NCBI GenBank assembly: GCA_903859705.1
Contig: CAIONQ010000154.1
Location: forward strand, 1-64,000
Length of the DNA stretch: 64,000 nucleotides
Reading direction: 5' to 3'
Source of the DNA: an uncultured Chthonomonas sp.
GTDB lineage: Bacteria > Armatimonadota > Chthonomonadetes > Chthonomonadales > Chthonomonadaceae
Shown here: positions 1-64,000 of the stretch, piece after piece
Numbering within the stretch: position 1 is the first letter of the stretch
How the letters are laid out: every line of letters starts with the position of its first letter
Notes under the pieces: model-generated
What the model was told of the DNA's origin: nothing
What the model saw: the letters and a program-made list of their open reading frames with translations, nothing else
Databases searched by the model: none
Position numbers and translations under genes: made by a program

Positions 1-470
1 AAGACGGTGGGAGGAAGCGGAGGCCCAGGTTCCCTGCTCGTTGCAGGGTTCCCTGGCCGCCCGAGCGTGCGAGGGAGCCAAGGCGAGGGCCAACTACAGA
101 GTAGGGTGGAATTTGCACGGGAGATCCTAAGAGGGCCGGCACGAGCTTCCCGGGGTCCCTGCCGCGCCCGAAGGGAGTCAAGCGGCGGGGTAGCGGGGTG
201 TGGGGCTGGCCCCACGACAAACAAAACTTACTCTGGAAAGCAGATCCGGGCTGCCCCTCACACAAAAACTAACAAACAACACCTGTGGGCTGGCCCTCAA
301 AAAAGAAAATTACAATCTATTCCGCTTGAAAAGCGTACAGAACATCACCCCTATGTTCCGCTCGGCGTAACTCACGCAAGGAATATCTATCATAAATATC
401 AAATGAGTCTCAATCTTGCGCCGCATGTTCCCGCTACGGTTTCGGCGCCTTTTCCGGGTGATTAGCGCTT
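1..470. other. Gene-free leader upstream of the cytochrome operon
   Basis: No convincing gene is seen here. A 152-codon open frame spans most of it, but its composition (Gly/Arg/Pro-rich, no domain, no ribosome site) does not look coding. The left half is GC-rich with short inverted repeats; the right half is A-rich and contains three imperfect copies of a GGGCTGGCCCC-like hairpin followed by an A-rich tract (see the repeat entry). The promoter of the operon that begins at 471 should lie here, but no clear -35/-10 pair stands out. Confidence 0.5.
198..320. repeat. Three imperfect tandem hairpin/A-rich units
   Basis: Units begin near 200, 247 and 287. Each has a short GC palindrome (GTGGGGCTGGCCCCAC at 200-215, then GGGCTGCCCCTCAC, then GTGGGCTGGCCCTC) followed by an A-rich stretch with ACAAA motifs. 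Unit length is roughly 40-47 bases. The copies are degenerate and only three in number, with no spacer logic like a CRISPR array. They could form serial stem-loops in a transcript leader or be a relic repeat. Confidence 0.45.
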
Positions 471-3400
471 ATGCCTTCCATACGCACAACAACACGCTCA
501 GCGATGCCGTTTGTTCGCAGTTTTTCGGCACTTGCCGCCGCCATTTCATGCCTTGCAGGCGGCCATGCTTCTGCTCAAAATGCTCCGGCCCAGAAGGTTA
601 ATTTTGGGCGAGATGTGCTGCCTCTGTTCAAAGCTCACTGCTTTCAATGCCATGCTGGCACAGAGAGCCAGGGCGGACTTAAGCTGGATTCACGGCAGGC
701 AATTTTAAAGGGCGGCGCCTCTGGCACCTCTATGGTGCCCGGGCAGGCTGCCAAAAGCCTCCTGCTAACTCGTATTCTTGGCGAGGGCGGCAAACCGCGC
801 ATGCCCCTGGGCTTTGCACCACTTTCAGAATCTCAAACGGCCCTTATTCGCGCATGGCTGGATCAGGGTGCCACATGGCCCACTGGTGCAGATCGTGTTC
901 ACTGGGCCTATGTTAAACCAAAAAGACCGACGCTGCCACCTGTAAAGAGTGTGGCCTGGGCCAGGAGCCCCATCGACAGGTTTATTCTGGCTAAAATCGA
1001 AAAGGCGGGCCTGCACCCATCCCCGGAAGCGGACAAGGTTACCCTACTTCGCCGCGTTACACTGGATCTTACCGGCCTGCCACCCACCCCTGCCGAGGTG
1101 GATGCGTTTGTGGCAGATAAAAGCCCCAATGCGTATGATAAAGTGGTCGACCTCCTGCTGGCTTCCCCACATTATGGGGAGCGCATGGCCCTGCCATGGT
1201 TGGATACCGCCCGCTACGCGGATAGCAACGGCTTTCAGCAGGATGGCGATACCTACCAGTATGTTTGGAGAGATTGGGTTGTGAAGGCGCTTAACACCAA
1301 TATGCCCTTTGATCAATTCACCATTCAACAACTGGCTGGCGATCTGCTTCCTAATGCCACCATAGATCAAAAGGTGGCCACCGGCTTTAACCGCTGCCAC
1401 CTGCTTAACGGCGAGGGCGGCGCTATCGCGGAAGAGCAGCGCAACGTTATACTTTTCGACCGCGTGGATGTAACCGCCACCACCTGGCTGGCATCTACCA
1501 TGGCCTGTGCACAGTGCCACGATCATAAATACGACCCAATTTCCCGCAAAGATTACTACTCTTTCCTGGCCTTCTTTAACAACGTTCCAGAAAGCGGCAC
1601 ACCACCTTTTGGTGGCCAATATCGAATCGCAGATCCTTTTATAGTGGTGCCCACCGATGAGGAAAATGCGAAGCTAAAAGACCTGGAAACCCGCCTTGCC
1701 GATGTGCAGCAAAAGGAAAAGGCCGCACAGAGTTTGCCAGAGGCAAAAGAGGCTCTGGCTAAGTGGATTACCGAGGCAGCAGCTGGTAATGGCGCCGCGC
1801 CCACTGCGGGTGTGTGGCAGCTGTTTACCGCGCCCAAATCTGCCGATTTTAATGCTGCATTCAACGATAAACTTGGCCCCGAACAGCGCCTTTCTAAAAC
1901 GGCTGCCCTCACCCTCACTGGCCCGGGCGAGCAGTGGAGCGCCCACCCGGAGTGGACCGATGGCAAGGTTTATGTGCTGAATGGCGAAACCACTGCCTTC
2001 TACCTGTACCGGCGCATCCATACCGATACGGCCCGGAGCCTGAAGCTCTCTTTTGGCAGCGACGATGGCATGAAGGCCTGGCTGAATGGCGAGCAGATTG
2101 TTAACGACAACGCGCAGCGTGCTGCCCTGCCAGATCAGGATGTGGTTACGGTTGGCCTGAAAGTGGGCGATAACGATCTTCTTGTGAAGATTGTAAACGG
2201 CGGCGGCATTGGCGGCTTCTACTTTAAGATGCTGGATAACGGCATCCCGGCCGACGTGCTGGCGCTGCTGCGCAAGCCCGCTGCCCGCACCGAGGCAGAA
2301 GATCAGAAGCTGCGCGATTTCTACTTCAGCATGCAGCCACCGCCGGGCGTAAAGGACCTTGTTGCCCAGCGCATGGCGATTGCAAAGCAGGTTGCCGATG
2401 TGAAGGCGAACCTGCCTAAGGTTATGGTTATGTCTGATGCGCAGCCCAGAAAGACACACCTTCTGCTGCGCGGCAACTACGAAATGCCCGCCGAAGAGGT
2501 GAGTTGCGCCACACCAGAAAGCCTGCCTACTATGCCTGCCGATGCGCCACGAAACCGCCTGGGGCTGGCGAAGTGGCTGGTAAACCCGGATCATCCGCTA
2601 ACGGCCCGAGTGCAGGTTAACCGTTACTGGCAGCTGTTTTTTGGGGTTGGGCTCGTTAAAACCTCAGAGAACCTGGGTACCCAGTGCGATCCGCCCTCCC
2701 ACCCAGAACTGTTGGATTGGCTGGCTACCGAATTTGTGCGCAGCGGGTGGGATGTTAAACATATGCATCGGCTGATAGTAACCAGCGAAACCTATCGGCA
2801 AAGCTCACGGGTAACCCCGGCCATGCTGCAAAAAGATCCAGAAAACAGACTATATGCACGCGCAGCAAGATTCCGGCTGCCATCACTGCTGCTGCGCGAT
2901 ATCGCGCTCAGCGCAAGTGGCCTGCTCAACCCCAAAATTGGCGGCAAGCCCGTATACCCCTATCAGCCAAAGGGCATTTGGGATGGGCTGGCCATCACCA
3001 ACGAGCGCGATTTTAGCTACCCACAATCCACAGGCCCCGATCTGTATCGGCGCAGCCTCTACACCTTCTGGCGCAGAACTGTTGCCCCCTCTAATATGTT
3101 TGATGCCTCGGTGAGGCAAACATGCAAGGTGCGTCTGGCCGTAACCAGCACACCGCTGCATGCCCTCACCACATTAAACGATGTAACCTGGGTAGAAGCG
3201 GGCCGGGCCATGGCACAACGTGTGCTGAAACAGCCCGGCACGCCAGAAACCCGGCTGGCAACTGCCTTCAAACTGGTATGCGGCCGGCAACCTGCCCCCG
3301 ATGAGGTGAAGCTGCTGCGCCGCAGCCTGGATAGGGCGATGGCAGCATATAAGGCAGATAAGCCTGCGGCAGAAACCTTCCTGAAGGCGGGCGATAGCCC

Positions 3401-3494
3401 ACGCGATACCACCATAGATTCCGTAACACACGCAGCCTATGCAAGCGTGTGCCTGGCAATACTGAACCTGGACGAGGCCCTTACCCGCGAGTAG
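471..3494 (+). CDS. Secreted cytochrome c-type protein, PSCyt1-DUF1549-DUF1553
   Basis: A 1007-residue exported protein of the planctomycete-type cytochrome family. A signal peptide covers about residues 1-36 (AAAISCLAGGHASAQ). A single haem-binding CxxCH follows at C57/C60/H61 (CFQCH) in the PSCyt1 domain. DUF1549 covers about 150-370 and carries a second CxxCH, CAQCHDHKYDP, at 346-350. The middle (about 430-590) holds a PA14/lectin-like stretch (FGSDDGMKAWLNGE), and DUF1553 fills about 680-990. Such proteins are usually paired with a DUF1501 protein, as here (next gene at 3521). The biochemical role is not established; a periplasmic redox role linked to polymer degradation is often suggested. 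Start 471 is an ATG; the internal ATG at 504 is an alternative that keeps the signal peptide. Confidence 0.93.
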   Translation: MPSIRTTTRSAMPFVRSFSALAAAISCLAGGHASAQNAPAQKVNFGRDVLPLFKAHCFQCHAGTESQGGLKLDSRQAILKGGASGTSMVPGQAAKSLLLTRILGEGGKPRMPLGFAPLSESQTALIRAWLDQGATWPTGADRVHWAYVKPKRPTLPPVKSVAWARSPIDRFILAKIEKAGLHPSPEADKVTLLRRVTLDLTGLPPTPAEVDAFVADKSPNAYDKVVDLLLASPHYGERMALPWLDTARYADSNGFQQDGDTYQYVWRDWVVKALNTNMPFDQFTIQQLAGDLLPNATIDQKVATGFNRCHLLNGEGGAIAEEQRNVILFDRVDVTATTWLASTMACAQCHDHKYDPISRKDYYSFLAFFNNVPESGTPPFGGQYRIADPFIVVPTDEENAKLKDLETRLADVQQKEKAAQSLPEAKEALAKWITEAAAGNGAAPTAGVWQLFTAPKSADFNAAFNDKLGPEQRLSKTAALTLTGPGEQWSAHPEWTDGKVYVLNGETTAFYLYRRIHTDTARSLKLSFGSDDGMKAWLNGEQIVNDNAQRAALPDQDVVTVGLKVGDNDLLVKIVNGGGIGGFYFKMLDNGIPADVLALLRKPAARTEAEDQKLRDFYFSMQPPPGVKDLVAQRMAIAKQVADVKANLPKVMVMSDAQPRKTHLLLRGNYEMPAEEVSCATPESLPTMPADAPRNRLGLAKWLVNPDHPLTARVQVNRYWQLFFGVGLVKTSENLGTQCDPPSHPELLDWLATEFVRSGWDVKHMHRLIVTSETYRQSSRVTPAMLQKDPENRLYARAARFRLPSLLLRDIALSASGLLNPKIGGKPVYPYQPKGIWDGLAITNERDFSYPQSTGPDLYRRSLYTFWRRTVAPSNMFDASVRQTCKVRLAVTSTPLHALTTLNDVTWVEAGRAMAQRVLKQPGTPETRLATAFKLVCGRQPAPDEVKLLRRSLDRAMAAYKADKPAAETFLKAGDSPRDTTIDSVTHAAYASVCLAILNLDEALTRE

Positions 3495-3520
3495 GGCGCG
3501 CGCAGAATAGAGACGAAACC

Positions 3521-4990
3521 ATGAATCCACTGTTTGAAAGAGATCTGCATCTATCTCGCCGGGAATTTTTTGGCCGCGGGTCTACTGGCATTGGCGTGGC
3601 GGCCCTCGCCGCCCTGATGGCAGAGCAGGGTGCCCTCGCCGCCCCGCCCTCCGGCAAGCTGGCGCTGCCCGGGCTGGCTGGCGTGCCCCACTTTGCACCA
3701 AAGGCAAAACGTGTTGTGGTGCTATGGCAGGGCGGTGCGCCCTCTCATGTAGATCTGTTTCAGCATCAGCCCAACCTCGAGAAGTACCGCATGCAGCAGC
3801 TGCCAGAATCTATCCGCAGCAAGGGCCGCCTCTCCACAATGACGGCCGGGCAAAAAAACTACCCGGTACTGCCGCCCATCAAACCCTTTAAGCAGTATGG
3901 CAAAAGCGGCATGTGGCTATCCGAGATGCTGCCTCATATAGGATCGGTTGCAGATGACATCTGCCTGGTTAACTCCATGCATACCGAGGCGGTGAACCAT
4001 GCCCCCGGCGTTACCCTGTTTATGACAGGCAGCCAGGTGCCCGGCCGCCCCAGCATGGGTGCCTGGGCAACCTATGGGCTGGGCTGTGCCACCAGCGAGC
4101 TGCCCGCGTTTTGTGTAATGACCTCTATGGATACTGGCAAAACCTGTGGGCAGCTATTTTATGATTACTACTGGGGCAGCGGCTTTCTGCCATCCCGCTA
4201 CCAGGGCGTGCGCTTTAGAGGCGAGGGAGATCCCGTTCTGTACCTGGCAGACCCGGCAGGCATGCCACGCAGCCTGCGCCGCGGACAGCTGGATGATATT
4301 GCCGCCTTAAATCACCGGCGACTGCAGGACTTTGGCGATCCTGAAATTGAAACGCGCATCACTCAGTATGAAATGGCGTACAAGATGCAAACCAGCGTGC
4401 CAGACCTACTGGATATCTCCAAAGAGCCAAAGAGCGTTCTGGAGATGTACGGCCCGGATGTGGAGCGCAAGGGTAGCTTTGCGCGCAACTGCCTGCTGGC
4501 CCGCCGCCTGCTGGAGCGCGGGGTACGGTTTATACAGCTAATGCATGCCGGGTGGGATCAGCATGGCAATCTGGATACGCAACTTGCACTGCAGTGCAAG
4601 GATACCGATCAGCCCTCGGCAGCACTCGTGAAAGATCTGAAAGCGCGTGGCATGCTGGAAGATACCATTGTGCTGTGGGGCGGTGAGTTTGGCCGAACCA
4701 CCTTTGTGCAGGGCGATATCACCAAGCCCAACGGCCATGGCCGCGATCACCTGGGAAGCTGCTACAGCATGTGGGCAGCAGGCGGGGGCTTTAAAGGCGG
4801 CACGGTGTATGGCAAGCCAGATGAGTTCTGTTACAACGTTGCCGATGATGGCGTGCATGTACACGATATGCAGGCAACCATAATGAACCAGCTCGGCATA
4901 GACCACACGCGCCTCACATTCCGATATCAGGGCAGAGATTTCCGCCTTACAGATGTTCATGGCAATGTTGTGAAAGGCCTTATTAGTTGA
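3521..4990 (+). CDS. DUF1501 family protein with Tat signal
   Basis: A 489-residue DUF1501 protein (sulfatase/alkaline phosphatase-like fold). It starts at the ATG at 3521, which is followed at once by a twin-arginine signal (LSRREFFGRG, RR at 13-14); the open frame extends upstream but that part overlaps the previous gene. Family-typical stretches are visible: VVLWQGGAPSHVDLFQHQP, MWLSEMLPHIG, NSMHTEAVNHAPG, GSFARNCLLARRLLERGV and VLWGGEFGRTT, plus a C-terminal GIDHTRLTFRYQGRDFRLTDV. It follows the cytochrome gene by 26 bases and overlaps the next gene by one base, so the genes are probably coupled. DUF1501 proteins nearly always accompany DUF1549/DUF1553 cytochromes; the substrate is unknown. 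Confidence 0.92.
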   Translation: MNPLFERDLHLSRREFFGRGSTGIGVAALAALMAEQGALAAPPSGKLALPGLAGVPHFAPKAKRVVVLWQGGAPSHVDLFQHQPNLEKYRMQQLPESIRSKGRLSTMTAGQKNYPVLPPIKPFKQYGKSGMWLSEMLPHIGSVADDICLVNSMHTEAVNHAPGVTLFMTGSQVPGRPSMGAWATYGLGCATSELPAFCVMTSMDTGKTCGQLFYDYYWGSGFLPSRYQGVRFRGEGDPVLYLADPAGMPRSLRRGQLDDIAALNHRRLQDFGDPEIETRITQYEMAYKMQTSVPDLLDISKEPKSVLEMYGPDVERKGSFARNCLLARRLLERGVRFIQLMHAGWDQHGNLDTQLALQCKDTDQPSAALVKDLKARGMLEDTIVLWGGEFGRTTFVQGDITKPNGHGRDHLGSCYSMWAAGGGFKGGTVYGKPDEFCYNVADDGVHVHDMQATIMNQLGIDHTRLTFRYQGRDFRLTDVHGNVVKGLIS

Positions 4991-7900
4991 TGGTGAGAAG
5001 AGTGCTGATTGCCTGTGCCGCCGTGCTGGCCGCCAGCGGCCTTGCCACAGATGTGCAGGCTGCACACCGCAAAGATGGCGGAAACGCAAGAAAAAAAGCG
5101 ATCGCAAAGCCTGCCGTAATAGCGGATTTCAACCGGGATATTCGGCCCATTCTTGCTGCAAACTGCTTTCCATGCCATGGGCAAGATCCCTCTACGCGGC
5201 AGGCAGGGCTGAGGCTGGATAAGCGAGCCGAGGCGATTATGGCGCGGCCATCCGGGGCGGCAATTACCGTAGGCAAGCCGGATAGAAGCACCCTGATTGC
5301 GCGCATACGCACCACCAATCCAGATCTGCTGATGCCACCACCCTCTTCTCAGCACAGGCTAAATGCAGAGCAGAAATCACTGCTCTCTGCCTGGGTTCAG
5401 CAGGGTGCCCCGTATGCCGAGCACTGGGCATTTACACCCCTGCGCAAGCCAACACCGCCCGTTGTTAAAGGGCAAAGCTGGGTGCGCAGCCCAATCGATT
5501 CCTTCATCCTTGCAAAGCTGCAGCGCCTTGGTATTGGCCCGGCACCGCAAGCCGATAAAAGTACACTCATCCGCCGCGCCGCTCTGGACCTTACCGGCCT
5601 GCCACCCACCGAAGCCGAGCGCAATGCCTTTTTGAAAGACAAAAGCCCTAACGCGTATGAGCATGCAATCGACCGCCTGCTGGCCTCTCCCCGTTATGGC
5701 GAACACTGGGCTCGCACCTGGCTGGATCTGGCACGATACGCAGATACACAGGGGTATGAGAAAGATGGGCCCCGCACCATCTGGCGCTATCGAGACTGGG
5801 TGATTGATGCGTTTAACGCAGATATGCCATTCGACAGGTTTACCGTAGAGCAGCTTGCCGGTGATCTGCTGCCCAACCCCGGCCCCTCCCAGTTGCTGGC
5901 CACGGCCTTTCATCGCAATACCATGACCAACACAGAAGGCGGCGTGGATGGCGAGGAGTTCCGCACGGCCGCCATTAAAGACCGCGTAGATGTTACCGGG
6001 CAGATATGGATGGGGCTTACCATTGGGTGCGCAAAGTGCCACTCTCATAAGTACGACCCCATTTCACACGCGGAGTACTACCGGTTTTATGCCCTGTTTA
6101 ATCAAACTCAGGATGCTAACAGCGGTGATGAATTCCCCACGGAGCTAACCCCCACGGCAGAACAGGCGGGCAAGCTGGCAGAAGCCGATGAGCGTGTGCG
6201 CAGCCTGCGCACCGCGTTTGATGCCCCGCACCCGGAAACCGCTGCCGCACAAAAAGAGTGGGAAGGCACCCTGGCTGCCGCAAGTTTGTGGGCGCTACCT
6301 GCAGCGCAATCTGCTGTTTCTGAAGCGGGTGCATTGCTGCGCCCCCGTGCAGATGGCGCACTGGTGGTATCTGGCAAGCATGCCGATAAAGATGCGCTAA
6401 CCCTTACATACAACCTGGCCGCCTCTGGCGTTTCCACCCTCACCGCCATACGGATGGAAGTGCTGAAAGATGCGTCTCTGCCTAACGGTGGCCCTGGCAG
6501 AGATGAGGCAGATCAGAACGTAGTAACCTCCGAGTTTGTGCTTGAGGCAGTTGCTGCGGATGGCAAAGCCACGCCGATACCATTTGCCAGAGCCCGCGCC
6601 GATTTTGAGCAGGGCGGCTGGCCAGCATCTGCCGCCATAGATGGTAACCCGGATACAGGATGGGCTTATTCGCCGCAGAATCGGCAGCCACATATGATCC
6701 TGTTCGATCTCAAAACGCCACTAAAGGTTGCTGCAACGGGCACCCTGCGCATCACCATTCGGCAAAACTATTTGCGGCTTCAGCTTGGCTGTTTCCGCAT
6801 ATCGTTCACTGGCCAGGCACCCGATACGCTGCGCACTGACATGGCCGATATCGCCTCCATTGCGGGGCTGCCAGCTGGCAAACGCAGCCCGGATCAACAG
6901 AAGCTGCTGGACGAGGCCTTTCGGAAAACGCATGCTCCCACCGATGCCGTTTGGAAAAACCTGAGCGCCGCGTTGGAAGCAAAGAAGCAGTTAGAAGCGC
7001 AAACGCCGCGTACCCCCATTTTGAGAGAGCTACCTGTAGACCGACAGCGCATTACGAAAATCCACCGGCGCGGCAACTTCCTGGATCCCGGCGATGCCGT
7101 TACCCCCGCCGTGCCAGAGGCGTTCGGAAGCTTGCCCTCATCGGAGCCCGCCAACCGGCTGGCGATGGCGAAATGGCTGGTTTCAAAAGCCAATCCGCTT
7201 ACTGCAAGGGTGGCCGTTAACCGCGTTTGGGCGCGGATTTTCGGCACCGGCCTTGTGGAAACCGAAGAAGATTTTGGAACACAGGGCTCTGCACCAACCA
7301 ACCCGGAATTGCTTAACTGGCTGGCTGCCAGCTTTAGAGATGACTACGGGTGGTCGGTTAAAAAACTGTGCAAAGCCATCGTAATGAGCGCGGCGTACCA
7401 GCAATCATCGGAAGTTACCGCGCAAAAGAAGCGGCAAGACCCACGCTGCGTGTATCTTAGCCGCTCTCCACGTTACCGGCTATCGGCAGAAACCATAAGG
7501 GATCAGGCGCTGCAGATATCTGGCTTGCTGAGTGCAAAGATGCATGGCCCCTCTGTAATGCCACCCCAGCCGGATGGTATATGGCGCACCGTTTACAGTG
7601 GGCTAAAATGGCAAACCAGCCCCGGTGAAGACAGATACAGGCGGGGGCTTTACACCTTCTGGCGAAGAAGCAGCCCGTACCCCGCTATGACAACGTTTGA
7701 TGCCGGCAGTGGCGAGTTTTGCATTATCCGCAGAATACGCACCAATACGCCGCTTCAGGCGCTGGTTACCCTGAACGACCCCGCCTTTGTGGAGGCAGCT
7801 GGCGCGCTTGGTGTTAACATGTTGCAATCCCCGGGTTCGATATCGGCAAAGCTCAATGCCGGATTGCAGCGCGCACTCGGCAGGGCAGCACTGCCCGAAG

Positions 7901-8091
7901 AAACGGTACGGCTGGCGAAGCTCTACACCGATTCGCTTGCCAGGTTCCGTGCAAAGCCTGAAACCGCAACAGCGCTGCTGAAATCGGCAAATGTTTCTGC
8001 ACCCCAACAGGCGGATAGCTGCCAGCTGGCTGCGTGCATCACCACCGCCAATGTGCTGCTGAATCTGGATGAAACGGTAACTCGACCATGA
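4990..8091 (+). CDS. Second PSCyt1-DUF1549-DUF1553 cytochrome c-type protein
   Basis: A 1033-residue paralogue of the protein at 471. The ATG at 4990 shares its A with the TGA stop of the preceding gene (TGATG), a sign of translational coupling; a TTG three bases earlier is possible but less likely. A signal peptide (VLIACAAVLAASGLATDVQA) precedes C59/C62/H63 (CFPCHG), DUF1549 with C347/C350/H351 (CAKCHSHKYDPI), and DUF1553 in the C-terminal third. The middle differs from the first paralogue: instead of a PA14-like stretch it has a discoidin-like segment (GGPGRDEADQNVVTSEFVLE ... AIDGNPDTGWAY). The pair therefore may recognise different ligands. It overlaps the next gene by four bases (ATGA). 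Confidence 0.93.
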   Translation: MVRRVLIACAAVLAASGLATDVQAAHRKDGGNARKKAIAKPAVIADFNRDIRPILAANCFPCHGQDPSTRQAGLRLDKRAEAIMARPSGAAITVGKPDRSTLIARIRTTNPDLLMPPPSSQHRLNAEQKSLLSAWVQQGAPYAEHWAFTPLRKPTPPVVKGQSWVRSPIDSFILAKLQRLGIGPAPQADKSTLIRRAALDLTGLPPTEAERNAFLKDKSPNAYEHAIDRLLASPRYGEHWARTWLDLARYADTQGYEKDGPRTIWRYRDWVIDAFNADMPFDRFTVEQLAGDLLPNPGPSQLLATAFHRNTMTNTEGGVDGEEFRTAAIKDRVDVTGQIWMGLTIGCAKCHSHKYDPISHAEYYRFYALFNQTQDANSGDEFPTELTPTAEQAGKLAEADERVRSLRTAFDAPHPETAAAQKEWEGTLAAASLWALPAAQSAVSEAGALLRPRADGALVVSGKHADKDALTLTYNLAASGVSTLTAIRMEVLKDASLPNGGPGRDEADQNVVTSEFVLEAVAADGKATPIPFARARADFEQGGWPASAAIDGNPDTGWAYSPQNRQPHMILFDLKTPLKVAATGTLRITIRQNYLRLQLGCFRISFTGQAPDTLRTDMADIASIAGLPAGKRSPDQQKLLDEAFRKTHAPTDAVWKNLSAALEAKKQLEAQTPRTPILRELPVDRQRITKIHRRGNFLDPGDAVTPAVPEAFGSLPSSEPANRLAMAKWLVSKANPLTARVAVNRVWARIFGTGLVETEEDFGTQGSAPTNPELLNWLAASFRDDYGWSVKKLCKAIVMSAAYQQSSEVTAQKKRQDPRCVYLSRSPRYRLSAETIRDQALQISGLLSAKMHGPSVMPPQPDGIWRTVYSGLKWQTSPGEDRYRRGLYTFWRRSSPYPAMTTFDAGSGEFCIIRRIRTNTPLQALVTLNDPAFVEAAGALGVNMLQSPGSISAKLNAGLQRALGRAALPEETVRLAKLYTDSLARFRAKPETATALLKSANVSAPQQADSCQLAACITTANVLLNLDETVTRP

Positions 8092-9662
8092 CGGAAAAGC
8101 AACAGGAAAAACTCTACACCAGCCTGGTTGAGAATAGCCTTCCACTTCAGGAGGCGTTAACCGCCACACGCCGCCAGTTTTTTGGCGGTGTTGGCCTGGG
8201 ACTGGGCTCTATAGCGCTGGATATGCTGCTGGCAGATGGGGCCGGCGCGCAGCAGAAAACTGGCCAGCCTGCTGGTCCGCTAAGCCCGAAGGCACCGATG
8301 ATCGCGCCAAAAGCAAAATCGGTAATCTATCTGCACATGGCTGGCTCACCCTCTCAGCTGGAGCTGTTTGAGTACAAGCCGGAGTTGATGAAGTATGACG
8401 GCAAAGATTGCCCTGCCGAGTTTTTAAAGGGAAAGCGTTTTGCATTTATCCGGGGAGTGCCACGCATGCTGGGCCATCAGTTTGCATTTGGCCAGCACGG
8501 GCAGAGCGGGCAATGGATAAGTGAACTGCTGCCGGGCATTGCATCCAGAGCGGACGATATCTGCGTGGTGCGCAGCATGTTTACCGAGCAGTTTAACCAT
8601 GCCCCCGCTCAGCTGTTTATCCACACGGGCCAATCTCGGTTTGGATACCCCAGTATGGGAGCCTGGACCACCTATGGCCTGGGCACCATGAATCAGGATT
8701 TGCCCGGCTTTGTAGTGCTTACCTCTGGCGGAAAAGTGCCGGATGCGGGCGCAAGCGTGTGGGGCAGTGGCTTTTTGCCCAGCGTGTACCAGGGTGTGCA
8801 GTGCAGAACCGATGGCGGAGACCCGGTGCTTTACCTCTCTAACCCCGCCGGTATGGATAGGGAACTGAGGCGCAAAACGCTGGATGCCATGGGAGACCTG
8901 AACCGCCTGCAGCACAAACATATTGGCGATGATGAAACGCTTACACGCATCTCGCAATATGAGCTGGCATACCGCATGCAGATATCGGTTCCAGAGGTGA
9001 TGGATATCTCCAAAGAGCCAGAATCCATCTTAAAACTTTATGGTGCGAAGCCAGGGTATGTATCCAACATTGTTGGCGCGGAAGACCCACGGGCAAACTA
9101 CCGGGGCGATGATGCCACCTTTGCAAACAACTGCCTGCTTGCCAGGCGGCTGGTAGAAAAGGGCGTTCGATTTGTGCAGCTATACGATTGGGGCTGGGAT
9201 CACCATGGCACCGCACCCGGCGAATCTATTGACCAGGGGCTGCCCATAAAAACCAGGCAGATAGATACAGCCATTGCTGGCTTGCTTACCGATTTGAAGC
9301 AACGCGGCCTGCTGGAAAGCACACTGGTGGTGTGGGGCGGGGAGTTTGGGCGCACCCCCATGCAGCAGAACAACGTGCGTACCGACCGTCTTAAGGGCTA
9401 TATTGGCCGCGATCATCACCCGTATGCGTTTACCATGTGGATGGCGGGCGGTGGCATTAAGCCGGGCCTGGCCTTTGGCGAAACCGATGAGCTTGCCTAC
9501 TACATTGCGAAGGATAAGATGACCATCCGAGATCTGCAGGCCACCATTCTGCATCAGATGGGCCTGGATCCCTTCCGATTTATCTACCGCTACCAGGGCC
9601 TGAACAACCGCCTTATCGGCCCCACCGATGAAGGCAGGGTGATGAAGCAGATATTGGTGTAA
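8088..9662 (+). CDS. Second DUF1501 family protein with Tat signal
   Basis: A 524-residue paralogue of the DUF1501 protein at 3521. A longer N-terminus precedes the twin-arginine motif (ATRRQFFGGVG, RR at 28-29). Family blocks include VIYLHMAGSPSQLELFEYKP, WISELLPGIASRADDICVVR, FNHAPAQLF, MDISKEPESILKLYGAKPG, TFANNCLLARRLVEKGVRF and VVWGGEFGRTPM. It starts inside the preceding cytochrome gene (ATGA overlap), so it is the partner of the second cytochrome and the last gene of the four-gene operon. The stop is followed by a large imperfect stem-loop at 9668-9761. Function unknown beyond the family association. Confidence 0.92.
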   Translation: MTEKQQEKLYTSLVENSLPLQEALTATRRQFFGGVGLGLGSIALDMLLADGAGAQQKTGQPAGPLSPKAPMIAPKAKSVIYLHMAGSPSQLELFEYKPELMKYDGKDCPAEFLKGKRFAFIRGVPRMLGHQFAFGQHGQSGQWISELLPGIASRADDICVVRSMFTEQFNHAPAQLFIHTGQSRFGYPSMGAWTTYGLGTMNQDLPGFVVLTSGGKVPDAGASVWGSGFLPSVYQGVQCRTDGGDPVLYLSNPAGMDRELRRKTLDAMGDLNRLQHKHIGDDETLTRISQYELAYRMQISVPEVMDISKEPESILKLYGAKPGYVSNIVGAEDPRANYRGDDATFANNCLLARRLVEKGVRFVQLYDWGWDHHGTAPGESIDQGLPIKTRQIDTAIAGLLTDLKQRGLLESTLVVWGGEFGRTPMQQNNVRTDRLKGYIGRDHHPYAFTMWMAGGGIKPGLAFGETDELAYYIAKDKMTIRDLQATILHQMGLDPFRFIYRYQGLNNRLIGPTDEGRVMKQILV

Positions 9663-9666
9663 AGAT

Positions 9667-9761
9667 AGGAAGGCGAGGGAGTTAGGGTTTGGCGCGGGCG
9701 GAGGCCCCCCGTAGCGCGGAAGGAAGGGGCCAACCTGGCTTCCTTCGCTTTCTAACTCCCT
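9667..9761. repeat. Large imperfect inverted repeat between convergent genes
   Basis: AGGGAGTTAG at 9676-9685 is perfectly complementary to CTAACTCCCT at 9752-9761, and an inner stem pairs GCGGAAGGAAG (near 9716-9726) with CTTCCTTCGC (near 9739-9749) with one bulge. The right arm covers the stop codon of the minus-strand gene that ends at 9752. There is no U-rich tract, so this is not a textbook intrinsic terminator, but a hairpin at the junction of convergent genes could still stop or protect both transcripts. Confidence 0.6.
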
Positions 9762-10240
9762 CCAATAAGCCCTTCAATCAACCGCTTTTGTTGCGTTTGC
9801 AGGTGTTCCATAAGCCTGTGTAAACGGCGGTTGAGCCATAGCCACTCTGCCACCTTTCCCAGTAGCCCAAGGGGTGCGGAATAAGTGAATCGATCCGTGA
9901 GCCTGGTTACGCCGGGTAGCGTGGATTCAAACAGATGATCATGCTGCCAGCGCTTAAATGGCCCACTCACCTGTTCATCTCGGAAATAGGCAGATTGTGG
10001 GCAACCCGGATCTGGCTGATCAAATGCGGTGATTTGTGATGATAGCTCCCAGTTGAATCCGCCATAACGGGCACGTAATTTAACAACGGTACCCAGGCGC
10101 ATTGGTACTTCTCCGGCATCAATTATCCTCTCGTTTGTTTCCGGAGGAGACACCCGGGGATGATTGCTTATATCGGTTATAAACTCAAATACTCGATCTA
10201 TGGGTGCGTTTATTTCGATAGTTCGTTCAATTACGGGCAT
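9752..10240 (-). CDS. SRPBCC (START-like) domain protein
   Basis: A 162-residue protein read from the ATG at 10240 (VIERTIEINAPIDRVFEFIT). The opening pattern and the later SGPFKRWQHDHLFES and RLTDRFTYSAPLGLLGKVAEWLWL match the polyketide cyclase/SRPBCC helix-grip fold, a hydrophobic ligand-binding fold. An upstream in-frame extension to 10327 exists but lacks family similarity. It is not possible to say what it binds. It lies 101 bases downstream of an NTF2-like gene on the same strand and may be co-transcribed with it. Confidence 0.8.
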   Translation of the reverse strand: MPVIERTIEINAPIDRVFEFITDISNHPRVSPPETNERIIDAGEVPMRLGTVVKLRARYGGFNWELSSQITAFDQPDPGCPQSAYFRDEQVSGPFKRWQHDHLFESTLPGVTRLTDRFTYSAPLGLLGKVAEWLWLNRRLHRLMEHLQTQQKRLIEGLIGGS

Positions 10241-10341
10241 TAAGAGTAATCCAATTACCTGGCAGGCATAGTGCCAGTTACATGGCATATCGACGGAACA
10301 GACAACCGGGCATTCATTTGAAAGCAAGATTCACATGGCTC

Positions 10342-10719
10342 TTACTTGCTGGCGCTGCTTGCCATTATTCGATCTTCGCCCATTTCCATGCGCCGAATCA
10401 AGCCCTCATTTATAGTGTAGATGTGCTCCACAATCAGGTCTTCAAGCAGGTTGCCCTGCAGGTCTTTCACTACCTGATGAACTTCGATAGCAATTCGCCC
10501 GTTAGTATCTGTTGTGAACTGCACCGGATCTACATGGGGATCTACGAGGTTCCATTGTTTGGACCAGTATGCGCGTATTCCATCGTGCCCTTGAATGTAG
10601 CCACCCTCCATGGTGTTGGGCCACTCAACTTCAGCGTGCATTGTTGCCAGTGCGGCCGGGAGGTTGCGGGTGTTGAACGCGTGGTAGGCGGCAGTTAACA
10701 GATCCTGGTTGCTGGACAT
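10342..10719 (-). CDS. SnoaL/NTF2-like domain protein
   Basis: A 125-residue protein of the NTF2-like/SnoaL superfamily. It shows the opening LLTAAYHAFNTRNLPAALA, then MHAEVEWPNTMEGG, GHDGIRAYWSKQW, and the closing VEHIYTINEGLIRRMEMGE, all typical of the cone-shaped alpha+beta fold. The start at 10719 is preferred over the ATG at 10731 because GGAGAG lies seven bases upstream of it. Members range from isomerases to stress proteins, so no substrate is assigned. Convergent with nothing; it probably heads a two-gene minus-strand unit with the SRPBCC gene. Confidence 0.8.
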   Translation of the reverse strand: MSSNQDLLTAAYHAFNTRNLPAALATMHAEVEWPNTMEGGYIQGHDGIRAYWSKQWNLVDPHVDPVQFTTDTNGRIAIEVHQVVKDLQGNLLEDLIVEHIYTINEGLIRRMEMGEDRIMASSASK

Positions 10720-10906
10720 CGGTCTCTCCATATCTAAGATAAGTTGTACACACTCTTAATTAAACGGGTAAGTAGCCCTCTGCGTTTCTAGTGTTGCGTG
10801 TTGGTAAGGTGAGTAAAAAGGCCAGAATAACCTGTTCGCCTGTTAAATTCTGGTGAGGATCGTGCCAATAATTCAGTAGTAATTGCTAACAACACCAACC
10901 TTAAGC

Positions 10907-11590
10907 ATGGGCAGGTATATGGATAAAAGATCGCCGGGTAAAAACTTGTGGTTGATGCGCAGCGTTATTGCCCTAATTGCCTGCGGTTTGATTCTGGTTG
11001 GTGCCCGGGCCCTGTTTCGGCCACAACATTCCGAAGAATCACAGGACGTACACCCGGCTCACCTCGTGCAGAATACTGACCGATTGGCACGGCTGCATGT
11101 GCCTCCGCCAGCTATTACACCGCTTGCATCCGGATTATGGCTGCGAATTCGTAAAGCGGATCGTCGACTGTACCAGTACCGAAACGGGCAGATAGTCCAC
11201 GAATTCCCCATTTCCCTTGGTTTTGCCCCCATTGGTGCAAAGGAACATCGGGACGATTACAAAACTCCGGAAGGCGTTTACTACCTGTGTGGCCGCAACC
11301 CGCACAGCCAGTTCTATTGTGCACTGAGGCTGAGCTATCCCAACGTTCAGGATGCAGAACGCTGCGCCAGCCAGGGCTTGATTACCTCTTGGGAGCTTGC
11401 CGCCGTACGCCGAGCCATAAAGCACCAACATGTGCCACCTCAGAACACAAAGGCTGGGGGTGACATCATGATACATGGCGGTGGCACAGGCCGAGACTGG
11501 ACCTGGGGCTGCATTGCGCTTGACAACCAGAATATGAAAGTATTGTATGCAGCCCTGCCAGCGGGAACGCCAGTATTGATTGAAAAGTGA
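10907..11590 (+). CDS. L,D-transpeptidase (YkuD) family protein
   Basis: About 227 residues with one N-terminal membrane anchor (SVIALIACGLILVGARALF), then a YkuD domain from about residue 80 (LWLRIRKADRRLYQYRNGQ). The catalytic motif is IMIHGGGTGRDWTWGCIAL, with the expected His ... Gly-Cys arrangement, so the enzyme could cross-link peptidoglycan or anchor proteins in the periplasm. A second Cys-containing segment (YYLCGRNPHSQFYCALRLSY) is seen. The start is uncertain: ATG at 10907 is given; ATG at 10919 and a TTG at 10883 are in frame. Promoter not evident. Confidence 0.85.
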   Translation: MGRYMDKRSPGKNLWLMRSVIALIACGLILVGARALFRPQHSEESQDVHPAHLVQNTDRLARLHVPPPAITPLASGLWLRIRKADRRLYQYRNGQIVHEFPISLGFAPIGAKEHRDDYKTPEGVYYLCGRNPHSQFYCALRLSYPNVQDAERCASQGLITSWELAAVRRAIKHQHVPPQNTKAGGDIMIHGGGTGRDWTWGCIALDNQNMKVLYAALPAGTPVLIEK

Positions 11591-11651
11591 GGACTGCATG
11601 AAGGAAACAGGTCCGCAGTGGGAACCTGGGGAACACAGGAACTGGCTGCAA

Positions 11652-12116
11652 CTAATCGGTTCGGTGCTCTTCAGACAGCATAGCCTCATTAACTTCGCTT
11701 ACTTCAGTCCACTGAATTTCAAGGGGCATTAAGCCGACGCCGTTCCATGGCTGATTCTGGCATTCTCGAAATCGTGCTCGTTTTTGCACGGCGTGTGCGG
11801 CATCGATTACCAACTTAACGTCCAGCAGTTGCTTTAACTCTTCATGCCTTGACCTATCTTCAGGCAATGCGGGATGTGTATCCAGATTTGCTTGCTTTTG
11901 ATAGAAGGCAGTTTCCCATCGCTGCCAGATGCCCCAGGCTTCAAGTGCCAGCTGGAACGTTTCCGCATCTACCGGTGACAACAAGAACACATCTTCTCCA
12001 CGGCCATTTACATCTCGCCATAGTGATTCAAAGAAATGCGGAATGCCCTGGTAATTGGCAATTCCACTCCGAGGGCCATCCCACCACTCTGTAATTGTAT
12101 GAATTGTCTCGAACAT
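11652..12116 (-). CDS. Conserved protein of unknown function
   Basis: A 154-residue soluble protein. The start at 12116 has AAGG five bases upstream. The N-terminus (ITEWWDGPRSGIANYQGIPH) followed by FLLSPVDAETFQLALEAWGIWQRWETAF resembles a widespread small bacterial hypothetical family in which the first block precedes an acidic/aromatic helix. No catalytic motif, signal peptide or membrane segment is visible. It lies convergent to the L,D-transpeptidase gene with 61 bases between them. Confidence 0.65.
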   Translation of the reverse strand: MFETIHTITEWWDGPRSGIANYQGIPHFFESLWRDVNGRGEDVFLLSPVDAETFQLALEAWGIWQRWETAFYQKQANLDTHPALPEDRSRHEELKQLLDVKLVIDAAHAVQKRARFRECQNQPWNGVGLMPLEIQWTEVSEVNEAMLSEEHRTD

Positions 12117-12431
12117 CTTTACCTTAGCCGCAAACAACAAAGTTAGCGTATCCGAATTGGGGATGGTAAACAGCCCCCCATAACTACAGTTATTGCGCAG
12201 TGCCGATAAACATTATGAACTGAATACGCTATTGATCACTGGTGGCAGAGCTTGATGGGATTAATTACAGGAGCGTGTGCCTGCGCGTGGGTAGAAGCAA
12301 GGAGTTCAGGAAGTAAGGCACCTTGCCCCGGCAGGCATTTATAGCTCTCGTGCCGAATTAGGGGGCGCGGCCCTTTCGTGCATCACAACTGTTCGAATGT
12401 TGGCAACATCCTGCAGAAGAGGCAACCAGAT
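12117..12431. other. Intergenic region between divergent genes
   Basis: About 315 bases separating the minus-strand unknown gene from the plus-strand TIM-barrel gene, so it should hold promoters for both. An AT-rich patch near 12140-12240 fits that. No RNA gene or repeat was recognised. Confidence 0.4.
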
Positions 12432-13418
12432 TTGAACAACAAACCCTCCATTACTCGCCGTGAGATGATCGTGGCAACTGCTATTTCCGGGCTTTCACTA
12501 GCAGCCGCTGGCACAGCAAACGCAGCGGGTGCGCCCGCTCGAAGCAAGATGTTTGTTTCAGTGCGAGATGAAATGCTGATGACCGGTGGGTATGCCAGCA
12601 TTGCCGAAGGATTGAAAGATGTTGGGCTTTCGGCAATTGAAATGGCCGTATCGCGCGATTCTTCTGTACGTGCTATCACACCCACCGCCGACAAACCTCG
12701 CCTGTTTCTGAACAGCGATGAAGATGTTGATGTGCTTGCGGAACAGCTTGCTTCCACTCATACGCGCGTTACCAGCCTGCTGATACCCAACAATTTTGGC
12801 GCGAAGGAGCTGGATGCCGAGGTGGCATGGGTAGTTCGCAATGTGCAAATGGCAGGTAAGCTGGGGGCAAGCGCTGTACGCATCGACTCTGCGATGGAAG
12901 GCGGCAGGCAGCTGCCAGTGAAAACCCGCCAGGAGATTTTCTCACGCTGTGTAAAGAAGATAATCTCTGAAACGAGCGGTGTGGATCTCGGCATTGAGAA
13001 TCACGGAGTGGAAGGGAATGACCCCGATTTTCTGCTGGGGCTAATACACATGGTTGGCAGCAAGCGGCTTGGAATTACCATGGATATGGGTAACTTCTAC
13101 TGGGCAGGCTACCCCATTGAAGAGCTATACACCATTCTTCAGCGGCTAGCCCCCTATGCAAAACATACCCATGTGAAGAACATTGGCTACCCTGCAGAAA
13201 TGCGCAATACAAGGCGGCAGGCCGGGTATGAATACGGTAAGTATGTATGCCCGATTGCGGATGGAGATATCGATCTCAAACGCGTAATCGGCTTCTTGCG
13301 AGCGGCCGGCTACCGGCGAGACCTGTGTATTGAAGATGAATCTTTGAGCCGATATGACGAACAAACTCGGCGAAAGCACCTGCGCGAAGCGGCAGCATTT
13401 CTTGCAAGCACCCTGTAG
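12432..13418 (+). CDS. Tat-exported sugar isomerase/epimerase-like TIM barrel
   Basis: A 328-residue protein of the xylose isomerase-like TIM-barrel (AP endonuclease family 2) superfamily. The preferred start is a TTG at 12432, nine bases after AGAGG; a GTG at 12378 is open but has no ribosome site. A twin-arginine signal (ITRREMIVATAISGLSLAAA) shows export. Barrel elements include SAVRIDSAMEGG, VDLGIENHGVEGN, LGITMDMGNFYW, AKHTHVKNIGYP and LCIEDESL, which carry the acidic and His residues that usually bind the metal. Tat-exported epimerase-like proteins of this type are frequent in Planctomycetota and relatives. Sugar substrate unknown. Confidence 0.82.
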   Translation: MNNKPSITRREMIVATAISGLSLAAAGTANAAGAPARSKMFVSVRDEMLMTGGYASIAEGLKDVGLSAIEMAVSRDSSVRAITPTADKPRLFLNSDEDVDVLAEQLASTHTRVTSLLIPNNFGAKELDAEVAWVVRNVQMAGKLGASAVRIDSAMEGGRQLPVKTRQEIFSRCVKKIISETSGVDLGIENHGVEGNDPDFLLGLIHMVGSKRLGITMDMGNFYWAGYPIEELYTILQRLAPYAKHTHVKNIGYPAEMRNTRRQAGYEYGKYVCPIADGDIDLKRVIGFLRAAGYRRDLCIEDESLSRYDEQTRRKHLREAAAFLASTL

Positions 13419-13473
13419 GAACTGACCGTAGGGTTGCCCGGCGCTACCCGGCAAGCTTTAAGGAGAATTTCTA

Positions 13474-13848
13474 ATGAGCCTCATCAGTTCCGCCCTATCC
13501 CTTGCGCGCACCGCATCGATGGAAGGCTCTTCAGGAGCCTCTGGCAAAGACCTTTCTGTTACCGAGCTTTCGATCTCCGTGCGTGATCTCCAGCGACAGG
13601 TTGCAAAACTAACAAGCATGAACCTGGCTCTTTTTGAAATATTGAAAGAGCGAACGGGGATTACGGAGCAAGAGCTCATTGCCAGAATAGAGCTACTTGA
13701 GCAGAAGCCGCAAGACACAGCGAGCCAGGCCGATGGACAAACTCCGCAAGCGGGAGCAACGTGTGAGCTGTGCGGTAAAACCTATAGCAAGCGCAACAAC
13801 CGATGCCTGTACTGCGGACATATAAACACCCGCACATCTATTCTTTAG
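13474..13848 (+). CDS. Small coiled-coil zinc-ribbon protein
   Basis: A 124-residue protein with a strong Shine-Dalgarno (AAGGAG) ahead of the ATG. Residues 30-75 are predicted helical with heptad-like hydrophobics (ISVRDLQRQVAKL, LELLEQ-type). The C-terminus holds a four-Cys zinc-binding knuckle pair, CELCGKTYSKRNNRCLYCGH. This looks like a small structural or nucleic-acid-associated protein; no family was recognised. It is followed by the strong hairpin at 13935-13980. Confidence 0.75.
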   Translation: MSLISSALSLARTASMEGSSGASGKDLSVTELSISVRDLQRQVAKLTSMNLALFEILKERTGITEQELIARIELLEQKPQDTASQADGQTPQAGATCELCGKTYSKRNNRCLYCGHINTRTSIL

Positions 13849-13934
13849 AGGATACTTGCGGAACCTGCAGCCGCATGGATCTGTATTTGGCGCAGAAAGC
13901 CATGTAGCCATAATCGAAGACAGCAATTTAAAAA

Positions 13935-13985
13935 GCGCGCATCCTCCTACCGCCTGCTGGCGGTTAGAAGATGCGCGCCTTTATT
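13935..13985. terminator. Bidirectional intrinsic terminator
   Basis: A 20-base arm GCGCGCATCCTCCTACCGCC pairs, with two mismatches, with GGCGGTTAGAAGATGCGCGC around a TGCT loop (13935-13978). TTTATTT follows on the plus strand and an A-run precedes it, giving a U-run for the minus strand. It separates the convergent genes ending at 13848 and 14019. Confidence 0.88.
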
Positions 13986-14018
13986 TGTGAAACGCAGGTT
14001 GAGAAGCCGTGCCGTTTA

Positions 14019-14213
14019 TTAAGCAGCGGATTCCTGTGCAGACGATTCGATTTTGCGGAATTTGCGGCGGTACAGAATAACTCGGCTGCCAATTGGCAAC
14101 TCATCGGCTTCGCGAACATGCACGATAGCGCCAGTCTCTACATCAACATACTGGCCAGGTTCTACCGTTTCTCCGGATCTGTACTCTTTCAGCGATACTG
14201 TATTAGCAACCAT
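14019..14213 (-). CDS. Small conserved-looking protein (64 aa), unknown
   Basis: A 64-residue basic protein with the sequence pattern SGETVEPGQYVDVETGAIVH and VILYRRKFRKI. AGGAG lies 11 bases before the ATG at 14213 and the gene has its own long leader with an inverted repeat, so it is likely expressed. The GxYVDxETG pattern loosely recalls small YjzC-like proteins, but that is a weak hint. No transmembrane segment or cysteine pairs. Confidence 0.6.
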   Translation of the reverse strand: MVANTVSLKEYRSGETVEPGQYVDVETGAIVHVREADELPIGSRVILYRRKFRKIESSAQESAA

Positions 14214-14227
14214 TGGAATAATTTCTC

Positions 14228-14304
14228 CTGACAGCGGTGCGGACCCGCCCCTGTTGGTGGGCCCGACCTTAGAGGTTTTTTGAACCCCAATTAACTGCTG
14301 TCAG
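14228..14304 (-). promoter_or_regulatory. Structured leader of the 64-aa gene
   Basis: CTGACAGC (14228-14235) is perfectly complementary to GCTGTCAG (14297-14304), enclosing a GC-rich inner hairpin (GGGCCC with GGGTCC, one wobble pair, read on the minus strand). The lower arm directly abuts the AGGAG of the small gene, so folding would affect access to the ribosome site. No known riboswitch consensus was recognised. Confidence 0.5.
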
Positions 14305-14423
14305 TATATTATACGTCGTGATTCCGCATCAGGTTGCAATTTTTTCACTACTATGCAAACTGTAACATAATTGCTCATTGTAGCATTTGGTTGACAGGCT
14401 ATCTTTTTGGTTAGCCCTGGCAC
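14305..14423. other. AT-rich promoter segment of the small gene
   Basis: About 120 bases of clearly AT-richer DNA between the end of cydB and the leader of the 64-aa gene. It most likely contains the minus-strand promoter of the small gene; no single -35/-10 pair could be chosen with confidence. Confidence 0.35.
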
Positions 14424-15446
14424 CTAATAGTGAAAATGGCCCGTATCCACCTTTCCTCTAAACACCCAGTAAATGGCCACGGTGTAGGCCGCCACAAATG
14501 GCATTCCCAACAGGGCGATGGTGGCCATAATTCTGAGCGATGTTTGCGAAGATGCCGCGTTATAGATGGTTAGGCTAAACTCGGGCCCGGGAGCAGAGGG
14601 CACCAGGTTGGGAAACAGCCCCAGCGCAAACAGGGCCAACAACCCTGCAATGCTGCAGCAAGAGGATACAAAGGCCAGGCCATAGCGCCCATGTGTTATC
14701 TCTCTGGGGATGTTTGCTATAGAGAGCAGCGCCAGCGTTGGAATCAGAAACAGCCATGGAATCTCCCGCATTTTATCTGCCATATGCGGGGCAAACACAA
14801 AGGTTGCCATGGTTAAGAGCCCGAACATCACACCAAAAAAGATGATAGCGCTCTTAACCCAGCGCGTTACTTCTGAGCGCAGTTCACCATCTGTTTTAAG
14901 GGCAAGGAATATGGCTCCATGCATCATAAACAGAGCAACGGTTACCACGCCCGTTATCAGGGCATAGGGGTTGAGCAGATTGAAGAATCCACCCTGATAC
15001 TCTTTATCGGCACCCAGCGGTATCCCAATTACGATGTTGCCCAGGGCAATGCCCATAAGCAGGGCAATGAGGTAGCTTGCGATGCTGAAGCTGATATCCC
15101 ACCCATTGCGCCACCGTACTGATTCTCGCTTTGAGCGAAATTCGATGGCAACCGCACGAAATATCAAAGAGCAGAGCAGAAGCATAAATGCCGTGTAAAA
15201 CCCGGAAAACACGGTGGCGTACACATGCGGAAATGCGGCGAATAGGGCACCGCCACCAACCACCAGCCACACCTCGTTGCCATCCCACACGGGGCCGATG
15301 GCGTTGAGAAGCACGCGTCTATCGTGATCCTTCTTTGCAAACAGGTGAAGCACGCCCACCCCAAGATCAAACCCATCCAGAATGGCGTAGCCGGTGAGCA
15401 GCACTCCAACAATAACAAACCATATTGCGTTAAGGCTGAGGCTCAT
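14424..15446 (-). CDS. cydB: Cytochrome bd ubiquinol oxidase subunit II
   Basis: A 340-residue membrane protein. The start (AIWFVIVGVLLTGYAILDGF) followed by DLGVGVLH, GPVWDGNEVWLVVGGGALFA and FPHVYATVFSGFYTAF is diagnostic of CydB. It has about eight to nine transmembrane helices and a typical family length. With CydA it forms the inner-membrane quinol:O2 oxidoreductase that works at low oxygen or under respiratory stress and does not pump protons. It overlaps cydA by four bases (ATGA), so the pair is coupled. No cydDC-type exporter is nearby. Confidence 0.97.
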   Translation of the reverse strand: MSLSLNAIWFVIVGVLLTGYAILDGFDLGVGVLHLFAKKDHDRRVLLNAIGPVWDGNEVWLVVGGGALFAAFPHVYATVFSGFYTAFMLLLCSLIFRAVAIEFRSKRESVRWRNGWDISFSIASYLIALLMGIALGNIVIGIPLGADKEYQGGFFNLLNPYALITGVVTVALFMMHGAIFLALKTDGELRSEVTRWVKSAIIFFGVMFGLLTMATFVFAPHMADKMREIPWLFLIPTLALLSIANIPREITHGRYGLAFVSSCCSIAGLLALFALGLFPNLVPSAPGPEFSLTIYNAASSQTSLRIMATIALLGMPFVAAYTVAIYWVFRGKVDTGHFHY

Positions 15447-16831
15447 ACATCCAGTCCTTTCTCAGCCAGCACGGCCGCTACGCCGTGGGTGCCGCCATGG
15501 GCACCGGGCAGATCTTCGGGCAGAGGCCCCTCTTTAATCCGTTGATCCAGCAAAAACAGAAACAACGCCAGCAGCAGCGAATAAACAAAGCCAAACATCA
15601 ACAGGGAGCCGATAATCTGATTGGCCTTAACCGCCTTAGAAAGCGCATCCGAGGTGCGAAGCAGCCCATACACCACCCAGGGTTGGCGGCCCATTTCGGC
15701 CGAAAACCAGCCAGCCTGGTTGGCAAGTTGCGGGCCAATTACGGCAACAACCAGCAGCTTTAACACCAGTTGGTTCTTCCATAATGAACCACGCAGGCAC
15801 AGGAAACCAGCAAGCAAGCTCAGGCCAATAAGGCCCATGCCAATAGCAATCATAAGGTGATAGGTTTGAAACACCCTGGCCGCTGGCGGCCTATCTGCAA
15901 TGGGAACCTGATTAAGCCCGGGCACAGGCCTTGTGGTATCGCCATATAACAGCCACGAGCCCATGCCGGGCAGCGAAAAGCCCAGCGTGCGGCCATGCGC
16001 CTCATCTACCATGCCCAAAAGATACAGATCCATGGGTTTGTCGGATTCAAAGTGCCCCTCATAAGCGGCAAGCTTGGCAGGCTGATTGTGGGCCACACCA
16101 TCGGCACTGCGATGCCCCAGAAATAGCTGTACGCAGGATGCGCACAACGCAACGGATAACCCAACCTTCATGGAGGCCTTTGCAAACTCCAGATGCCTGC
16201 CCTTAAGCAGGTAGTAGGCGCTTACACTGGTTACCAGAAATGCCCCCGCCATCCAGGCGGCAACCACCACATGTTCCAGCCTATCTACTGAGGAGGGGTT
16301 GAAAACCATGGCCCAGAAATCGGTAATCTCTGCTCTGGCATTAACCCCCGTGCCAACAATGTGAAAGCCGGCCGGGGTTTGCTGCCAGGAGTTGGCAACC
16401 ACAATCCACACCGCACTGAGGGTAGAGCCCAGTGCCACCATTAGGGTGGAGAAAAAGTGCACTTTTGGGGTAACTCTGTCCCACCCAAAAACCAGAATGG
16501 CCAGAAAGCCAGATTCCAGAAAAAACGCGAAGATACCCTCCGCGGCAAGAGCGCTGCCAAAAACATCGCCCACATAGCGGGAGTAAGTGGCCCAGTTGGT
16601 TCCGAACTCAAACTCCATAACTATGCCGGTGGCAACCCCCACGGCAAAGGTAAGGGCGAATATTTTTACCCAGAATCGGGTCATCTGGTGATATAGCGGA
16701 TTATGTGTTTTTAGGTACATGCCCTCCATGATTACCAGCAGGAGGCCCAGGCCAATACTGAGGGGAGGATAGATGTAGTGGATACCTATCGTAAAGGCAA
16801 ACTGCAAACGCGCCAGAATTTCAACGCTCAT
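15443..16831 (-). CDS. cydA: Cytochrome bd ubiquinol oxidase subunit I
   Basis: A 462-residue polytopic protein read from the ATG at 16831, three bases after AAGGATCT-type Shine-Dalgarno; the open frame extends to 16900 without similarity. The haem ligands are visible: H18 (GIHYIYP), the His in [14 protein letters not shown], and the quinol/haem signature [16 protein letters not shown] preceded by FSAEM. The length and the short segment before GRQPW indicate a short-Q-loop type, unlike the longer E. coli CydA. It is the first gene of a cydAB operon; a hairpin near 17027-17053 separates it from the gene upstream. Confidence 0.97.
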
Positions 16832-17026
16832 AGATCCTTGCTTCTTTCTTGCTTCTTTCTTGCTGCGCCCGGCTACATTGCCTGCGCCACGGAACCCCAC
16901 CAGAAAGCTTGCGATAGCTATTTTGGGATCAAACCCACTGAGGCTACCTCTATTTACGTTTACGGCAGTAATATTAGTGGTGCTTATTATCAGATATGTG
17001 TTGTTTTTTGCGTTCAGAAACTGAAA

Positions 17027-17053
17027 AAGCCCGGCTTCGCCGGGCTTTTTTGT
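17027..17053. terminator. Bidirectional intrinsic terminator
   Basis: AAAAAGCCCGGC and GCCGGGCTTTTTT form a perfect stem with a TTC loop, flanked by A and T runs. It lies downstream of the minus-strand thioredoxin gene that ends at 17084 and so most likely terminates that transcript before cydA. Confidence 0.9.
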
Positions 17054-17083
17054 TCACACAATATTTATGTAAAGCGATGTTAA

Positions 17084-17656
17084 TTAGTGGCCGGCAGCCT
17101 GAGGTGCATTGGTAACCAGGTACTGCTTGAAGGTGCTCTGATCTGCGGCCGACCAGTGTGGGGCCGTTTTCTTGATAAGCGCCATAAAGGCATCAATTTC
17201 GGCTGGTTCGCCGGGGTAGCCAATATTCTGGTTCTTTGGCATCACGTTAGAATCACCCAGCTTCTTACCCTTTGCATCCAGGAAGGCATAGAAAGGCAGG
17301 CCAGACTGAGCGCCACCCAGTGTGCCCATTAGCTCTTTGCCGCCTGGGTTTTCAAAGCCTTTGATTTTGGCCGGGTCGTTTTCCATCACATCCAGATTCA
17401 CAACAACATAGTTGTCTTCAAACATCTTCTTAAACTCGGGTCGATCCATCACACCCTCCAGTTTATGGCACCAGCCGCACCAGGTGGCGTGGAAGATAAC
17501 CAGAACGGGTTTGTGGGTTTTTGCCGAGGTGGCCTTTGCCGTGGCAAGGATTTTTGCAGCAGGCTTAGGTGCGGCGCCATCCGCCAGGGCGGGGCGAGCA
17601 ATACCAGCGAGAGTAAAGAGAGCGGCGGCAGCAACAAGCATTTTGAGTGTACGCAT
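17084..17656 (-). CDS. Secreted thioredoxin-fold protein
   Basis: A 190-residue exported protein. Signal peptide MLVAAAALFTLAGIARPALA is followed by a thioredoxin fold with the redox pair CGWC in VLVIFHATWCGWCHKLE and the cis-Pro region GLPFYAFLDAKGK. AGGAG lies about nine bases before the ATG at 17656; the upstream extension to 17680 is unlikely. The CxWC-His context resembles thioredoxin-like thiol:disulfide proteins of the DsbD/TlpA-like type; substrate unknown. It lies between cydAB and a metalloprotease on the same strand. Confidence 0.9.
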   Translation of the reverse strand: MRTLKMLVAAAALFTLAGIARPALADGAAPKPAAKILATAKATSAKTHKPVLVIFHATWCGWCHKLEGVMDRPEFKKMFEDNYVVVNLDVMENDPAKIKGFENPGGKELMGTLGGAQSGLPFYAFLDAKGKKLGDSNVMPKNQNIGYPGEPAEIDAFMALIKKTAPHWSAADQSTFKQYLVTNAPQAAGH

Positions 17657-17753
17657 AAAACGGTATCTCCTGTGGTGCAAATTAAGAGAGGGCGCAGAGC
17701 AAGATAAATGAGATTGGGCCTATGGCAAGCCACAGGCCCAATCCACAGGGATG

Positions 17754-20363
17754 TTAGTGAGATGTACCGGCCGCTTTGCCTGCCTCTATTAGCAGGGAGT
17801 TAAGCCAGGTATCGGCAGTGAACAGGAAGCACCCGTTCTTCGGCCTTTCGGCCTCCGGCAGATGATCTTCGAAGCTGTTGAGGAAGGGCAGGAAGCCACC
17901 ACCGCCAGCAGCGGGTGCAGATGCGAACTTGGGATTCAGGATATTCCCGATCTGAGTTCGGCAATCTTTGAGGTGCAGCAGGGTTGCAGGATCGGTGGTT
18001 TTTGCCAGCGCTGTTTTGATCTTACCATCCAGCTTGCCAGCGGCATCTGCCAGGATGGAGTGGAACTCGGCATTGGTGGCAGAGCCAACCGCAAGCCGGG
18101 GTTCCAGCTGCTTAAGGTACAGGCGCTGCAGGCTGCGGCGATACTGGCTAACGGCTGGCTTTGCGCCATCCAGTTCGCTCCATATGCCGTTCTGCACATC
18201 GTTAACCAGTTCGGCAACGGTGTATACGGGAGTTCTGGCGGTTGCCTGTTTCTCCAGCATACGTGCTACGCGGGTATCACTCAGCAGACCAACAAGAACC
18301 AGGCTCTGCTCTCGCAGAATGCGATCCGGAACACCGGTGGGCTGGATTTTGTTGATGATAGAGCTGGGATACATGTACAGCGCAGGCTTAAACACGTTAT
18401 CTACCAGGAACTGCACGGCCTTTGCCTGCTGTGCCTTCGGTACCGGGTTAAACACATCCTCACCGCGGCCGGCATGGTAGCGGGTTTCTACAACGCCACC
18501 CACCAGTTTCACCACATGGACAATCTCCATAAGGCGCTGATTGGTAAGTTGGCCATATAGATCCTGCAGCCTATCGTAAGACTCGCCAAAACGGGTACTT
18601 GCGGGCACCAGCATGGGAACAATACGCTCGATGTTCTTGAAGCCTAGGGTGCTTGCTGCAACGGGATCGTTGCTAAGGTCTTCCATCTGAACGGTGGGAT
18701 CTACGCGTGAAACTTCATCTTCCCCGCCAAATCGCACAGTAGGATCGGAGGCCTGGCGGCCAGCAACGGTATCCAGGATGCTCTGCTCGGCAGCGGGGGT
18801 TGCGGCCCCGGAGATGGGCGCATAGCCCCACTCTATTGCGAACTTATCGTACGGGCCAAGCATTGGGATCAGGCGTGCGTTATCGCCCGGCTGAGAAACG
18901 TAGTTGAATCGGCCATAATCCATGATGGAGGCCTCATCGCCAAAGCGCTCTGTGAACGCCTTGCTGCGTAGCTGTGCAATTGTGTACGAAGAGCTTGCCT
19001 TGTGGTTGTGGCGCAAACCCAGGGTGTGGCCAACCTCATGTGCGATTACGTAGCGCACCAACTCGCCCTCCAGATCGGTGGGGAGTGGTAGGCGAACTGC
19101 ACGCGGATCCAGCCCGGCGCACTGCACAAAGTACCAGTCTTCTGCCAGTTTGAGCATGTTATGCCACACGATTACGTGTGCGGAGAGGATTTCGCCGCTA
19201 CGTGGATCGTGGACATGCGGGCCCATGGCGTTTTCTACCGGCTGCGCAACCCAGCGAATTACGGAGTAGCGTGCGTCCTCCGGATCCCAGTTGGGGTCTT
19301 CGGCTTCAGTGGGCGCATCTTTGGCAATGATAGCATGGGAAAAACCGGCCTGTTCGAAGGCAGGCTGCCAGTCTTCAATGGCCTCACGGATGTACTTGCG
19401 CCATACTTCCGGAACTTCGCGGCTAACATAGTAAACGATGGGCTTAACAGGATCGGAGATTTTTGCTGCAGGGTTCTTCTTTTCCAGGCGATAGCGAGCA
19501 ATAAACTCGCGATCCACAACCCGATGCTCCTCGCTGCCGTAATCGGAGAATCCTTCGGTAAAGTAGCCAACGCGGGAATCAAAATAGCGGCCCATCATGG
19601 GCTTTTCTGGCAGCATTACCAGGCTATGGTGCACAAAAGTGGTTACCGGGCCGCCACCGCGATTGTACGTTACCTGCACATGGCCTTCGATGTTCTGCGG
19701 GAAGGCTTTGATACGATCGATATAGGATCGGCCAGGATCGGCACCTCCGCCAATGGCAGCGGCAGCGGGCACGGGGCCAGCGTCGTTGATATACCAGGGA
19801 GTTACGTTAACAACAACCGATTTGCCATCACCCTCTGCCTCTACGGGCAGTGCCATGATGATGGGCGCTACGTTGCTGATATCTACGGCCTTCTGCACGG
19901 CGGTTTTACCATCGCCACGAATGTTGAAGGTTACGCTGCGCACATAGATAGTGTTGTTGCGGCGGGTAAACCGGATTACTTTTTCGCCAACATGGGTGCC
20001 ACCAAAGCCAACGCCGTTGCCAGTTTGTGCGATTTCTGTGTGCCACATCATATCGCGGCCAAGCAGGGCAGCCGGAATTTCGAAATAGACCTTATCATCT
20101 ATTCTGTGAACGATGAAAACACCCTTCTCAGTCTTGGCTTCTGCCGTAATCACTTCCTTATACGGTTTGGGTTCACCGGGCTTGGCGGCGGGCTTCGCGG
20201 GGCCGGCAGGAGCTGCTGCGGCCTGTGCTGGTGCCGGTGCCTGTGGCCCCGGTTTTGGGGCTGGCGCTGGCGGGTTGGGGCCAGGCTTTTGAGCATACCC
20301 GGGCAAGCCTGCAGTCAGCGTGCATAGCGCGGATACAGACAGAATGGACTTGGATAGACGCAC
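17754..20363 (-). CDS. Large secreted zinc metalloprotease (DUF5117/DUF4953 type)
   Basis: An 869-residue exported protein. The start chosen is GTG at 20363, seven bases after GGGAG, giving a signal peptide (SILSVSALCTLTAGLPGYAQ) and then a Pro/Ala-rich linker. The catalytic site is HEVGHTLGLRH (H442, E443, H446, H452), a HExxHxxGxxH metzincin pattern, with a Met-turn candidate SIMDYGRFNYV. N-terminal blocks such as VFIVHRIDDKVYFEIPAALLG and IRFTRRNNTIYVR fit the DUF5117/DUF5118 region of this family, and the C-terminal half fits DUF4953. Members are predicted extracellular or periplasmic peptidases; targets unknown. An upstream in-frame extension to 20417 is less likely. Confidence 0.92.
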   Translation of the reverse strand: MRLSKSILSVSALCTLTAGLPGYAQKPGPNPPAPAPKPGPQAPAPAQAAAAPAGPAKPAAKPGEPKPYKEVITAEAKTEKGVFIVHRIDDKVYFEIPAALLGRDMMWHTEIAQTGNGVGFGGTHVGEKVIRFTRRNNTIYVRSVTFNIRGDGKTAVQKAVDISNVAPIIMALPVEAEGDGKSVVVNVTPWYINDAGPVPAAAAIGGGADPGRSYIDRIKAFPQNIEGHVQVTYNRGGGPVTTFVHHSLVMLPEKPMMGRYFDSRVGYFTEGFSDYGSEEHRVVDREFIARYRLEKKNPAAKISDPVKPIVYYVSREVPEVWRKYIREAIEDWQPAFEQAGFSHAIIAKDAPTEAEDPNWDPEDARYSVIRWVAQPVENAMGPHVHDPRSGEILSAHVIVWHNMLKLAEDWYFVQCAGLDPRAVRLPLPTDLEGELVRYVIAHEVGHTLGLRHNHKASSSYTIAQLRSKAFTERFGDEASIMDYGRFNYVSQPGDNARLIPMLGPYDKFAIEWGYAPISGAATPAAEQSILDTVAGRQASDPTVRFGGEDEVSRVDPTVQMEDLSNDPVAASTLGFKNIERIVPMLVPASTRFGESYDRLQDLYGQLTNQRLMEIVHVVKLVGGVVETRYHAGRGEDVFNPVPKAQQAKAVQFLVDNVFKPALYMYPSSIINKIQPTGVPDRILREQSLVLVGLLSDTRVARMLEKQATARTPVYTVAELVNDVQNGIWSELDGAKPAVSQYRRSLQRLYLKQLEPRLAVGSATNAEFHSILADAAGKLDGKIKTALAKTTDPATLLHLKDCRTQIGNILNPKFASAPAAGGGGFLPFLNSFEDHLPEAERPKNGCFLFTADTWLNSLLIEAGKAAGTSH

Positions 20364-20607
20364 GAGGAATCTCCCTTTAAGAGTAAAGGCTTCGGAGCTG
20401 GCAAAAAGTGCCCCCACTCCGAGATAACCGGTATGTTAAGAATGGCATTCTAGATAAGTTTACGCTATTTCCTATGGAATGCGTTTGCAGAAAGTGCACT
20501 GAAGGCTGCCCGAAGGAGAACTCCGCAAATTCCGAGATATGGGACGAGGCTACACACTCCCAGGGTTCGGTAAGTTGCATGTTGGCAGGTGCCCCGGGAT
20601 ATGGCTA

Positions 20608-20636
20608 TTGTCCGGGAGAATCTTATGCGCTATAAT
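20608..20636 (+). promoter_or_regulatory. Sigma-70-type promoter
   Basis: TTGTCC (20608-20613) and TATAAT (20631-20636) are separated by 17 bases, a close match to the housekeeping consensus. It would give a leader of about 120 bases for the gene starting at 20764. Confidence 0.75.
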
Positions 20637-20701
20637 GGGCAAAGAGGGTTAGGATGCACCTGCGGGTACAGCATTTTCCTCACTAAACTGTTTTCAGCCG
20701 T

Positions 20702-20733
20702 AATGTCACAGGAAGTGACGCGGTTACGTTCCG
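20702..20733 (+). other. Leader hairpin
   Basis: GTCAC and GTGAC around AGGAA form a short hairpin that can be extended by flanking GTAA/TTAC (roughly 20700-20730). It lies in the 5' leader of the gene at 20764, about 30 bases ahead of the start. Could be a transcript-stability or regulatory element; no known family is recognised. Confidence 0.35.
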
Positions 20734-20763
20734 GAACCTATTACTTAACACAGGAGCAGTGAA

Positions 20764-21366
20764 ATGATGTTAAACAAACGGCAGTTCGCAGCGGTTGCTG
20801 CGCTCGGTACAATGGCGTGCCTTGCAGGCGCGGTGCCAGCGCACGCTGATGAGGCGATTCCCGCAACGCGCGTTACGGGCCACCTTTCGGAGAGTGTTAA
20901 GAACAAAATTATGATCGAAGCTCCGAAGCTTGTAGAGGTGAAGAACCCTAACTGCGCGCTGCCAAGCCTGCCAAACCCAACGCCTTTCCCATTTTCTATT
21001 CGCGTTGGCGGCCTGCTAACCCCCACCACCAAACTTGCAGCGGGTGTGGATGTAACACTGACAGAAGTTCACCTGTTGCCTTCATTCACCACAAGGATAG
21101 ATGGCGATGTTATTTTTGGAGCCAACCTGCATGGCAGCCAGACGGTTATCCCCGTTACCTTTGATCAGTTAATGACCAAAACTCTGCCCACTGGCACCAG
21201 TGTATATTTTGGTGGCGGCGTTGGCATGTACTTTGGCGGGCAATCTCGATTTGGCGGCAAGGCTGTTCTGGGCGCCACTGTGCGCAACTATGGCGTAGAG
21301 GCAAACCTGCTGTGGGCCGGCACGGGCTCCCCCTACCTGCTGGTAGTTGGCCGCATCGGCCTGTAA
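20764..21366 (+). CDS. Secreted barrel-like protein, unknown
   Basis: A 200-residue exported protein. Signal peptide (VAALGTMACLAGAVPAHA) is followed by alternating hydrophobic/polar strands ending in VYFGGGVGMYFGGQSRFGG, GATVRNYGVEANLLW and a terminal YLLVVGRIGL. The glycine/aromatic-rich strand pattern and C-terminal aromatic/hydrophobic strand suggest a small outer-membrane beta-barrel. A GGAG lies just before the tandem ATGs (20764 or 20767). It has its own promoter and terminator, so it is probably monocistronic. Confidence 0.7.
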   Translation: MMLNKRQFAAVAALGTMACLAGAVPAHADEAIPATRVTGHLSESVKNKIMIEAPKLVEVKNPNCALPSLPNPTPFPFSIRVGGLLTPTTKLAAGVDVTLTEVHLLPSFTTRIDGDVIFGANLHGSQTVIPVTFDQLMTKTLPTGTSVYFGGGVGMYFGGQSRFGGKAVLGATVRNYGVEANLLWAGTGSPYLLVVGRIGL

Positions 21367-21389
21367 ACCTGGCACTACAAAAGCAAACA

Positions 21390-21432
21390 GAAAAAGCGCC
21401 CCTTGCAGATTACTGCACGGGGCGCTTTTACT
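21390..21432 (+). terminator. Intrinsic terminator
   Basis: AAAAAGCGCCCC (21391-21402) pairs with GGGGCGCTTTTA (21419-21430); the inner TGCAG/CTGCA extends the stem. It lies just downstream of the barrel-like gene and upstream of the convergent holin-like gene. Confidence 0.88.
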
Positions 21433-21452
21433 GTTTGCTGCTGCGTTCCTAA

Positions 21453-21854
21453 TTAATCTTTCTTCTTGCTCTTTTTGCCCTTATCATCATCCCCTCTATC
21501 CTTGAGAGTGAAGCTAATGACACCGCTGATCATGCCCATGCCAACCGAACCGATGAGCGAGGCAATAAAGCCGTTGAACCCGGGGGCCACCTTAAAGCCA
21601 AGGTGCAGTTGCCCCACAATGAAGAACAGGAGGGCATTTATTACAAACCCCAGAAGCCCAAAGGTAAAACAGTTGATGGGCCACACAAAAAACATGATAA
21701 TGGGGCGTATTACGGAGTTTGCCAGCCCCAGAGCCACCACTGCGGCAAACAGCATTACCGGGCTGGAGCCATCCAGCTTGATGCCAGGAACAACCTGTGT
21801 GATGATCAGAAGAGCCAGAATATTGGCTATCCAGCGTACTATCCAGTTTTTCAA
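21453..21854 (-). CDS. Phage holin family 4-type membrane protein
   Basis: A 133-residue protein with four transmembrane segments: WIVRWIANILALLIITQVVPG, a helix around LFAAVVALGLANSVIRPII, FGLLGFVINALLFFIVGQLHLG and FIASLIGSVGMGMISGVISF. This matches the holin 4_2 (PF04020-type) family. Such proteins are widespread chromosomal membrane proteins with unclear roles, and the name does not imply a prophage. The tail is charged (KDRGDDDKGKKSKKKD). The start is TTG at 21854, seven bases after a GAGGG. Confidence 0.85.
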   Translation of the reverse strand: MKNWIVRWIANILALLIITQVVPGIKLDGSSPVMLFAAVVALGLANSVIRPIIMFFVWPINCFTFGLLGFVINALLFFIVGQLHLGFKVAPGFNGFIASLIGSVGMGMISGVISFTLKDRGDDDKGKKSKKKD

Positions 21855-21910
21855 TTTCTAACCCTCACTGCTGTTTACACAGCCACCATTGGATAAGAAG
21901 AAGACCGCAT

Positions 21911-22756
21911 TCATGGTATGAAGCGCTCCAGAGCGCGAGCAACGCCATCTTCTTCAGCATCTGCAGTAATCCAATCTGCAGCCGCCTTAATCTCCGGCAG
22001 GGCATTGCCCATGGCAACGCCAATACCGGCCCATTTCAACATCTCATAATCGTTTACGTGATCGCCAATGGCCAGGATTTCATCCTGATCCACATCGATG
22101 TGCGCGGCCACAGTTTCCAGGCCAAGCTGCTTGCTGATGTTAGCAACGTAAAACTCCACCCCCCAGGTGTTTTCGGAACCGCTCTGGATGATGGATACCT
22201 TGCCCTCAAACTCACGCATCATCGCCTGCGCCAGTGGCCTCATGCGCTCCGGCGATCCAAAGCAGCTAACGCACACCGGCTGAAAGGGCAGATTTTCAGC
22301 AATAGCGGCGTATTCACGATAGCGCGGCCGCTCTGCCCAATCACCAACGGGCCTATCCGGGTGAAACAGCACCCGGGACCCCTCGCTGGTGGGGTCATCG
22401 GTATCTTCAAATACGTATGGCTCCGCACCGGCATCCAGAATCGCCTGAACAATGCGCAGCGCTGTCGGAATCGGCAGTAAATGGCGGTAGAGAGTTTGCC
22501 CTGTACCCAGGTGAAAAACAACGCTTCCGTTTGCGCACACTACATAGCCTGCAGGCTGGGGTAACTGGCCTGCCACGGGCATGATTCGGTAGCGCGTGCG
22601 GCCGGAGCAGAGAACGATCTCGATTCCCTTATCCTGAATCTGCTGCAGTGCGTGCCGCACTCCGGGTGAAATTGTGTCTCCATGAGCTACAAGTGTGCCA
22701 TCAATATCAACAAATAGAGCGCGAATTGCGGTTGCGGGGTAGTTATAAGTGTACAT
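21911..22756 (-). CDS. HAD superfamily (Cof-type) phosphatase
   Basis: A 281-residue protein read from the ATG at 22756; the frame extends to a GTG at 22795. Motif I is FVDIDGTLV near the N-terminus, followed by VLCSGRTRY (motif II) and a C-terminal lysine/GDHVNDYEML (motif IV), with a C2-type cap between. These mark the Cof/YidA-type HAD phosphatases that hydrolyse phosphorylated sugars, cofactors and nucleotides. Substrate cannot be read from the sequence. Divergent to the RRM gene across about 270 bases with candidate operator repeats. Confidence 0.88.
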   Translation of the reverse strand: MYTYNYPATAIRALFVDIDGTLVAHGDTISPGVRHALQQIQDKGIEIVLCSGRTRYRIMPVAGQLPQPAGYVVCANGSVVFHLGTGQTLYRHLLPIPTALRIVQAILDAGAEPYVFEDTDDPTSEGSRVLFHPDRPVGDWAERPRYREYAAIAENLPFQPVCVSCFGSPERMRPLAQAMMREFEGKVSIIQSGSENTWGVEFYVANISKQLGLETVAAHIDVDQDEILAIGDHVNDYEMLKWAGIGVAMGNALPEIKAAADWITADAEEDGVARALERFIP

Positions 22757-22796
22757 TGAAGATAAGTGTACCTGTTCATGGAATCTGTGGTACACT
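22748..22796. promoter_or_regulatory. Repeated AGTGTACC operator candidate
   Basis: AGTGTACA (22748-22755), AGTGTACC (22765-22772) and its inverted copy GGTACACT (22789-22796) lie in the interval between the divergent HAD and RRM genes. The last two form an 8-base inverted repeat with 16 bases between. The arrangement suggests a regulator-binding site near both starts; one copy falls within the chosen HAD start. No regulator gene is adjacent. Confidence 0.45.
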
Positions 22797-22799
22797 GTT

Positions 22800-23029
22800 C
22801 GCGTCTATTCGACGACATGAACTAATGATAGAACCGTGATCTCTGGACTCCTGAATCGGCTGGTTTTTTGCCTTTCTGTTGTACACGTCCTCGGGCTCCT
22901 TCTCTGTTTCCTGACGGTCGATCTGGATGGTGAAGATGACGACAGGCTTCACCTGTTATCTCTGCCGCGGAATGTCGCCGCGGTCCGGAGCTGTTTCCGG
23001 TCAGCAAACAGCAGGATGCTTCTTTTACA
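22800..23029 (+). other. Long structured leader of the RRM gene
   Basis: About 230 bases ahead of the RRM start hold several potential hairpins: ACAGGCTTCACCTGT (22942-22956), CCGCGG twice (22965-22970 and 22978-22983) and a CCGG pair (22985-22999). Only a poorly spaced AGGA precedes the start. Bacterial glycine-rich RRM genes can be regulated through such leaders, so this is a candidate autoregulatory or cold-responsive UTR. No known riboswitch matches. Confidence 0.45.
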
Positions 23030-23419
23030 ATGGCAAAGCGAATTTATGTGGGCGGACTGCCCTACTCTGCGACCGAGCAGGATCTGAATGACCTCTTTTC
23101 AGCACATGGTACCGTAACCTCGGCCACCGTGATCAGCGACAAGTACACCGGCCAGGCCAAGGGCTTCGGCTTCGTTGAGATGGCCACCGACAGCGAAGCG
23201 CTGGCCGCAATCAGCGCACTTAACGGCACCTTGATGGGCGGCCGCACACTTACCGTGAACGAAGCACGCCCGCGCGAAGATCGACCGCGCAGCGGCGGTG
23301 GCGGCGGCTACGGTGGTGGCGGTGGCTACGGCGGCGGCGGTGGTGGCCGTGGCGGTCACAGCGGTGGCGGCGGCGGCAATCGCGGCGGCTACGGCAACGA
23401 GCGCGGCGACCGCTGGTAA
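23030..23419 (+). CDS. Glycine-rich RRM RNA-binding protein
   Basis: A 129-residue protein with a single RNA recognition motif: RNP2 is IYVGGLPYSA, RNP1 is KGFGFVEM, and the fold ends at RTLTVNEARPR. It is followed by a glycine-rich tail (GGGGGYGGGGGYGGGGGGRG), as in the RbpA-like proteins of cyanobacteria and other bacteria. It should bind single-stranded RNA and modulate translation or stability. It is followed by a strong terminator and sits downstream of a long structured leader, so it is probably monocistronic and tightly regulated. Confidence 0.92.
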   Translation: MAKRIYVGGLPYSATEQDLNDLFSAHGTVTSATVISDKYTGQAKGFGFVEMATDSEALAAISALNGTLMGGRTLTVNEARPREDRPRSGGGGGYGGGGGYGGGGGGRGGHSGGGGGNRGGYGNERGDRW

Positions 23420-23444
23420 TCCCACGGTTGTAAGCTAAATAAAG

Positions 23445-23485
23445 GGGCCAACTGCACTCTGTCTGCAGTTGGCCCTTTTTCTTTA
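23445..23485 (+). terminator. Intrinsic terminator
   Basis: GGGCCAACTGCA (23445-23456) and TGCAGTTGGCCC (23464-23475) form a perfect 12-base stem, followed by TTTTTCTTT. It ends the RRM gene transcript and overlaps the end of the convergent deacetylase gene. Confidence 0.92.
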
Positions 23486-24301
23486 TCTGGAAAGCTTCTT
23501 CTTAACGGACTTGATGCCAACCGATCTCTTAAACGCTTCGATCAATTCGGTGCCGGCAACCCGCACTCGGGGCAATAAGAAGAGGTTATCTCCCGGTTTC
23601 ACAGGCCCACCGTTCTTCTTCCAGGCTGCCGTATACCCCGCTGTTTTTGTGTGCTCTACCACCTCATCGCTATACCTCCCTGCCGGGTAAGCAAGCGTAC
23701 TTATTGGAATCTTTAGCTGCTGCTCCAGCGATTTACGAGAGTTACGGAGCTCCGAATCCAGCCGTTTTCCCGTTAGCGATGGTAAATCTGGATGCGTAAC
23801 TGAGTGAGATTGCGCCTCCACCCCCGCCTGCTGCATTTCACGCAGATTCGCCCAGGTAACGTGGCCCACACTACCTACCGCCGAGGTTATAACAAAAATG
23901 GTAGCAGGCACATGGTATTTGCGTAAAATGGGGAATGCCACTTCATAGTTATCTGCATACCCATCATCCATAGTAATGCTAACCGCTTTTGTAGGCAAAG
24001 GCTTGCCTGCGGCTACGGCATCCGCCACTTCGCTGGCCTTAAGAAAGGTGTAACCCGCCTGCTGCAGTGCTTGAATCTGCAATTCAAACTGCTGCGGTGG
24101 CACCGTAAGGTCCACTGTAATGGCGCTGGTTTTCTCTTTAGCAGTCAGAGTGCTGATTCGGTGGTACATTAGCACTGGCACAGAGTAGTTTGCCGTGGGC
24201 GGGCTTGCAGGCTGCCTGCAGTAAGCGGAGCCCGGGCTAAGAATTGCCAGGCAGATGGTAGCCAGTGTGGCCATTGTGCGGACCGGAATCGGTGCTGACA
24301 T
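23483..24301 (-). CDS. Polysaccharide deacetylase (NodB domain) family protein
   Basis: A 272-residue exported protein. A signal peptide (LATICLAILSPGSAYC) precedes a carbohydrate esterase 4 domain: MYHRI start, SITMDDGYADN (metal-binding Asp-Asp motif), SHSVTHPDL (His/His ligands) and LAYPAGRYSDEVVE. These are the standard NodB motifs of deacetylases acting on N-acetylated polysaccharides or peptidoglycan. AGGGGG precedes the ATG at 24301. The family member is small and lacks extra binding domains. Convergent with the RRM gene, with a shared terminator between them. Confidence 0.9.
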   Translation of the reverse strand: MSAPIPVRTMATLATICLAILSPGSAYCRQPASPPTANYSVPVLMYHRISTLTAKEKTSAITVDLTVPPQQFELQIQALQQAGYTFLKASEVADAVAAGKPLPTKAVSITMDDGYADNYEVAFPILRKYHVPATIFVITSAVGSVGHVTWANLREMQQAGVEAQSHSVTHPDLPSLTGKRLDSELRNSRKSLEQQLKIPISTLAYPAGRYSDEVVEHTKTAGYTAAWKKNGGPVKPGDNLFLLPRVRVAGTELIEAFKRSVGIKSVKKKLSR

Positions 24302-24436
24302 GGAAACCCCCTGAGGTGGTGCATTAACCCTATTTTACCTGTGCGTGAAAATAGCGCACATTTTGGCTACGCAGGGTGCACGCAAGCTTGTCTAAACTGG
24401 TAACGATTGAATCTGGTTATATCAGGAGAGTGTATT

Positions 24437-25066
24437 GTGAAACCGATTTGCGCTGCTGCTGTGCTTTTCACTTTTTTCAATATTCCGGCCATGGCTCAGG
24501 CTCCTACTGGGAGTATTGCTGTGATTCCGGTGCTTTTTCAAAAAGGATCTGCAAAGGCAGAGCGCACGGGGCGCGATGTTATGAACGCCCTGCTGGATAC
24601 CGCGAAAACCACCCGCATTCCGCAGGATCAGATTCTGAAAGCATGGCAGGATACAACGGGAGCCCCGTGGCCCGAAAAGCCAAAAGGCCTGCCCACCCGG
24701 GAAGAGATGCTGGCTGTAGGCCGTGCTGTAAACTCTGAACTGGTGCTGGAAACCAGCGTAAAGTGGCGAGATAGAACGGTGTGGGTATCTTTTGGCCCAA
24801 AAATCAAATCCGAATGCACGGTTAACTGCCTGATTCTCAATGTGAAAACGGGAGAAACAGTACTGGAAGTGAAGGATTTGAAGATGGACGATACCGCCCG
24901 TGAAGATGTGTTTAGGGCCGTGGGCGGAGCGGTATTGAGCGGTGCGTTTGTGGTGCCCGTACTATCTGGCGGGGATGCATCACCTCATGAGCAGCGCGCG
25001 GTTCAGCTGGCGATGGGCAAAGCACTGATGCCCTGGGTAAAGGCCAGAACTGCAGCAGCGCAATAA
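24437..25066 (+). CDS. Secreted protein of unknown function
   Basis: A 209-residue protein with the signal peptide PICAAAVLFTFFNIPAMA. The start is a GTG at 24437, eight bases after AGGAG; an in-frame ATG at 24407 has no site. The body (VLFQKGSAKAERTGRDVMNA, SELVLETSVKWRDRTVWVSF) has no motif I recognise; alternating strands around VEVKDLK suggest an alpha/beta or lipoprotein-like periplasmic fold. It is convergent with the two-TM gene that ends at 25095. Confidence 0.6.
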   Translation: MKPICAAAVLFTFFNIPAMAQAPTGSIAVIPVLFQKGSAKAERTGRDVMNALLDTAKTTRIPQDQILKAWQDTTGAPWPEKPKGLPTREEMLAVGRAVNSELVLETSVKWRDRTVWVSFGPKIKSECTVNCLILNVKTGETVLEVKDLKMDDTAREDVFRAVGGAVLSGAFVVPVLSGGDASPHEQRAVQLAMGKALMPWVKARTAAAQ

Positions 25067-25094
25067 ATGCTTGACTATGGCCAGGAGTATCTGG

Positions 25095-25877
25095 TTAAAA
25101 CAGGCGGGCTCTATCCATTATCTCTTCGTAAAGCATGCACTCTTCTGGTTTTGAAGGGTTAACCAGCAAAGGCATTTTGCGGCCAATGGCCCAGTTAGCA
25201 CATTCGGTACTGAGCACCTGAAGGGTTTTTGTTGCCTTCTTGCCTTTGTACTTATACTCCACTGTAACATCTACCGGAGATGCTTTGTACTTTTTTGGGT
25301 CCAGTATTTCCCCAAGGGTTACCAGGGTGGCCTCGGTAACATCTGCAAAGCGCAGCATAGCGCGCTGGCGCCTGCCATATCGCCGGGCGGCCCACTCGCA
25401 CAACAGGGCAGCCCCACACAGCAGATACTGCGAAAGCTGCAGAGTTGTGTTGTAGGATTTCATTTCATCAGCAAGCTGATTGCTAAGGCGGCTTGTGTTT
25501 GCATCCAGGCAAACAACGTTTACGGGGTCCCCATCTTTTAACTTATAGTAAATGGCTTCCTCAACGTTCTCTTCACCCTGGCCCTGGCTGCCCGCAACTG
25601 TATAGGTGTACTTTAACGCGTAGTAGCTGTTTTTACCCAGGTGATGAACATGGCTATACACCGAACCTGTAACATGCTGGCCGCCACTTTTGAGCCGGTT
25701 TAAGGTTGCCAGACTGCCGTTGATGCTGTTCATGATAAACACACCAAAACCAATTAACAGTAGCGCCAGCACACGAAATGCCGTGTTCCCAGCCCCCGAC
25801 CGCACTCTGCGCGGTGCAGGTTTGCAGAGCAGAGGGTACTTCTCTTTCCAGTTGGTTTCCGCAGTTACATCCGGCAT
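25095..25877 (-). CDS. Two-TM membrane protein, DUF3592-like
   Basis: A 260-residue protein with one membrane helix near the N-terminus (VLALLLIGFGVFIMNSI) and another around SQYLLCGAALLCEWAA. Between them is an extracytoplasmic segment (VTGSVYSHVHHLGKNSYYALKYTY), and the C-terminal domain carries VDVTVEYKYKGKKATKTL. This resembles DUF3592-type membrane proteins. The ATG at 25877 follows a GAGGAG that lies beside the stop of the GT2 gene. It is probably co-transcribed with the glycosyltransferase; its role is unknown. Confidence 0.65.
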   Translation of the reverse strand: MPDVTAETNWKEKYPLLCKPAPRRVRSGAGNTAFRVLALLLIGFGVFIMNSINGSLATLNRLKSGGQHVTGSVYSHVHHLGKNSYYALKYTYTVAGSQGQGEENVEEAIYYKLKDGDPVNVVCLDANTSRLSNQLADEMKSYNTTLQLSQYLLCGAALLCEWAARRYGRRQRAMLRFADVTEATLVTLGEILDPKKYKASPVDVTVEYKYKGKKATKTLQVLSTECANWAIGRKMPLLVNPSKPEECMLYEEIMDRARLF

Positions 25878-25891
25878 GGGCACTTTTCTCC

Positions 25892-26677
25892 TCAATCCGA
25901 AAAGCGGTACTTAATGATGGTCCAGATGGCCTGAACGCCATCCTTCCAGCCAATTTTCTTGCCTTCTTCGTAATCTCTGCCGCTGTACGAAATGGGCACT
26001 TCATAGATTCGGTAGCGCTTTTTGGCCACCTTTGCAGTTATCTCGGGCTCAAAATCGAATCGGTTGCTCTTTAGATTAATGCTCTTGAGCGCTTCGGCCT
26101 TAAACACTTTGTAGCAAACCTCCATATCGGTAAGGTTGAGGTTTGTTAGCATGTTAGAGAGCAGGGTGAGCAGGCCATTGCCCATACGATGCCAGAAGAA
26201 GTGCACCCGGTGGGCACCCCCACCCAGAAAGCGGCTGCCAAACACCACATCGGCCCGGCCATCTAAAATGGGAGCCAGCAAAGTGGGATATTCCCGTGGG
26301 TCGTACTCAAGATCGGCATCCTGCACAAGCAGAATATCACCCGTGGCATGCTGTATGGCGGTGCGCAGGGCCGCTCCTTTGCCCCGGTTAACAGGGTGGT
26401 ACACAACAAGCACATCGGGGTAAACCCCCTCTATTTTATTGGCGAGCAGATCTCGGGTGCCATCGGTAGAGCCATCATCAACCAGCACTACCTCTTTTCG
26501 GATGGGAACCGCCAGCACGCGCTCCAGAATCTGAATGAGCGTATCCACCTCGTTATAAACGGGGATAAGCACAGACAGCTTGTAATCTGCGGGGGGCGGA
26601 GCAAGCCTGCCCGGGCGCCCGGTTACGGGAACAGCGGGGGCGGGGGCAGAGGCCGGGGATGTGGGTGTTTCCGACAC
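25892..26677 (-). CDS. Family 2 glycosyltransferase, DPM1-like
   Basis: A 261-residue cytoplasmic GT-A glycosyltransferase. It starts at GTG 26677, ten bases after GGAG, with a Pro/Ala-rich stretch, then [61 protein letters not shown] (DxD) and [11 protein letters not shown]. These are the hallmarks of dolichol-phosphate mannosyl transferase-like GT2 enzymes that glycosylate a lipid-phosphate carrier. Unlike ArnC-type enzymes it has no C-terminal membrane helix pair, so it may act with the small membrane protein downstream. Confidence 0.9.
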
Positions 26678-26699
26678 GCGAAGCGATCTCCTCACCAGG

Positions 26700-26928
26700 C
26701 TGCATCCACCTCAGCATGGCATTGGTGCGTTTACCAGTAGCCTGCAGAGTTATGCGCCAGATTGCTCAGGAACAATTCTGGAATCCGCTCCGTAAGTAAA
26801 AGCAGATACCATGTCCTCCTGAATTGGATACACTCATCAACCTTAATCGATGAGGCCTGCGAAACTCCCTCAACCGGAGTTTCGCAGGTTTCTTTTTTTG
26901 TTTGGCCAGCGTTTTTGTAAAGCCAGCG
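26700..26928. other. Intergenic region with an orphan plus-strand terminator
   Basis: About 230 bases between the GT2 start and the end of the peptidase C26 gene. It contains a strong plus-strand terminator at 26856-26899 but no plus-strand gene upstream. It could carry a small RNA of about 100-180 nt. No -35/-10 pair is obvious and no tRNA is seen. Confidence 0.4.
26856..26899 (+). terminator. Plus-strand intrinsic terminator
   Basis: CCTGCGAAACTCC (26856-26868) and GGAGTTTCGCAGG (26876-26888) form a perfect 13-base stem, followed on the plus strand by TTTCTTTTTTT. On the minus strand it is preceded by A-rich but followed by mixed sequence, so it acts mainly on the plus strand. Confidence 0.88.
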
Positions 26929-27651
26929 TTATAGTGCGTTCACAAATGCGGTAAACAGCCGATGAGATTTATCATCATGCACGGCGGTTTCTTCCGGGTG
27001 GAACTGCACGGCAACCAGGTACCGATAGTCCGGGCTTTCGAAGGCCTCTATCACGCCATCCGGCGCATGGGCGGTTACGGTAAGCCCGGGCGCAACATCC
27101 TTGAGGGCCTGATGATGAAATGAGTTAGTCATCATCTCGCAGGAGCCCACTATCTCGGCAAGGCGCGATCCCTTGTGAATGGATACAGAGTGGCAAAACT
27201 CTGGCCGGGCAAGGTTGATATCGCTCTGACGATGGTAGATATCCGAAGGTTTTTGTGCGGGGATATCCTGATAGAGTGTGCCGCCAAGCAGCACGTTAAG
27301 CAGCTGAAAGCCCCGGCAGATTGCAAACACCGGCATATCCGATTCCAGCGCACGTTTTGCCAGCGCCATTTCGGTGCCATCTCGCAGAGAATCTATCTCG
27401 CCCAGTGCTGGGTGTGGCGCTTCGTCGTAGTAATCCGGCGCAACATCCACCCCGCCCGAAAGCATCAGGCCATCCAATACAGAGAGGTAGCGCTCCACCA
27501 TGCTGTTATCGGCAAGGTTGGGAATAAGTATGGGCACGCCGCCGGCCTGTTCAATGGCGCGAACATAGGCGCGATTGATAAACTGGCGCGGAACCTCGGT
27601 TGCGGTTCCCGCTGTTGTGCTGCACGTAATTCCCACCAGTTTTTGCGGCAT
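26929..27651 (-). CDS. Class I glutamine amidotransferase-like peptidase (C26, PuuD type)
   Basis: A 240-residue protein of the gamma-glutamyl-gamma-aminobutyrate hydrolase family. The ATG at 27651 gives the canonical N-terminus (PQKLVGITCSTTAG); the frame runs to 27948 but that part is the shadow of lgt. LDGLMLSGGVDVAP, the nucleophile region FAICRGFQLLNVLLGGTL and the catalytic His/Glu in AVQFHPEETAV are clear. These cytosolic enzymes cleave gamma-glutamyl bonds, as in putrescine degradation. The neighbours (lgt, lspA, ileS) give no pathway clue. It starts 36 bases after the lgt stop and looks like the last gene of that run. Confidence 0.9.
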   Translation of the reverse strand: MPQKLVGITCSTTAGTATEVPRQFINRAYVRAIEQAGGVPILIPNLADNSMVERYLSVLDGLMLSGGVDVAPDYYDEAPHPALGEIDSLRDGTEMALAKRALESDMPVFAICRGFQLLNVLLGGTLYQDIPAQKPSDIYHRQSDINLARPEFCHSVSIHKGSRLAEIVGSCEMMTNSFHHQALKDVAPGLTVTAHAPDGVIEAFESPDYRYLVAVQFHPEETAVHDDKSHRLFTAFVNAL

Positions 27652-27686
27652 AGGTTTTGCTCCGGATCGCGCTAAGAATATAGAGA

Positions 27687-28544
27687 TCAGGCTGTGGCTT
27701 CGGTGGCAGGGGTTGGCAGTTCGGCATCTCTGTATGCTGGGCGAGTACGGCGCAGCCACAGAATGCCAACACCCGCAACGGCCATCATTGCCAGGCTTAT
27801 AACATGGGTTAACGTAAGCGGAATTCCCGGCCGAATGTAATCTGCAGTGCCACCAACACGGAAGTACTCCACCACAAACCGGTAAAAACCATACATGCCG
27901 ATGTATGCGTAAAAGATCTCGCCATCGGGCCTGCGCAGCTTCTCCCACCGTGCCAGTATCAGGAAAAACACCACGTTGAAGAGGCTGCCGTATATCTGCG
28001 TTGGGTGGCTTGGCGGGGTAAAGATGGCCGGGTTGGCACCGGGATAACGCTCATCTGGAAACCGAATTCCCCAGGGCAAATCACACACGCCACCGTAACA
28101 GCAGCCATTAAACAGGCACCCAAACCTGCCAACCACATAGGCCAGGGCCCAGCTGATACCACAGATATCGCTCATGGCAAGCAGCGGCACCTTCTTTGCC
28201 CGGCAGAAGATAACCAGGTACAGAATGCCGCCAAGCAGGCCGCCATGCAGGGAGAGGCCGCCCGACCATATTTTGAGAATCTCTACCGGTGAGCCAGAGT
28301 AAGAGCCCCAGTTAAGGGCCACAAAAAGCAGGCGCGCACCCAGAAGGCCCACCATCAAACCGGGAATAGCAAGATCAAAAACGCTATCCGGTTCAATTCT
28401 GCGCGGAGAACCCTCCGGGGCAACCTGCAGCAGGTGGGTGCATCGGCGCATGGCGCGCCACAAACCAAGCATAAAGCCGGCAACAATTAAGGTGCCATAG
28501 GCCCGAATGGGAAATTTGCCAATTTGAAACAGGATTGGGTGCAT
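27687..28544 (-). CDS. lgt: Prolipoprotein diacylglyceryl transferase
   Basis: A 285-residue inner-membrane enzyme that attaches diacylglycerol to the lipobox cysteine of prolipoproteins. Seven or so membrane helices are visible, and the Lgt signature is GRFGCLFNGCCYGG, with the preceding SGGLSLHGGLLGG. HPTQIYGSLFN and RFVVEYFRVGG further support it. It is followed by peptidase C26 and preceded by lspA with 71 bases between, so Lgt and LspA, the first two steps of lipoprotein maturation, are encoded together. Normal family length. Confidence 0.96.
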   Translation of the reverse strand: MHPILFQIGKFPIRAYGTLIVAGFMLGLWRAMRRCTHLLQVAPEGSPRRIEPDSVFDLAIPGLMVGLLGARLLFVALNWGSYSGSPVEILKIWSGGLSLHGGLLGGILYLVIFCRAKKVPLLAMSDICGISWALAYVVGRFGCLFNGCCYGGVCDLPWGIRFPDERYPGANPAIFTPPSHPTQIYGSLFNVVFFLILARWEKLRRPDGEIFYAYIGMYGFYRFVVEYFRVGGTADYIRPGIPLTLTHVISLAMMAVAGVGILWLRRTRPAYRDAELPTPATEATA

Positions 28545-28615
28545 GATTCAGCTCTGCTCAGCGGAGAAGCCTGCTTTGCCACAGACAGAGCCGCGAGCCT
28601 CAATGCTCCGGGTGA

Positions 28616-29233
28616 TCAGGAGGGCTTCTCCTCGGAAGAGGTCTCGATATGCGCAGCTTCTGCTTCCGGTGCTGGTGCAATGGTGGCCTCGGCGGGTGGT
28701 GCCGAAGGCGACCGTACGAAGTGCACCAGCAGCAGCAGAATGCTAATGGTTATGGCCGAATCGGCGACATTGAAAATGGGCCAGTTGATGATTCTTGCAT
28801 CAAAGAAATCCACAACATAACCAATCCGCACCCTATCCAGCAGATTGCCGATGGCACCGCCCAGTGCCAGGGCAAATGCCGAGCCAACCGCCAGCTCCAT
28901 TCTGCCAACACGCATATACGCCACCACCAGTGCCAGCGCAGCCACGCCAGCAAAGCCGGCGAAAATGGTGTTGCCCTGCGGCAGCAGGCCCCACGCACCG
29001 CCCGTATTGTGGGTAAGCATTAGGCGGAAAGCGTTGCCGAATATGGGCCGAACTTCGCCGAGGTACAGATGGGATACAATCCAGTGTTTGCTAAGCTGAT
29101 CGCTTAGAAATACCAGAAGCACGCATACAAAAAATGTGCCCGGCCGCAACCCCTCGGCCACAGGAGCGGCGGCTGGCACCGGGTTGGCTTCAGGAGCCTC
29201 TGCGCTCTGCAGGTTTTCGGCTGAATCACTCAT
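28616..29233 (-). CDS. lspA: Lipoprotein signal peptidase (signal peptidase II)
   Basis: A 205-residue aspartyl peptidase that removes the signal peptide of lipid-modified prolipoproteins. Core motifs are DQLSKHWIV, LTHNTGGAWGLLPQ, IGNLLDRVRIGYVVDF (catalytic Asp) and NVADSAITISI (second catalytic Asp). Four membrane helices. The protein is unusually long at both ends: about 30 extra N-terminal residues (EANPVPAAAPVAEG) and a Pro/Ala/Glu-rich C-terminal tail of about 30. It follows ileS by 110 bases, the widespread ileS-lspA order. Confidence 0.95.
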   Translation of the reverse strand: MSDSAENLQSAEAPEANPVPAAAPVAEGLRPGTFFVCVLLVFLSDQLSKHWIVSHLYLGEVRPIFGNAFRLMLTHNTGGAWGLLPQGNTIFAGFAGVAALALVVAYMRVGRMELAVGSAFALALGGAIGNLLDRVRIGYVVDFFDARIINWPIFNVADSAITISILLLLVHFVRSPSAPPAEATIAPAPEAEAAHIETSSEEKPS

Positions 29234-29343
29234 CGTATCGCGTTCCGCTATCCGTTCTAAAATATGGCAGGCGCCGCTGAAGAGTGTCTCCGATGCGGCG
29301 TCTGCCCGTTATTGTACTTTAATACCGCTATCTATGCAGTGCG

Positions 29344-32241
29344 TTAGGCCTGTACGGCTGCGGCGCAGCGGGCACATAACAGCGGATTATCGGTATCGTT
29401 GCCAACATCCTGCTTCACCAGCCAGCAGCGAGCGCACTTGCTGCCAACGGCGGGCAGGCATGTGGCCGCAATGCCTTCGGCCTCGCCCTGCTGCAGCGTT
29501 ACCTGAGAAACCAGGAACAGCGAGGGAAGCCTATCGGCAAATGCGGAAAGCGCCTCGTAACCTGCGGCATCTGCCGTAAGGGTTACATGGCTCTCCAGCG
29601 GGTTGCCGATTTGGCCCGCCTGGCGGGCCTCTTCCAGCGCCTTCTTAACCACATCGCGGGCGGCAAGCACCGGCTCCCAACGCGTAATTAGTGCGGGATC
29701 TGGCTCGGCAGCTTCTGGCAGGCTGGCAAGGTGAACGCTCTCTGCCTTGTTCGGCAGCTTGAGGTAACCCCACACCTCATCGGAGGTGTGCACCAGGATG
29801 GGTGCAAGCAGGCGAGCAAGAGTTTCGGCTATGCGGTGCATGGCCGTTTGCGCCGAAAGGCGCTCGTGGCTTTTTGCCGCAGAGGCGTACAGGCGATCCT
29901 TGAGAACATCCAGGTAGAACGACGAAAGCTCTACCCCACAGAAGTTGAGCACTGCCTGATATACGCGGTGGAACTCGTAGCGATCATAGGCTGCTGCCGA
30001 TGTGTTCACTACTTTATCCAGCTGAGCAAGCGCCCACCTATCCAGCTCGTCCATCTCCTCTACTGGTACAGATTCTGTTTCCGGATTGAAATCGTACAGG
30101 TTGTTCAGCAGGAAGCGGAAGGTGTTGCGGATGCGGCGATACATTTCGGAAACCTGGGTCAGCAGGTTATCTCCGCAGCGCGTATCCTCCATAAAGTTCT
30201 GCGAGGCAACCCACCAGCGCACGATATCTGCACCGTACTTATCTACTACCGTAAGCGGGTTAACTCCGTTTCCTTTGCTTTTGGAAAAGGCCTCGCCGTG
30301 CTCATCCAGAGTCCACCCGGAGGTGATTACCGTGCGGTAGGGTGCGCGGCCACGGGTAGAGGCCCCCACCATAAGCGAGCTATTGAACCAGCCACGGTGC
30401 TGATCTCCGCCTTCCAGATACATATCTGCAGGCCAGGATAGATCTGGCCACTGCTTATGGTTCTCCAGAACGGCGCGGTTGGTAGAGCCAGAATCAAACC
30501 ACACATCCAGCACGTCGGTCTCTTTGCGCAGGCGGGAAGCGGGTGCCTGGCAATGCGGGCAGGCGTAGCCCTGCGGCAGGATGTCTTCAGCACTCACAGA
30601 GTACCAGGCATCGGAACCCTCTTTGCGAACCAGGCTTTCTACAGCCCCCATGCTTTCACGGGTGAGAATGTGCTCTCCGCAGGCCTCACAGTAGAATGCC
30701 GGGATGCCCACACCCCAGGAGCGCTGACGAGATACGCACCAGTCTGGCCGGCCCGCAACCATGTTGGTGATGCGGTTTACGCTCTCTTTTGGAACCCAGG
30801 TTACATCCTCGATGGCATGCAGGGCCTTCTGGCGGAAGCCATCGTGATCAATGTTCATAAACCACTGAACGGTAGCGCGGAAGATGAGCGCGCTGTGGCA
30901 GCGCCAGCAGTGCGGGTAGCTGTGCGCATACCGGGTGGCGTTAAGCAGATTGCCAGATTCTGTGAGGGCCTGGATCAGCGCCACATTGGCAGGGCTATCT
31001 CGCTTATCATCGGCGGCAATAGTTACGCGCAGCCCCTCAAACTTCTGCCCGTTCCACTCTCCAGCTTCTGCCGTGTAGCGGCCGGTTGCATCCACCGGGT
31101 TCAGCACTTCCAGCCCGTATTTCAGGCCAGTTTCAAAGTCCTCTTTACCGTGCCCGGGTGCGGTGTGCACAATGCCGGTACCGGTATCCATGGTTACATA
31201 ATCGGCGAACAGCACGGGCGAGGTTCGGTGGAACAGCGGATGCTGAAACACCAGCTTCTCCAGCTGCTGAGCGGGCACCAGGCTGGCGACTTCGTAAGAT
31301 TCTGCCTCAATGCTCTTCATAACGGCTTCGGCCAGCGGGTGCGCCACCAGGTAGTAGCCGGCCTCGCCCTTTACCACCGCCTTAAGCACGGCATACTCTG
31401 CATCCGGGTGCAGGGCAACGGCAAGGTTTGCGGGGATGGTCCACGGGGTGGTTGTCCAGATAACCGCGTAGCAATGCACGCCCTCTTCCTCAGCGCCATG
31501 AGCCGGAGGCGCGGCGTCTTCAAAGCCGAACACGCCATCAGGATCTGCCCACAGTGGGAAGCGTACATAAATGCTGTTGGAGGTGTGATCCTCGTACTCT
31601 ACCTCGGCATCGGCCAGGGCGGTTTCGCAGGTGCCACACCAGAAAACCGGTTTGAGCCCTCGGTACACAAAGCCCTGATCGGCCATATCGGCAAAAGCGG
31701 CAACGATATCTGCCTCAAAATCTTTGCTCATAGTGAGGTAGGGGTTGTCCCAATCGCCACGAATTCCCAGGCGTCGGAACTGTTCGCGCTGAGTATCTAC
31801 CCAGATGGCAGCATACTCCCGGCAAGCCTGGCGCAGGGTAACCCTATCTACCACCTGTTTCTTTTCGCGGAATTTGCGAGAAACAGCGTTTTCGATTGGC
31901 ATGCCATGGTTGTCCCAGCCCGGCACGTAGGGTGCGCTGTAGCCCTGCATGGTTTTGAAGCGGGTAACCACATCTTTTGCAATTTTGTTAAGCGCATGGC
32001 CAAGATGGATGTTGCCATTGGAGTAGGGCGGGCCATCGTGCAGGATAAACTTGCCCTTTGGGGCAGGCTTATCTACACTTTTGCGATAGATTCCCTGCTC
32101 CAGCCATCGTTTCTGCATTTCTGGCTCACGGGTGGGCAGCGAACCACGCTGGGGGAATGCTCCCGGGTCCCTATCGTTCAGGGTGATGTTGAGGGTGGAT
32201 TTATAATCTACTGCGCCCTCGGTTTTGTTGTTATCTGCCAT
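29344..32241 (-). CDS. ileS: Isoleucyl-tRNA synthetase
   Basis: A 965-residue class I synthetase read from the ATG at 32241; the extra 47 codons of the open frame lack similarity. The HIGH motif is GNIHLGHALNKI, with HDGPPYSNGN ahead of it, the KMSKS motif is FSKSKGNGV, an editing (CP1) domain lies between (TTPWTIPANLAVAL), and a zinc-binding C-terminus ends in KCARCWLVKQDVG ... LLCARC. It charges tRNA-Ile. It heads the run ileS-lspA-lgt. No T-box leader is seen in the 390 bases upstream. Confidence 0.97.
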   Translation of the reverse strand: MADNNKTEGAVDYKSTLNITLNDRDPGAFPQRGSLPTREPEMQKRWLEQGIYRKSVDKPAPKGKFILHDGPPYSNGNIHLGHALNKIAKDVVTRFKTMQGYSAPYVPGWDNHGMPIENAVSRKFREKKQVVDRVTLRQACREYAAIWVDTQREQFRRLGIRGDWDNPYLTMSKDFEADIVAAFADMADQGFVYRGLKPVFWCGTCETALADAEVEYEDHTSNSIYVRFPLWADPDGVFGFEDAAPPAHGAEEEGVHCYAVIWTTTPWTIPANLAVALHPDAEYAVLKAVVKGEAGYYLVAHPLAEAVMKSIEAESYEVASLVPAQQLEKLVFQHPLFHRTSPVLFADYVTMDTGTGIVHTAPGHGKEDFETGLKYGLEVLNPVDATGRYTAEAGEWNGQKFEGLRVTIAADDKRDSPANVALIQALTESGNLLNATRYAHSYPHCWRCHSALIFRATVQWFMNIDHDGFRQKALHAIEDVTWVPKESVNRITNMVAGRPDWCVSRQRSWGVGIPAFYCEACGEHILTRESMGAVESLVRKEGSDAWYSVSAEDILPQGYACPHCQAPASRLRKETDVLDVWFDSGSTNRAVLENHKQWPDLSWPADMYLEGGDQHRGWFNSSLMVGASTRGRAPYRTVITSGWTLDEHGEAFSKSKGNGVNPLTVVDKYGADIVRWWVASQNFMEDTRCGDNLLTQVSEMYRRIRNTFRFLLNNLYDFNPETESVPVEEMDELDRWALAQLDKVVNTSAAAYDRYEFHRVYQAVLNFCGVELSSFYLDVLKDRLYASAAKSHERLSAQTAMHRIAETLARLLAPILVHTSDEVWGYLKLPNKAESVHLASLPEAAEPDPALITRWEPVLAARDVVKKALEEARQAGQIGNPLESHVTLTADAAGYEALSAFADRLPSLFLVSQVTLQQGEAEGIAATCLPAVGSKCARCWLVKQDVGNDTDNPLLCARCAAAVQA

Positions 32242-32632
32242 GGATTCGAGTTCCCTCGTGGCATCTGTTGGCTGCTGCCATAAGATGCTGCCTATATGTG
32301 CTGCCCCGGCTACGCTGTTGTGAGTGGGGCAAAAATTGAAAAATAAGGTGGCGTAAAAAACGCGCCGCCGTAGAACATGCATGCCATTGCATGATCCGGC
32401 AGGGCGCGAGAGAACGGCGACGCCTTACGTATGTGCCTGTTGCGAGGTTCGCTTCAGACCGTAAGGGCCGCCTGCGGAATTATTATTATTGGAAGTTTGG
32501 GGGCACCATGCGCCCGGGCCGCCGTGCCGCATGTGCCTGCCGAGAGGCGTGCTTTGAACCGTGGTTCCTGTTGCATCATATCAAACCGTCCCTCTTAAGA
32601 GCCTTTCCAACAATACATTCAGTAGGTACGAA
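32242..32632. other. Region upstream of ileS
   Basis: About 390 bases between ileS and the secreted unknown, both on the minus strand. No coding gene is convincing; short ORFs on the plus strand overlap ileS. A GAACCGTGGTTC palindrome near 32557 and AT-rich patches near 32480 and 32580 suggest promoter or transcript structure, but a T-box core (AGGGTGGNACCGCG type) is absent. Confidence 0.35.
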
Positions 32633-33196
32633 TCAGGGCTTGTTGCGCGGCAGCAACGGGCTTGTTGGCTTAAGCCAGCCAAACGAAGCCAGCCACTTAT
32701 CGCAGAGCGCCGTGTATCCCTTATTCATCTGGCCCGCGCCAACCGTGAAGGTAAGCTCATAGGCCCGATGGTTATGTACGCAAACAACCTGCCTGTTTTC
32801 TGCCGGCGGATGGCCAGGCAGAGTAAGCAGAGTGCGCCATGTATAGCCCGGTTCTCCCGCAACGGTACACTTGTGGCGATCCAGAACGCGGGCATGATCC
32901 ACTTTAAAACCGTTTGCAAACTTCAGCAGGTCGGTGGTTTCAACCTTTTCCGCATACACCGTAACCGTAAGGTTTGCAGTAAACCCCTGTTCGGTTGGGC
33001 CCAGAAAGGCCGATGTATTGCGGGGCATATCCACCTTTTGCTCCCAGGCTGCAGGGGCATCGTAGCGATACCCGAACTCGGCATTGCGGTACGCATTGCC
33101 AGCTGCCGGAGGTGCCGCAGAGGATGAAACGAAACCGAGAACGCCCGCTGCCAACAGCAACATACCCGGAGTACGATTTACAGCCCAGAACGCCAA
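32633..33196 (-). CDS. Secreted protein, PsbP/DcrB-like
   Basis: A 187-residue exported protein. A hydrophobic start (MLLLAAGVLGFVSSSAAPPA) precedes a domain opening with NAEFGYRYDAPAAWEQKVD, a pattern shared by PsbP/DcrB-type beta-sandwich proteins. It has several cysteines (HKCTV, VVCVHNH, ALCDKW) that could form disulfides in the envelope. The start is uncertain: TTG 33196 has GCAGG seven bases upstream, while the ATG at 33163 is internal. Function unknown. Confidence 0.6.
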   Translation of the reverse strand: MAFWAVNRTPGMLLLAAGVLGFVSSSAAPPAAGNAYRNAEFGYRYDAPAAWEQKVDMPRNTSAFLGPTEQGFTANLTVTVYAEKVETTDLLKFANGFKVDHARVLDRHKCTVAGEPGYTWRTLLTLPGHPPAENRQVVCVHNHRAYELTFTVGAGQMNKGYTALCDKWLASFGWLKPTSPLLPRNKP

Positions 33197-33343
33197 AATA
33201 GTGCCTGCCTTGCGTATTGCGCCGCATGCATGGCAAGTGGGCGCAGTTGCTGAAGAGAGTTATCTATTATACGGCACGAAGGGAAATAGCGTCAATTCGG
33301 GCGCGCGTAGCGCGCGGGGATAATGGGAGTTTGGTCCTGGAAT

Positions 33344-33410
33344 GTACCATCCCCCTCCTCAATCCTCCCGCCAGGGGAGGAAGTCCGATGCGCGCCTGCC
33401 GGATGGTAGT
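33344..33410. repeat. CTACCATCCCC-type repeat, copy 1
   Basis: TACCATC (33345-33351) and GATGGTA (33402-33408) are the arms of a 60-base inverted repeat with an inner CCTCCC GCCA GGGGAGG hairpin. Similar sequences start near 33609 and at 49424. Imperfect dispersed GC-rich palindromes of this type resemble REP-like elements. No transposase is near. Confidence 0.5.
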
Positions 33411-33605
33411 TTGTGCCGTTTGTGCCCTCCTCACCCTATATCCCTCTCCTACCCTGGTGTCGCTTCGCTCGCCGGGATTAGAGGGACTTTGATGCCGCCT
33501 TCGGATGAAAGGCGGCGCAGCCACGATGAATCGACGGATAGCAATCAATCCCATAAGCAATGTCCATGTAAGTGGAGGGATAAGTCCAAAGGATCGATTT
33601 GATCA

Positions 33606-33700
33606 AAAACTACCATCCCCCAGCTTCCCTGCGCCACCCAGAATTCCCGTGTCCGCCCGAGCTTTTGAGGGAAACAAGCCCGAAGGGTAGGAGGCAAGCG
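33606..33700. repeat. CTACCATCCCC-type repeat, copy 2 (partial)
   Basis: It begins with CTACCATCCCCCAGCTTCCC and then diverges, with a short stretch (GCCCGAAGGGTAGG) that recalls the complementary arm. It is only partly conserved relative to the copies at 33344 and 49424. Confidence 0.35.
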
Positions 33701-33799
33701 GTAGAAGGGTCCTCGCAGAATGAATACGATTTCCTGAATACCAACAGTAATGAAATAACATCTATTCAACGGTTCGGCCCGCCGCAAGGCAGGCCAAAC

Positions 33800-35071
33800 C
33801 TACAACACAAACCTGAACAGCGCGCTATCGTGCGGAATAATCTCGTACTGCAGCCCTATGCCATCCATGCGCTGCAGCAGCGGCTGAAGGTCGTCGCGGC
33901 TGCTGAGCTCTATGCCCACCAGGGCAGGCCCAAACTCACGGTTGCTTTTCTTTATATATTCAAACAGCGTAATGTCATCGTTGGGGCTCAGGGCATCATC
34001 CAGATAGCGGCGCAGAGAGCCAGCGCGCTGGGAGAACTCTATAAGGAAGTAGTGCTTCAGCCCCTGATCCATGAGGCTGCGCTCCAGAATCTCCGGGTAG
34101 CGGGAAATATCGTTGTTGCCGCCGCTCACCACACACACCACAGTTTTGCCAGTTATCTGCTCTGCAAGCAGTGGCAGCGCCGCCACGCTGAGTGCGCCTG
34201 CCGGCTCGGCGATAATGCCATCGTTCTGGTAAAGGGCAATCATCTCAGTGCAAACGCGCCCCTCTGCCACCGGCAGTATCTGCGGCTGAACCCGGGAGCA
34301 GATTTCGTAGTTCAGGGTGCCTGCCGTCTTTACGGCCGCGCCATCTACAAAGGTATCTATTTTATCCAGGGTAACGGGCCGGCCCGCCTGCAATGCCGCC
34401 AGCATGCAGGCCGCATTCTGGGGCTCTACGCCAACCAGCTTCGCCTGAGGAAACCGTGCTTTCCACAGAGTTGCCAGGCCGCTTATGAGGCCGCCACCGC
34501 CCACCGGGCACACAATGTAATCTGGCTGTTTGCCAAGCTGCTCCAGTATCTCCAACCCTACTGTGCCCTGCCCCGCCACCACCAGAGGATGATCGAAGGG
34601 AGGAACGAATACGCAGCCCGTTTGCCGCGCATACTCCAGGGCCTGCTGGCAGGTGGCATCGAAGGTATCGCCGGTAAGCGTTATCTGTATGCTTTCTCCG
34701 CCCTGTATACGCACGCGCTGTATCTTTTGCTTGGGTGTGTTCTGCGGCATGTAGATGTGGCCCACCACACCCAGCCGCCTGCATGTAAAGGCCACGCCCT
34801 GCGCATGGTTGCCGGCGCTGGCACACACGATGCCGCGCGCGCGCTCCGCATCTGTTAGCGAAGACATAAGGTTGTAGGCACCGCGCAGCTTGTAGGAGCG
34901 CACCAGCTGAAGATCTTCTCGTTTGAGATACACTTCTGCAGAATACTGCTCAGATAGGCGGGCATTGCGCTGCAGAGGGGTGCATTCGGCAACGCCAGCA
35001 AGGCGTGTGCGGGCCGCTTCTACATCTTCCGGGGTTACGGGCAGAGGATTACTGTTTTGCATGGCAACCAT
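33800..35071 (-). CDS. ilvA: Threonine dehydratase (biosynthetic-type)
   Basis: A 423-residue PLP enzyme that deaminates threonine to 2-oxobutanoate, the first step to isoleucine. The PLP lysine lies in LVRSYKLRGAYNLM, the substrate loop in CASAGNHAQGVAF, and the glycine loop in IVCPVGGGGLISG. The C-terminal domain is short and ACT-like (HYFLIEFSQRAGSLRRYLDD), like the regulated biosynthetic enzymes with a single ACT-like domain. Two ATGs are possible: 35071, which has GCAGG six bases upstream, and 35062. A TATAAT overlaps the first ATG on the minus strand, see findings. Convergent with nothing; divergent to dnaA. Confidence 0.95.
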   Translation of the reverse strand: MVAMQNSNPLPVTPEDVEAARTRLAGVAECTPLQRNARLSEQYSAEVYLKREDLQLVRSYKLRGAYNLMSSLTDAERARGIVCASAGNHAQGVAFTCRRLGVVGHIYMPQNTPKQKIQRVRIQGGESIQITLTGDTFDATCQQALEYARQTGCVFVPPFDHPLVVAGQGTVGLEILEQLGKQPDYIVCPVGGGGLISGLATLWKARFPQAKLVGVEPQNAACMLAALQAGRPVTLDKIDTFVDGAAVKTAGTLNYEICSRVQPQILPVAEGRVCTEMIALYQNDGIIAEPAGALSVAALPLLAEQITGKTVVCVVSGGNNDISRYPEILERSLMDQGLKHYFLIEFSQRAGSLRRYLDDALSPNDDITLFEYIKKSNREFGPALVGIELSSRDDLQPLLQRMDGIGLQYEIIPHDSALFRFVL

Positions 35072-35117
35072 TATACACCTGCGCAGTTATGCCGGTTGGC
35101 AGAACGGAGCGCGTTGT

Positions 35118-35179
35118 GACTCGGCAGCAGGGGCCGCGAATCTGACTCCTCAGACTCGCCGCAGACTCCCCCCTGACTC
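35118..35179. repeat. GACTC motif cluster
   Basis: GACTC occurs at 35118, 35144, 35153, 35164 and 35175. The last four are spaced 9-11 bases apart, close to one helical turn. A row of regularly phased short repeats next to dnaA could be a protein-binding site. Four to five copies of a 5-mer in GC-rich DNA could also be chance. Confidence 0.35.
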
Positions 35180-35196
35180 TCAGAGCCGGGGAATCG

Positions 35197-35246
35197 GCCA
35201 TCAAAAAATACCCCTTGCAAAATCTGGAAACACCTTTTTTGATGGC
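35197..35246. repeat. 12-base perfect inverted repeat
   Basis: GCCATCAAAAAA (35197-35208) and TTTTTTGATGGC (35235-35246) are perfect complements with 26 bases between. The A/T-inside layout is not that of an intrinsic terminator for either strand. It lies in the ilvA/dnaA intergenic region and may be an operator or a cruciform. Confidence 0.6.
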
Positions 35247-35440
35247 GCCCCTCAGGCGTTCCATCTGCCCCCGTTGCGTGCTATCAAATGACGATTCAAG
35301 CGTGGCCCACGCTCAGGCCAAGAGGCCCCAAAATGGGGCAGGATTCGATGCTCTGATGAAACCGGTAGAAGGCCTATCAGCAACTTGTTTGCGTAGACAT
35401 TTATACCGGCGGAATCCCGAAAAACAGGCCCGGATTCTCC

Positions 35441-35470
35441 TTGCGATTCCCTTCTACGGTGCGCTATAAT
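35441..35470 (+). promoter_or_regulatory. dnaA promoter candidate
   Basis: TTGCGA (35441-35446) and TATAAT (35465-35470) are separated by 18 bases. The predicted leader is about 130 bases before the GTG start of dnaA at 35604. Confidence 0.7.
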
Positions 35471-35603
35471 CAGCCCACTTTCGGCGAACTTCGGAGCCCT
35501 GCATGCCATCCCCGGCATTTGGTGAAGGCTTGAAAGTATTTGAAATTACGAGAAGCCGCAACCTGAACTTTGCAGGGAAGCGGACGGATGCCTGGAGGAT
35601 GGG

Positions 35604-37151
35604 GTGAGCGGAAAACTCGAATCTAATGAGGACGACCGCTCTGCGAAGTTGCGGTCTGCGTGGGGCAATACCCTTCAATTACTGTCAACAAAGGTCAATA
35701 CTGTTGCTTTCGAGAGCTTTATTCGTACTATTAAGCCCTTGAGCTTTGATGTTGATACCGTTGTTCTGGGCGTGGAAAGCGCCTATCAGAAAGACAGGTT
35801 GGAGAAGGCCCACGCCAATGCAATTCGCAGTGCAATGGAACTTGAACTCGACTGCAGCGGCCTGAACATTCAGTTCAGGGTGATGCTCGGCGAGCCACAA
35901 AAGGGCGCTGCCCGAAAGGCATCTGCACGCCGCAACGATGAGGCACAACCTGCGCTTAATCTGGAGGGGGCAGCCTGGCATCAGCACCTGGATGCACCGG
36001 ATCTGGTGCTTACTTCACCGGCACCACGGCCATCAAAAACGGCCGCCAAATCTCCGGATAGAAGCAGCTCTCAAAAGCAAGTTGCTGGCAGAACGCAGTC
36101 GGAACTTCCGCCCGTGCCATGCCTGCCAATGAACACCCGCTATCAGCTTTCCGATTTTCTTGTTGGGCGCTCTAACCGCCTGGCAAGCGCAAGCGCTAAG
36201 GCCGTGGTGGAGAAGCCCGGCAACTGCTACAATCCGCTGTTTATCTATGGCGGGCCAGGCCTTGGCAAAACGCATCTGTTGCAGGGCATTGCCCATGCCA
36301 TCCGTGCCGAAAGGCCGGATGCACGCGTTTCCTATGTTTCTGGCGAGTACTTTGCTCAGAGCTACATTAAGGCTCTGCGTGAAAATACCACCGAGGCCTT
36401 TAGGCGCCAGTACCGCGAAGTGGATGTTTGGATTGTGGATGACATTCAGTTCATCTCCAACAAAGAGCAAACCAAAGAAGAGTTCTTCCACACCTTTAAC
36501 AGCCTCTATCAAAGCGGCAAGCAGATTGTGCTTGGCAGCGATAGAAGCCCCAAAGAGCTGGATAACATTGATGAGCGCCTTCGTTCACGTTTCCAGAGTG
36601 GCCTGATTGCCGATATCGGCGCGCCCGAAGCCGATACGCGTGTTTGCTTTTTGCGTGCCTGGCGAGAGCGGGAGAGTGCTGCCATACCGGATGATGTGCT
36701 GCTGTACATTGCCCGGGCCACACACTCCAACATGCGCTCTCTGGAGGGGGCCATAACAAGGCTGGTGGCTTACAGCTCCATAATGCACACCCCGGTTACC
36801 TCGGAGCTTGCGCTGGATCTGCTGGGAGAGTACTTCACATCCCGGCCCGCGCAAATCCGCACCGTTACCAATGAGGATGTGATTACCGCCTCTGCCGAGC
36901 ACTTCAGCATCTCCACAACGGCCCTTAAAGGCCCGGGGCGCAGCAAAGAGGTTTCGGCGGTACGCCAGCTATCTATGTACTTGTGCAGAGAGCTTGTTTC
37001 TGGCTCGAGCCTGGCTGGCATCGGCACCTTCTTTGGCGGCAGAGACCACGCTACCGTGGTGTATGCCTGCCAGAAAGTGCGAGACCGCATTAAGGAAGAT
37101 GCCGATTATGGAGACCTGGTAAAGGTGCTGATCAACCGCCTTACACAGTAA
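35604..37151 (+). CDS. dnaA: Chromosomal replication initiator DnaA
   Basis: A 515-residue initiator that binds oriC DnaA boxes and loads the replicative helicase. It starts at GTG 35604, five bases after GGAGG. Domain I occupies about 1-90; a variable linker rich in Pro/Ala/Ser follows. Domain III is AAA+: GGPGLGKTHLLQG (residues 216-228, Walker A), IVDDIQF (Walker B, around 277-283) and DIDERLRSRF-type sensor (NIDERLRSRFQSGL). Domain IV carries the DnaA signature IGTFFGGRDHATVVYACQKV near the C-terminus. It is separated from recF by the origin, with no dnaN between. Confidence 0.98.
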   Translation: MSGKLESNEDDRSAKLRSAWGNTLQLLSTKVNTVAFESFIRTIKPLSFDVDTVVLGVESAYQKDRLEKAHANAIRSAMELELDCSGLNIQFRVMLGEPQKGAARKASARRNDEAQPALNLEGAAWHQHLDAPDLVLTSPAPRPSKTAAKSPDRSSSQKQVAGRTQSELPPVPCLPMNTRYQLSDFLVGRSNRLASASAKAVVEKPGNCYNPLFIYGGPGLGKTHLLQGIAHAIRAERPDARVSYVSGEYFAQSYIKALRENTTEAFRRQYREVDVWIVDDIQFISNKEQTKEEFFHTFNSLYQSGKQIVLGSDRSPKELDNIDERLRSRFQSGLIADIGAPEADTRVCFLRAWRERESAAIPDDVLLYIARATHSNMRSLEGAITRLVAYSSIMHTPVTSELALDLLGEYFTSRPAQIRTVTNEDVITASAEHFSISTTALKGPGRSKEVSAVRQLSMYLCRELVSGSSLAGIGTFFGGRDHATVVYACQKVRDRIKEDADYGDLVKVLINRLTQ

Positions 37152-37173
37152 TAATCAGAGTTGTTTTCTGCGC

Positions 37174-37202
37174 TAAAAAGCCCGCGAAATGCGGGCTTTT
37201 GT
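37174..37202 (+). terminator. Intrinsic terminator after dnaA
   Basis: AAAAGCCCGC (37176-37185) and GCGGGCTTTT (37191-37200) form a perfect stem with a GAAAT loop, followed by GTGTTG. It ends dnaA transcription before the origin. Confidence 0.88.
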
Positions 37203-37279
37203 GTTGTTTCGAGGATTCGCTGCGCCCCGAGTCCGATGGCCATTTGCCCTGAAAAAACGGAGTCTGTAGCGACCGAGCA

Positions 37280-37760
37280 TTACTACGTCAGAGTTATCAA
37301 CACCCTGAAAATGGTCAGTAATCAGCACAAGAGTCTGGGGTCAGATTCAGTGCCGATTCCCTGCATAGAGGCATCACATTGGCTTCATCAACCGATTCGT
37401 GAGCCTATTCTTTCAACAGTTGTCGGCAACCTGGCCCCGGGTTATCAACAGCAGGACTCATAACCTGTGTGGCATTGCTTACATAGAATCCATTATGTTG
37501 ATAACCTGTGGATTATGAGTCTTAGGTTGCATCCTGATGTTAAGAAATTGTTAATAACTCTCGTAAAAACGGGGGTTGCGCAGCAGCGGGAGTCCGGTTG
37601 CGGAATCTGTCAACAACTGAGTCTTCAAGCTCAGGTAATAGGAGATTCAAACCGTGCCCTGGGGGAGATACAGCACCAAACGGGGAGTTGTCAACAGTTT
37701 CAACACACCAGCCAGCACCGGCATTTTGATTCATATATATACTGCATATGGTGTTAGAAT
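37280..37760. other. oriC: Chromosomal replication origin (oriC)
   Basis: DnaA boxes in the dnaA-recF gap. Exact TTATCAACA at 37294-37302 and 37442-37450; its reverse TGTTGATAA at 37496-37504; TGTGGATTA (one mismatch to the TGTGGATAA complement) at 37507-37515; TGTTAATAA at 37549-37557; and variants CTGTCAACA at 37617 and TTGTCAACA at 37688. An AT-rich stretch (TCATATATATACTGCATATG) near 37730-37752 is a candidate duplex-unwinding element. Together with dnaA upstream and recF downstream this is typical of bacterial oriC. The rest of the gap carries no gene. Confidence 0.85.
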
Positions 37761-37949
37761 CTCCGCCCTTCACTATATCTGAGATTTGTAAGGCAATCTC
37801 TCGATAAAATGCAATCTATGAGGGGGGAGAGATGGGTGTATGCGAGTAGAATAGATAGCGGTGCTGCGCATTTTGCGCGGTAATAAGAAACACACCCGGA
37901 AAAGCCGGGAAGTTCGCATTCTTACACGGTTTGGTTTCGGCATCCACAT

Positions 37950-39254
37950 ATGAATGTTTCGCAATTAAAACTCTCAGGATTCCGCAACTATCGGGAATTG
38001 GAACTGAACCCGGGCCCGGGAATCAATATTCTTCATGGGGAGAATGCCCAGGGTAAAAGCAATGTGCTGGAGGCAATCTCTCTGCTGGCAACCACCCGAT
38101 CCCTGCGGGCAGGCAGAGAATCTGAGCTGATTTACAAAGAAGCCGAAATGGCACATGTAACGGCGGAGATACAGAGAGAGATTGAGGGCGAGGTAGATCT
38201 TCAGATATCGGTGTTTCAGGGAGATAAGAAGGCCGTCAAAATTCATGGCCTTAAGCGCACCCGGGTTATCGATCTCCTTGGCGAGTTTAATGCCGTATTC
38301 TTTGGCTCCATAGATATCCCCATTGTAACGGGAGACCCTTCGGAGCGGCGCCACTACCTCAACTCTGAAATATCTCAGATAAGCCCCCGGTATGTGTACG
38401 ACCTTGCCAGGTACAAGCGCATACTGGAACAGAGAAACAGGCTGCTAAAAGATTTGCGAGAGCGCCCCCGGCCAGATAGCGGAATAGAGGCCTGGAACGA
38501 GCAACTGGTGCAGTACGGGGCCCCACTAATAGAGAAACGCCACTTTTACATACAGCGTCTGGCACCCATTGCATGCCGCATTCATCAGGATCTTACCGAA
38601 GAGCGGGAGAGCATGCAGGTAAGATATGTGCCAAGTGTGGATTTTAGGGCTGCCATGGAGCCAGGAACCGTAACCGACGAAACTGCGGAGTACTCCGTTG
38701 GGGAGGCTGCGGAGGAGGACCCGGAGGTGAATGCAAAGCATGATCATCTTGGCCGGGGAGATATGCATGGCAAGGCAGATACGGAGAAGATAGCCGAGTG
38801 CTTTAGAAACCAGCTGGCATCCATCTGCAGCGACGAGATGCGCCGTGGCACCACCCTGCTTGGCCCACAGCGGGACGACATGGCGTTTTTAATAAACGGG
38901 GTGGAGGCCAGAACCTATGGCTCGCAGGGGCAGCAAAGAACGGTGGCCCTGGCCCTGAAGCTGGCAGAGTTTCAGCTGATAGAGGAGTTTGTTGGCGAAC
39001 CGCCAGTGATACTGCTGGACGACGTAATGAGCGACCTGGATGATTTGCGCCGAAGGCAGCTGCTGCGCTGGCTGGATAGGCGCTGCCAGAGCTTTATTAC
39101 CTGCACCAACCTCCGATCTTTTCCGCCGGAGATTCTCTCTGGCGCGGCCACATTTCATGTTGTGGCAGGCACAATAACACAGGATAGTTATGAAGAAGCC
39201 CAATCCAGAATCAGTGCCGAAGCGGACGAGCTCACCCCAACAGAGGCCGGATAA
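37950..39254 (+). CDS. recF: DNA replication/repair protein RecF
   Basis: A 434-residue SMC-like ATPase that with RecO and RecR loads RecA at gaps. Walker A is GENAQGKS (30-37), the ABC signature is YGSQGQQRTVALALKLAE, and Walker B is VILLDDVMSDLD. It is longer than most RecF proteins; an acidic, poorly conserved stretch (TDETAEYSVGEAAEEDPEVN) near residues 235-275 looks like an insertion. The ATG at 37950 has no strong ribosome site. It overlaps the DciA-like gene by 65 bases at its end. Confidence 0.95.
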   Translation: MNVSQLKLSGFRNYRELELNPGPGINILHGENAQGKSNVLEAISLLATTRSLRAGRESELIYKEAEMAHVTAEIQREIEGEVDLQISVFQGDKKAVKIHGLKRTRVIDLLGEFNAVFFGSIDIPIVTGDPSERRHYLNSEISQISPRYVYDLARYKRILEQRNRLLKDLRERPRPDSGIEAWNEQLVQYGAPLIEKRHFYIQRLAPIACRIHQDLTEERESMQVRYVPSVDFRAAMEPGTVTDETAEYSVGEAAEEDPEVNAKHDHLGRGDMHGKADTEKIAECFRNQLASICSDEMRRGTTLLGPQRDDMAFLINGVEARTYGSQGQQRTVALALKLAEFQLIEEFVGEPPVILLDDVMSDLDDLRRRQLLRWLDRRCQSFITCTNLRSFPPEILSGAATFHVVAGTITQDSYEEAQSRISAEADELTPTEAG

Positions 39255-39879
39255 GCCAGAAAATGTTACGGTACGTTCCGGGCTGCGCGTTAGCTCTGCT
39301 TCGCCCATGGTGGGTTTGCTGAAATCGGCTATTGGCGGCATGGATAGCGCGGGCATGATAGAGCAGAGCCTTGCACTGGCTTACTGGGAGAGAGTGGTGG
39401 GCCCTCAGGCCGCTGCGGCAAGCAGGGCAGAATCTGTTCGGGATGGGATTCTGATTGTGGTTACACGCAGTTCGGTGTGGTCTCACGAGTTATCGCTGCA
39501 TCGTCAGTCCATCCTTACGGCGCTCAATCGGCTGCTTGGTCGGCCGATGATCCGTGAAATCCTGTTTCGGGCTCAGGGAGTGCCCTCCGGGCCGCCAGCG
39601 GCCGATCCAGAGATACCGGATGCCACCGAATTGGATGCAGTGGTTTTGCCCCGGGAAGAGCAGGCCAGATTATCGGAACTGCTAAAGAGCCTGGAAGGCA
39701 CACAGCCAGAGAGGCTGCACCATTCGCTTTCGGTACGCATGGAGCGGGAGGCAAAGCTGCGCCGGTGGCGCATTAACAGGGGCTGGCTTGCCTGCAGTGT
39801 TTGCGGGGCTGCGTTTAGAAATGCGGCAGAGGTAAACCCGGAAAACAGGGTGTGCCCGGTGTGCCGAATAGAACGTTAA
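39190..39879 (+). CDS. DciA-like (DUF721) protein with C-terminal zinc ribbon
   Basis: A 229-residue protein. The DUF721/DciA core starts around residue 40 (VGLLKSAIGGMDSAGMIEQS, AYWERVVGPQAAAASRAESV, ILIVVTRSSVWSHELSLHRQ). DciA is the ancestral helicase loader or operator that assists DnaB loading in bacteria without DnaC. This copy adds a C-terminal zinc ribbon (ACSVCGAAF ... RVCPVCRIER). The ATG at 39190 has AGGA five bases upstream and lies inside recF, so the two are probably coupled. Its place next to recF and the origin fits a replication role. Confidence 0.85.
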   Translation: MKKPNPESVPKRTSSPQQRPDKPENVTVRSGLRVSSASPMVGLLKSAIGGMDSAGMIEQSLALAYWERVVGPQAAAASRAESVRDGILIVVTRSSVWSHELSLHRQSILTALNRLLGRPMIREILFRAQGVPSGPPAADPEIPDATELDAVVLPREEQARLSELLKSLEGTQPERLHHSLSVRMEREAKLRRWRINRGWLACSVCGAAFRNAAEVNPENRVCPVCRIER

Positions 39880-39955
39880 ACGGTTTGGGTGTGGAACAGA
39901 AAACGGCGGCAAGAACACAACCGTTGCCGGCGTGCATTAGAGAGGAACTTCTTCA

Positions 39956-41125
39956 TTGAAAATAGTCAACTACAGCACGTATGTTGTTGGTACGCCCTGG
40001 CGTAACCTTACTTACGTTGTTCTGGAAACGGAAGACGGCCTGCGCGGTGTTGGCGAGGCGCGGGTGCTGGGCAAAACCCACACCGTTCTGGAGTTTTTGA
40101 AGGATTGCAAGCGCCACTTTATCGGGCACGATGTGTACGATATTGAAGCGCTGTATCGCCGCTTTACCCTGCTGGATTTTGGATCTGCAGGAGAAGTGGT
40201 GATGACGGGGCTGGCCCTGGTAGAGATGGCCTGCTGGGATATTATTGGCAAAAAGGCCAACCTACCGGTTTACAAAATGATGGGCGGCAAGGTGCACGAT
40301 AAGATACCGGCCTATGCCAACGGCTGGTACACCTGCGAGCGCAAGCCAGAAGAGTTTGCAAAGGCAGCACAGGTGGTGGTGGATAGAGGGTATCGTGGCC
40401 TCAAATTCGATCCATTTGGAAATGGGGATCTGGAACTAACCCGCGAAGAGTACTACAAATCCATCGATCTGATTGAGGCAGTGCACTCGGTAACGGGCCG
40501 CAATGTGCAGATATTTGTGGAGATGCATGGCCGCTTCGCACCGCACCAGGCGGTGGAGATTGCGAAAGACATCGAGAAGTTTCATCCCGGATGGATCGAA
40601 GAGCCCTGCCGCCCAGAAGACCTGGGTGCCCTGAAGTATGTGATGGATCACACCACCATCCCCATAGCAACCGGTGAGCGCCTGTACCATGCCCAGCAGT
40701 ATCGAGATTTGTTATCCAACCGGCTTACCCACATCATTCAGCCCGATCTGAACCAGTGTGGCGGATTGCTGGAAACCAAGAAGATCTGCAGCACTGCAGA
40801 AACCTTCTCCATTATGGCTGCGCCGCATAACGTTGGGGGTGTTATTACCACGGTGGCCACCCTGCATATGATGGTGGGGCTGCGAAATGCCAAAATTCTG
40901 GAGCACTTCAACGATTTCGTAGATTCCCAGATCAAGCAGGTTGCATCGCCGTATCCAGAGGTGGTGGATGGCTACTTCCAGGTTCCAGAGGGTCCGGGCT
41001 GGGGCGTAGAGCTGAACTACGACTTTTTGGAGAATGCCGCGCCAGCCACAGAGGACGGCATAATCCGAGATCCCGGGCTCAACATGTTCGAGAAATCGGA
41101 ATGGAACAAGCGCTCGCAGTCCTGA
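39956..41125 (+). CDS. Enolase-superfamily acid-sugar dehydratase
   Basis: A 389-residue member of the mandelate racemase/muconate lactonizing enzyme group. The start is TTG 39956, about eight bases after GAGGA. The barrel carries RGLKFDPFG (catalytic Lys region), VEMHGRF (metal ligand), WIEEPCRPED (metal ligand), ATGERLY (metal ligand) and APHNVGGV (His base). This pattern resembles galactonate/rhamnonate-type sugar acid dehydratases. The exact sugar acid is not assignable. The rhamnosidase at 52135 makes rhamnonate or similar acids plausible, as inference. It overlaps the comEC-like gene by 25 bases. Confidence 0.9.
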   Translation: MKIVNYSTYVVGTPWRNLTYVVLETEDGLRGVGEARVLGKTHTVLEFLKDCKRHFIGHDVYDIEALYRRFTLLDFGSAGEVVMTGLALVEMACWDIIGKKANLPVYKMMGGKVHDKIPAYANGWYTCERKPEEFAKAAQVVVDRGYRGLKFDPFGNGDLELTREEYYKSIDLIEAVHSVTGRNVQIFVEMHGRFAPHQAVEIAKDIEKFHPGWIEEPCRPEDLGALKYVMDHTTIPIATGERLYHAQQYRDLLSNRLTHIIQPDLNQCGGLLETKKICSTAETFSIMAAPHNVGGVITTVATLHMMVGLRNAKILEHFNDFVDSQIKQVASPYPEVVDGYFQVPEGPGWGVELNYDFLENAAPATEDGIIRDPGLNMFEKSEWNKRSQS

Positions 41126-42705
41126 ACTGGATAAAGAGAAGGCCCTTTGTGATGCTGGCGCTCGGTTTTGCGCTGGGCGTTGCAATTGCGGGGCTTGCCG
41201 GTTTGAGCCAGCTGTGGATAGAAGCATCCGCAGCTGGCCTTACTGTATTTGCGGTGGGCACCGCCGTGCATCCGGGCCTTCGGAAGCTGGCAATGCCTGC
41301 CTGTTTGTTGCTGAGTGTTGCGCTGGGTGGCTTGAGAACCAGTTTTGATTCGGAGATTCGGCCGGAAGATATTAGCTGCATTGCACCTGCTGTTGTGAGG
41401 GTGCTGGGCGTGGTGGATTCGGAAGTAGAAGAATCCGTACGAACTGCGCACTCAGAAACTGGCCGATTGCGATTTCGGCTGCGGGTTATAGAGTGCGCAC
41501 AGGATGGGTTTGTAAAGCCGATAGGCGGGCTGGTACGGGTATCGGTACCAGCAGCTGCGAATGCAGCAACAATCCCGGATCCGGGCGATTATGTGGTTGT
41601 GGAAGGGAATCTGCGGCTTCCGGGGATGGCCACCAACCCCGGGATGATGGATGAGCGTGCGAGGCTTGCTCTGGAGAGGGTGCATGCGGTTTTAAGCTGT
41701 ACCGATGAAGAGAAGTGGAGAGTATTGGCGGGCGCGGGCCCTGCATGGCAACGCATCGGGCAACGAATGCGGTTTGGGGTATTGCATCATCTGCGAGCGG
41801 TATTGCCCGCAGAAAAAGCGGCTCTGATTGCTGGGGTGCTTTTCGGCAGCCGGAGTGGGTTGCCTACAGAAGAACGGGCGCAGTTTATGAGCGCTGGCCT
41901 GCAGCATCTGCTTTCTACTGCGGGGCTGCATATAGGGGCATTGATAGGGTGTGTGTTGTGGGTTGGGCGCAGGCTGGGGATGCGGCACAATGCAGCCATT
42001 GTGCTGGCGTTAAGTTGCGGCTGGCTATATGCCGAAGCCTGTGGTGGCCACAGCGGAACCATGCGCGCCGTGCTGATGGCAACGGTATTGTTGTTTGCAC
42101 GGCTTGTAGAGCGGGAGCCTGATGCGGGCAGTGCTATCGGGTTTTCTGCACTGCTGCTTTTGATACATGCCCCACAGAATCTCTTCGATCCTGGATTTCA
42201 GATATCTTTCGCCACGGTAATCACCATCGCATTCGCCATGCCGCTGTGGCAAAAGCTTGTGCAGGCAGTTCGGAAACAGTTTAAGGGCCGCAAGCCATCG
42301 GTGCGAGCTGGCAGATGGTTGGCCGGGTACATAACGGGTTCCGTTGCCATCACCATCACCGCGCAGGCGGGCAGCTTCCCCATTGCCACCCACTACTTCC
42401 ACACCATAACCCCTGGCGGCCTGTTTGCTGGCCTGCTGGTAATGCCACTATTGGCCCCCATTATAATGCTGAGCTTTGTTGCTACGGTGCTCGGCGCTAT
42501 TTTCATGCCACTCTCCGTGCCCGTTGATCTTGTTTTGAGAATGCTCGGCACCGCTTTACAATGGCTGATGACGCAGTTCAGCCAACCTGGCCAACTCTCC
42601 TCAGCCTCTCCTGGAGCGCTGCTTATTATCATTTACTATGGTGTGCTATGGGGCGGCTGCGCATGGGTGGGGAGAAGCAATCGCCAACCTAACCATAAAA
42701 CTTAG
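41101..42705 (+). CDS. comEC: ComEC/Rec2-type membrane protein without beta-lactamase domain
   Basis: A 534-residue polytopic protein. The N-terminal RRPFVMLALGFALGVAIAG is typical, followed by an OB-like DUF4131 region (LPGMATNPGMMDERARL), then the Competence domain (GLQHLLSTAGLHIGALIGCV and ALSCGWLYAEACGGHSGTMRAVLM). It ends after the membrane region (GGCAWVGRSNR), so the metallo-beta-lactamase-like C-terminal domain of long ComEC proteins is missing. ComEC forms the channel for DNA uptake. Start at 41101 is given; the ATG at 41152 with GAAGG nine bases upstream is an alternative and would remove the overlap with the previous gene. Confidence 0.88.
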   Translation: MEQALAVLNWIKRRPFVMLALGFALGVAIAGLAGLSQLWIEASAAGLTVFAVGTAVHPGLRKLAMPACLLLSVALGGLRTSFDSEIRPEDISCIAPAVVRVLGVVDSEVEESVRTAHSETGRLRFRLRVIECAQDGFVKPIGGLVRVSVPAAANAATIPDPGDYVVVEGNLRLPGMATNPGMMDERARLALERVHAVLSCTDEEKWRVLAGAGPAWQRIGQRMRFGVLHHLRAVLPAEKAALIAGVLFGSRSGLPTEERAQFMSAGLQHLLSTAGLHIGALIGCVLWVGRRLGMRHNAAIVLALSCGWLYAEACGGHSGTMRAVLMATVLLFARLVEREPDAGSAIGFSALLLLIHAPQNLFDPGFQISFATVITIAFAMPLWQKLVQAVRKQFKGRKPSVRAGRWLAGYITGSVAITITAQAGSFPIATHYFHTITPGGLFAGLLVMPLLAPIIMLSFVATVLGAIFMPLSVPVDLVLRMLGTALQWLMTQFSQPGQLSSASPGALLIIIYYGVLWGGCAWVGRSNRQPNHKT

Positions 42706-43031
42706 TGATAACAACCACAGCAGCCAACCGACCGGTGCGCATGCTTGCCCACCCGTCTGCCATCTAACATGCCGCTTGCACTCTGGATCGCAACGGAGTT
42801 AAACTAATGAAAAGTCAAAATTGTACATTTATGTTTTGCCAATGAGATATCTGTTACAGTATGACATCTTAGTTGGTGCTTGAAGCTTGACCTTTAACCA
42901 GTCACAATGTTACTAAAAAACACTGTTATAAATGCAGTTTTTGTTATATAATAGACGAATCATCTATTTGCTATCTTTGATGATACACTGCAAACCAAAT
43001 AATTCAAGGATCTACTTGAAAGGGATGAACA
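42706..43031. other. AT-rich promoter region
   Basis: About 325 bases, visibly more AT-rich than the flanks from 42800 on. TATAAT lies at 42947-42952 and TTGACC at 42887-42892; the best pairing is uncertain. An imperfect inverted repeat AAAACACTG ... CAGTTTTT (near 42916-42942) may be an operator. No gene is seen. Confidence 0.45.
42947..42952 (+). promoter_or_regulatory. -10 element candidate
   Basis: TATAAT preceded by TTGTTA, in an AT-rich region about 80 bases before the ATG at 43032. The -35 is weak (TGTTAT at 42924-42929), so only the -10 element is reported. Confidence 0.4.
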
Positions 43032-43463
43032 ATGATCAAGATGTCAAAGTTTGCGTCTCTTACAGCTATCATTGCTGTATGCGCGATTGTACAAGGTCAA
43101 AGTGCTGGAGCAAATGGAACTGGTCCAGCCTTTACCGATACGCGAGTGTCTCCTGTTGGTTCTGACAAGTTAACAGTGACTCTGTTGGCATCATCTGATT
43201 CTTGGAACGTCGACTTAATCCTCAATTCGAGCGACATTGAAACCAACGGACTCTTGAGTGTTGGTGTTGCATATTATCAAATTTGGTCTGGTGTTGGCCC
43301 AAATGATGCGCAAAAGACCTTCAACACTCTCGGCAGTTATATCAACACCCAGTTCAATAATATCCCGGTGTATTACCAGTATGTATTCCATGACCACAAC
43401 TCAGCCACAAATGTAAACTACGACCTGCATGGACCAGTGTATAACTACACGGCTGGTATGTAA
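43032..43463 (+). CDS. Small secreted protein, unknown
   Basis: A 143-residue exported protein. The signal peptide is FASLTAIIAVCAIVQGQSAG. The mature part begins TGPAFTDTRVSPVGSDKLTV and ends HDHNSATNVNYDLHGPVYNY, rich in Asn, Tyr, Ser and Thr, with no cysteines, suggesting a secreted beta-rich structure. Codon use is more AT-rich than in the flanking genes. AAGGGATG lies upstream of the ATG. It is 9 bases upstream of the next gene, so the two are co-transcribed. No family recognised; possibly acquired. Confidence 0.65.
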   Translation: MIKMSKFASLTAIIAVCAIVQGQSAGANGTGPAFTDTRVSPVGSDKLTVTLLASSDSWNVDLILNSSDIETNGLLSVGVAYYQIWSGVGPNDAQKTFNTLGSYINTQFNNIPVYYQYVFHDHNSATNVNYDLHGPVYNYTAGM

Positions 43464-43472
43464 AAGGACGTA

Positions 43473-44948
43473 ATGCGCATGCATAACTCACCTATGTTTA
43501 AGGTCAATAAGGCTGTTATGGGCGCAATCTTTGTGATGTCGACGGTCGGCGTTCACCTGCCGGCCGTCGCACAAAGTACTGCTAACTATCAAGCACACAC
43601 AGCCGTCAACGTATTGTCAGATACCAAACTTCAGGCTAAAGTTAGCATTAATGCTGGCTCGGCATCTCTGACTGAGATCCTTAAGGATCTCTCCATGCAG
43701 GCCCACGTGTCGCTTGTAGCTGCAGAGCCGGATCGTGAGCAGCGCATGACAATTTGCCTGCCTAAAACATCTCTTGCAGTAGCGATGTTGAATATCTCTG
43801 ATGCTCTCAGCCATAACAACCCTGGTCCAGAACGATGGTTATGGGAAACCCGGTTGAATAAAGTGGGCGCCTCAACATATCTATTGTCTCGATCTCGGCA
43901 GTTTCTTGCTTATGAAGCGAAGGAGCGCGATTACCCTCGGAAACAGGCAGCAATGTTGCTTCACAAGGTATATGCTGCAGCAACAGAGGTGTTGACGAAC
44001 AGGGATTCTCTTGCACTCAAATCACTGCCTTCCATTTATATTAACTGGTTTACCAGCCCTGAAACATCAATTTTTTGCGATGCCCTGAGATCGTTGAATG
44101 CCGGGCAGATAGAGCAGTTGGCGGATTTTGCAGCAGTACCCCTGCAGAACGGGTTGTTTGCCGAAGAGGTGGCAGCCTACAACGTCGATTGGAGGGAGCA
44201 GAGGCTTCAACAGCAAGCAAACGCACTCCAGAACGGATTGCCAGATCCGTTCCCGGCTGGTGTTCCGGCTGCCCCAGATGCCGCTCCCTCCATAGAGTTT
44301 AAAGTGGATGATTATAACGGAGAATTGCCAGATAGAGTTTCTATGTTTGGATTATGGCTGAATGGGGTTCAGACGGTGAAGGGTGGGTCACTGCATCTAA
44401 CATTTGAACCTCTGAAAGACAGCGTATTGCCACTGAGGTTACCAAAGGCCGTGGATAGTGCCACTGTGATTGATATTGGGCAAGCCTTTGTGCATGCGGG
44501 TGTTACTGGCCGTAATCTCCGAGATTGTGGCAAGGTGCTGCAGGCGCTGGCATTGGCATCTGGTAGAAACATCGTTCTAGAGCAGTTCTATAAGTGCGGG
44601 TATCGCTGTTCTCCACACCCTGAGCTTACGTCGGTAACTTACGGCACCTTTGAGGATGTCTGCAATTTGATCTGTGATAGCTGGGATCTGCAGGTGGTGA
44701 AAAAAGGCGACACCTATTTATTCTGGAGCAAAACCTGGGCGTTAGATAGGGCAGCAGATATCCCGGGACACATGATTGCAAAGTGGCGTAAACAGATAGA
44801 GACGAATCAGCGGTTAAGCCTGCAGGAGCGCGTGGAGATTTCAAAATCCCTAAGCTGGCCCCAGATTGCCGTTACGCTGCGGTCCTGGCTCCCAGAGAGC
44901 GGACCGTGGTCCTTTAGGGGGTATCTGGCATTGAAGCAGATGCAATAA
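43473..44948 (+). CDS. Secreted protein with STN-like domains, unknown
   Basis: A 491-residue exported protein. Start ATG 43473 follows AAGGA by five bases. Signal peptide AVMGAIFVMSTVGVHLPAVA. Residues about 55-115 (KVSINAGSASLTEILKDLSM ... LVAAEPDREQRMTICLP) look like a secretin/TonB short N-terminal (STN) domain, with the usual hydrophobic strand-helix pattern. A second candidate copy lies at about 345-430 (RNIVLEQFYKCGYRCSPHPE ... KKGDTYLFWSK). STN domains serve secretins and TonB-dependent receptors, but no secretin pore or receptor barrel is present here. Function unknown. Confidence 0.6.
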   Translation: MRMHNSPMFKVNKAVMGAIFVMSTVGVHLPAVAQSTANYQAHTAVNVLSDTKLQAKVSINAGSASLTEILKDLSMQAHVSLVAAEPDREQRMTICLPKTSLAVAMLNISDALSHNNPGPERWLWETRLNKVGASTYLLSRSRQFLAYEAKERDYPRKQAAMLLHKVYAAATEVLTNRDSLALKSLPSIYINWFTSPETSIFCDALRSLNAGQIEQLADFAAVPLQNGLFAEEVAAYNVDWREQRLQQQANALQNGLPDPFPAGVPAAPDAAPSIEFKVDDYNGELPDRVSMFGLWLNGVQTVKGGSLHLTFEPLKDSVLPLRLPKAVDSATVIDIGQAFVHAGVTGRNLRDCGKVLQALALASGRNIVLEQFYKCGYRCSPHPELTSVTYGTFEDVCNLICDSWDLQVVKKGDTYLFWSKTWALDRAADIPGHMIAKWRKQIETNQRLSLQERVEISKSLSWPQIAVTLRSWLPESGPWSFRGYLALKQMQ

Positions 44949-45041
44949 AGCGTAAGCAAATGAGTGCATGGGCACAATATTTATATCTCCTGGCAACAGA
45001 ACAACAGCACTCTAATCCCCCGCCGTACGCTCTGAAGCGGG

Positions 45042-45047
45042 TATAGT
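45042..45047 (+). promoter_or_regulatory. -10 element candidate
   Basis: TATAGT in the short gap before the S15 hydrolase gene; no good -35 was found. The gap between 44948 and 45085 is only 136 bases. Confidence 0.3.
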
Positions 45048-45084
45048 AAAGCCTGCTCTTAAAATGTTCCCGGGAGATTTTGTC

Positions 45085-47019
45085 ATGCTTGCGTCCGGCA
45101 TCAAACGGTCCTCACTATTCCTCCTGCTTGCGCTGCTGTGCCTCGGCACCGCCCCGCGTATGGCGGCGGCGCAGCCGCCCTCCATGGCAGATACCACCTA
45201 TTTCAGGGAGCACTACACCCGCTCTTCCTTCTACATCCCCATGCGCGATGGCATAAGGCTGTACACCACCGTGTACTCGCCGAAGGATCAGAGCCAGAAG
45301 TATCCGTTTATCCTCAATCGCACGGGGTATAGCATTGGTCCGTATGAGCCAGGAGATTTCTGGACTCCCCGCCCGGGCCTGATGCCCATGGTGAAGGATG
45401 GCTACATTTTTGTGATGCAGGATGTGCGCGGCCGCTACTACTCGGAAGGGGAGTATGAGGATGTGCGCCCCGTTACCGCCAACCCGAAGGCGGGCAAGCT
45501 GAGCACGGATGAGAGCACAGACACCTACGATACCGTGGACTGGCTGGTGAAATCCATCCCCAATAATAATGGCCGCGCGGGCATCTGGGGCATCTCTTAC
45601 CCCGGTTACTATGCCGGTGCCGCGGGCGTAAACACGCACCCGGCTCTGAAGGCTATTTCGCCCCAGGCACCCGTTTCGGACTGGTTTATCGGCGACGATG
45701 ACCATCACAACGGAGCCCTGCTTCTTCTCGATTTTGTTCGCTTCTTCAATGGATTTGGGCGTGCCCGCAAAGAGAAGGGCGTGCCGGGCATGAACTATCT
45801 TCCGGGTGCCCCCATGGAAGTGAACAACGATGCCTACAAATTCTATCTGGATCTTGGCCCGCTGAAGAATGTGGATGCCCGCTACTACCATGGCGAGGTG
45901 AAGCACTGGAATGATGTGCAGAACCACCCCAACTACGACGCATGGTGGAAAGAGCGCGCCCTGCCAGCCCACCTTAAAGGCATTAAAGCTGCCTGCCTGG
46001 TGGTGGGAGGCTGGTACGATGCCGAGGATATGTACGGTCCGCTGGCAGATTTCGCCGCCATCGATAAGCTGAACCCGGGCGTAGACAACTTCCTGGTGGA
46101 AGGCCCCTGGACCCACGGCGGCTGGAGCGGTGGAGACTTCGATAAGTTCGGCAACGAAAACTTTGGAGTAAAAACCGGCCTGTGGTACCGAGACAACATC
46201 TTCAAGCCGTTCTTTGACTTCTATCTGAAAGACAAAGCCGGCTGGACCAAGCCGAAGGCAACCGTGTTTACCACCGGCATCAACCAGTTCTGGCAGTTTA
46301 ACGAGTGGCCACCAAAGCAGAACGTTACTCCGCTGGTGATAGCGCCCGCTGCAAACCATGCCCTGAAAATGGGCGTGCCAGCCGCCGCTGCCGCCACTGA
46401 GTTCGATACCTATGTATCGGACCCGGCAAACCCGGTTCCCTACATTGAGCAGACTCAGGGCGGACGCCGCAACGAGTACCTGAACGACGATCAGCGCTTT
46501 GCGGCAACACGCCCGGATGTGCTGACCTACCAGACAGAGCCGCTTGCTGAGGACATCACCATCGCAGGCCCCATCCGTGCCGATCTGAAGATAGCTACCA
46601 CCGGCACCGATGCGGACTTTATTGTGAAGGTGATAGATGTGCAGCCAGAGGGCGCACCCGATGCTGGCCTACAGCGGCTGGTGCGCGCTGAGGTTATGCG
46701 CAGCAGGTTTAGAGAGAGCTACTCCAACCCAAAGGGAATCACCCCTGGCAAGGTTACTTCGGTTGGTTTTGACCTGCGCGATGTGAGCCACACCTTCCTG
46801 AAGGGGCATCGCATCATGGTTCAGATCCAGAGCAGCTGGTTCCCACTGGTCGATCGTAACCCGCAAACCTTTGTGCCCAATATCTACAAGGCAGACGCCT
46901 CCGATTTCAAGAAGGCCACCATGCAGATCTACCACAGCTCCAAAATAACGCTGCCGAGGCTAACAAAACTGCCAACCCCGGTGGCGGTAGACCCGAAGTA
47001 CAACGGCACTATGAATTAG
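45085..47019 (+). CDS. Secreted S15/CocE-type alpha/beta hydrolase
   Basis: A 644-residue exported enzyme of the X-Pro dipeptidyl-peptidase (S15)/CocE family. The ATG at 45085 follows GGGAG by eight bases; an upstream ATG at 45064 is open. Signal peptide FLLLALLCLGTAPRMAAA. Catalytic Ser is S171 in WGISYPGYYAGAA, preceded by VMQDVRGRYYSEG, with the His in GPWTHGGWSGGD. The C-terminal jelly-roll (GHRIMVQIQSSWFPLVDRNP) completes the family. Members hydrolyse acyl-Xaa or ester substrates such as Xaa-Pro peptides or cephalosporin esters. A closely related paralogue lies at 49825. Confidence 0.92.
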   Translation: MLASGIKRSSLFLLLALLCLGTAPRMAAAQPPSMADTTYFREHYTRSSFYIPMRDGIRLYTTVYSPKDQSQKYPFILNRTGYSIGPYEPGDFWTPRPGLMPMVKDGYIFVMQDVRGRYYSEGEYEDVRPVTANPKAGKLSTDESTDTYDTVDWLVKSIPNNNGRAGIWGISYPGYYAGAAGVNTHPALKAISPQAPVSDWFIGDDDHHNGALLLLDFVRFFNGFGRARKEKGVPGMNYLPGAPMEVNNDAYKFYLDLGPLKNVDARYYHGEVKHWNDVQNHPNYDAWWKERALPAHLKGIKAACLVVGGWYDAEDMYGPLADFAAIDKLNPGVDNFLVEGPWTHGGWSGGDFDKFGNENFGVKTGLWYRDNIFKPFFDFYLKDKAGWTKPKATVFTTGINQFWQFNEWPPKQNVTPLVIAPAANHALKMGVPAAAAATEFDTYVSDPANPVPYIEQTQGGRRNEYLNDDQRFAATRPDVLTYQTEPLAEDITIAGPIRADLKIATTGTDADFIVKVIDVQPEGAPDAGLQRLVRAEVMRSRFRESYSNPKGITPGKVTSVGFDLRDVSHTFLKGHRIMVQIQSSWFPLVDRNPQTFVPNIYKADASDFKKATMQIYHSSKITLPRLTKLPTPVAVDPKYNGTMN

Positions 47020-47049
47020 CGCCAGGCAAAGCCAGTAAAAGAGCCAATA

Positions 47050-47098
47050 AAACCGGCACAAAAGCGGCCCACTACAGCCGCCGATGTGCCGGTTTTTT
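47050..47098 (+). terminator. Intrinsic terminator
   Basis: AAACCGGCAC (47050-47059) pairs with GTGCCGGTTT (47086-47095); the inner GCGGC/GCCGC strengthens the stem, and TTTTTT follows. It ends the S15 gene transcript. Confidence 0.9.
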
Positions 47099-47208
47099 GC
47101 TTCTGAATTGCTGTAATATTCATAAAGAAAACAGTTGCAAGGGTGCAATGGCAATGCACAGCACGCTGTGGAATTGGGGGTGTTTTGTACAAGATATTCT
47201 GACTATTT

Positions 47209-47225
47209 GTCTACCTGTGGTAGAC
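47209..47225. promoter_or_regulatory. Palindromic operator candidate upstream of the TA module
   Basis: GTCTACC (47209-47215) and GGTAGAC (47219-47225) are perfect inverted arms with a TGT loop. It lies 150 bases ahead of the Panacea-domain gene and overlaps a possible promoter (TTGTCT at 47207, TAGGTA at 47230, 17-base spacer). Autorepression of a TA operon through such a site would be typical. Confidence 0.5.
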
Positions 47226-47376
47226 TCAGTAGGTAATGAGTGCATAGTTGCAATTAAACCATAATTCAGGTGATTACTGTGAGGCCAGGAACGGCTGACA
47301 CCATGTGCATGTGCGGCCGGCGAAGGTAGTTGTGAACTTGCGGTTAAAGCACTCAGGTAAGGGAAGGGGTATCCGA

Positions 47377-47937
47377 ATGTTTCGTCAAAATAAGGCTACC
47401 GCGATGGCTGTTTATTTTTTGAGATTATCGCCGGACCACCAGCTAAACGACTTAACGTTGATGAAGTTAATGGTAATTTCCGAGCGGATGTGCATGGCGC
47501 AGACGACATCATTGATCACGGGATCTCAATTTTACAGTATGCAAAACGGGCCGGTGCTGTCAGATGTTTTGAGTTTGATGAAGGGCAAAACAACTTCACC
47601 GTTGTGGAGCCAGTGCATTGAGTTTGTCCCGCATATTGGCCAAGATTCTCCTTCGAACCATTGTGTTTTGAAGCAAGATATGGACGTGACTGAATGGCTC
47701 TCGGATTTTGAGATTGAACTAATAGATAAAGTGTGGCATGAACACGGTGGTAAAGAAAAATGGACACTGGTCAACCTTACACATACCTTTCCAGAATGGG
47801 ACGAAACGTGCGCAAGCACAAAGTCATCAGCTCCTATATCACTTGAAACGATATTTGAGCACGGCCTATCCGAGCCACATTCGACGGCAGTTGAGCGCGC
47901 TCAGGAAATAGAGTACTTCGAGGCGGTTTCTGCATAA
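47377..47937 (+). CDS. Panacea (DUF4065/SocA-like) domain antitoxin
   Basis: A 186-residue protein. The ATG at 47377 follows AAGGGG by seven bases; the open frame begins earlier at 47305. The N-terminal block MAVYFLRLSPDHQLNDLTLMK, then ISERMCMAQTTSLITGSQFY, MQNGPVLSDVLSLM and WLSDFEIELIDKVWHEHG matches the Panacea domain (DUF4065, SocA-like). Panacea-domain proteins serve as antitoxins that neutralise diverse unrelated toxins. The gene immediately downstream, within a few bases, is a candidate toxin. The C-terminus (SEPHSTAVERAQEIEYFEAV) may contact the toxin. Confidence 0.85.
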   Translation: MFRQNKATAMAVYFLRLSPDHQLNDLTLMKLMVISERMCMAQTTSLITGSQFYSMQNGPVLSDVLSLMKGKTTSPLWSQCIEFVPHIGQDSPSNHCVLKQDMDVTEWLSDFEIELIDKVWHEHGGKEKWTLVNLTHTFPEWDETCASTKSSAPISLETIFEHGLSEPHSTAVERAQEIEYFEAVSA

Positions 47938-47943
47938 GTGGTA

Positions 47944-48366
47944 ATGAAAGCTGCTGAGGGAAGTGTCTATAAGATAGATTTGCGCGATGGCAAGCCTGCA
48001 CATTACTGGATAATCTTGCACGATCCGCAAATAGTAGACGGTAGGTTTCTTACAGTTTCTCTTACGGACCGCCACAATCTTGATCCCGTCTCCGATGTCT
48101 GGGAATTTAACTATTCCATTTGCCCTGCCCTCAAGCTCTCGAAACCCTCCATTGTTGCCCTGCGGTATGTACTCGTAAAAACCCAATCATGGCTCGACGA
48201 GAAAGATGCGGAGTTCATCTGTACGTGTAACGCCGCCACGTTGAAGCGAGCGCGGTGCAATCTGTTATGGTATCCCAGGTTCCTCAGCAGCGACGCAAAT
48301 AGGCTGGTGCAGTTCTATACAAACTCCTGGGATCCTTGTGGATCAGCTCCACCTAACAAGCCGTAG
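47944..48366 (+). CDS. PemK/MazF-like candidate toxin
   Basis: A 140-residue protein whose N-terminal half resembles the PemK/MazF SH3-like barrel: EGSVYKIDLRDGKPAHYWII, LTVSLTDRHNLDP and ALKLSKPSIVALRYVLV. The typical GD-V-DL opening, the conserved TD/N loop and the PS motif fit, so the predicted activity is mRNA interference, but the similarity is by eye and the C-terminal half (CTCNAATLKRARCNLLWYPR) is unfamiliar. It begins immediately after the antitoxin stop: GTG at 47938 or ATG at 47944. Another possibility is a novel toxin of the Panacea system. It is followed directly by the repeat field. Confidence 0.6.
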   Translation: MKAAEGSVYKIDLRDGKPAHYWIILHDPQIVDGRFLTVSLTDRHNLDPVSDVWEFNYSICPALKLSKPSIVALRYVLVKTQSWLDEKDAEFICTCNAATLKRARCNLLWYPRFLSSDANRLVQFYTNSWDPCGSAPPNKP

Positions 48367-48371
48367 CGGAT

Positions 48372-48412
48372 TTTTATGAAAGGCAATTCTACCGCGCTTC
48401 GCTTGCTGGGAG
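48372..48412. repeat. Repeat B, copy 1
   Basis: Starts TTTATGAAAGGCAATTCTAC and continues CGCGCTTCGCTTGCTGGGAG. Related copies occur near 49003, 49089, 49318 and 49503. In the first and third copies a GCCTGCCGGATGG stretch follows. Confidence 0.6.
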
Positions 48413-48480
48413 TCAGGAGCCAGTGTGAAATGCCGCCTGCCGGATGGAACGCGGTGCTTGGCGCGTGCTTTTTGTTTTTC

Positions 48481-48531
48481 ACGCGAAGGCCGCTAAGCTA
48501 TCATGTTGTTTCGCTTGCTGGAACGCTGTGC
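48481..48531. repeat. Repeat A, copy 1
   Basis: Begins ACGCGAAGGCCGCTAAGCTA and continues TCATGTTGTTTCGCTTGCTG, ending GAACGCTGTGC. Near-identical copies lie at 48802-48854 and 48881-48931, so this is a recent or constrained repeat family of about 52 bases. Confidence 0.7.
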
Positions 48532-48801
48532 TAACCGGGAGGTGTATGTTTACTCACGCAAGGCCGCAAAGATTCTCACGAGCGCATGGTACCTTCGTAG
48601 CAAGCGTTGCAGATGTGGAATGTTGTGACTTCCAGCAGCCCAGCGTGCCCCAATGAAAGGGCCAAAGTACAACGCTTATTCAAACGGTACCGTGAGCGAC
48701 CCGTGTTTGTAGGGGCGCCGCTCTGCCGCGCCCGCAAGCTATCAGTTTCAAGCCCGGCAAACTACCGATAGGCTGTGCAAACCTGGGGCTTTTTTATTCC
48801 T

Positions 48802-48854
48802 CGCGCGAAGGCCGCTAAGCTATCATGTTGTTTTGCTTGCTGGAAGGCTGTGCG
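48802..48854. repeat. Repeat A, copy 2
   Basis: CGCGCGAAGGCCGCTAAGCT followed by ATCATGTTGTTTTGCTTGCT; the GGGGCTTTTTT tract precedes it, as it does for copy 3. Confidence 0.7.
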
Positions 48855-48880
48855 AATCTGGGGCTTTTTTTTATTACTTG

Positions 48881-48931
48881 CGCGAAGGCCGCGAAGCTAT
48901 CATGTTGTTCTGCCTGTTGGAAAGCTGTGCT
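48881..48931. repeat. Repeat A, copy 3
   Basis: CGCGAAGGCCGCGAAGCTAT followed by CATGTTGTTCTGCCTGTTGG and AAAGCTGTGC. It is 79 bases after copy 2 (start to start), with only about 26 bases between the two. Confidence 0.7.
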
Positions 48932-49002
48932 CGAGCCAAGGGAAGATAGAGCGGTACCAGTTCCCTCTTCGATGCATCTCTTCGCACAACGCATAACATG
49001 AT

Positions 49003-49062
49003 GTTTATGAAAAGCAATATCTACCGCGCTACGCTTGCTTGCGCGACCATTGCATTTCTGAT
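49003..49062. repeat. Repeat B, copy 2
   Basis: TTTATGAAAAGCAATATCTA then CCGCGCTACGCTTGCTTGCG and CGACCATTGCATTTCTGA. The last block is shared with copy 5 at 49503. Confidence 0.65.
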
Positions 49063-49088
49063 TCGTGGTTGGCGGGGCCAGGAAGATG

Positions 49089-49152
49089 ATGTTTACGAAA
49101 GGCAATTTGTACCGCGCTTCGCTTGCTGGGAGAAATGCGTGCCTGCCGGATG
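49089..49152. repeat. Repeat B, copy 3
   Basis: TGTTTACGAAAGGCAATTTG then TACCGCGCTTCGCTTGCTGG and GAGAAATGCGTGCCTGCCGG. It is 86 bases after copy 2. Confidence 0.6.
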
Positions 49153-49317
49153 GGTGCCGGTGCTGACCGGTACGTTGCACACCGCGAGGTAACCTATGCT
49201 GGCCCTACAGGCCTCGGAATTATTTTGAAACTGTTGTTTTCCAGCCCTATCGAGCTTCGCTATCCTATCACGCACTTTCAGCGCTTTAGTGCCGACTGCC
49301 GGATGGGTGGCACGTTG

Positions 49318-49360
49318 GTTATGAATAGCGGTATCTACCGCGCTGCGCACAAGCGAGCGG
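49318..49360. repeat. Repeat B, copy 4 (divergent)
   Basis: GGTTATGAATAGCGGTATCT then ACCGCGCTGCGCACAAGCGA. Only part of the family is retained. Confidence 0.4.
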
Positions 49361-49423
49361 GGCCGGGAGTCGGGATTCAGTGAGAAATGCTGCCTACCGG
49401 TTGGAAGCCTGTGCGTGCCGCAG

Positions 49424-49491
49424 ACTACCATCCCCCGCCCCAACCCGCCCGCCAGGGGCGGGAGTCAGATGCCGCCTGCCGGTCCCGAGCG
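49424..49491. repeat. CTACCATCCCC-type repeat, copy 3
   Basis: CTACCATCCCCCGCCCCAAC followed by an inner CCCGCC ... GGCGGG hairpin and GCCGCCTGCCGG. It resembles the repeat at 33344 in the ileS-ilvA region, 16 kb away. Confidence 0.5.
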
Positions 49492-49502
49492 ACGCAGAAG
49501 CG

Positions 49503-49569
49503 GATGTTTATGAAAGGCGATGCCTACCGCGCTGCGCTTGCTTGCGCGACAATTGCATTTCTGAACTGT
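49503..49569. repeat. Repeat B, copy 5
   Basis: GATGTTTATGAAAGGCGATG then CCTACCGCGCTGCGCTTGCT and TGCGCGACAATTGCATTTCT. Its 3' block matches copy 2. Confidence 0.65.
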
Positions 49570-49824
49570 GATTATCTGATCACCTTAGTACGAAGCATTA
49601 ACCTCTCGTCAAATCTTTGTTCCCTGGCGCACTTGCGTGATATTTATCGGGGACCTCGCAACCCAGAACCACGTACCAACCCTCAGCATCACACGAGAGC
49701 TCTGCACAATTTCAAATTCCCAGCACCCAATCCCCAACCCCGCGTGCGAAGCGCGCCACTTAGACCATTCCATAAGCTACAATCGGTGTAGTGATCAATG
49801 TTTCGGCAGGGGTGGTTTGCAGTG

Positions 49825-51714
49825 ATGAAGGCTTTGATGCGAGTGCTGTGTGCAGTATGGGTTTTGTTGGGAGTGGCGGGCAGGGCTCCGGCACAGGTGA
49901 TTGCGGGTAAGTACACCCAACAGGCGTTTCAGCAAAACTACACGGTGCAATCCTTCCGAATACCCATGCGGGATGGCGTGCGCCTCTTCACAACTATCTA
50001 CTGCCCAAAAAACAGGAACCAGAAGTGGCCGATTTTGATGTATCGCACACCCTATGGCATAGATCCCGATCCATATGTGCCAGGGGTGTATGCCGAGCAG
50101 CGCGAGATGCTGCACAGCATGCTGCGCGAAGGGTACATTGTTGTGGAGCAGGATGTGCGCGGCAGGTTTTACTCTGAGGGAACCTGGGTGAATGTGCGGC
50201 CTCAAACCGCCCATGGCAAGGGCCAGGCGGATGATGCCACCGATACCTACGATAGCATAGAGTGGCTGTTAAAAAGCATCCCCAATAATAATGGAAACGT
50301 TGGGATATGGGGAATCTCTTATCCCGGGTTTTACGCCATGGCAGCTGGCATTAATTCCCACCCGGCACTCAAGGCCATATCGCCACAGGCCCCTGTTTCC
50401 GACTGGTTTATGGGCGATGACAACCACCATAACGGCGTGCTGATGATGATGGACACGGTGCGCTGGTTTAACTCTATGGGGCGGGAGAGAGCCAACCCCG
50501 CCATCCTGGACGACAACTATCTGCCGGAGCCCGATCTGAAGTTTGGGCCGGATATCTACAAGTTCTACCAGCAGCTGGGCCCGCTGGCGAATGTGGATTC
50601 CCAATACTTTAAGGGCGCGATAAAGCACTGGACCGACATTGTGAACCATCCAGATTACGATGCCTGGTGGCAGGCGCGCGCCCTGCCTAAGCACATTAAA
50701 GGCGTTGGCTGCGCCGTGCTGATGACGGGCGGATGGTACGACGCGGAGGACAGATATGGCCCCCGGGCAGATCATGAGGCCATTGCGCATGATGGCAAGA
50801 GTCCGTTTAATGGGATAGTCATGGGTCCGTGGAGCCATGGCGGGTGGAGTGGCGGCGATGGGGATAGCTTCGGTGATGAGAAGCTGGGCATAAAAACGGC
50901 GGCCTACTATCGCGAGAAGCTGTTTAAACCCTTCTTCGATCACTACTTAAAGGGCCAGGGAGAGTGGAAGCAGAAAGAGGCCACCCTGTTTGCCACTGGC
51001 AGCAACGCCTTCTGGCAGTTTGATAGCTGGCCGCCCAAACAGGGGGTTACGCAGCGGAGGTTGTGGCTGGCGCCGGCAAAAGTTCTTACCGAAACCAGGC
51101 CAGCAGTTGCCGTTTCTGGCGAGTATGTTTCGGATCCGGCCCACCCCGTGCCCTATACTGGCATTGTGGCTGGTGGCCGCAACGGGCTGTATATGAATGA
51201 GGATCAGCGGTTTTCTGCAGGCAGGGCGGATGTGCTGAGCTTTGAAACAGAGCCCCTGAAAGCGCCCGTTTACACAGCGGGGTATGTAAACTGCAACCTT
51301 AAGGTAGAAACCGATGCCACCGATGCCGACTTTGTGGTGAAGGTGATAGATGTGCAGCCAGATGGCTTTCAGCGGCTGGTTTTGGCAGATATTATGCGTG
51401 CCCGCTGGCGCAATGGCTTTGATAAGGCGGTGCCACTGCCACCCGGCAAGGCCGTTGATGTGAGCTTTAGGCTGGGAGATATGTGCCACACCTTTTTACC
51501 CGGCCACCGGATAATGGTTCAGGTTCAGAGCAGTTGGTTTCCGCTTGCCGATGCCAACCCGCAGAGCTTTGTGGCAAACATCTATGCGGCAAAACCCTCG
51601 GACTTCCGGAGCGCGCATATTAAGATACATTCGGATTCTAGGGTAGAAATTCCGGTGCTGAAAGCTGCCCCGGTGCCAGTGATTGTTGGGGATGATTACA
51701 GGGGCTGGAAGTAG
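49825..51714 (+). CDS. Second secreted S15/CocE-type alpha/beta hydrolase
   Basis: A 629-residue paralogue of the enzyme at 45085, sharing long identical blocks (LKAISPQAPVSDWF, the GHRIMVQVQSSWFPLADANP jelly-roll). Catalytic Ser is S165 in WGISYPGFYAMAA; VEQDVRGRFYSEG and GPWSHGGWSGGD are conserved. Signal peptide LCAVWVLLGVAGRAPAQ. The ATG at 49825 is preferred; the in-frame ATG at 49798 is possible. It is a tandem duplicate separated by the TA module and repeats. Both copies keep the catalytic set, so they may have split substrates. Confidence 0.9.
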   Translation: MKALMRVLCAVWVLLGVAGRAPAQVIAGKYTQQAFQQNYTVQSFRIPMRDGVRLFTTIYCPKNRNQKWPILMYRTPYGIDPDPYVPGVYAEQREMLHSMLREGYIVVEQDVRGRFYSEGTWVNVRPQTAHGKGQADDATDTYDSIEWLLKSIPNNNGNVGIWGISYPGFYAMAAGINSHPALKAISPQAPVSDWFMGDDNHHNGVLMMMDTVRWFNSMGRERANPAILDDNYLPEPDLKFGPDIYKFYQQLGPLANVDSQYFKGAIKHWTDIVNHPDYDAWWQARALPKHIKGVGCAVLMTGGWYDAEDRYGPRADHEAIAHDGKSPFNGIVMGPWSHGGWSGGDGDSFGDEKLGIKTAAYYREKLFKPFFDHYLKGQGEWKQKEATLFATGSNAFWQFDSWPPKQGVTQRRLWLAPAKVLTETRPAVAVSGEYVSDPAHPVPYTGIVAGGRNGLYMNEDQRFSAGRADVLSFETEPLKAPVYTAGYVNCNLKVETDATDADFVVKVIDVQPDGFQRLVLADIMRARWRNGFDKAVPLPPGKAVDVSFRLGDMCHTFLPGHRIMVQVQSSWFPLADANPQSFVANIYAAKPSDFRSAHIKIHSDSRVEIPVLKAAPVPVIVGDDYRGWK

Positions 51715-52134
51715 GCGCGTGGCAGGGGTGGCAACCTCGTGAGTATCACTGCGCACCCATTTCGCTCTGGCTTTTGCCGGATCTGCGCGCGAAACGTTTA
51801 AGCCGATTTAGCTGATCATCTCGAAGGCGGATGCTAACCACATGCGTCGTGGTGGCCCCCTCTGATATAGTTACACTGTAAGTTTACAACTACATTGTAT
51901 ACATCTATAGTTGATGCCGCAACGGATAGATTGCACCGCGCCATAGGGCCAGTTTACGTGCTGGCATACGGGAAAACAGGGCCATGTATCCTGCAGAGCC
52001 CTGAATAGGGTATTTTTTGCAGGCAAATAGAGACGTGAAGCAGAACTAAGACCGCGTATAGCACGGCATAACTGCTGTGCGGCCGCATTTTTATAAAGTT
52101 TCGAGCGAGACTGAAAATAAGGAATCTGGATACT
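51715..52134. other. Promoter and leader region of the rhamnosidase gene
   Basis: About 420 bases. A good promoter candidate is at 51883-51911, giving a leader of about 215 bases. No gene or RNA element was recognised in the remainder. Confidence 0.5.
51883..51911 (+). promoter_or_regulatory. Sigma-70-type promoter
   Basis: TTTACA (51883-51888) and TATAGT (51906-51911) with a 17-base spacer. It would drive the rhamnosidase gene at 52135. Confidence 0.55.
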
Positions 52135-55125
52135 ATGGCTTTCTTTAGAAGCAGCGGTGTGGTTGGCCTTGGGGCCGCCTGCGCCGCGTTTACTGCGCTT
52201 ACGCTGCCGCTTGCCGCAGCGCCGGTGCGATACCTCCGAACCGAGTACCTGGTGAACCCGCTGGGGATACATGAAACCGCCCCACGGTTCAGCTGGGTTA
52301 TTAACTCCAATCGGCGTGGCGAAAAACAAACCGGCTACCAGGTGCTGGTTGCCTCCTCCCCGGAGCTGCTGCTTAAGGGCAAGGGCGATCTGTGGGATAG
52401 CGGCAAAGTGATCTCGGCAGAGAGCACCCATGTGGTTTATGGTGGCAAGGCGCTGCACTCTCGGGAGCATTGCTGGTGGACCGTGCGTGTATGGGATGCC
52501 GATGGCAAGCCCGGCCCGTGGGCGCCCACAGCAACCTGGAGCATGGGGCTTACCGAGCGAACCGACTGGAGCGCGCAGTGGATAGATGCCGCGCCTATAT
52601 TCAAAACACTGGAGCCCACCCCGAAGGTAACCATTACAAAGGCCGTGTTTGAGGCCGTGGATGGCGCCGGCTCTCACGATGTAACCGCGATTCTGACGGC
52701 GGCCGCAAAATCTGGCGATTTTTCGATAACCGCGAACAATGAAACCATGGGCGGCGATCCTGCATTCCAGCATCGCAAGCACCTTAAAGTGGAGTATGTG
52801 CTTAACGGCAAGCCGCAGACCGCTGTAGTGGAAGAGAATCAGACATTCTCATTGGCGGCAGGGGCACGCTCCAACCCGTATATACGCAAGGGATTCAGCA
52901 CCACAAAGCCCATTAAAAGCGCCACCCTTTATGCCACCGCGCTTGGCGTTTACGAGTTCCATATCAATGGAAAACGCGTTGGAGACAGGTACCTGGCACC
53001 GGAGTGGACAGACTACCGCAAGCGTATACGGTACCAGGCTTACGATGTTACCGGGCTGCTGAGCCAGGGCCAGAATGTTATTGGCGCGCAGGTTGGCCAT
53101 GGCTGGTATAGCGGCCACCTGGGCAATGGCGGATATCAGTATTACGGCAAATCTCCGGCTCTGCTGGCTCAGCTGGAAGTAACCTACGCCGATGGAACCA
53201 CCGAGCGCGTGGTTACCGATACCAGCTGGAAAGAGCATGCTGGCCCCATCCAGAGCTCAGACTTTATGCTGGGAGAAACCTACGATGCACGCGCCGAAGT
53301 GCCGGGCTGGGATATGCCGGGCCTGAGCGAGGCCGATTGGACGGCGGTTAAGCCGCACCTTCACCCGGAAAACGAAAAGGTAACTCTTAGCGAGATCCCG
53401 ATTGAGCCGCAGATAAGCGAGCCGGTGCTTCAGCTTGGTGCCATTAAGCCGCGCTCCGTTAAGGAGACTGGCAAGGGCCATTGGACCTTTGACCTGGGCC
53501 AGAATATGGTGGGCGTTGTGCGCCTTAAAGTGGCCGCCCCAACCGGCACCATGGTTACCATTCGGCACGCAGAGATGCTGAATAAAGATGGCACCATCTA
53601 CACCACCAACCTGCGTGGCGCACCCTCCATAGATCACTACACCACCCGCACGGCGGGCGCCGAGGTGTGGCAGCCGAAGTTCACCTTCCATGGCTTCCGA
53701 TATGTGGAGCTTACCGGCCTGAAATCGAAGCCATCGCTGGATGCTGTTACGGGAATTGTGCTGGGATCCGATACACCACAAGCGGGAAGCTTCGCCTGCT
53801 CCGATCCGAGAATCAATCAGCTGCAATCCAACATTAAGTGGGGCCAGCGCGGCAACTACCTGAGCGTACCCACCGACTGCCCGCAGCGCGATGAGCGCAT
53901 GGGCTGGATGGGCGATGCCGAAGTGTTTGTGCGCACCGCAACCTGCAATGCGGATGTATCTGCCTTCTTCACCAAATGGCTGGTGGATGTAGACGATGCG
54001 CAGACGCCGGAAGGAGCTTACAGCGATATTTCGCCAAGCTATGGCGGTGGCGGTACCCCCGCATGGGCCGATGCCGGCGTTATCTGCCCCTGGACCATTT
54101 ACCAGGCAACGGGCGACAAGCGCATTCTGGAGAAGCACCTGCCCAACATGGCCCGCTGGGTAGAGTGGTGCCGTGAGCACAGCACCGGCCTGATTAGAGA
54201 CAAAGACCGCAATGGCGACTATGGCGACTGGCTGGCAATTGGCTCTAACACCCCGAAAGATCTGATTGGAACGGCCTTCTTCGGCTACTCCACTCATCTG
54301 CTGGCGCTCTCTTACAAAGCGGTTGGCGATGCGGCAAACGCTGCGAAGTACAATGCCCTGTTTGAGGATATTAAAGCGGCCTTTAACGCCCGCTATGTAA
54401 AAGCAGATGGCCGCATCACGGGCAACACCCAGTGCTGCTATGCCATGGCGCTGAAGTTTGAGCTTCTGCCAGAATCTCTGCGCCGCGTTGCCGCACAGTA
54501 TCTTCAGGATGATATCAAGGCTAAGGGAAATCACCTCTCCACAGGGTTTGTGGGTGTTAGCTACCTGCTGCCGGTTCTTACCCGCGCCGGAATGGTGGAT
54601 ACCGCCTACGATCTGCTGCTGCAGGATACCTTCCCCAGCTGGCTGTTCTCTGTAAAGCATGGCGCAACCACCATCTGGGAGCGCTGGGATGGCTGGACCC
54701 CGGACAAGGGATTCCAGGATCCGGGTATGAACTCGTTCAACCACTACTCCCTTGGCAGCTGCGGCGAATGGCTGTTTGATTCGGCGGCCGGTATTGGCTG
54801 GGATCCCAGCGCACCGGGCTATCGCCACATCATTGTAAAGCCGCAGACAAAGAGCCCGCTAAACTGGGTGAACGCCTGGCACGATAGCATGTATGGCCGC
54901 ATTGAAACCAGCTGGAAGCGTGAAGGCAGCGCCGTTACGCTTAAGGTACGGGTTCCGGCAAACTCCAGCGCCACCATATTCGTGCCTGCTGGCGATGCCA
55001 GCAAGGTTACCGAAGGCGGCGTTGCTGCAGCGCATGCAAATGGTGTGAAGTACCTGCGCACCGAGAGCGGCGCTGCCGTTTACGAGGTGGGTGCCGGTAC
55101 CTACACGTTTGAATCGGCAGATTAA
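52135..55125 (+). CDS. Glycoside hydrolase family 78 (alpha-L-rhamnosidase type)
   Basis: A 996-residue secreted enzyme. Signal peptide GLGAACAAFTALTLPLAAA. An N-terminal Fn3-like domain (RTEYLVNPLGIHETAPRFSW) and the beta-sandwiches typical of GH78 precede the (alpha/alpha)6 barrel. Its signature DCPQRDERMGWMGDAEVFVR contains the proposed catalytic acid residues; SGAW-like ATTIWERWDGWTPDKGFQDP and NHYSLGSCGEWLF close the barrel. An extra stretch near residues 165-245 is family-variable. GH78 enzymes release terminal alpha-L-rhamnose from plant and bacterial polysaccharides. The oxidoreductase that follows may act on the released sugar. Confidence 0.95.
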   Translation: MAFFRSSGVVGLGAACAAFTALTLPLAAAPVRYLRTEYLVNPLGIHETAPRFSWVINSNRRGEKQTGYQVLVASSPELLLKGKGDLWDSGKVISAESTHVVYGGKALHSREHCWWTVRVWDADGKPGPWAPTATWSMGLTERTDWSAQWIDAAPIFKTLEPTPKVTITKAVFEAVDGAGSHDVTAILTAAAKSGDFSITANNETMGGDPAFQHRKHLKVEYVLNGKPQTAVVEENQTFSLAAGARSNPYIRKGFSTTKPIKSATLYATALGVYEFHINGKRVGDRYLAPEWTDYRKRIRYQAYDVTGLLSQGQNVIGAQVGHGWYSGHLGNGGYQYYGKSPALLAQLEVTYADGTTERVVTDTSWKEHAGPIQSSDFMLGETYDARAEVPGWDMPGLSEADWTAVKPHLHPENEKVTLSEIPIEPQISEPVLQLGAIKPRSVKETGKGHWTFDLGQNMVGVVRLKVAAPTGTMVTIRHAEMLNKDGTIYTTNLRGAPSIDHYTTRTAGAEVWQPKFTFHGFRYVELTGLKSKPSLDAVTGIVLGSDTPQAGSFACSDPRINQLQSNIKWGQRGNYLSVPTDCPQRDERMGWMGDAEVFVRTATCNADVSAFFTKWLVDVDDAQTPEGAYSDISPSYGGGGTPAWADAGVICPWTIYQATGDKRILEKHLPNMARWVEWCREHSTGLIRDKDRNGDYGDWLAIGSNTPKDLIGTAFFGYSTHLLALSYKAVGDAANAAKYNALFEDIKAAFNARYVKADGRITGNTQCCYAMALKFELLPESLRRVAAQYLQDDIKAKGNHLSTGFVGVSYLLPVLTRAGMVDTAYDLLLQDTFPSWLFSVKHGATTIWERWDGWTPDKGFQDPGMNSFNHYSLGSCGEWLFDSAAGIGWDPSAPGYRHIIVKPQTKSPLNWVNAWHDSMYGRIETSWKREGSAVTLKVRVPANSSATIFVPAGDASKVTEGGVAAAHANGVKYLRTESGAAVYEVGAGTYTFESAD

Positions 55126-55245
55126 TAACCCGTTGCTGCGCCGATAAGCGCTGCAACAACCGTGTGCTACACGTGGGCTACAGCCAGGTTCGGAATCCTC
55201 CGCATCTGGCTGTAGCCGCCTCTGTGTTCAGGAAAGGCTAAACCC
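55126..55245. other. Gap with a perfect 12-base inverted repeat
   Basis: GGCTACAGCCAG (55176-55187) and CTGGCTGTAGCC (55206-55217) are perfect complements with an 18-base loop. No U-run follows, so this may be a transcript-stabilising or attenuating hairpin between co-transcribed genes. Confidence 0.6.
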
Positions 55246-56613
55246 GTGGCATCTCATCCAGTTACGCGTCGTAGGTTTGTTGGCATGTCTGTAGCGGCCC
55301 CCGCTGTGCTTCAGGCTGCTGCCTCCTCTGCTGCTGCAAACCCATTGCGAGTGGCCTGCATAGGCATGGGCGGCCGCATGGATAGCCTTGTGCAGGAGGT
55401 AACGCGCGGGCTGAGCCAGCATGTAACCGCGATTTGTGATGTGGATAGCCGGCAGCTGGATAGGGTTCAGCGCGCAATGGGTGAGCCCCTGAAAGAGGCG
55501 CACCGGTACTCCGATTACAGGGATCTGCTTAAGAAAGAGAAAGACCTGGATGCGGTGATTGTTGCCACGCCAGATATATGGCATGTGCCCATTGTTGTGG
55601 CGGCCATGCGGGCTGGCAAGCACGTTTACTGCGAAAAGCCGCTGGCGCATGCGCTAACCGAGGTTCGGCATTTAAGAGAGGTGGCGCGCAAATCCAGGGT
55701 GGTTACGCAAACCGGCAACCAGGGCAGCGCCAAAGACACCCTGCGAAGATGTGTGGAGCTGATACAGGCGGGATTTATTGGCCAGGTGAAAGAGATACAC
55801 ATCTGGCATCCAAAACACAGCTGGCCCTCTGGCGTTACGCGTAAGCCGGGCAGCGACCCCATTCCCGAAGGATTGAATTGGGATTTTTGGCTGGGCACAT
55901 CGCCAGAGCGTCCCTATGTTGAGGGGCAGTACCATCCGGTAAACTGGCGGGCCTGGTACGATTTTGGCGGAGGCTCCCTCAGCGATTTCTGCTGCCATGC
56001 GTTTAACCTGCCTGTACGGGCCTTAAAGCTGGAGTATCCGCACCACATAGATGTAGAGGGCAAGGATATGGGGCTGGAGTCTTTCCCCTCCGCCTGTGCC
56101 GTAACCTACCACTTTGCGGCCCGCCCCGGCCTGGAGCCGGTGGTGGTGCGATTCTATACCGGCGGCATGCTTCCGCCACCCGCAGCCGTGAAAGATCTGG
56201 CTGCAACCTACGATGGCACCCCTTCGCTGGGCTGCGTTCTGCTGGGTGAAAAGGGCACCGTATCTGCTGGCCTCTGGAACGATGACGGCATGATAAAGCT
56301 GAACGGGGACAGCGGTTTCCAATCGGTGTTCGATCATGCCGAGGCAAAGAAGGTTCCACAGACCCTGCCGCGCGCAAAGGGGCATATGGAGGAGTGGGTA
56401 GAGGCGATTAATGGCGGCCCGAAGGTGTACTCCGATTTTGATTTTGGAGGGCACTTAACGGAAATTGGGCTTGCTGGCATTGTTGCGCTTCGCCTTGGGC
56501 ACGCCATAGATTGGGATGGTAAGAAGATGGCTGTTAAGGGCCCGGGCAGTAAAGAGGCCGCAAAGCTCATTAAGCCAGATTACCGGCAGCCCTATGCAGC
56601 CCTGCTGAAATAG
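55246..56613 (+). CDS. Gfo/Idh/MocA family oxidoreductase with Tat signal
   Basis: A 455-residue dehydrogenase. The GTG at 55246 follows AAAGG by eight bases, and a twin-arginine signal (VTRRRFVGMSVAAPAVLQAA) shows export of a folded, cofactor-loaded enzyme. The Rossmann region opens with LRVACIGMGGRMDSL, then VIVATPDIWHVPIVVAAMRA and the conserved EKP motif CEKPLAHALTEV. The C-terminal half has FGGGSLSDFCCHAFNLPVRA. Such Tat-type oxidoreductases act on sugars or sugar alcohols in Planctomycetota-like bacteria; substrate unknown. It follows the rhamnosidase, consistent with a shared pathway. Confidence 0.92.
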   Translation: MASHPVTRRRFVGMSVAAPAVLQAAASSAAANPLRVACIGMGGRMDSLVQEVTRGLSQHVTAICDVDSRQLDRVQRAMGEPLKEAHRYSDYRDLLKKEKDLDAVIVATPDIWHVPIVVAAMRAGKHVYCEKPLAHALTEVRHLREVARKSRVVTQTGNQGSAKDTLRRCVELIQAGFIGQVKEIHIWHPKHSWPSGVTRKPGSDPIPEGLNWDFWLGTSPERPYVEGQYHPVNWRAWYDFGGGSLSDFCCHAFNLPVRALKLEYPHHIDVEGKDMGLESFPSACAVTYHFAARPGLEPVVVRFYTGGMLPPPAAVKDLAATYDGTPSLGCVLLGEKGTVSAGLWNDDGMIKLNGDSGFQSVFDHAEAKKVPQTLPRAKGHMEEWVEAINGGPKVYSDFDFGGHLTEIGLAGIVALRLGHAIDWDGKKMAVKGPGSKEAAKLIKPDYRQPYAALLK

Positions 56614-56813
56614 GGCTGTGCAGAACGGTTGAGAGAGGCGGGGTTGTGCACCCGCCTCTGATGGGGCACGAAGTTGCATTGGAAAACGTATTTTGATTGG
56701 GCGCACATCTTTTGTGAGGCGAGTAGGATGATAGTTTTAAAGCGATAGCTGGATCTGCAGACGGCTGTTTAGCTGCTTGATACGTATTCTGCATTTGCAC
56801 AGGCAGGACACAC
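56614..56813. other. Leader of mgtA, 200 bases
   Basis: No known riboswitch was recognised. A GTGAGGCGAGTAGGATGATA segment near 56714 recalls the start of an M-box, but the following conserved core (CGCCAATGGGTCAACAG type) is absent. The hairpin at 56634 is the main structure. An untested regulatory leader remains possible because mgtA genes are often RNA-regulated. Confidence 0.3.
56634..56659. other. Hairpin between the oxidoreductase and mgtA
   Basis: AGAGGCGGG (56634-56642) and CCCGCCTCT (56651-56659) form a perfect stem. It lacks a U-run (TGATGGGG follows). It could terminate the upstream transcript or act in the mgtA leader. Confidence 0.5.
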
Positions 56814-59435
56814 GTGAAACATATGCCAGACCAGGCCGGGAAAAAGCCCAATCAGGATTCTGCACGCTCTGTGGAGCTGCTTACTATTAGCAAGCTCTCC
56901 GCAGAGGAAGCGCTTAAGCGGGTGGATTCCCGCCTGGAGGGCCTTACTGCAGCCGAGGCACATGAGCGCAGTAAGCGCTATGGCCCCAACCAGATAGCTG
57001 CTGAAAAGCGGATCTCTCCGCTGAACAGGCTGCTCGAAAATATCCGAAATCCGTTGGTGATTTTGCTTACAGGGCTGGCGATTGTCTCCTGGGTTACAGG
57101 TGACCTTCGTGCAGCCATTGTTATTTTGATCATGGTGTTGCTTGGGATTGTGCTGAGGTTTTTACAGGAGGCCCGGGCAGATGATGCCGCCGCACACCTG
57201 AAGGCGATGGTCGGCACCCACGCCACGGTGATAAGAGATGGCGCCGAAGTTGAGATTCCGCTGGCGAAGGTGGTGCCCGGGGATATTGTGCGCCTGAGCG
57301 CGGGAGACATGGCGCCTGCCGATATTCGAGTGCTGAACTGCAAGGATCTGTTTCTTAATCAATCTGCCCTTACCGGGGAATCGGTGCCAATAGAGAAGGT
57401 GGCGGATGCGGTATCCCCGGAAAAGGATACTGGCCCACTGGATCTGCCTAATCTGTGCTTTCAGGGCAGCAATGTGGAGAGCGGCACGGGCCTTGCCATG
57501 GTGGTTCACACCGGCGAAAACACTTACTTTGGTTCGCTGGCATCCAGCATATCCACCGCGCGGCAACAAACCGGGTTTGATAAGGGAATCAACAAGTTCA
57601 CCTGGCTGATGATTCGGTTTATGGCCTTAATGGTGCCTGCCGTATTTTTCTTGAATGGGTTTAGCAAGCACAACTGGATGGAGGCATTTCTGTTTTCGGT
57701 AGCCGTTGCCGTTGGCCTTACGCCCGAAATGCTGCCGATGATTGTAACGGTGAACCTGAGCAACGGCGCGCTGGAGATGTCGCGCCAGAAGGTGATTGTA
57801 AAGCGGCTGAATTCGATTCAGAATTTTGGGGCTATGGATGTGCTGTGCACGGATAAAACGGGCACGCTTACCGAAGGCCGCATTGTACTGGAGAAGTACC
57901 TGGACCCGCGCGGCAACCCCAGCGAAAAGGCGCTGCACTATGCCTTTTTGAACTCGTTTCACCACACTGGCCTTAAGAATATGCTGGATCAGGCGGTGCT
58001 GGACCACGGCGAGGTGGGCGCTGCACTAAATGTGGAGCAGAAGTACAAGAAGATAGATGAGATTCCGTTCGATTTCATTCGTCGCCGGATGTCCGTTATT
58101 GTTGAGGATGGCACCGGCCTGAACATACTGATATGCAAGGGTGCAGTAGATGAGATTCTATCGGTGTGTACCCGGGTTGAGCATACCGAAGGGCTGGTGG
58201 ATAAGCAGGACGCGCACGATGTGGATAGGCGCAAGATGGCGGATACCCTGAGCGGGCAGGGATTCCGAGTGATTGCGATTGCCTACAAAGAGATGCCCAA
58301 TGCGCCGGATGTGCCGGTGTATACCGTGAAAGACGAATCGGACCTGATTCTGATTGGATTTCTGGCATTTCTGGATCCGCCTAAAGAGACGGCAGGCGAG
58401 GCGCTTAAGCGGCTTAAAGAGCTGCATGTGGATGTTAAGATCCTCACCGGAGACAGCGGCATTATTACCGCCTATGTGTGTGAGAAGGTGGGGATACCGG
58501 CAGACACCATGCTGCTGGGGGCGGATCTGGATAAGCTAAACGATCAGGAACTGATTGCTGCCGCCGCAAAAACGCAGGTGTTTGCCAGGCTGGCCCCTGC
58601 CCATAAAGAGCGAATTATAAGGGCATTGCAGGCCGGCGGGCATGTTACTGGTTTTATGGGCGATGGCATAAACGATGCCCCGGCGCTGAAGGCAGCGGAT
58701 GTGGGAATCTCGGTAAACACTGCCGTGGATATCGCCAAAGAGAGCTCCGATATTATTCTGCTGGAGAACAGCCTGCTGGTTCTTGAGCAGGGCGTGCTTG
58801 CCGGCCGGCGTGTTTTTGGCAACATCATTAAGTACATCAAGATGGCCGCAAGCTCCAACTTCGGCAACATGTTCAGCGTGGTGGGTGCCAGCGCGTTTCT
58901 GCCGTTTTTGCCCATGCTGCCCATACAGGTGCTAACCAATAACCTGCTTTACGACTTTTCTCAGACGGCAATACCTACCGATACTGTGGACGAAGACTGG
59001 CTAAAGAAGCCGCGCCAGTGGACCATTAATGAGCTGCAAAGGTTTATTCTGGTGGTTGGGCCCATCAGCTCCATTTTCGACTACCTTACGTTCTTTATTA
59101 TGCTCAAGGTGTTTCACTGCGCCCATAATCCGGCCCTATTCCATACGGGCTGGTTTATAGAATCTCTGTTCACGCAGACTCTTATCATCCATGTGATTCG
59201 CACCAACAAGGTGCCGTTTATTGGCAGCCGCGCAAGCTGGCAGTTGTGCCTTACTTCTGTGGTTATTTTGCTGGTGGGGGCATGGCTGCCGGTATCTCCG
59301 CTGGCCCAAACGCTGGGCTTTACGCCACTGCCTACTCTGTTCTGGGGATTGCTTGCGCTGATGATGCTGGGCTATATGCTGCTAACTCAGCTGGTAAAGG
59401 TATGGTTTTACCGTACAGAGCCGGCCAGAGCATAA
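56814..59435 (+). CDS. mgtA: Magnesium-translocating P-type ATPase, MgtA/MgtB type
   Basis: An 873-residue P3B-type ATPase. An N-terminal actuator region with TGES (LNQSALTGESVPIEKVAD), the phosphorylation motif DVLCTDKTGTLTEG, and the hinge GFMGDGINDAPALKAADVGI are present. Membrane helices include NPLVILLTGLAIVSW and FLFSVAVAVGLTPEMLPMIV (helix 4 with the PEML motif typical of this group). The start is GTG 56814, five bases after AGGA; an in-frame ATG is at 56823. MgtA pumps Mg2+ into the cell when external Mg2+ is low. Normal family length. Confidence 0.96.
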   Translation: MKHMPDQAGKKPNQDSARSVELLTISKLSAEEALKRVDSRLEGLTAAEAHERSKRYGPNQIAAEKRISPLNRLLENIRNPLVILLTGLAIVSWVTGDLRAAIVILIMVLLGIVLRFLQEARADDAAAHLKAMVGTHATVIRDGAEVEIPLAKVVPGDIVRLSAGDMAPADIRVLNCKDLFLNQSALTGESVPIEKVADAVSPEKDTGPLDLPNLCFQGSNVESGTGLAMVVHTGENTYFGSLASSISTARQQTGFDKGINKFTWLMIRFMALMVPAVFFLNGFSKHNWMEAFLFSVAVAVGLTPEMLPMIVTVNLSNGALEMSRQKVIVKRLNSIQNFGAMDVLCTDKTGTLTEGRIVLEKYLDPRGNPSEKALHYAFLNSFHHTGLKNMLDQAVLDHGEVGAALNVEQKYKKIDEIPFDFIRRRMSVIVEDGTGLNILICKGAVDEILSVCTRVEHTEGLVDKQDAHDVDRRKMADTLSGQGFRVIAIAYKEMPNAPDVPVYTVKDESDLILIGFLAFLDPPKETAGEALKRLKELHVDVKILTGDSGIITAYVCEKVGIPADTMLLGADLDKLNDQELIAAAAKTQVFARLAPAHKERIIRALQAGGHVTGFMGDGINDAPALKAADVGISVNTAVDIAKESSDIILLENSLLVLEQGVLAGRRVFGNIIKYIKMAASSNFGNMFSVVGASAFLPFLPMLPIQVLTNNLLYDFSQTAIPTDTVDEDWLKKPRQWTINELQRFILVVGPISSIFDYLTFFIMLKVFHCAHNPALFHTGWFIESLFTQTLIIHVIRTNKVPFIGSRASWQLCLTSVVILLVGAWLPVSPLAQTLGFTPLPTLFWGLLALMMLGYMLLTQLVKVWFYRTEPARA

Positions 59436-59466
59436 GGGGTGAGAATCCATACTGGATTCTCACCCC
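59436..59466. terminator. Hairpin between convergent mgtA and GxGYxYP genes
   Basis: GGGGTGAGAATCC (59436-59448) and GGATTCTCACCCC (59454-59466) are perfect 13-base arms with an ATACT loop. No U-run follows on either strand, but its position between convergent genes 40 bases apart supports a terminator or protective role. Confidence 0.65.
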
Positions 59467-59477
59467 CATGGGGTAAT

Positions 59478-61919
59478 TTAGTTGCCGCCCGTTAGCTCGG
59501 CAATGGCTTCCAGCTCAATAACGCGTGGGCCTGCAACGGTTCCATCTGGAGCGCGCCCCTGCACAAACTCTGCCCGAAACTGGCGTGCATTAACAGGGGC
59601 GTTAAGCGTGCGCGTACGAAGAATATCTTCGGCGGCGTTCTCCATGGCGTAGGGGTGCGTGTTATCGAAAGTATCGATGAAGGTCCAATCCGAGCCCGGC
59701 CCTACCCGTGAAAATAGCCGGAATGTGCCGAACTCCCGCCTGCCCGTGTTTTCATCTCCATGCGCTTTTATACGGTAGCCGTGCAGGCGAACGGCGCCCC
59801 GGGTTTCCCACTCTACGCTATGAACAAAGCCTTCTGGTTTGCCATCTGCAAACAGAATCAGATCATGCGATTCCAGGGAACCGTAACTGCCACCGAATAG
59901 ATCTCTTGGGTCGCTGCCGGGTAGCATGGCGCTGTGGTTGGTAACCTTTGCCCCGTAGCGCAGATTCCATAAATTGGCCTTTTGCCCCGGTTTGGGCTGC
60001 GGCAGGGGCTGTGCTTTTGCGGCACCCTGATCTGGGCCCTGTTGAAACTGCTTCGCCAGAAGCATCAGGGTATAGGGATCTACAAATTCGATTTCGGAGC
60101 CGGTTTCGGAGGCATGCACGCGGTCCATCATCTTCTTAAGATCGGTTGGGCTCCAGAGAATGGTGCGGCACACCAGAAACTCCGGTTTCTCTGGCCGGCA
60201 GTGGGCAAGTATGGATGCCGCGCCGGATATTGGATCGTTGAGATCGGTTTCCATTCTTAAGAAGGGAGTATCGCCCTCCATACCGATGCGAGGTACCTTC
60301 TGGGCAACCACTCCATCCGCAGAGAAGGTGGTGTAGGCCTTGCGTATTTCAGGAGTCATGCCCGGGGCATCGCCATCGATAACAAAGCCCGTGATGGAGA
60401 GATCCCACTGATTGAAGTAGCGCACGCAGTGCTGGCGCCAGGTTTCGAGCCCAGATTTGAGGCCCGAGTACTCTCTGGGTGGTGTGAGGCTGCCGGGGTT
60501 GAGATAGCCAGCGCCGGAATCACCGGCCGTAAAAGTATCTCCGGGGCGGGCGTTTTTGCGGGCCCAATCCATGCCCGCTGCAAACCTATCTGCAAGGTTG
60601 GGGTTAAAGGCCCACCCTACCGGGATGGTGCCGCGTGCCGGATCGTTCCAGATATCTGGCAGGCGCTGATACAGCCAGGAGGCGGCATCGTAATCCCCGC
60701 CATAGATGGCCACATAGCTTTTGGGCGCAAGATGCCCATCGGCGGAGATAAGGCCACGCTTTTTAAGATCGTTTACCGTTGGTTTTTGCTGCGGATAGTG
60801 GGATGCCAGCGGGAAGTGGGTATACACCGAGGCGTTGGCCATGGCGCAAATGCCGAGCGCATCGGCATCCATGTAGGCATTGAAGCAGGAGAGGATGTGC
60901 GCGTACTTCCATTCTGTGGGCACGCCGCCATGTTTGCCGCCCGCGCCGGTGTAATCGGTGTACTTCCAGGCCCAGGGCACAAACCCGCCCACGTGAATCA
61001 TTTTGCGTCCACCGGTTTGCAGCCATGCCGATTTGAGAATGGCGCGCAGGGTGGCCTGATCGGTGCCTTTTGGCTGCGAGGGATCATCTACCGGGGTTTC
61101 ATCATCCCAGGGCAGCAGATCGAAAAAGAATCCGCGCTGCGATATAAAGAAATCGTGATCGGTTAGCGTGTGATTCGGGATGTACCCATCTGGATGCGCT
61201 ATCCACCAGGAATCCAGATAGTAGGCAAGCCGTGTACCGGCGCATTTGCCTGTATCCAGGTAGCGCTCTTTGGCCCACAGGTAGGCATCACACTTGGCGC
61301 TGCCGCTGGATGGGGTGGCGCTGCCCGGCAGATGGCCTTTGCCTGTGAACATGCTGCTGCCATCCGGGTGAACCAGCCACAGCTTTACGGGCAGATGCAG
61401 GCCCGAAGGCGCGGTGAGATGCGTGTAGAGCGAATCTGGCGAGGGGTCGTACCTTACAGCGGCAAGATCCTCTACCCCGGCTGCGGTGGAAGCTACATTA
61501 GAGGTGGCCGGCACACGATCATCGTATACCACCAGCCCGTTGATTCTGCTCTTAAACTTGTTGATGAGGCTATCCAGATTCGGAAGCGGCGTTGCCGTTC
61601 TATTTGCCAGCCAGGCACCGGGAGCGCGCAGGGTGTTAAGCCAGAAGCGATCTACCGTTGCCGTGTTGCCGCCCACCAGAAACAGATAGAGCTCTGGCTT
61701 ATCCCGATTAACGATGCCCTGAATGGTGGTGATGAAATGGGTTTCATCCCATATTTTGCGCGCCATCTCGGGCTTTTTTGCATCCAGCGACACCGTGTAG
61801 GTGAGATCGTAGGTGTAGATGGGGCCAGCAGAATCCTGGGTGGCGGCGGCCGGTTTGCATAGCAATGCGGCCGCCGCGGCAAGCAGCGTAACTAACTGGG
61901 AGGCAATTGGATGTTTCAT
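59478..61919 (-). CDS. GxGYxYP-type putative glycoside hydrolase with discoidin-like C-terminus
   Basis: An 813-residue secreted protein. Signal peptide QLVTLLAAAAALLCKPAAA. It opens IYTYDLTYTVSLDAKKPEMA and carries THFITTIQGIVNRDKPELYL, PVKLWLVHPDG and GDSGAGYLNPGS, a variant of the GxGYxYP family motif (here GxGYxNP). The GxGYxYP domain is a predicted glycoside hydrolase; the replaced Tyr makes function uncertain. C-terminal residues from about 650 (NLWNLRYGAKVTNHSAMLPG, WTFIDTFDNTHPYAM) look like an F5/8 discoidin-type binding domain. It is divergent from the FG-GAP gene, with 150 bases between. Confidence 0.78.
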   Translation of the reverse strand: MKHPIASQLVTLLAAAAALLCKPAAATQDSAGPIYTYDLTYTVSLDAKKPEMARKIWDETHFITTIQGIVNRDKPELYLFLVGGNTATVDRFWLNTLRAPGAWLANRTATPLPNLDSLINKFKSRINGLVVYDDRVPATSNVASTAAGVEDLAAVRYDPSPDSLYTHLTAPSGLHLPVKLWLVHPDGSSMFTGKGHLPGSATPSSGSAKCDAYLWAKERYLDTGKCAGTRLAYYLDSWWIAHPDGYIPNHTLTDHDFFISQRGFFFDLLPWDDETPVDDPSQPKGTDQATLRAILKSAWLQTGGRKMIHVGGFVPWAWKYTDYTGAGGKHGGVPTEWKYAHILSCFNAYMDADALGICAMANASVYTHFPLASHYPQQKPTVNDLKKRGLISADGHLAPKSYVAIYGGDYDAASWLYQRLPDIWNDPARGTIPVGWAFNPNLADRFAAGMDWARKNARPGDTFTAGDSGAGYLNPGSLTPPREYSGLKSGLETWRQHCVRYFNQWDLSITGFVIDGDAPGMTPEIRKAYTTFSADGVVAQKVPRIGMEGDTPFLRMETDLNDPISGAASILAHCRPEKPEFLVCRTILWSPTDLKKMMDRVHASETGSEIEFVDPYTLMLLAKQFQQGPDQGAAKAQPLPQPKPGQKANLWNLRYGAKVTNHSAMLPGSDPRDLFGGSYGSLESHDLILFADGKPEGFVHSVEWETRGAVRLHGYRIKAHGDENTGRREFGTFRLFSRVGPGSDWTFIDTFDNTHPYAMENAAEDILRTRTLNAPVNARQFRAEFVQGRAPDGTVAGPRVIELEAIAELTGGN

Positions 61920-62070
61920 GCCGTAGGTTGCGACGCCAGGCGCGCAAACTCCTTAACCGTGCGCGGCATGTTGCATGAGAAGTTTGCGCGCATTGCAGGG
62001 AAACAGTGCCTAACTGCCGGATAAGATCTTCAAATGCGGGCAGTAGGATGCCCCGATTCAGGAGTTTGCC
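61920..62070. other. Divergent promoter region
   Basis: About 150 bases between the GxGYxYP-type and FG-GAP genes. Only the AGGAG of the FG-GAP gene is clear; promoters for both must be here. Confidence 0.4.
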
Positions 62071-63162
62071 ATGCCTCTTAAGTTTCGTAAGATTCTGATT
62101 GCCGATGAGCGCTATGAATCTGCAGCGGTGTTTGATGTGGATAACGATGGCGTGCTGGATATTGTATCCGGGGCGTACTGGTACAAAGGTCCAGACTTCA
62201 AGCAGGCGTTTAAAATTGGAGATGTGCGCGCCGAGGGCGAGTATTTCGACGACTTTTCTACGTTGCCACTGGATGTTAATGGCGATGGGTATATGGATTT
62301 TGTTACCGGCGGCTGGTGGGGAAACAATCTGCGTTGGCGCCAGAACCCCGGGCCCGCAGGTGGCGAGTGGACCACGCATGTGATTGCAGAGGTTGGCAAT
62401 GTGGAAACCACCCGTATGTGGGATGTGGATGGCGATGGTGAGTTTGAGATTGTGCCCAACACGCCGGGTGCACCACTGCGGGTATTTAAGTTACTGCGGG
62501 ACTCGGATGGCAACGGCACGGGCGAATTTAGCAGCCGTACCATCTGGAGTAAGGCGCAGGGGCATGGGCTGGGCTTCGGGGATATTTCTGGCAGCGGCCG
62601 TGGGGATTTTGTGCTGCACAATGGCTGGCTGGAGGCACCGGAGAATCCCTATGATGGCCCGGAGGCAGACTGGGTGTTTCATCCTGATTTCAGCCTGGGC
62701 TCTGCAAGTGTGCCAATTCTTGTTGTGGATGTGAACGGGGATGGCCTGAACGATTTGATTGTTGGCCAGGGCCATAACTATGGCCTGGAGTGGCTTGAGC
62801 AGGGGCGGGATGCCGATGGCAACCGAACCTGGAAGCGCCACCCCATCGACCCCTGGAACGCGCAATATCATGATTTGCAGTGGGCAGATATTGATGGCGA
62901 TGGCCAGTGCGAACTGATTACAGGCAAGCGGCACCGCGCGCATAACGGGCACGACCCGGGCGAGCACGATGATGTGGGAATCTACTACTTTAAGTGGAAC
63001 GGGGAATCCTTTACCAAGCAGATTATCGATTACGGGCAGATTCGGCAAGCAACGGGCTGCGGAATTCTGTTTGCCCTTGCAGATCTGCGCGGCACTGGCA
63101 GATTAGACCTGGTAGCACCTGGCAAAGATGGCCTGTTTCTGTTCTTAAACGAAGGCTTTTAG
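62071..63162 (+). CDS. FG-GAP/VCBS-type repeat protein
   Basis: A 363-residue protein without a signal peptide at the chosen start (AGGAG seven bases upstream). It is built from repeats with calcium-binding-like DxDxDG motifs: AVFDVDNDGVLDIV, LDVNGDGYMDFV, RMWDVDGDGEFEIV, LVVDVNGDGLNDLI and QWADIDGDGQCELI, forming a seven-bladed-propeller-like fold. Such proteins bind carbohydrates or act as secreted lectin-like components. No catalytic site is visible. The lack of an N-terminal signal is odd for this family; export may use another route or the protein is cytoplasmic. Confidence 0.88.
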   Translation: MPLKFRKILIADERYESAAVFDVDNDGVLDIVSGAYWYKGPDFKQAFKIGDVRAEGEYFDDFSTLPLDVNGDGYMDFVTGGWWGNNLRWRQNPGPAGGEWTTHVIAEVGNVETTRMWDVDGDGEFEIVPNTPGAPLRVFKLLRDSDGNGTGEFSSRTIWSKAQGHGLGFGDISGSGRGDFVLHNGWLEAPENPYDGPEADWVFHPDFSLGSASVPILVVDVNGDGLNDLIVGQGHNYGLEWLEQGRDADGNRTWKRHPIDPWNAQYHDLQWADIDGDGQCELITGKRHRAHNGHDPGEHDDVGIYYFKWNGESFTKQIIDYGQIRQATGCGILFALADLRGTGRLDLVAPGKDGLFLFLNEGF

Positions 63163-63182
63163 ACTCGGGGTGTATAGATATA

Positions 63183-63216
63183 AAAAGGCGGCCTCCCAAT
63201 AAGGAGGCCGCCTTTT
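63183..63216. terminator. Bidirectional intrinsic terminator
   Basis: AAAAGGCGGCCTCC (63183-63196) and GGAGGCCGCCTTTT (63203-63216) are perfect 14-base arms with a CAATAA loop. It serves the FG-GAP gene and the convergent symporter gene. Confidence 0.92.
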
Positions 63217-63231
63217 CTACGATTGGTGCCG

Positions 63232-64000
63232 TTACTCTATGGCTGCCGATTCTAAGGCAAGCTCATCCGGAGTACCGAACAGCTTTGCGCGCTCATCATC
63301 AAATGCGCCTTCCCAGCGTGCAATAACAACCGTTGCCAGGCAGTTGCCAAGCACGTTTACGCTGGTGCGTGCCATATCCATTAGTTCATCTACACCCAGG
63401 ATGACAACCACGCCTGCAGCAGGCAAGTTGAAGGATGCGCAGGTTGCCAGCAGAATTACCAGCGAGGCGCGCGGTACGGCTGCAACGCCCTTAGAGGTGA
63501 TCATGAGGGTAACCATCATGGCTACCTGGCGGCCAAAATCCATGTGCACATGCGTGCTAGCTTCGGCGGCCTGGGCCACAAAAACAGAGGCTATGGCAAG
63601 GTAAAGCGTGGTGCCATCCAGGTTGAAGCTATACCCTGTGGGCATTACGAAGCTGACAATGCGCTTGGGAACTCCCAGCCTCTCCATCATCTCCATGGCC
63701 TTGGGCAGTGCAGATTCGCTGCTTGTGGTTGCAAAGGCGATGGTAAAGGGCTCTCTAACCGCCTGTAGAAACTTTTTGATGGGCAGACGTACGATGATAG
63801 CAACAATGCCCAGCACAACTATTACAAAGATTATCAGGGCCACATAGAGAGACCCGATGAGTTTAGCGAGGTTTTTTAGCACCCCTAAGCCATGCTCTCC
63901 AATAGTGTGTGCCATTGCAGCGCCAACGCCGATGGGGGCGAAGCGCATGATATATTCTGTGAACTTGAACATAATGTGCGAGAGGCTCTCGCACCAGTGC
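63232..64000 (-). CDS. Dicarboxylate:cation symporter (DctA/GltP family), partial
   Basis: The C-terminal part of a secondary transporter, cut by the window end. The visible 256 or so residues include IMRFAPIGVGAAMA, FATTSSESALPKAMEMMERL (serine-rich reentrant loop), IVSFVMPTGYSFNLDGTTLY and TSKGVAAVPRASLVIL, with VDELMDMARTSVNVLGNCLA near the end. These are the hallmark motifs of DAACS-family (DctA/GltP) Na+/H+-coupled carriers of C4-dicarboxylates, aspartate or glutamate. The frame is open to 64000, so the start lies outside the window. Confidence 0.93.
   Translation of the reverse strand, partial: HWCESLSHIMFKFTEYIMRFAPIGVGAAMAHTIGEHGLGVLKNLAKLIGSLYVALIIFVIVVLGIVAIIVRLPIKKFLQAVREPFTIAFATTSSESALPKAMEMMERLGVPKRIVSFVMPTGYSFNLDGTTLYLAIASVFVAQAAEASTHVHMDFGRQVAMMVTLMITSKGVAAVPRASLVILLATCASFNLPAAGVVVILGVDELMDMARTSVNVLGNCLATVVIARWEGAFDDERAKLFGTPDELALESAAIE

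What the first reader, a model, noticed from the sequence alone, without database searches (positions are those of the whole stretch)
47377..48366. Panacea antitoxin with a PemK/MazF-like candidate toxin
The upstream gene is a Panacea-domain (DUF4065) protein. Panacea antitoxins are known to pair with many toxin types. The downstream gene begins within a few bases of the antitoxin stop and has PemK/MazF-like features in its first half but an unfamiliar second half. A perfect GTCTACC/GGTAGAC palindrome sits upstream. The pair might be a new toxin type for this system.
Basis: partly seen in the sequence, partly recalled or inferred. Interest (0 to 1): 0.7.

Follow-up and report, generated by a model that had tools for sequence, protein, structure and literature searches.

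The report
Panacea antitoxin with MazF-like toxin
This is a two-gene toxin-antitoxin module in an uncultured bacterium (Armatimonadota): a Panacea antitoxin followed by a distant MazF-like toxin, a pairing already published elsewhere, here in a divergent and previously unnamed branch.

Summary
Window 47377-47937 encodes a Panacea (PF13274, E 2.7e-16) protein; a 142-codon gene starts at the next base (47938, GTG) and matches no Pfam, NCBIfam, PADLOC or PDB sequence. The pair is conserved, in the same order and 0-1 base apart, in three other genomes of the same order. A model built without distant toxin homologues gives the second protein a MazF/Kid fold (Foldseek top 25 all MazF/Kid, best E 7.6e-3; Kid Z 7.9, 3.1 A over 93 residues). 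Its profile also matches a widespread family of ~135-aa Panacea partners in prophages, plasmids and other Armatimonadota (E 4.4e-8, reversed controls 0.07-0.17); 60 of 60 viral members with upstream sequence have Panacea directly upstream. MazF/PemK-like Panacea-neutralised toxins are already published (PMC8832971; PMC7556043). So this is a divergent new member of a known kind, not a new toxin type. Open point: the MazF catalytic loop (EQxGxRP) is missing and an invariant histidine (H22) lies near it, so RNase activity is inferred only. The upstream palindrome lies in a 17-base block shared exactly with one relative; it is probably a promoter/operator element.

The parts
47206..47226 (+). Probable promoter/operator element: TTTGTCTACCTGTGGTAGACT, holding the 7+3+7 palindrome at 47209-47225
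   Evidence: 17 bases identical upstream of the orthologous pair in G027 (-171 here, -146 there) although the rest of the leader is not conserved; no other exact copy in 31 genomes of the order. Function inferred.
47377..47937 (+). panA-like antitoxin gene: stand-alone Panacea (SocA/DUF4065) domain, 186 aa
   Evidence: PF13274 E 2.7e-16; 46-71% identity to orthologues in three genomes of the order; AlphaFold pLDDT mostly 80-97
47938..48366 (+). panT-like toxin gene: MazF/Kid-fold protein, 142 aa, GTG start directly after the panA stop
   Evidence: MazF/Kid fold; homologous to the Panacea-partner family (hhalign E 4.4e-8); pair conserved

Best explanation
A type II-like toxin-antitoxin module (PanAT). 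The second gene makes a MazF-fold growth inhibitor that most likely stops translation by cleaving RNA; the Panacea protein binds it directly and keeps it inactive. The two genes are translated from one message, with the toxin start placed at the antitoxin stop so that antitoxin is made first, and expression is probably driven from the conserved element at 47206-47226. The module moves between genomes as a unit. Shown here: gene pairing, conservation, Panacea identity, MazF-like predicted fold, homology to the widespread Panacea-partner family. Inferred: toxicity, neutralisation, RNase activity, regulation, and any role in mobile-element maintenance or phage defence.
For: Panacea by Pfam. The same pair in the same order, 0-1 base apart, in G034/L016, G028/L017 and G027/L018, each with a TTG start at the antitoxin stop. 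AlphaFold model of the in-frame TAA read-through of panA+toxin, using only the four close toxin sequences: Foldseek's best 25 PDB matches are all MazF/Kid (best E 7.6e-3, probability 1.00); second look Kid 1m1f Z 7.9, 3.1 A over 93 residues, E. coli MazF 5ckd Z 7.6; BFVD rank 4 is a PemK-like phage protein. The toxin profile finds, in 291 Armatimonadota genomes, two further ORFs of normal length (G139, E 9.5e-4; G035, E 0.12), and both lie directly behind a Panacea gene. Profile-profile match to Panacea partners E 4.4e-8 over 117 columns, reversed controls 0.17 and 0.068. That family: 60/60 viral loci with upstream DNA have Panacea directly upstream. Experimental precedent: PanT of P. moraviensis and B. 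ruminantium are MazF-like by HHpred, toxic, neutralised by PanA, and inhibit protein synthesis (PMC8832971).
Against: No assay. No significant sequence match to MazF/PemK itself (hhalign E 0.014-0.055 against PF02452 proteins). The EQxGxRP catalytic loop of MazF is absent. Toxin-part confidence is moderate (pLDDT about 60-84, residues 45-73 about 40) and fused-model pTM is 0.57, so nothing is claimed about the interface. Z below 8 can by itself be a common arrangement (tool note).
Confidence: 0.8

Rival explanations
1. PanAT module whose toxin keeps the MazF/CcdB fold but not MazF chemistry: it poisons another target (for example gyrase, as CcdB does) or uses a different active site built around the invariant His22.
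For: CcdB has the same fold and appears in the structural list (Z 6.2-6.5). The MazF EQxGxRP loop is missing; H22 is invariant in all 18 family members compared, with S/T71, R104, D29 and P30 nearly so.
Against: MazF/Kid outrank CcdB (Z 7.9 against 6.5) and fill Foldseek's top 25. The validated MazF-like PanTs block protein synthesis (PMC8832971).
Confidence: 0.25
2. SocAB-like (type VI) module: the Panacea protein acts as a protease adaptor that delivers the toxin to ClpXP rather than blocking it by binding.
For: SocA is a Panacea protein that works this way (PMC8832971 citing Caulobacter work).
Against: The NCBIfam SocA equivalog model is not met (E 0.13, 11.9 bits against a cut-off of 190). 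Other tested PanAs neutralise without ClpXP or Lon and form complexes (PMC8832971).
Confidence: 0.07
3. Degenerate or inactive module: the pair was acquired but the toxin no longer works.
For: A decayed toxin fragment exists in a related genome (G054, L006:1501-1614), so loss happens in this group.
Against: Both frames are intact and show strong third-position bias of differences; start-stop junction and leader element are kept.
Confidence: 0.1

Closest known systems
PanAT of Pseudomonas moraviensis and Bifidobacterium ruminantium (Kurata et al. 2022, PMC8832971)
   Same: Panacea antitoxin with a partner that has no CDD hit but resembles EndoA/PemK/MazF; antitoxin first is the common order; the P. 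moraviensis PanA N terminus given in the paper (MIFSEQKVAQ) resembles the prophage PanAs found here (MFSEEKVAQ)
phiOS31_p23/p24 of Serratia phage OS31 (PMC7556043)
   Same: DUF4065 protein overlapping a small protein that HHpred matches to MazF-like endonucleases (COG2337, 98.94%); proposed as a TA pair
   Different: Phage-borne; untested; sequence not compared here
phrog_1281 / phrog_19071 gene pair of prophages (E. coli, Yersinia, Klebsiella, Pseudomonas, Vibrio) and plasmids
   Same: The same gene order and related families; window panA hits phrog_1281 at E 2.8e-22; the toxin is related by profile
   Different: The window toxin does not hit phrog_19071 directly; HYW replaces HLH, the HPF motif is missing, and there is an extra C-terminal tail
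MazF/PemK/Kid (PF02452)
   Same: Predicted fold; Gly at strand 1, Thr after strand 3 and Ser before strand 4 fall at matching places
   Different: No Pfam hit; no EQxGxRP loop; paired with Panacea instead of a MazE/PemI antitoxin

Membership tests
Panacea antitoxin (PF13274) | Score above the Pfam gathering cut-off over the domain | tested here: met
   60.9 bits against 25.7, profile positions 1-112 of 113
PanAT toxin-antitoxin pair | Two genes within 100 nt, conserved together in two or more species | tested here: met
   0-1 nt apart in four genomes of the order; criterion from PMC8832971
PanAT toxin-antitoxin pair | Toxin inhibits growth and PanA rescues | not testable with these tools
   Needs an expression assay
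PanAT toxin-antitoxin pair | PanA and PanT form a complex | tested here: inconclusive
   Only a covalently joined read-through model was possible; pTM 0.57
MazF/PemK (PF02452) | Sequence match to the family model | tested here: not met
   No Pfam hit at E 1; hhalign against 15 Armatimonadota MazF E 0.014-0.055
MazF/PemK (PF02452) | MazF/Kid fold | tested here: met
   Foldseek top 25 MazF/Kid; Kid Z 7.9; predicted model of moderate confidence
MazF/PemK (PF02452) | EQxGxRP catalytic loop | tested here: not met
   Window reads DLRDGKPAHYWIIL; family-wide invariant is H22
MazF/PemK (PF02452) | Sequence-specific endoribonuclease activity | not testable with these tools
   Needs a biochemical assay
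Broad Panacea-partner family (phrog_19071 type) | Homology over the length of the protein | tested here: met
   Profile-profile E 4.4e-8 over 117 columns, reversed controls 0.068-0.17; linked through intermediates L023 and L028; direct hmmscan gives no hit
SocAB (type VI) | SocA equivalog model (NF047745) | tested here: not met
   E 0.13, 11.9 bits against 190

The most novel reading that the evidence does not exclude
The window protein and its Panacea-linked relatives are MazF-fold toxins with a rebuilt active site: the MazF Arg/Glu loop is gone and an invariant histidine at the start of strand 2 (H22), with Thr43, Ser71 and Arg104, does different chemistry or recognises a different target.
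Probability: 0.25. Interest if true: 0.5.

Novelty: new member of a known kind. Interest (0 to 1): 0.3.

Why it matters
It extends Panacea-MazF-like modules to a branch of Armatimonadota that no current family model recognises, links it to the partner family common in enterobacterial prophages, and gives a testable site (H22) for how Panacea-neutralised MazF-fold toxins act without the MazF catalytic loop. It does not add a new toxin class.

Tried and rejected
Sequence searches of the toxin against Pfam, NCBIfam, PADLOC, PDB, phages, viral contigs and plasmids gave nothing useful (the one plasmid hit at E 0.08 lies in an oxidoreductase gene). The single genome-collection scan returned only the three genomes already found. 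The second structure job, on a prophage relative (L133), gave pLDDT 54 and was not used for fold searching; its strand/helix order looks alike but proves nothing. A mixed alignment of window and prophage toxins misaligned the C-terminal half in MAFFT and was not used for modelling. Palindrome as an operator in its own right: not supported, because the relative shares the left arm and spacer but not the full right arm (GGTACAA) and no second copy exists in the genome with up to one mismatch. The read-through fusion is only a modelling device; no claim is made that TAA is read through. Weak profile hits with internal stops (L025-L027 and others) were taken as chance.

Full report
What is there. 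The window lies in contig C154 of an Armatimonadota genome (order-level relatives include Chthonomonadales records). At 47377-47937 an ATG-started gene encodes a 186-aa protein whose residues 28-141 match Pfam SocA_Panacea almost end to end (E 2.7e-16). At 47938, the very next base, a GTG-started 142-aa gene begins. The second protein has no match in Pfam, NCBIfam, PADLOC or the PDB sequences. An alternative GTG 72 nt upstream would lengthen the first gene, but all three orthologues start at the same MFR, so ATG 47377 is preferred.

Is the pair real. A search of 291 genomes of the phylum finds full or contig-cut toxin relatives in G034 (51% identity), G028 (44-46%) and G027 (71-75% over the 59 residues before the contig ends), all in the same order. 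In each the Panacea gene lies directly upstream and the toxin start (TTG) is 0 or 1 base after the stop. Differences fall mainly on third codon positions (toxin against G027: 11/8/42; panA: 43/32/100). G027's PanA, from another family, is closer to the window's (71%) than to that of G034, its own family (59%), which suggests horizontal movement. The one same-genus genome held (G043) has no Panacea hit, and there the hydrolase that precedes the pair is followed directly by a paralogous hydrolase, so the pair is a gained or lost unit. Orthology of the second hydrolase is not certain.

What the second protein is. AlphaFold was run on the in-frame TAA read-through of both genes (a modelling device), with toxin rows restricted to the four close relatives, so the fold was not biased by distant homologues. 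The toxin part shows strands at toxin residues 9-13, 22-26, 36-44, 73-82 and 92-96 and helices at 83-88, 99-111 and 118-128, with a poorly predicted insertion at 45-73 (model number minus 187). Foldseek's first 25 PDB matches are all MazF or Kid/PemK (best E 7.6e-3, probability 1.00). VIA-align gives Kid Z 7.9 (3.1 A, 93 residues), E. coli MazF 7.6 and CcdB up to 6.5. In the viral library a PemK-like protein is rank 4 (E 1.2e-2). These numbers are moderate, but they point to one superfamily only.

Its wider family. Panacea genes on plasmids and phages that resemble the window's are nearly all followed by a 119-139-aa protein; those scanned match phrog_19071. Of 80 viral loci holding this partner, 60 have DNA upstream and all 60 have Panacea there; 20 are cut by the contig end. 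Within Armatimonadota, other Panacea genes carry recognisable members (L136, L137, L142, L143, L146, L149) as well as several other partner types. The window subfamily connects to this family: profile-profile E 4.4e-8 over 117 columns against 0.068-0.17 for reversed controls, with G139/L023 and G035/L028 as intermediates that were found by the toxin profile without using Panacea and turned out to lie directly behind Panacea genes.

How it most likely works. By analogy with the validated MazF-like PanATs, the toxin blocks translation, probably by cutting RNA, and PanA neutralises it by direct binding (PMC8832971). The immediate stop-start junction suggests coupled translation. A caution: the MazF loop EQxGxRP, clear in MazF proteins of the same phylum, is absent here; the reading is DLRDGKPAHYWIIL, and the only fully invariant residue of the wider family is H22 (18 of 18). 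Profile similarity to MazF itself is below significance (E 0.014-0.055). The fold therefore supports 'works like MazF' but the sequence does not make it a PF02452 member, and a CcdB-like target or altered chemistry is open.

The palindrome. GTCTACC-TGT-GGTAGAC (47209-47225) is real but such repeats are common (0.38 per 330 bp). What raises it above chance is that TTTGTCTACCTGTGGTA occurs exactly in the G027 leader, 146 bases before its panA, although the leaders are otherwise poorly conserved, and nowhere else exactly in 31 genomes. In G027 the right arm reads GGTACAA, so the symmetry is not kept; an extended -10-type promoter (TGG-TAGACT / TGG-TACAAT) or a one-sided operator is as likely as a dimer site. 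This is inference from sequence.

Compared with what is known. Panacea's many partners were set out by Kurata et al. 2022, who predicted PemK-like partners and validated two MazF-like ones; Serratia phage OS31 p23/p24 is a published pair of the same design; MazF/PemK is among the commonest folds in the NetFlax TA network (PMC10440598). The window pair is therefore a new, divergent member of a known kind. Interest 0.3.

Noticed in passing
window 48363-49573: The intergenic stretch between the pair and the next hydrolase is full of imperfect direct repeats: a 45-nt unit with TTTATGAAAGGCAAT..CTACCGCGCT (5 copies) and a 77-82-nt unit with GCGAAGGCCGCTAAGCTATCATGTTGTT (3 copies).
   Followed up: partly
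L006:1501-1614 (genome G054): A 38-codon stretch matches only the toxin C terminus (RRECHVAG...FYRNAWEPCGSAPPHR), with no Panacea gene found in that genome: probably the remnant of a decayed module.
   Followed up: partly
L144, L151, L154, L156, L157, L158, L161 (Armatimonadota Panacea loci): A second recurrent Panacea partner type (LGDxFPE...PGxVLYLxCxFTxPxKxKYVVxAC...DYxFLxHDSFLDCS), perhaps another MazF-like branch; weak match to the prophage partner profile (E 4e-6 to 0.1).
   Followed up: no
L155, L159, L162 (and perhaps L135, L138; Armatimonadota Panacea loci): Another partner type of about 140-160 aa ending in ...FSLRxxxKxRxxGIxxGxVxxxLWWDPxHxVC, downstream of short Panacea proteins.
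   Followed up: no
fused model residues 1-150 (window 47377-47826): The Panacea domain gives a second-look structural match to a chain of the M. tuberculosis DarTG toxin-antitoxin complex (7yk3_B, Z 8.8, but 5.7 A over 139 residues).
   Followed up: no
L054-L133 (IMG/VR prophage contigs): In many near-identical records the prophage contig begins exactly at the toxin start or shortly upstream of Panacea, i.e. the predicted prophage edge falls at the module.
   Followed up: no
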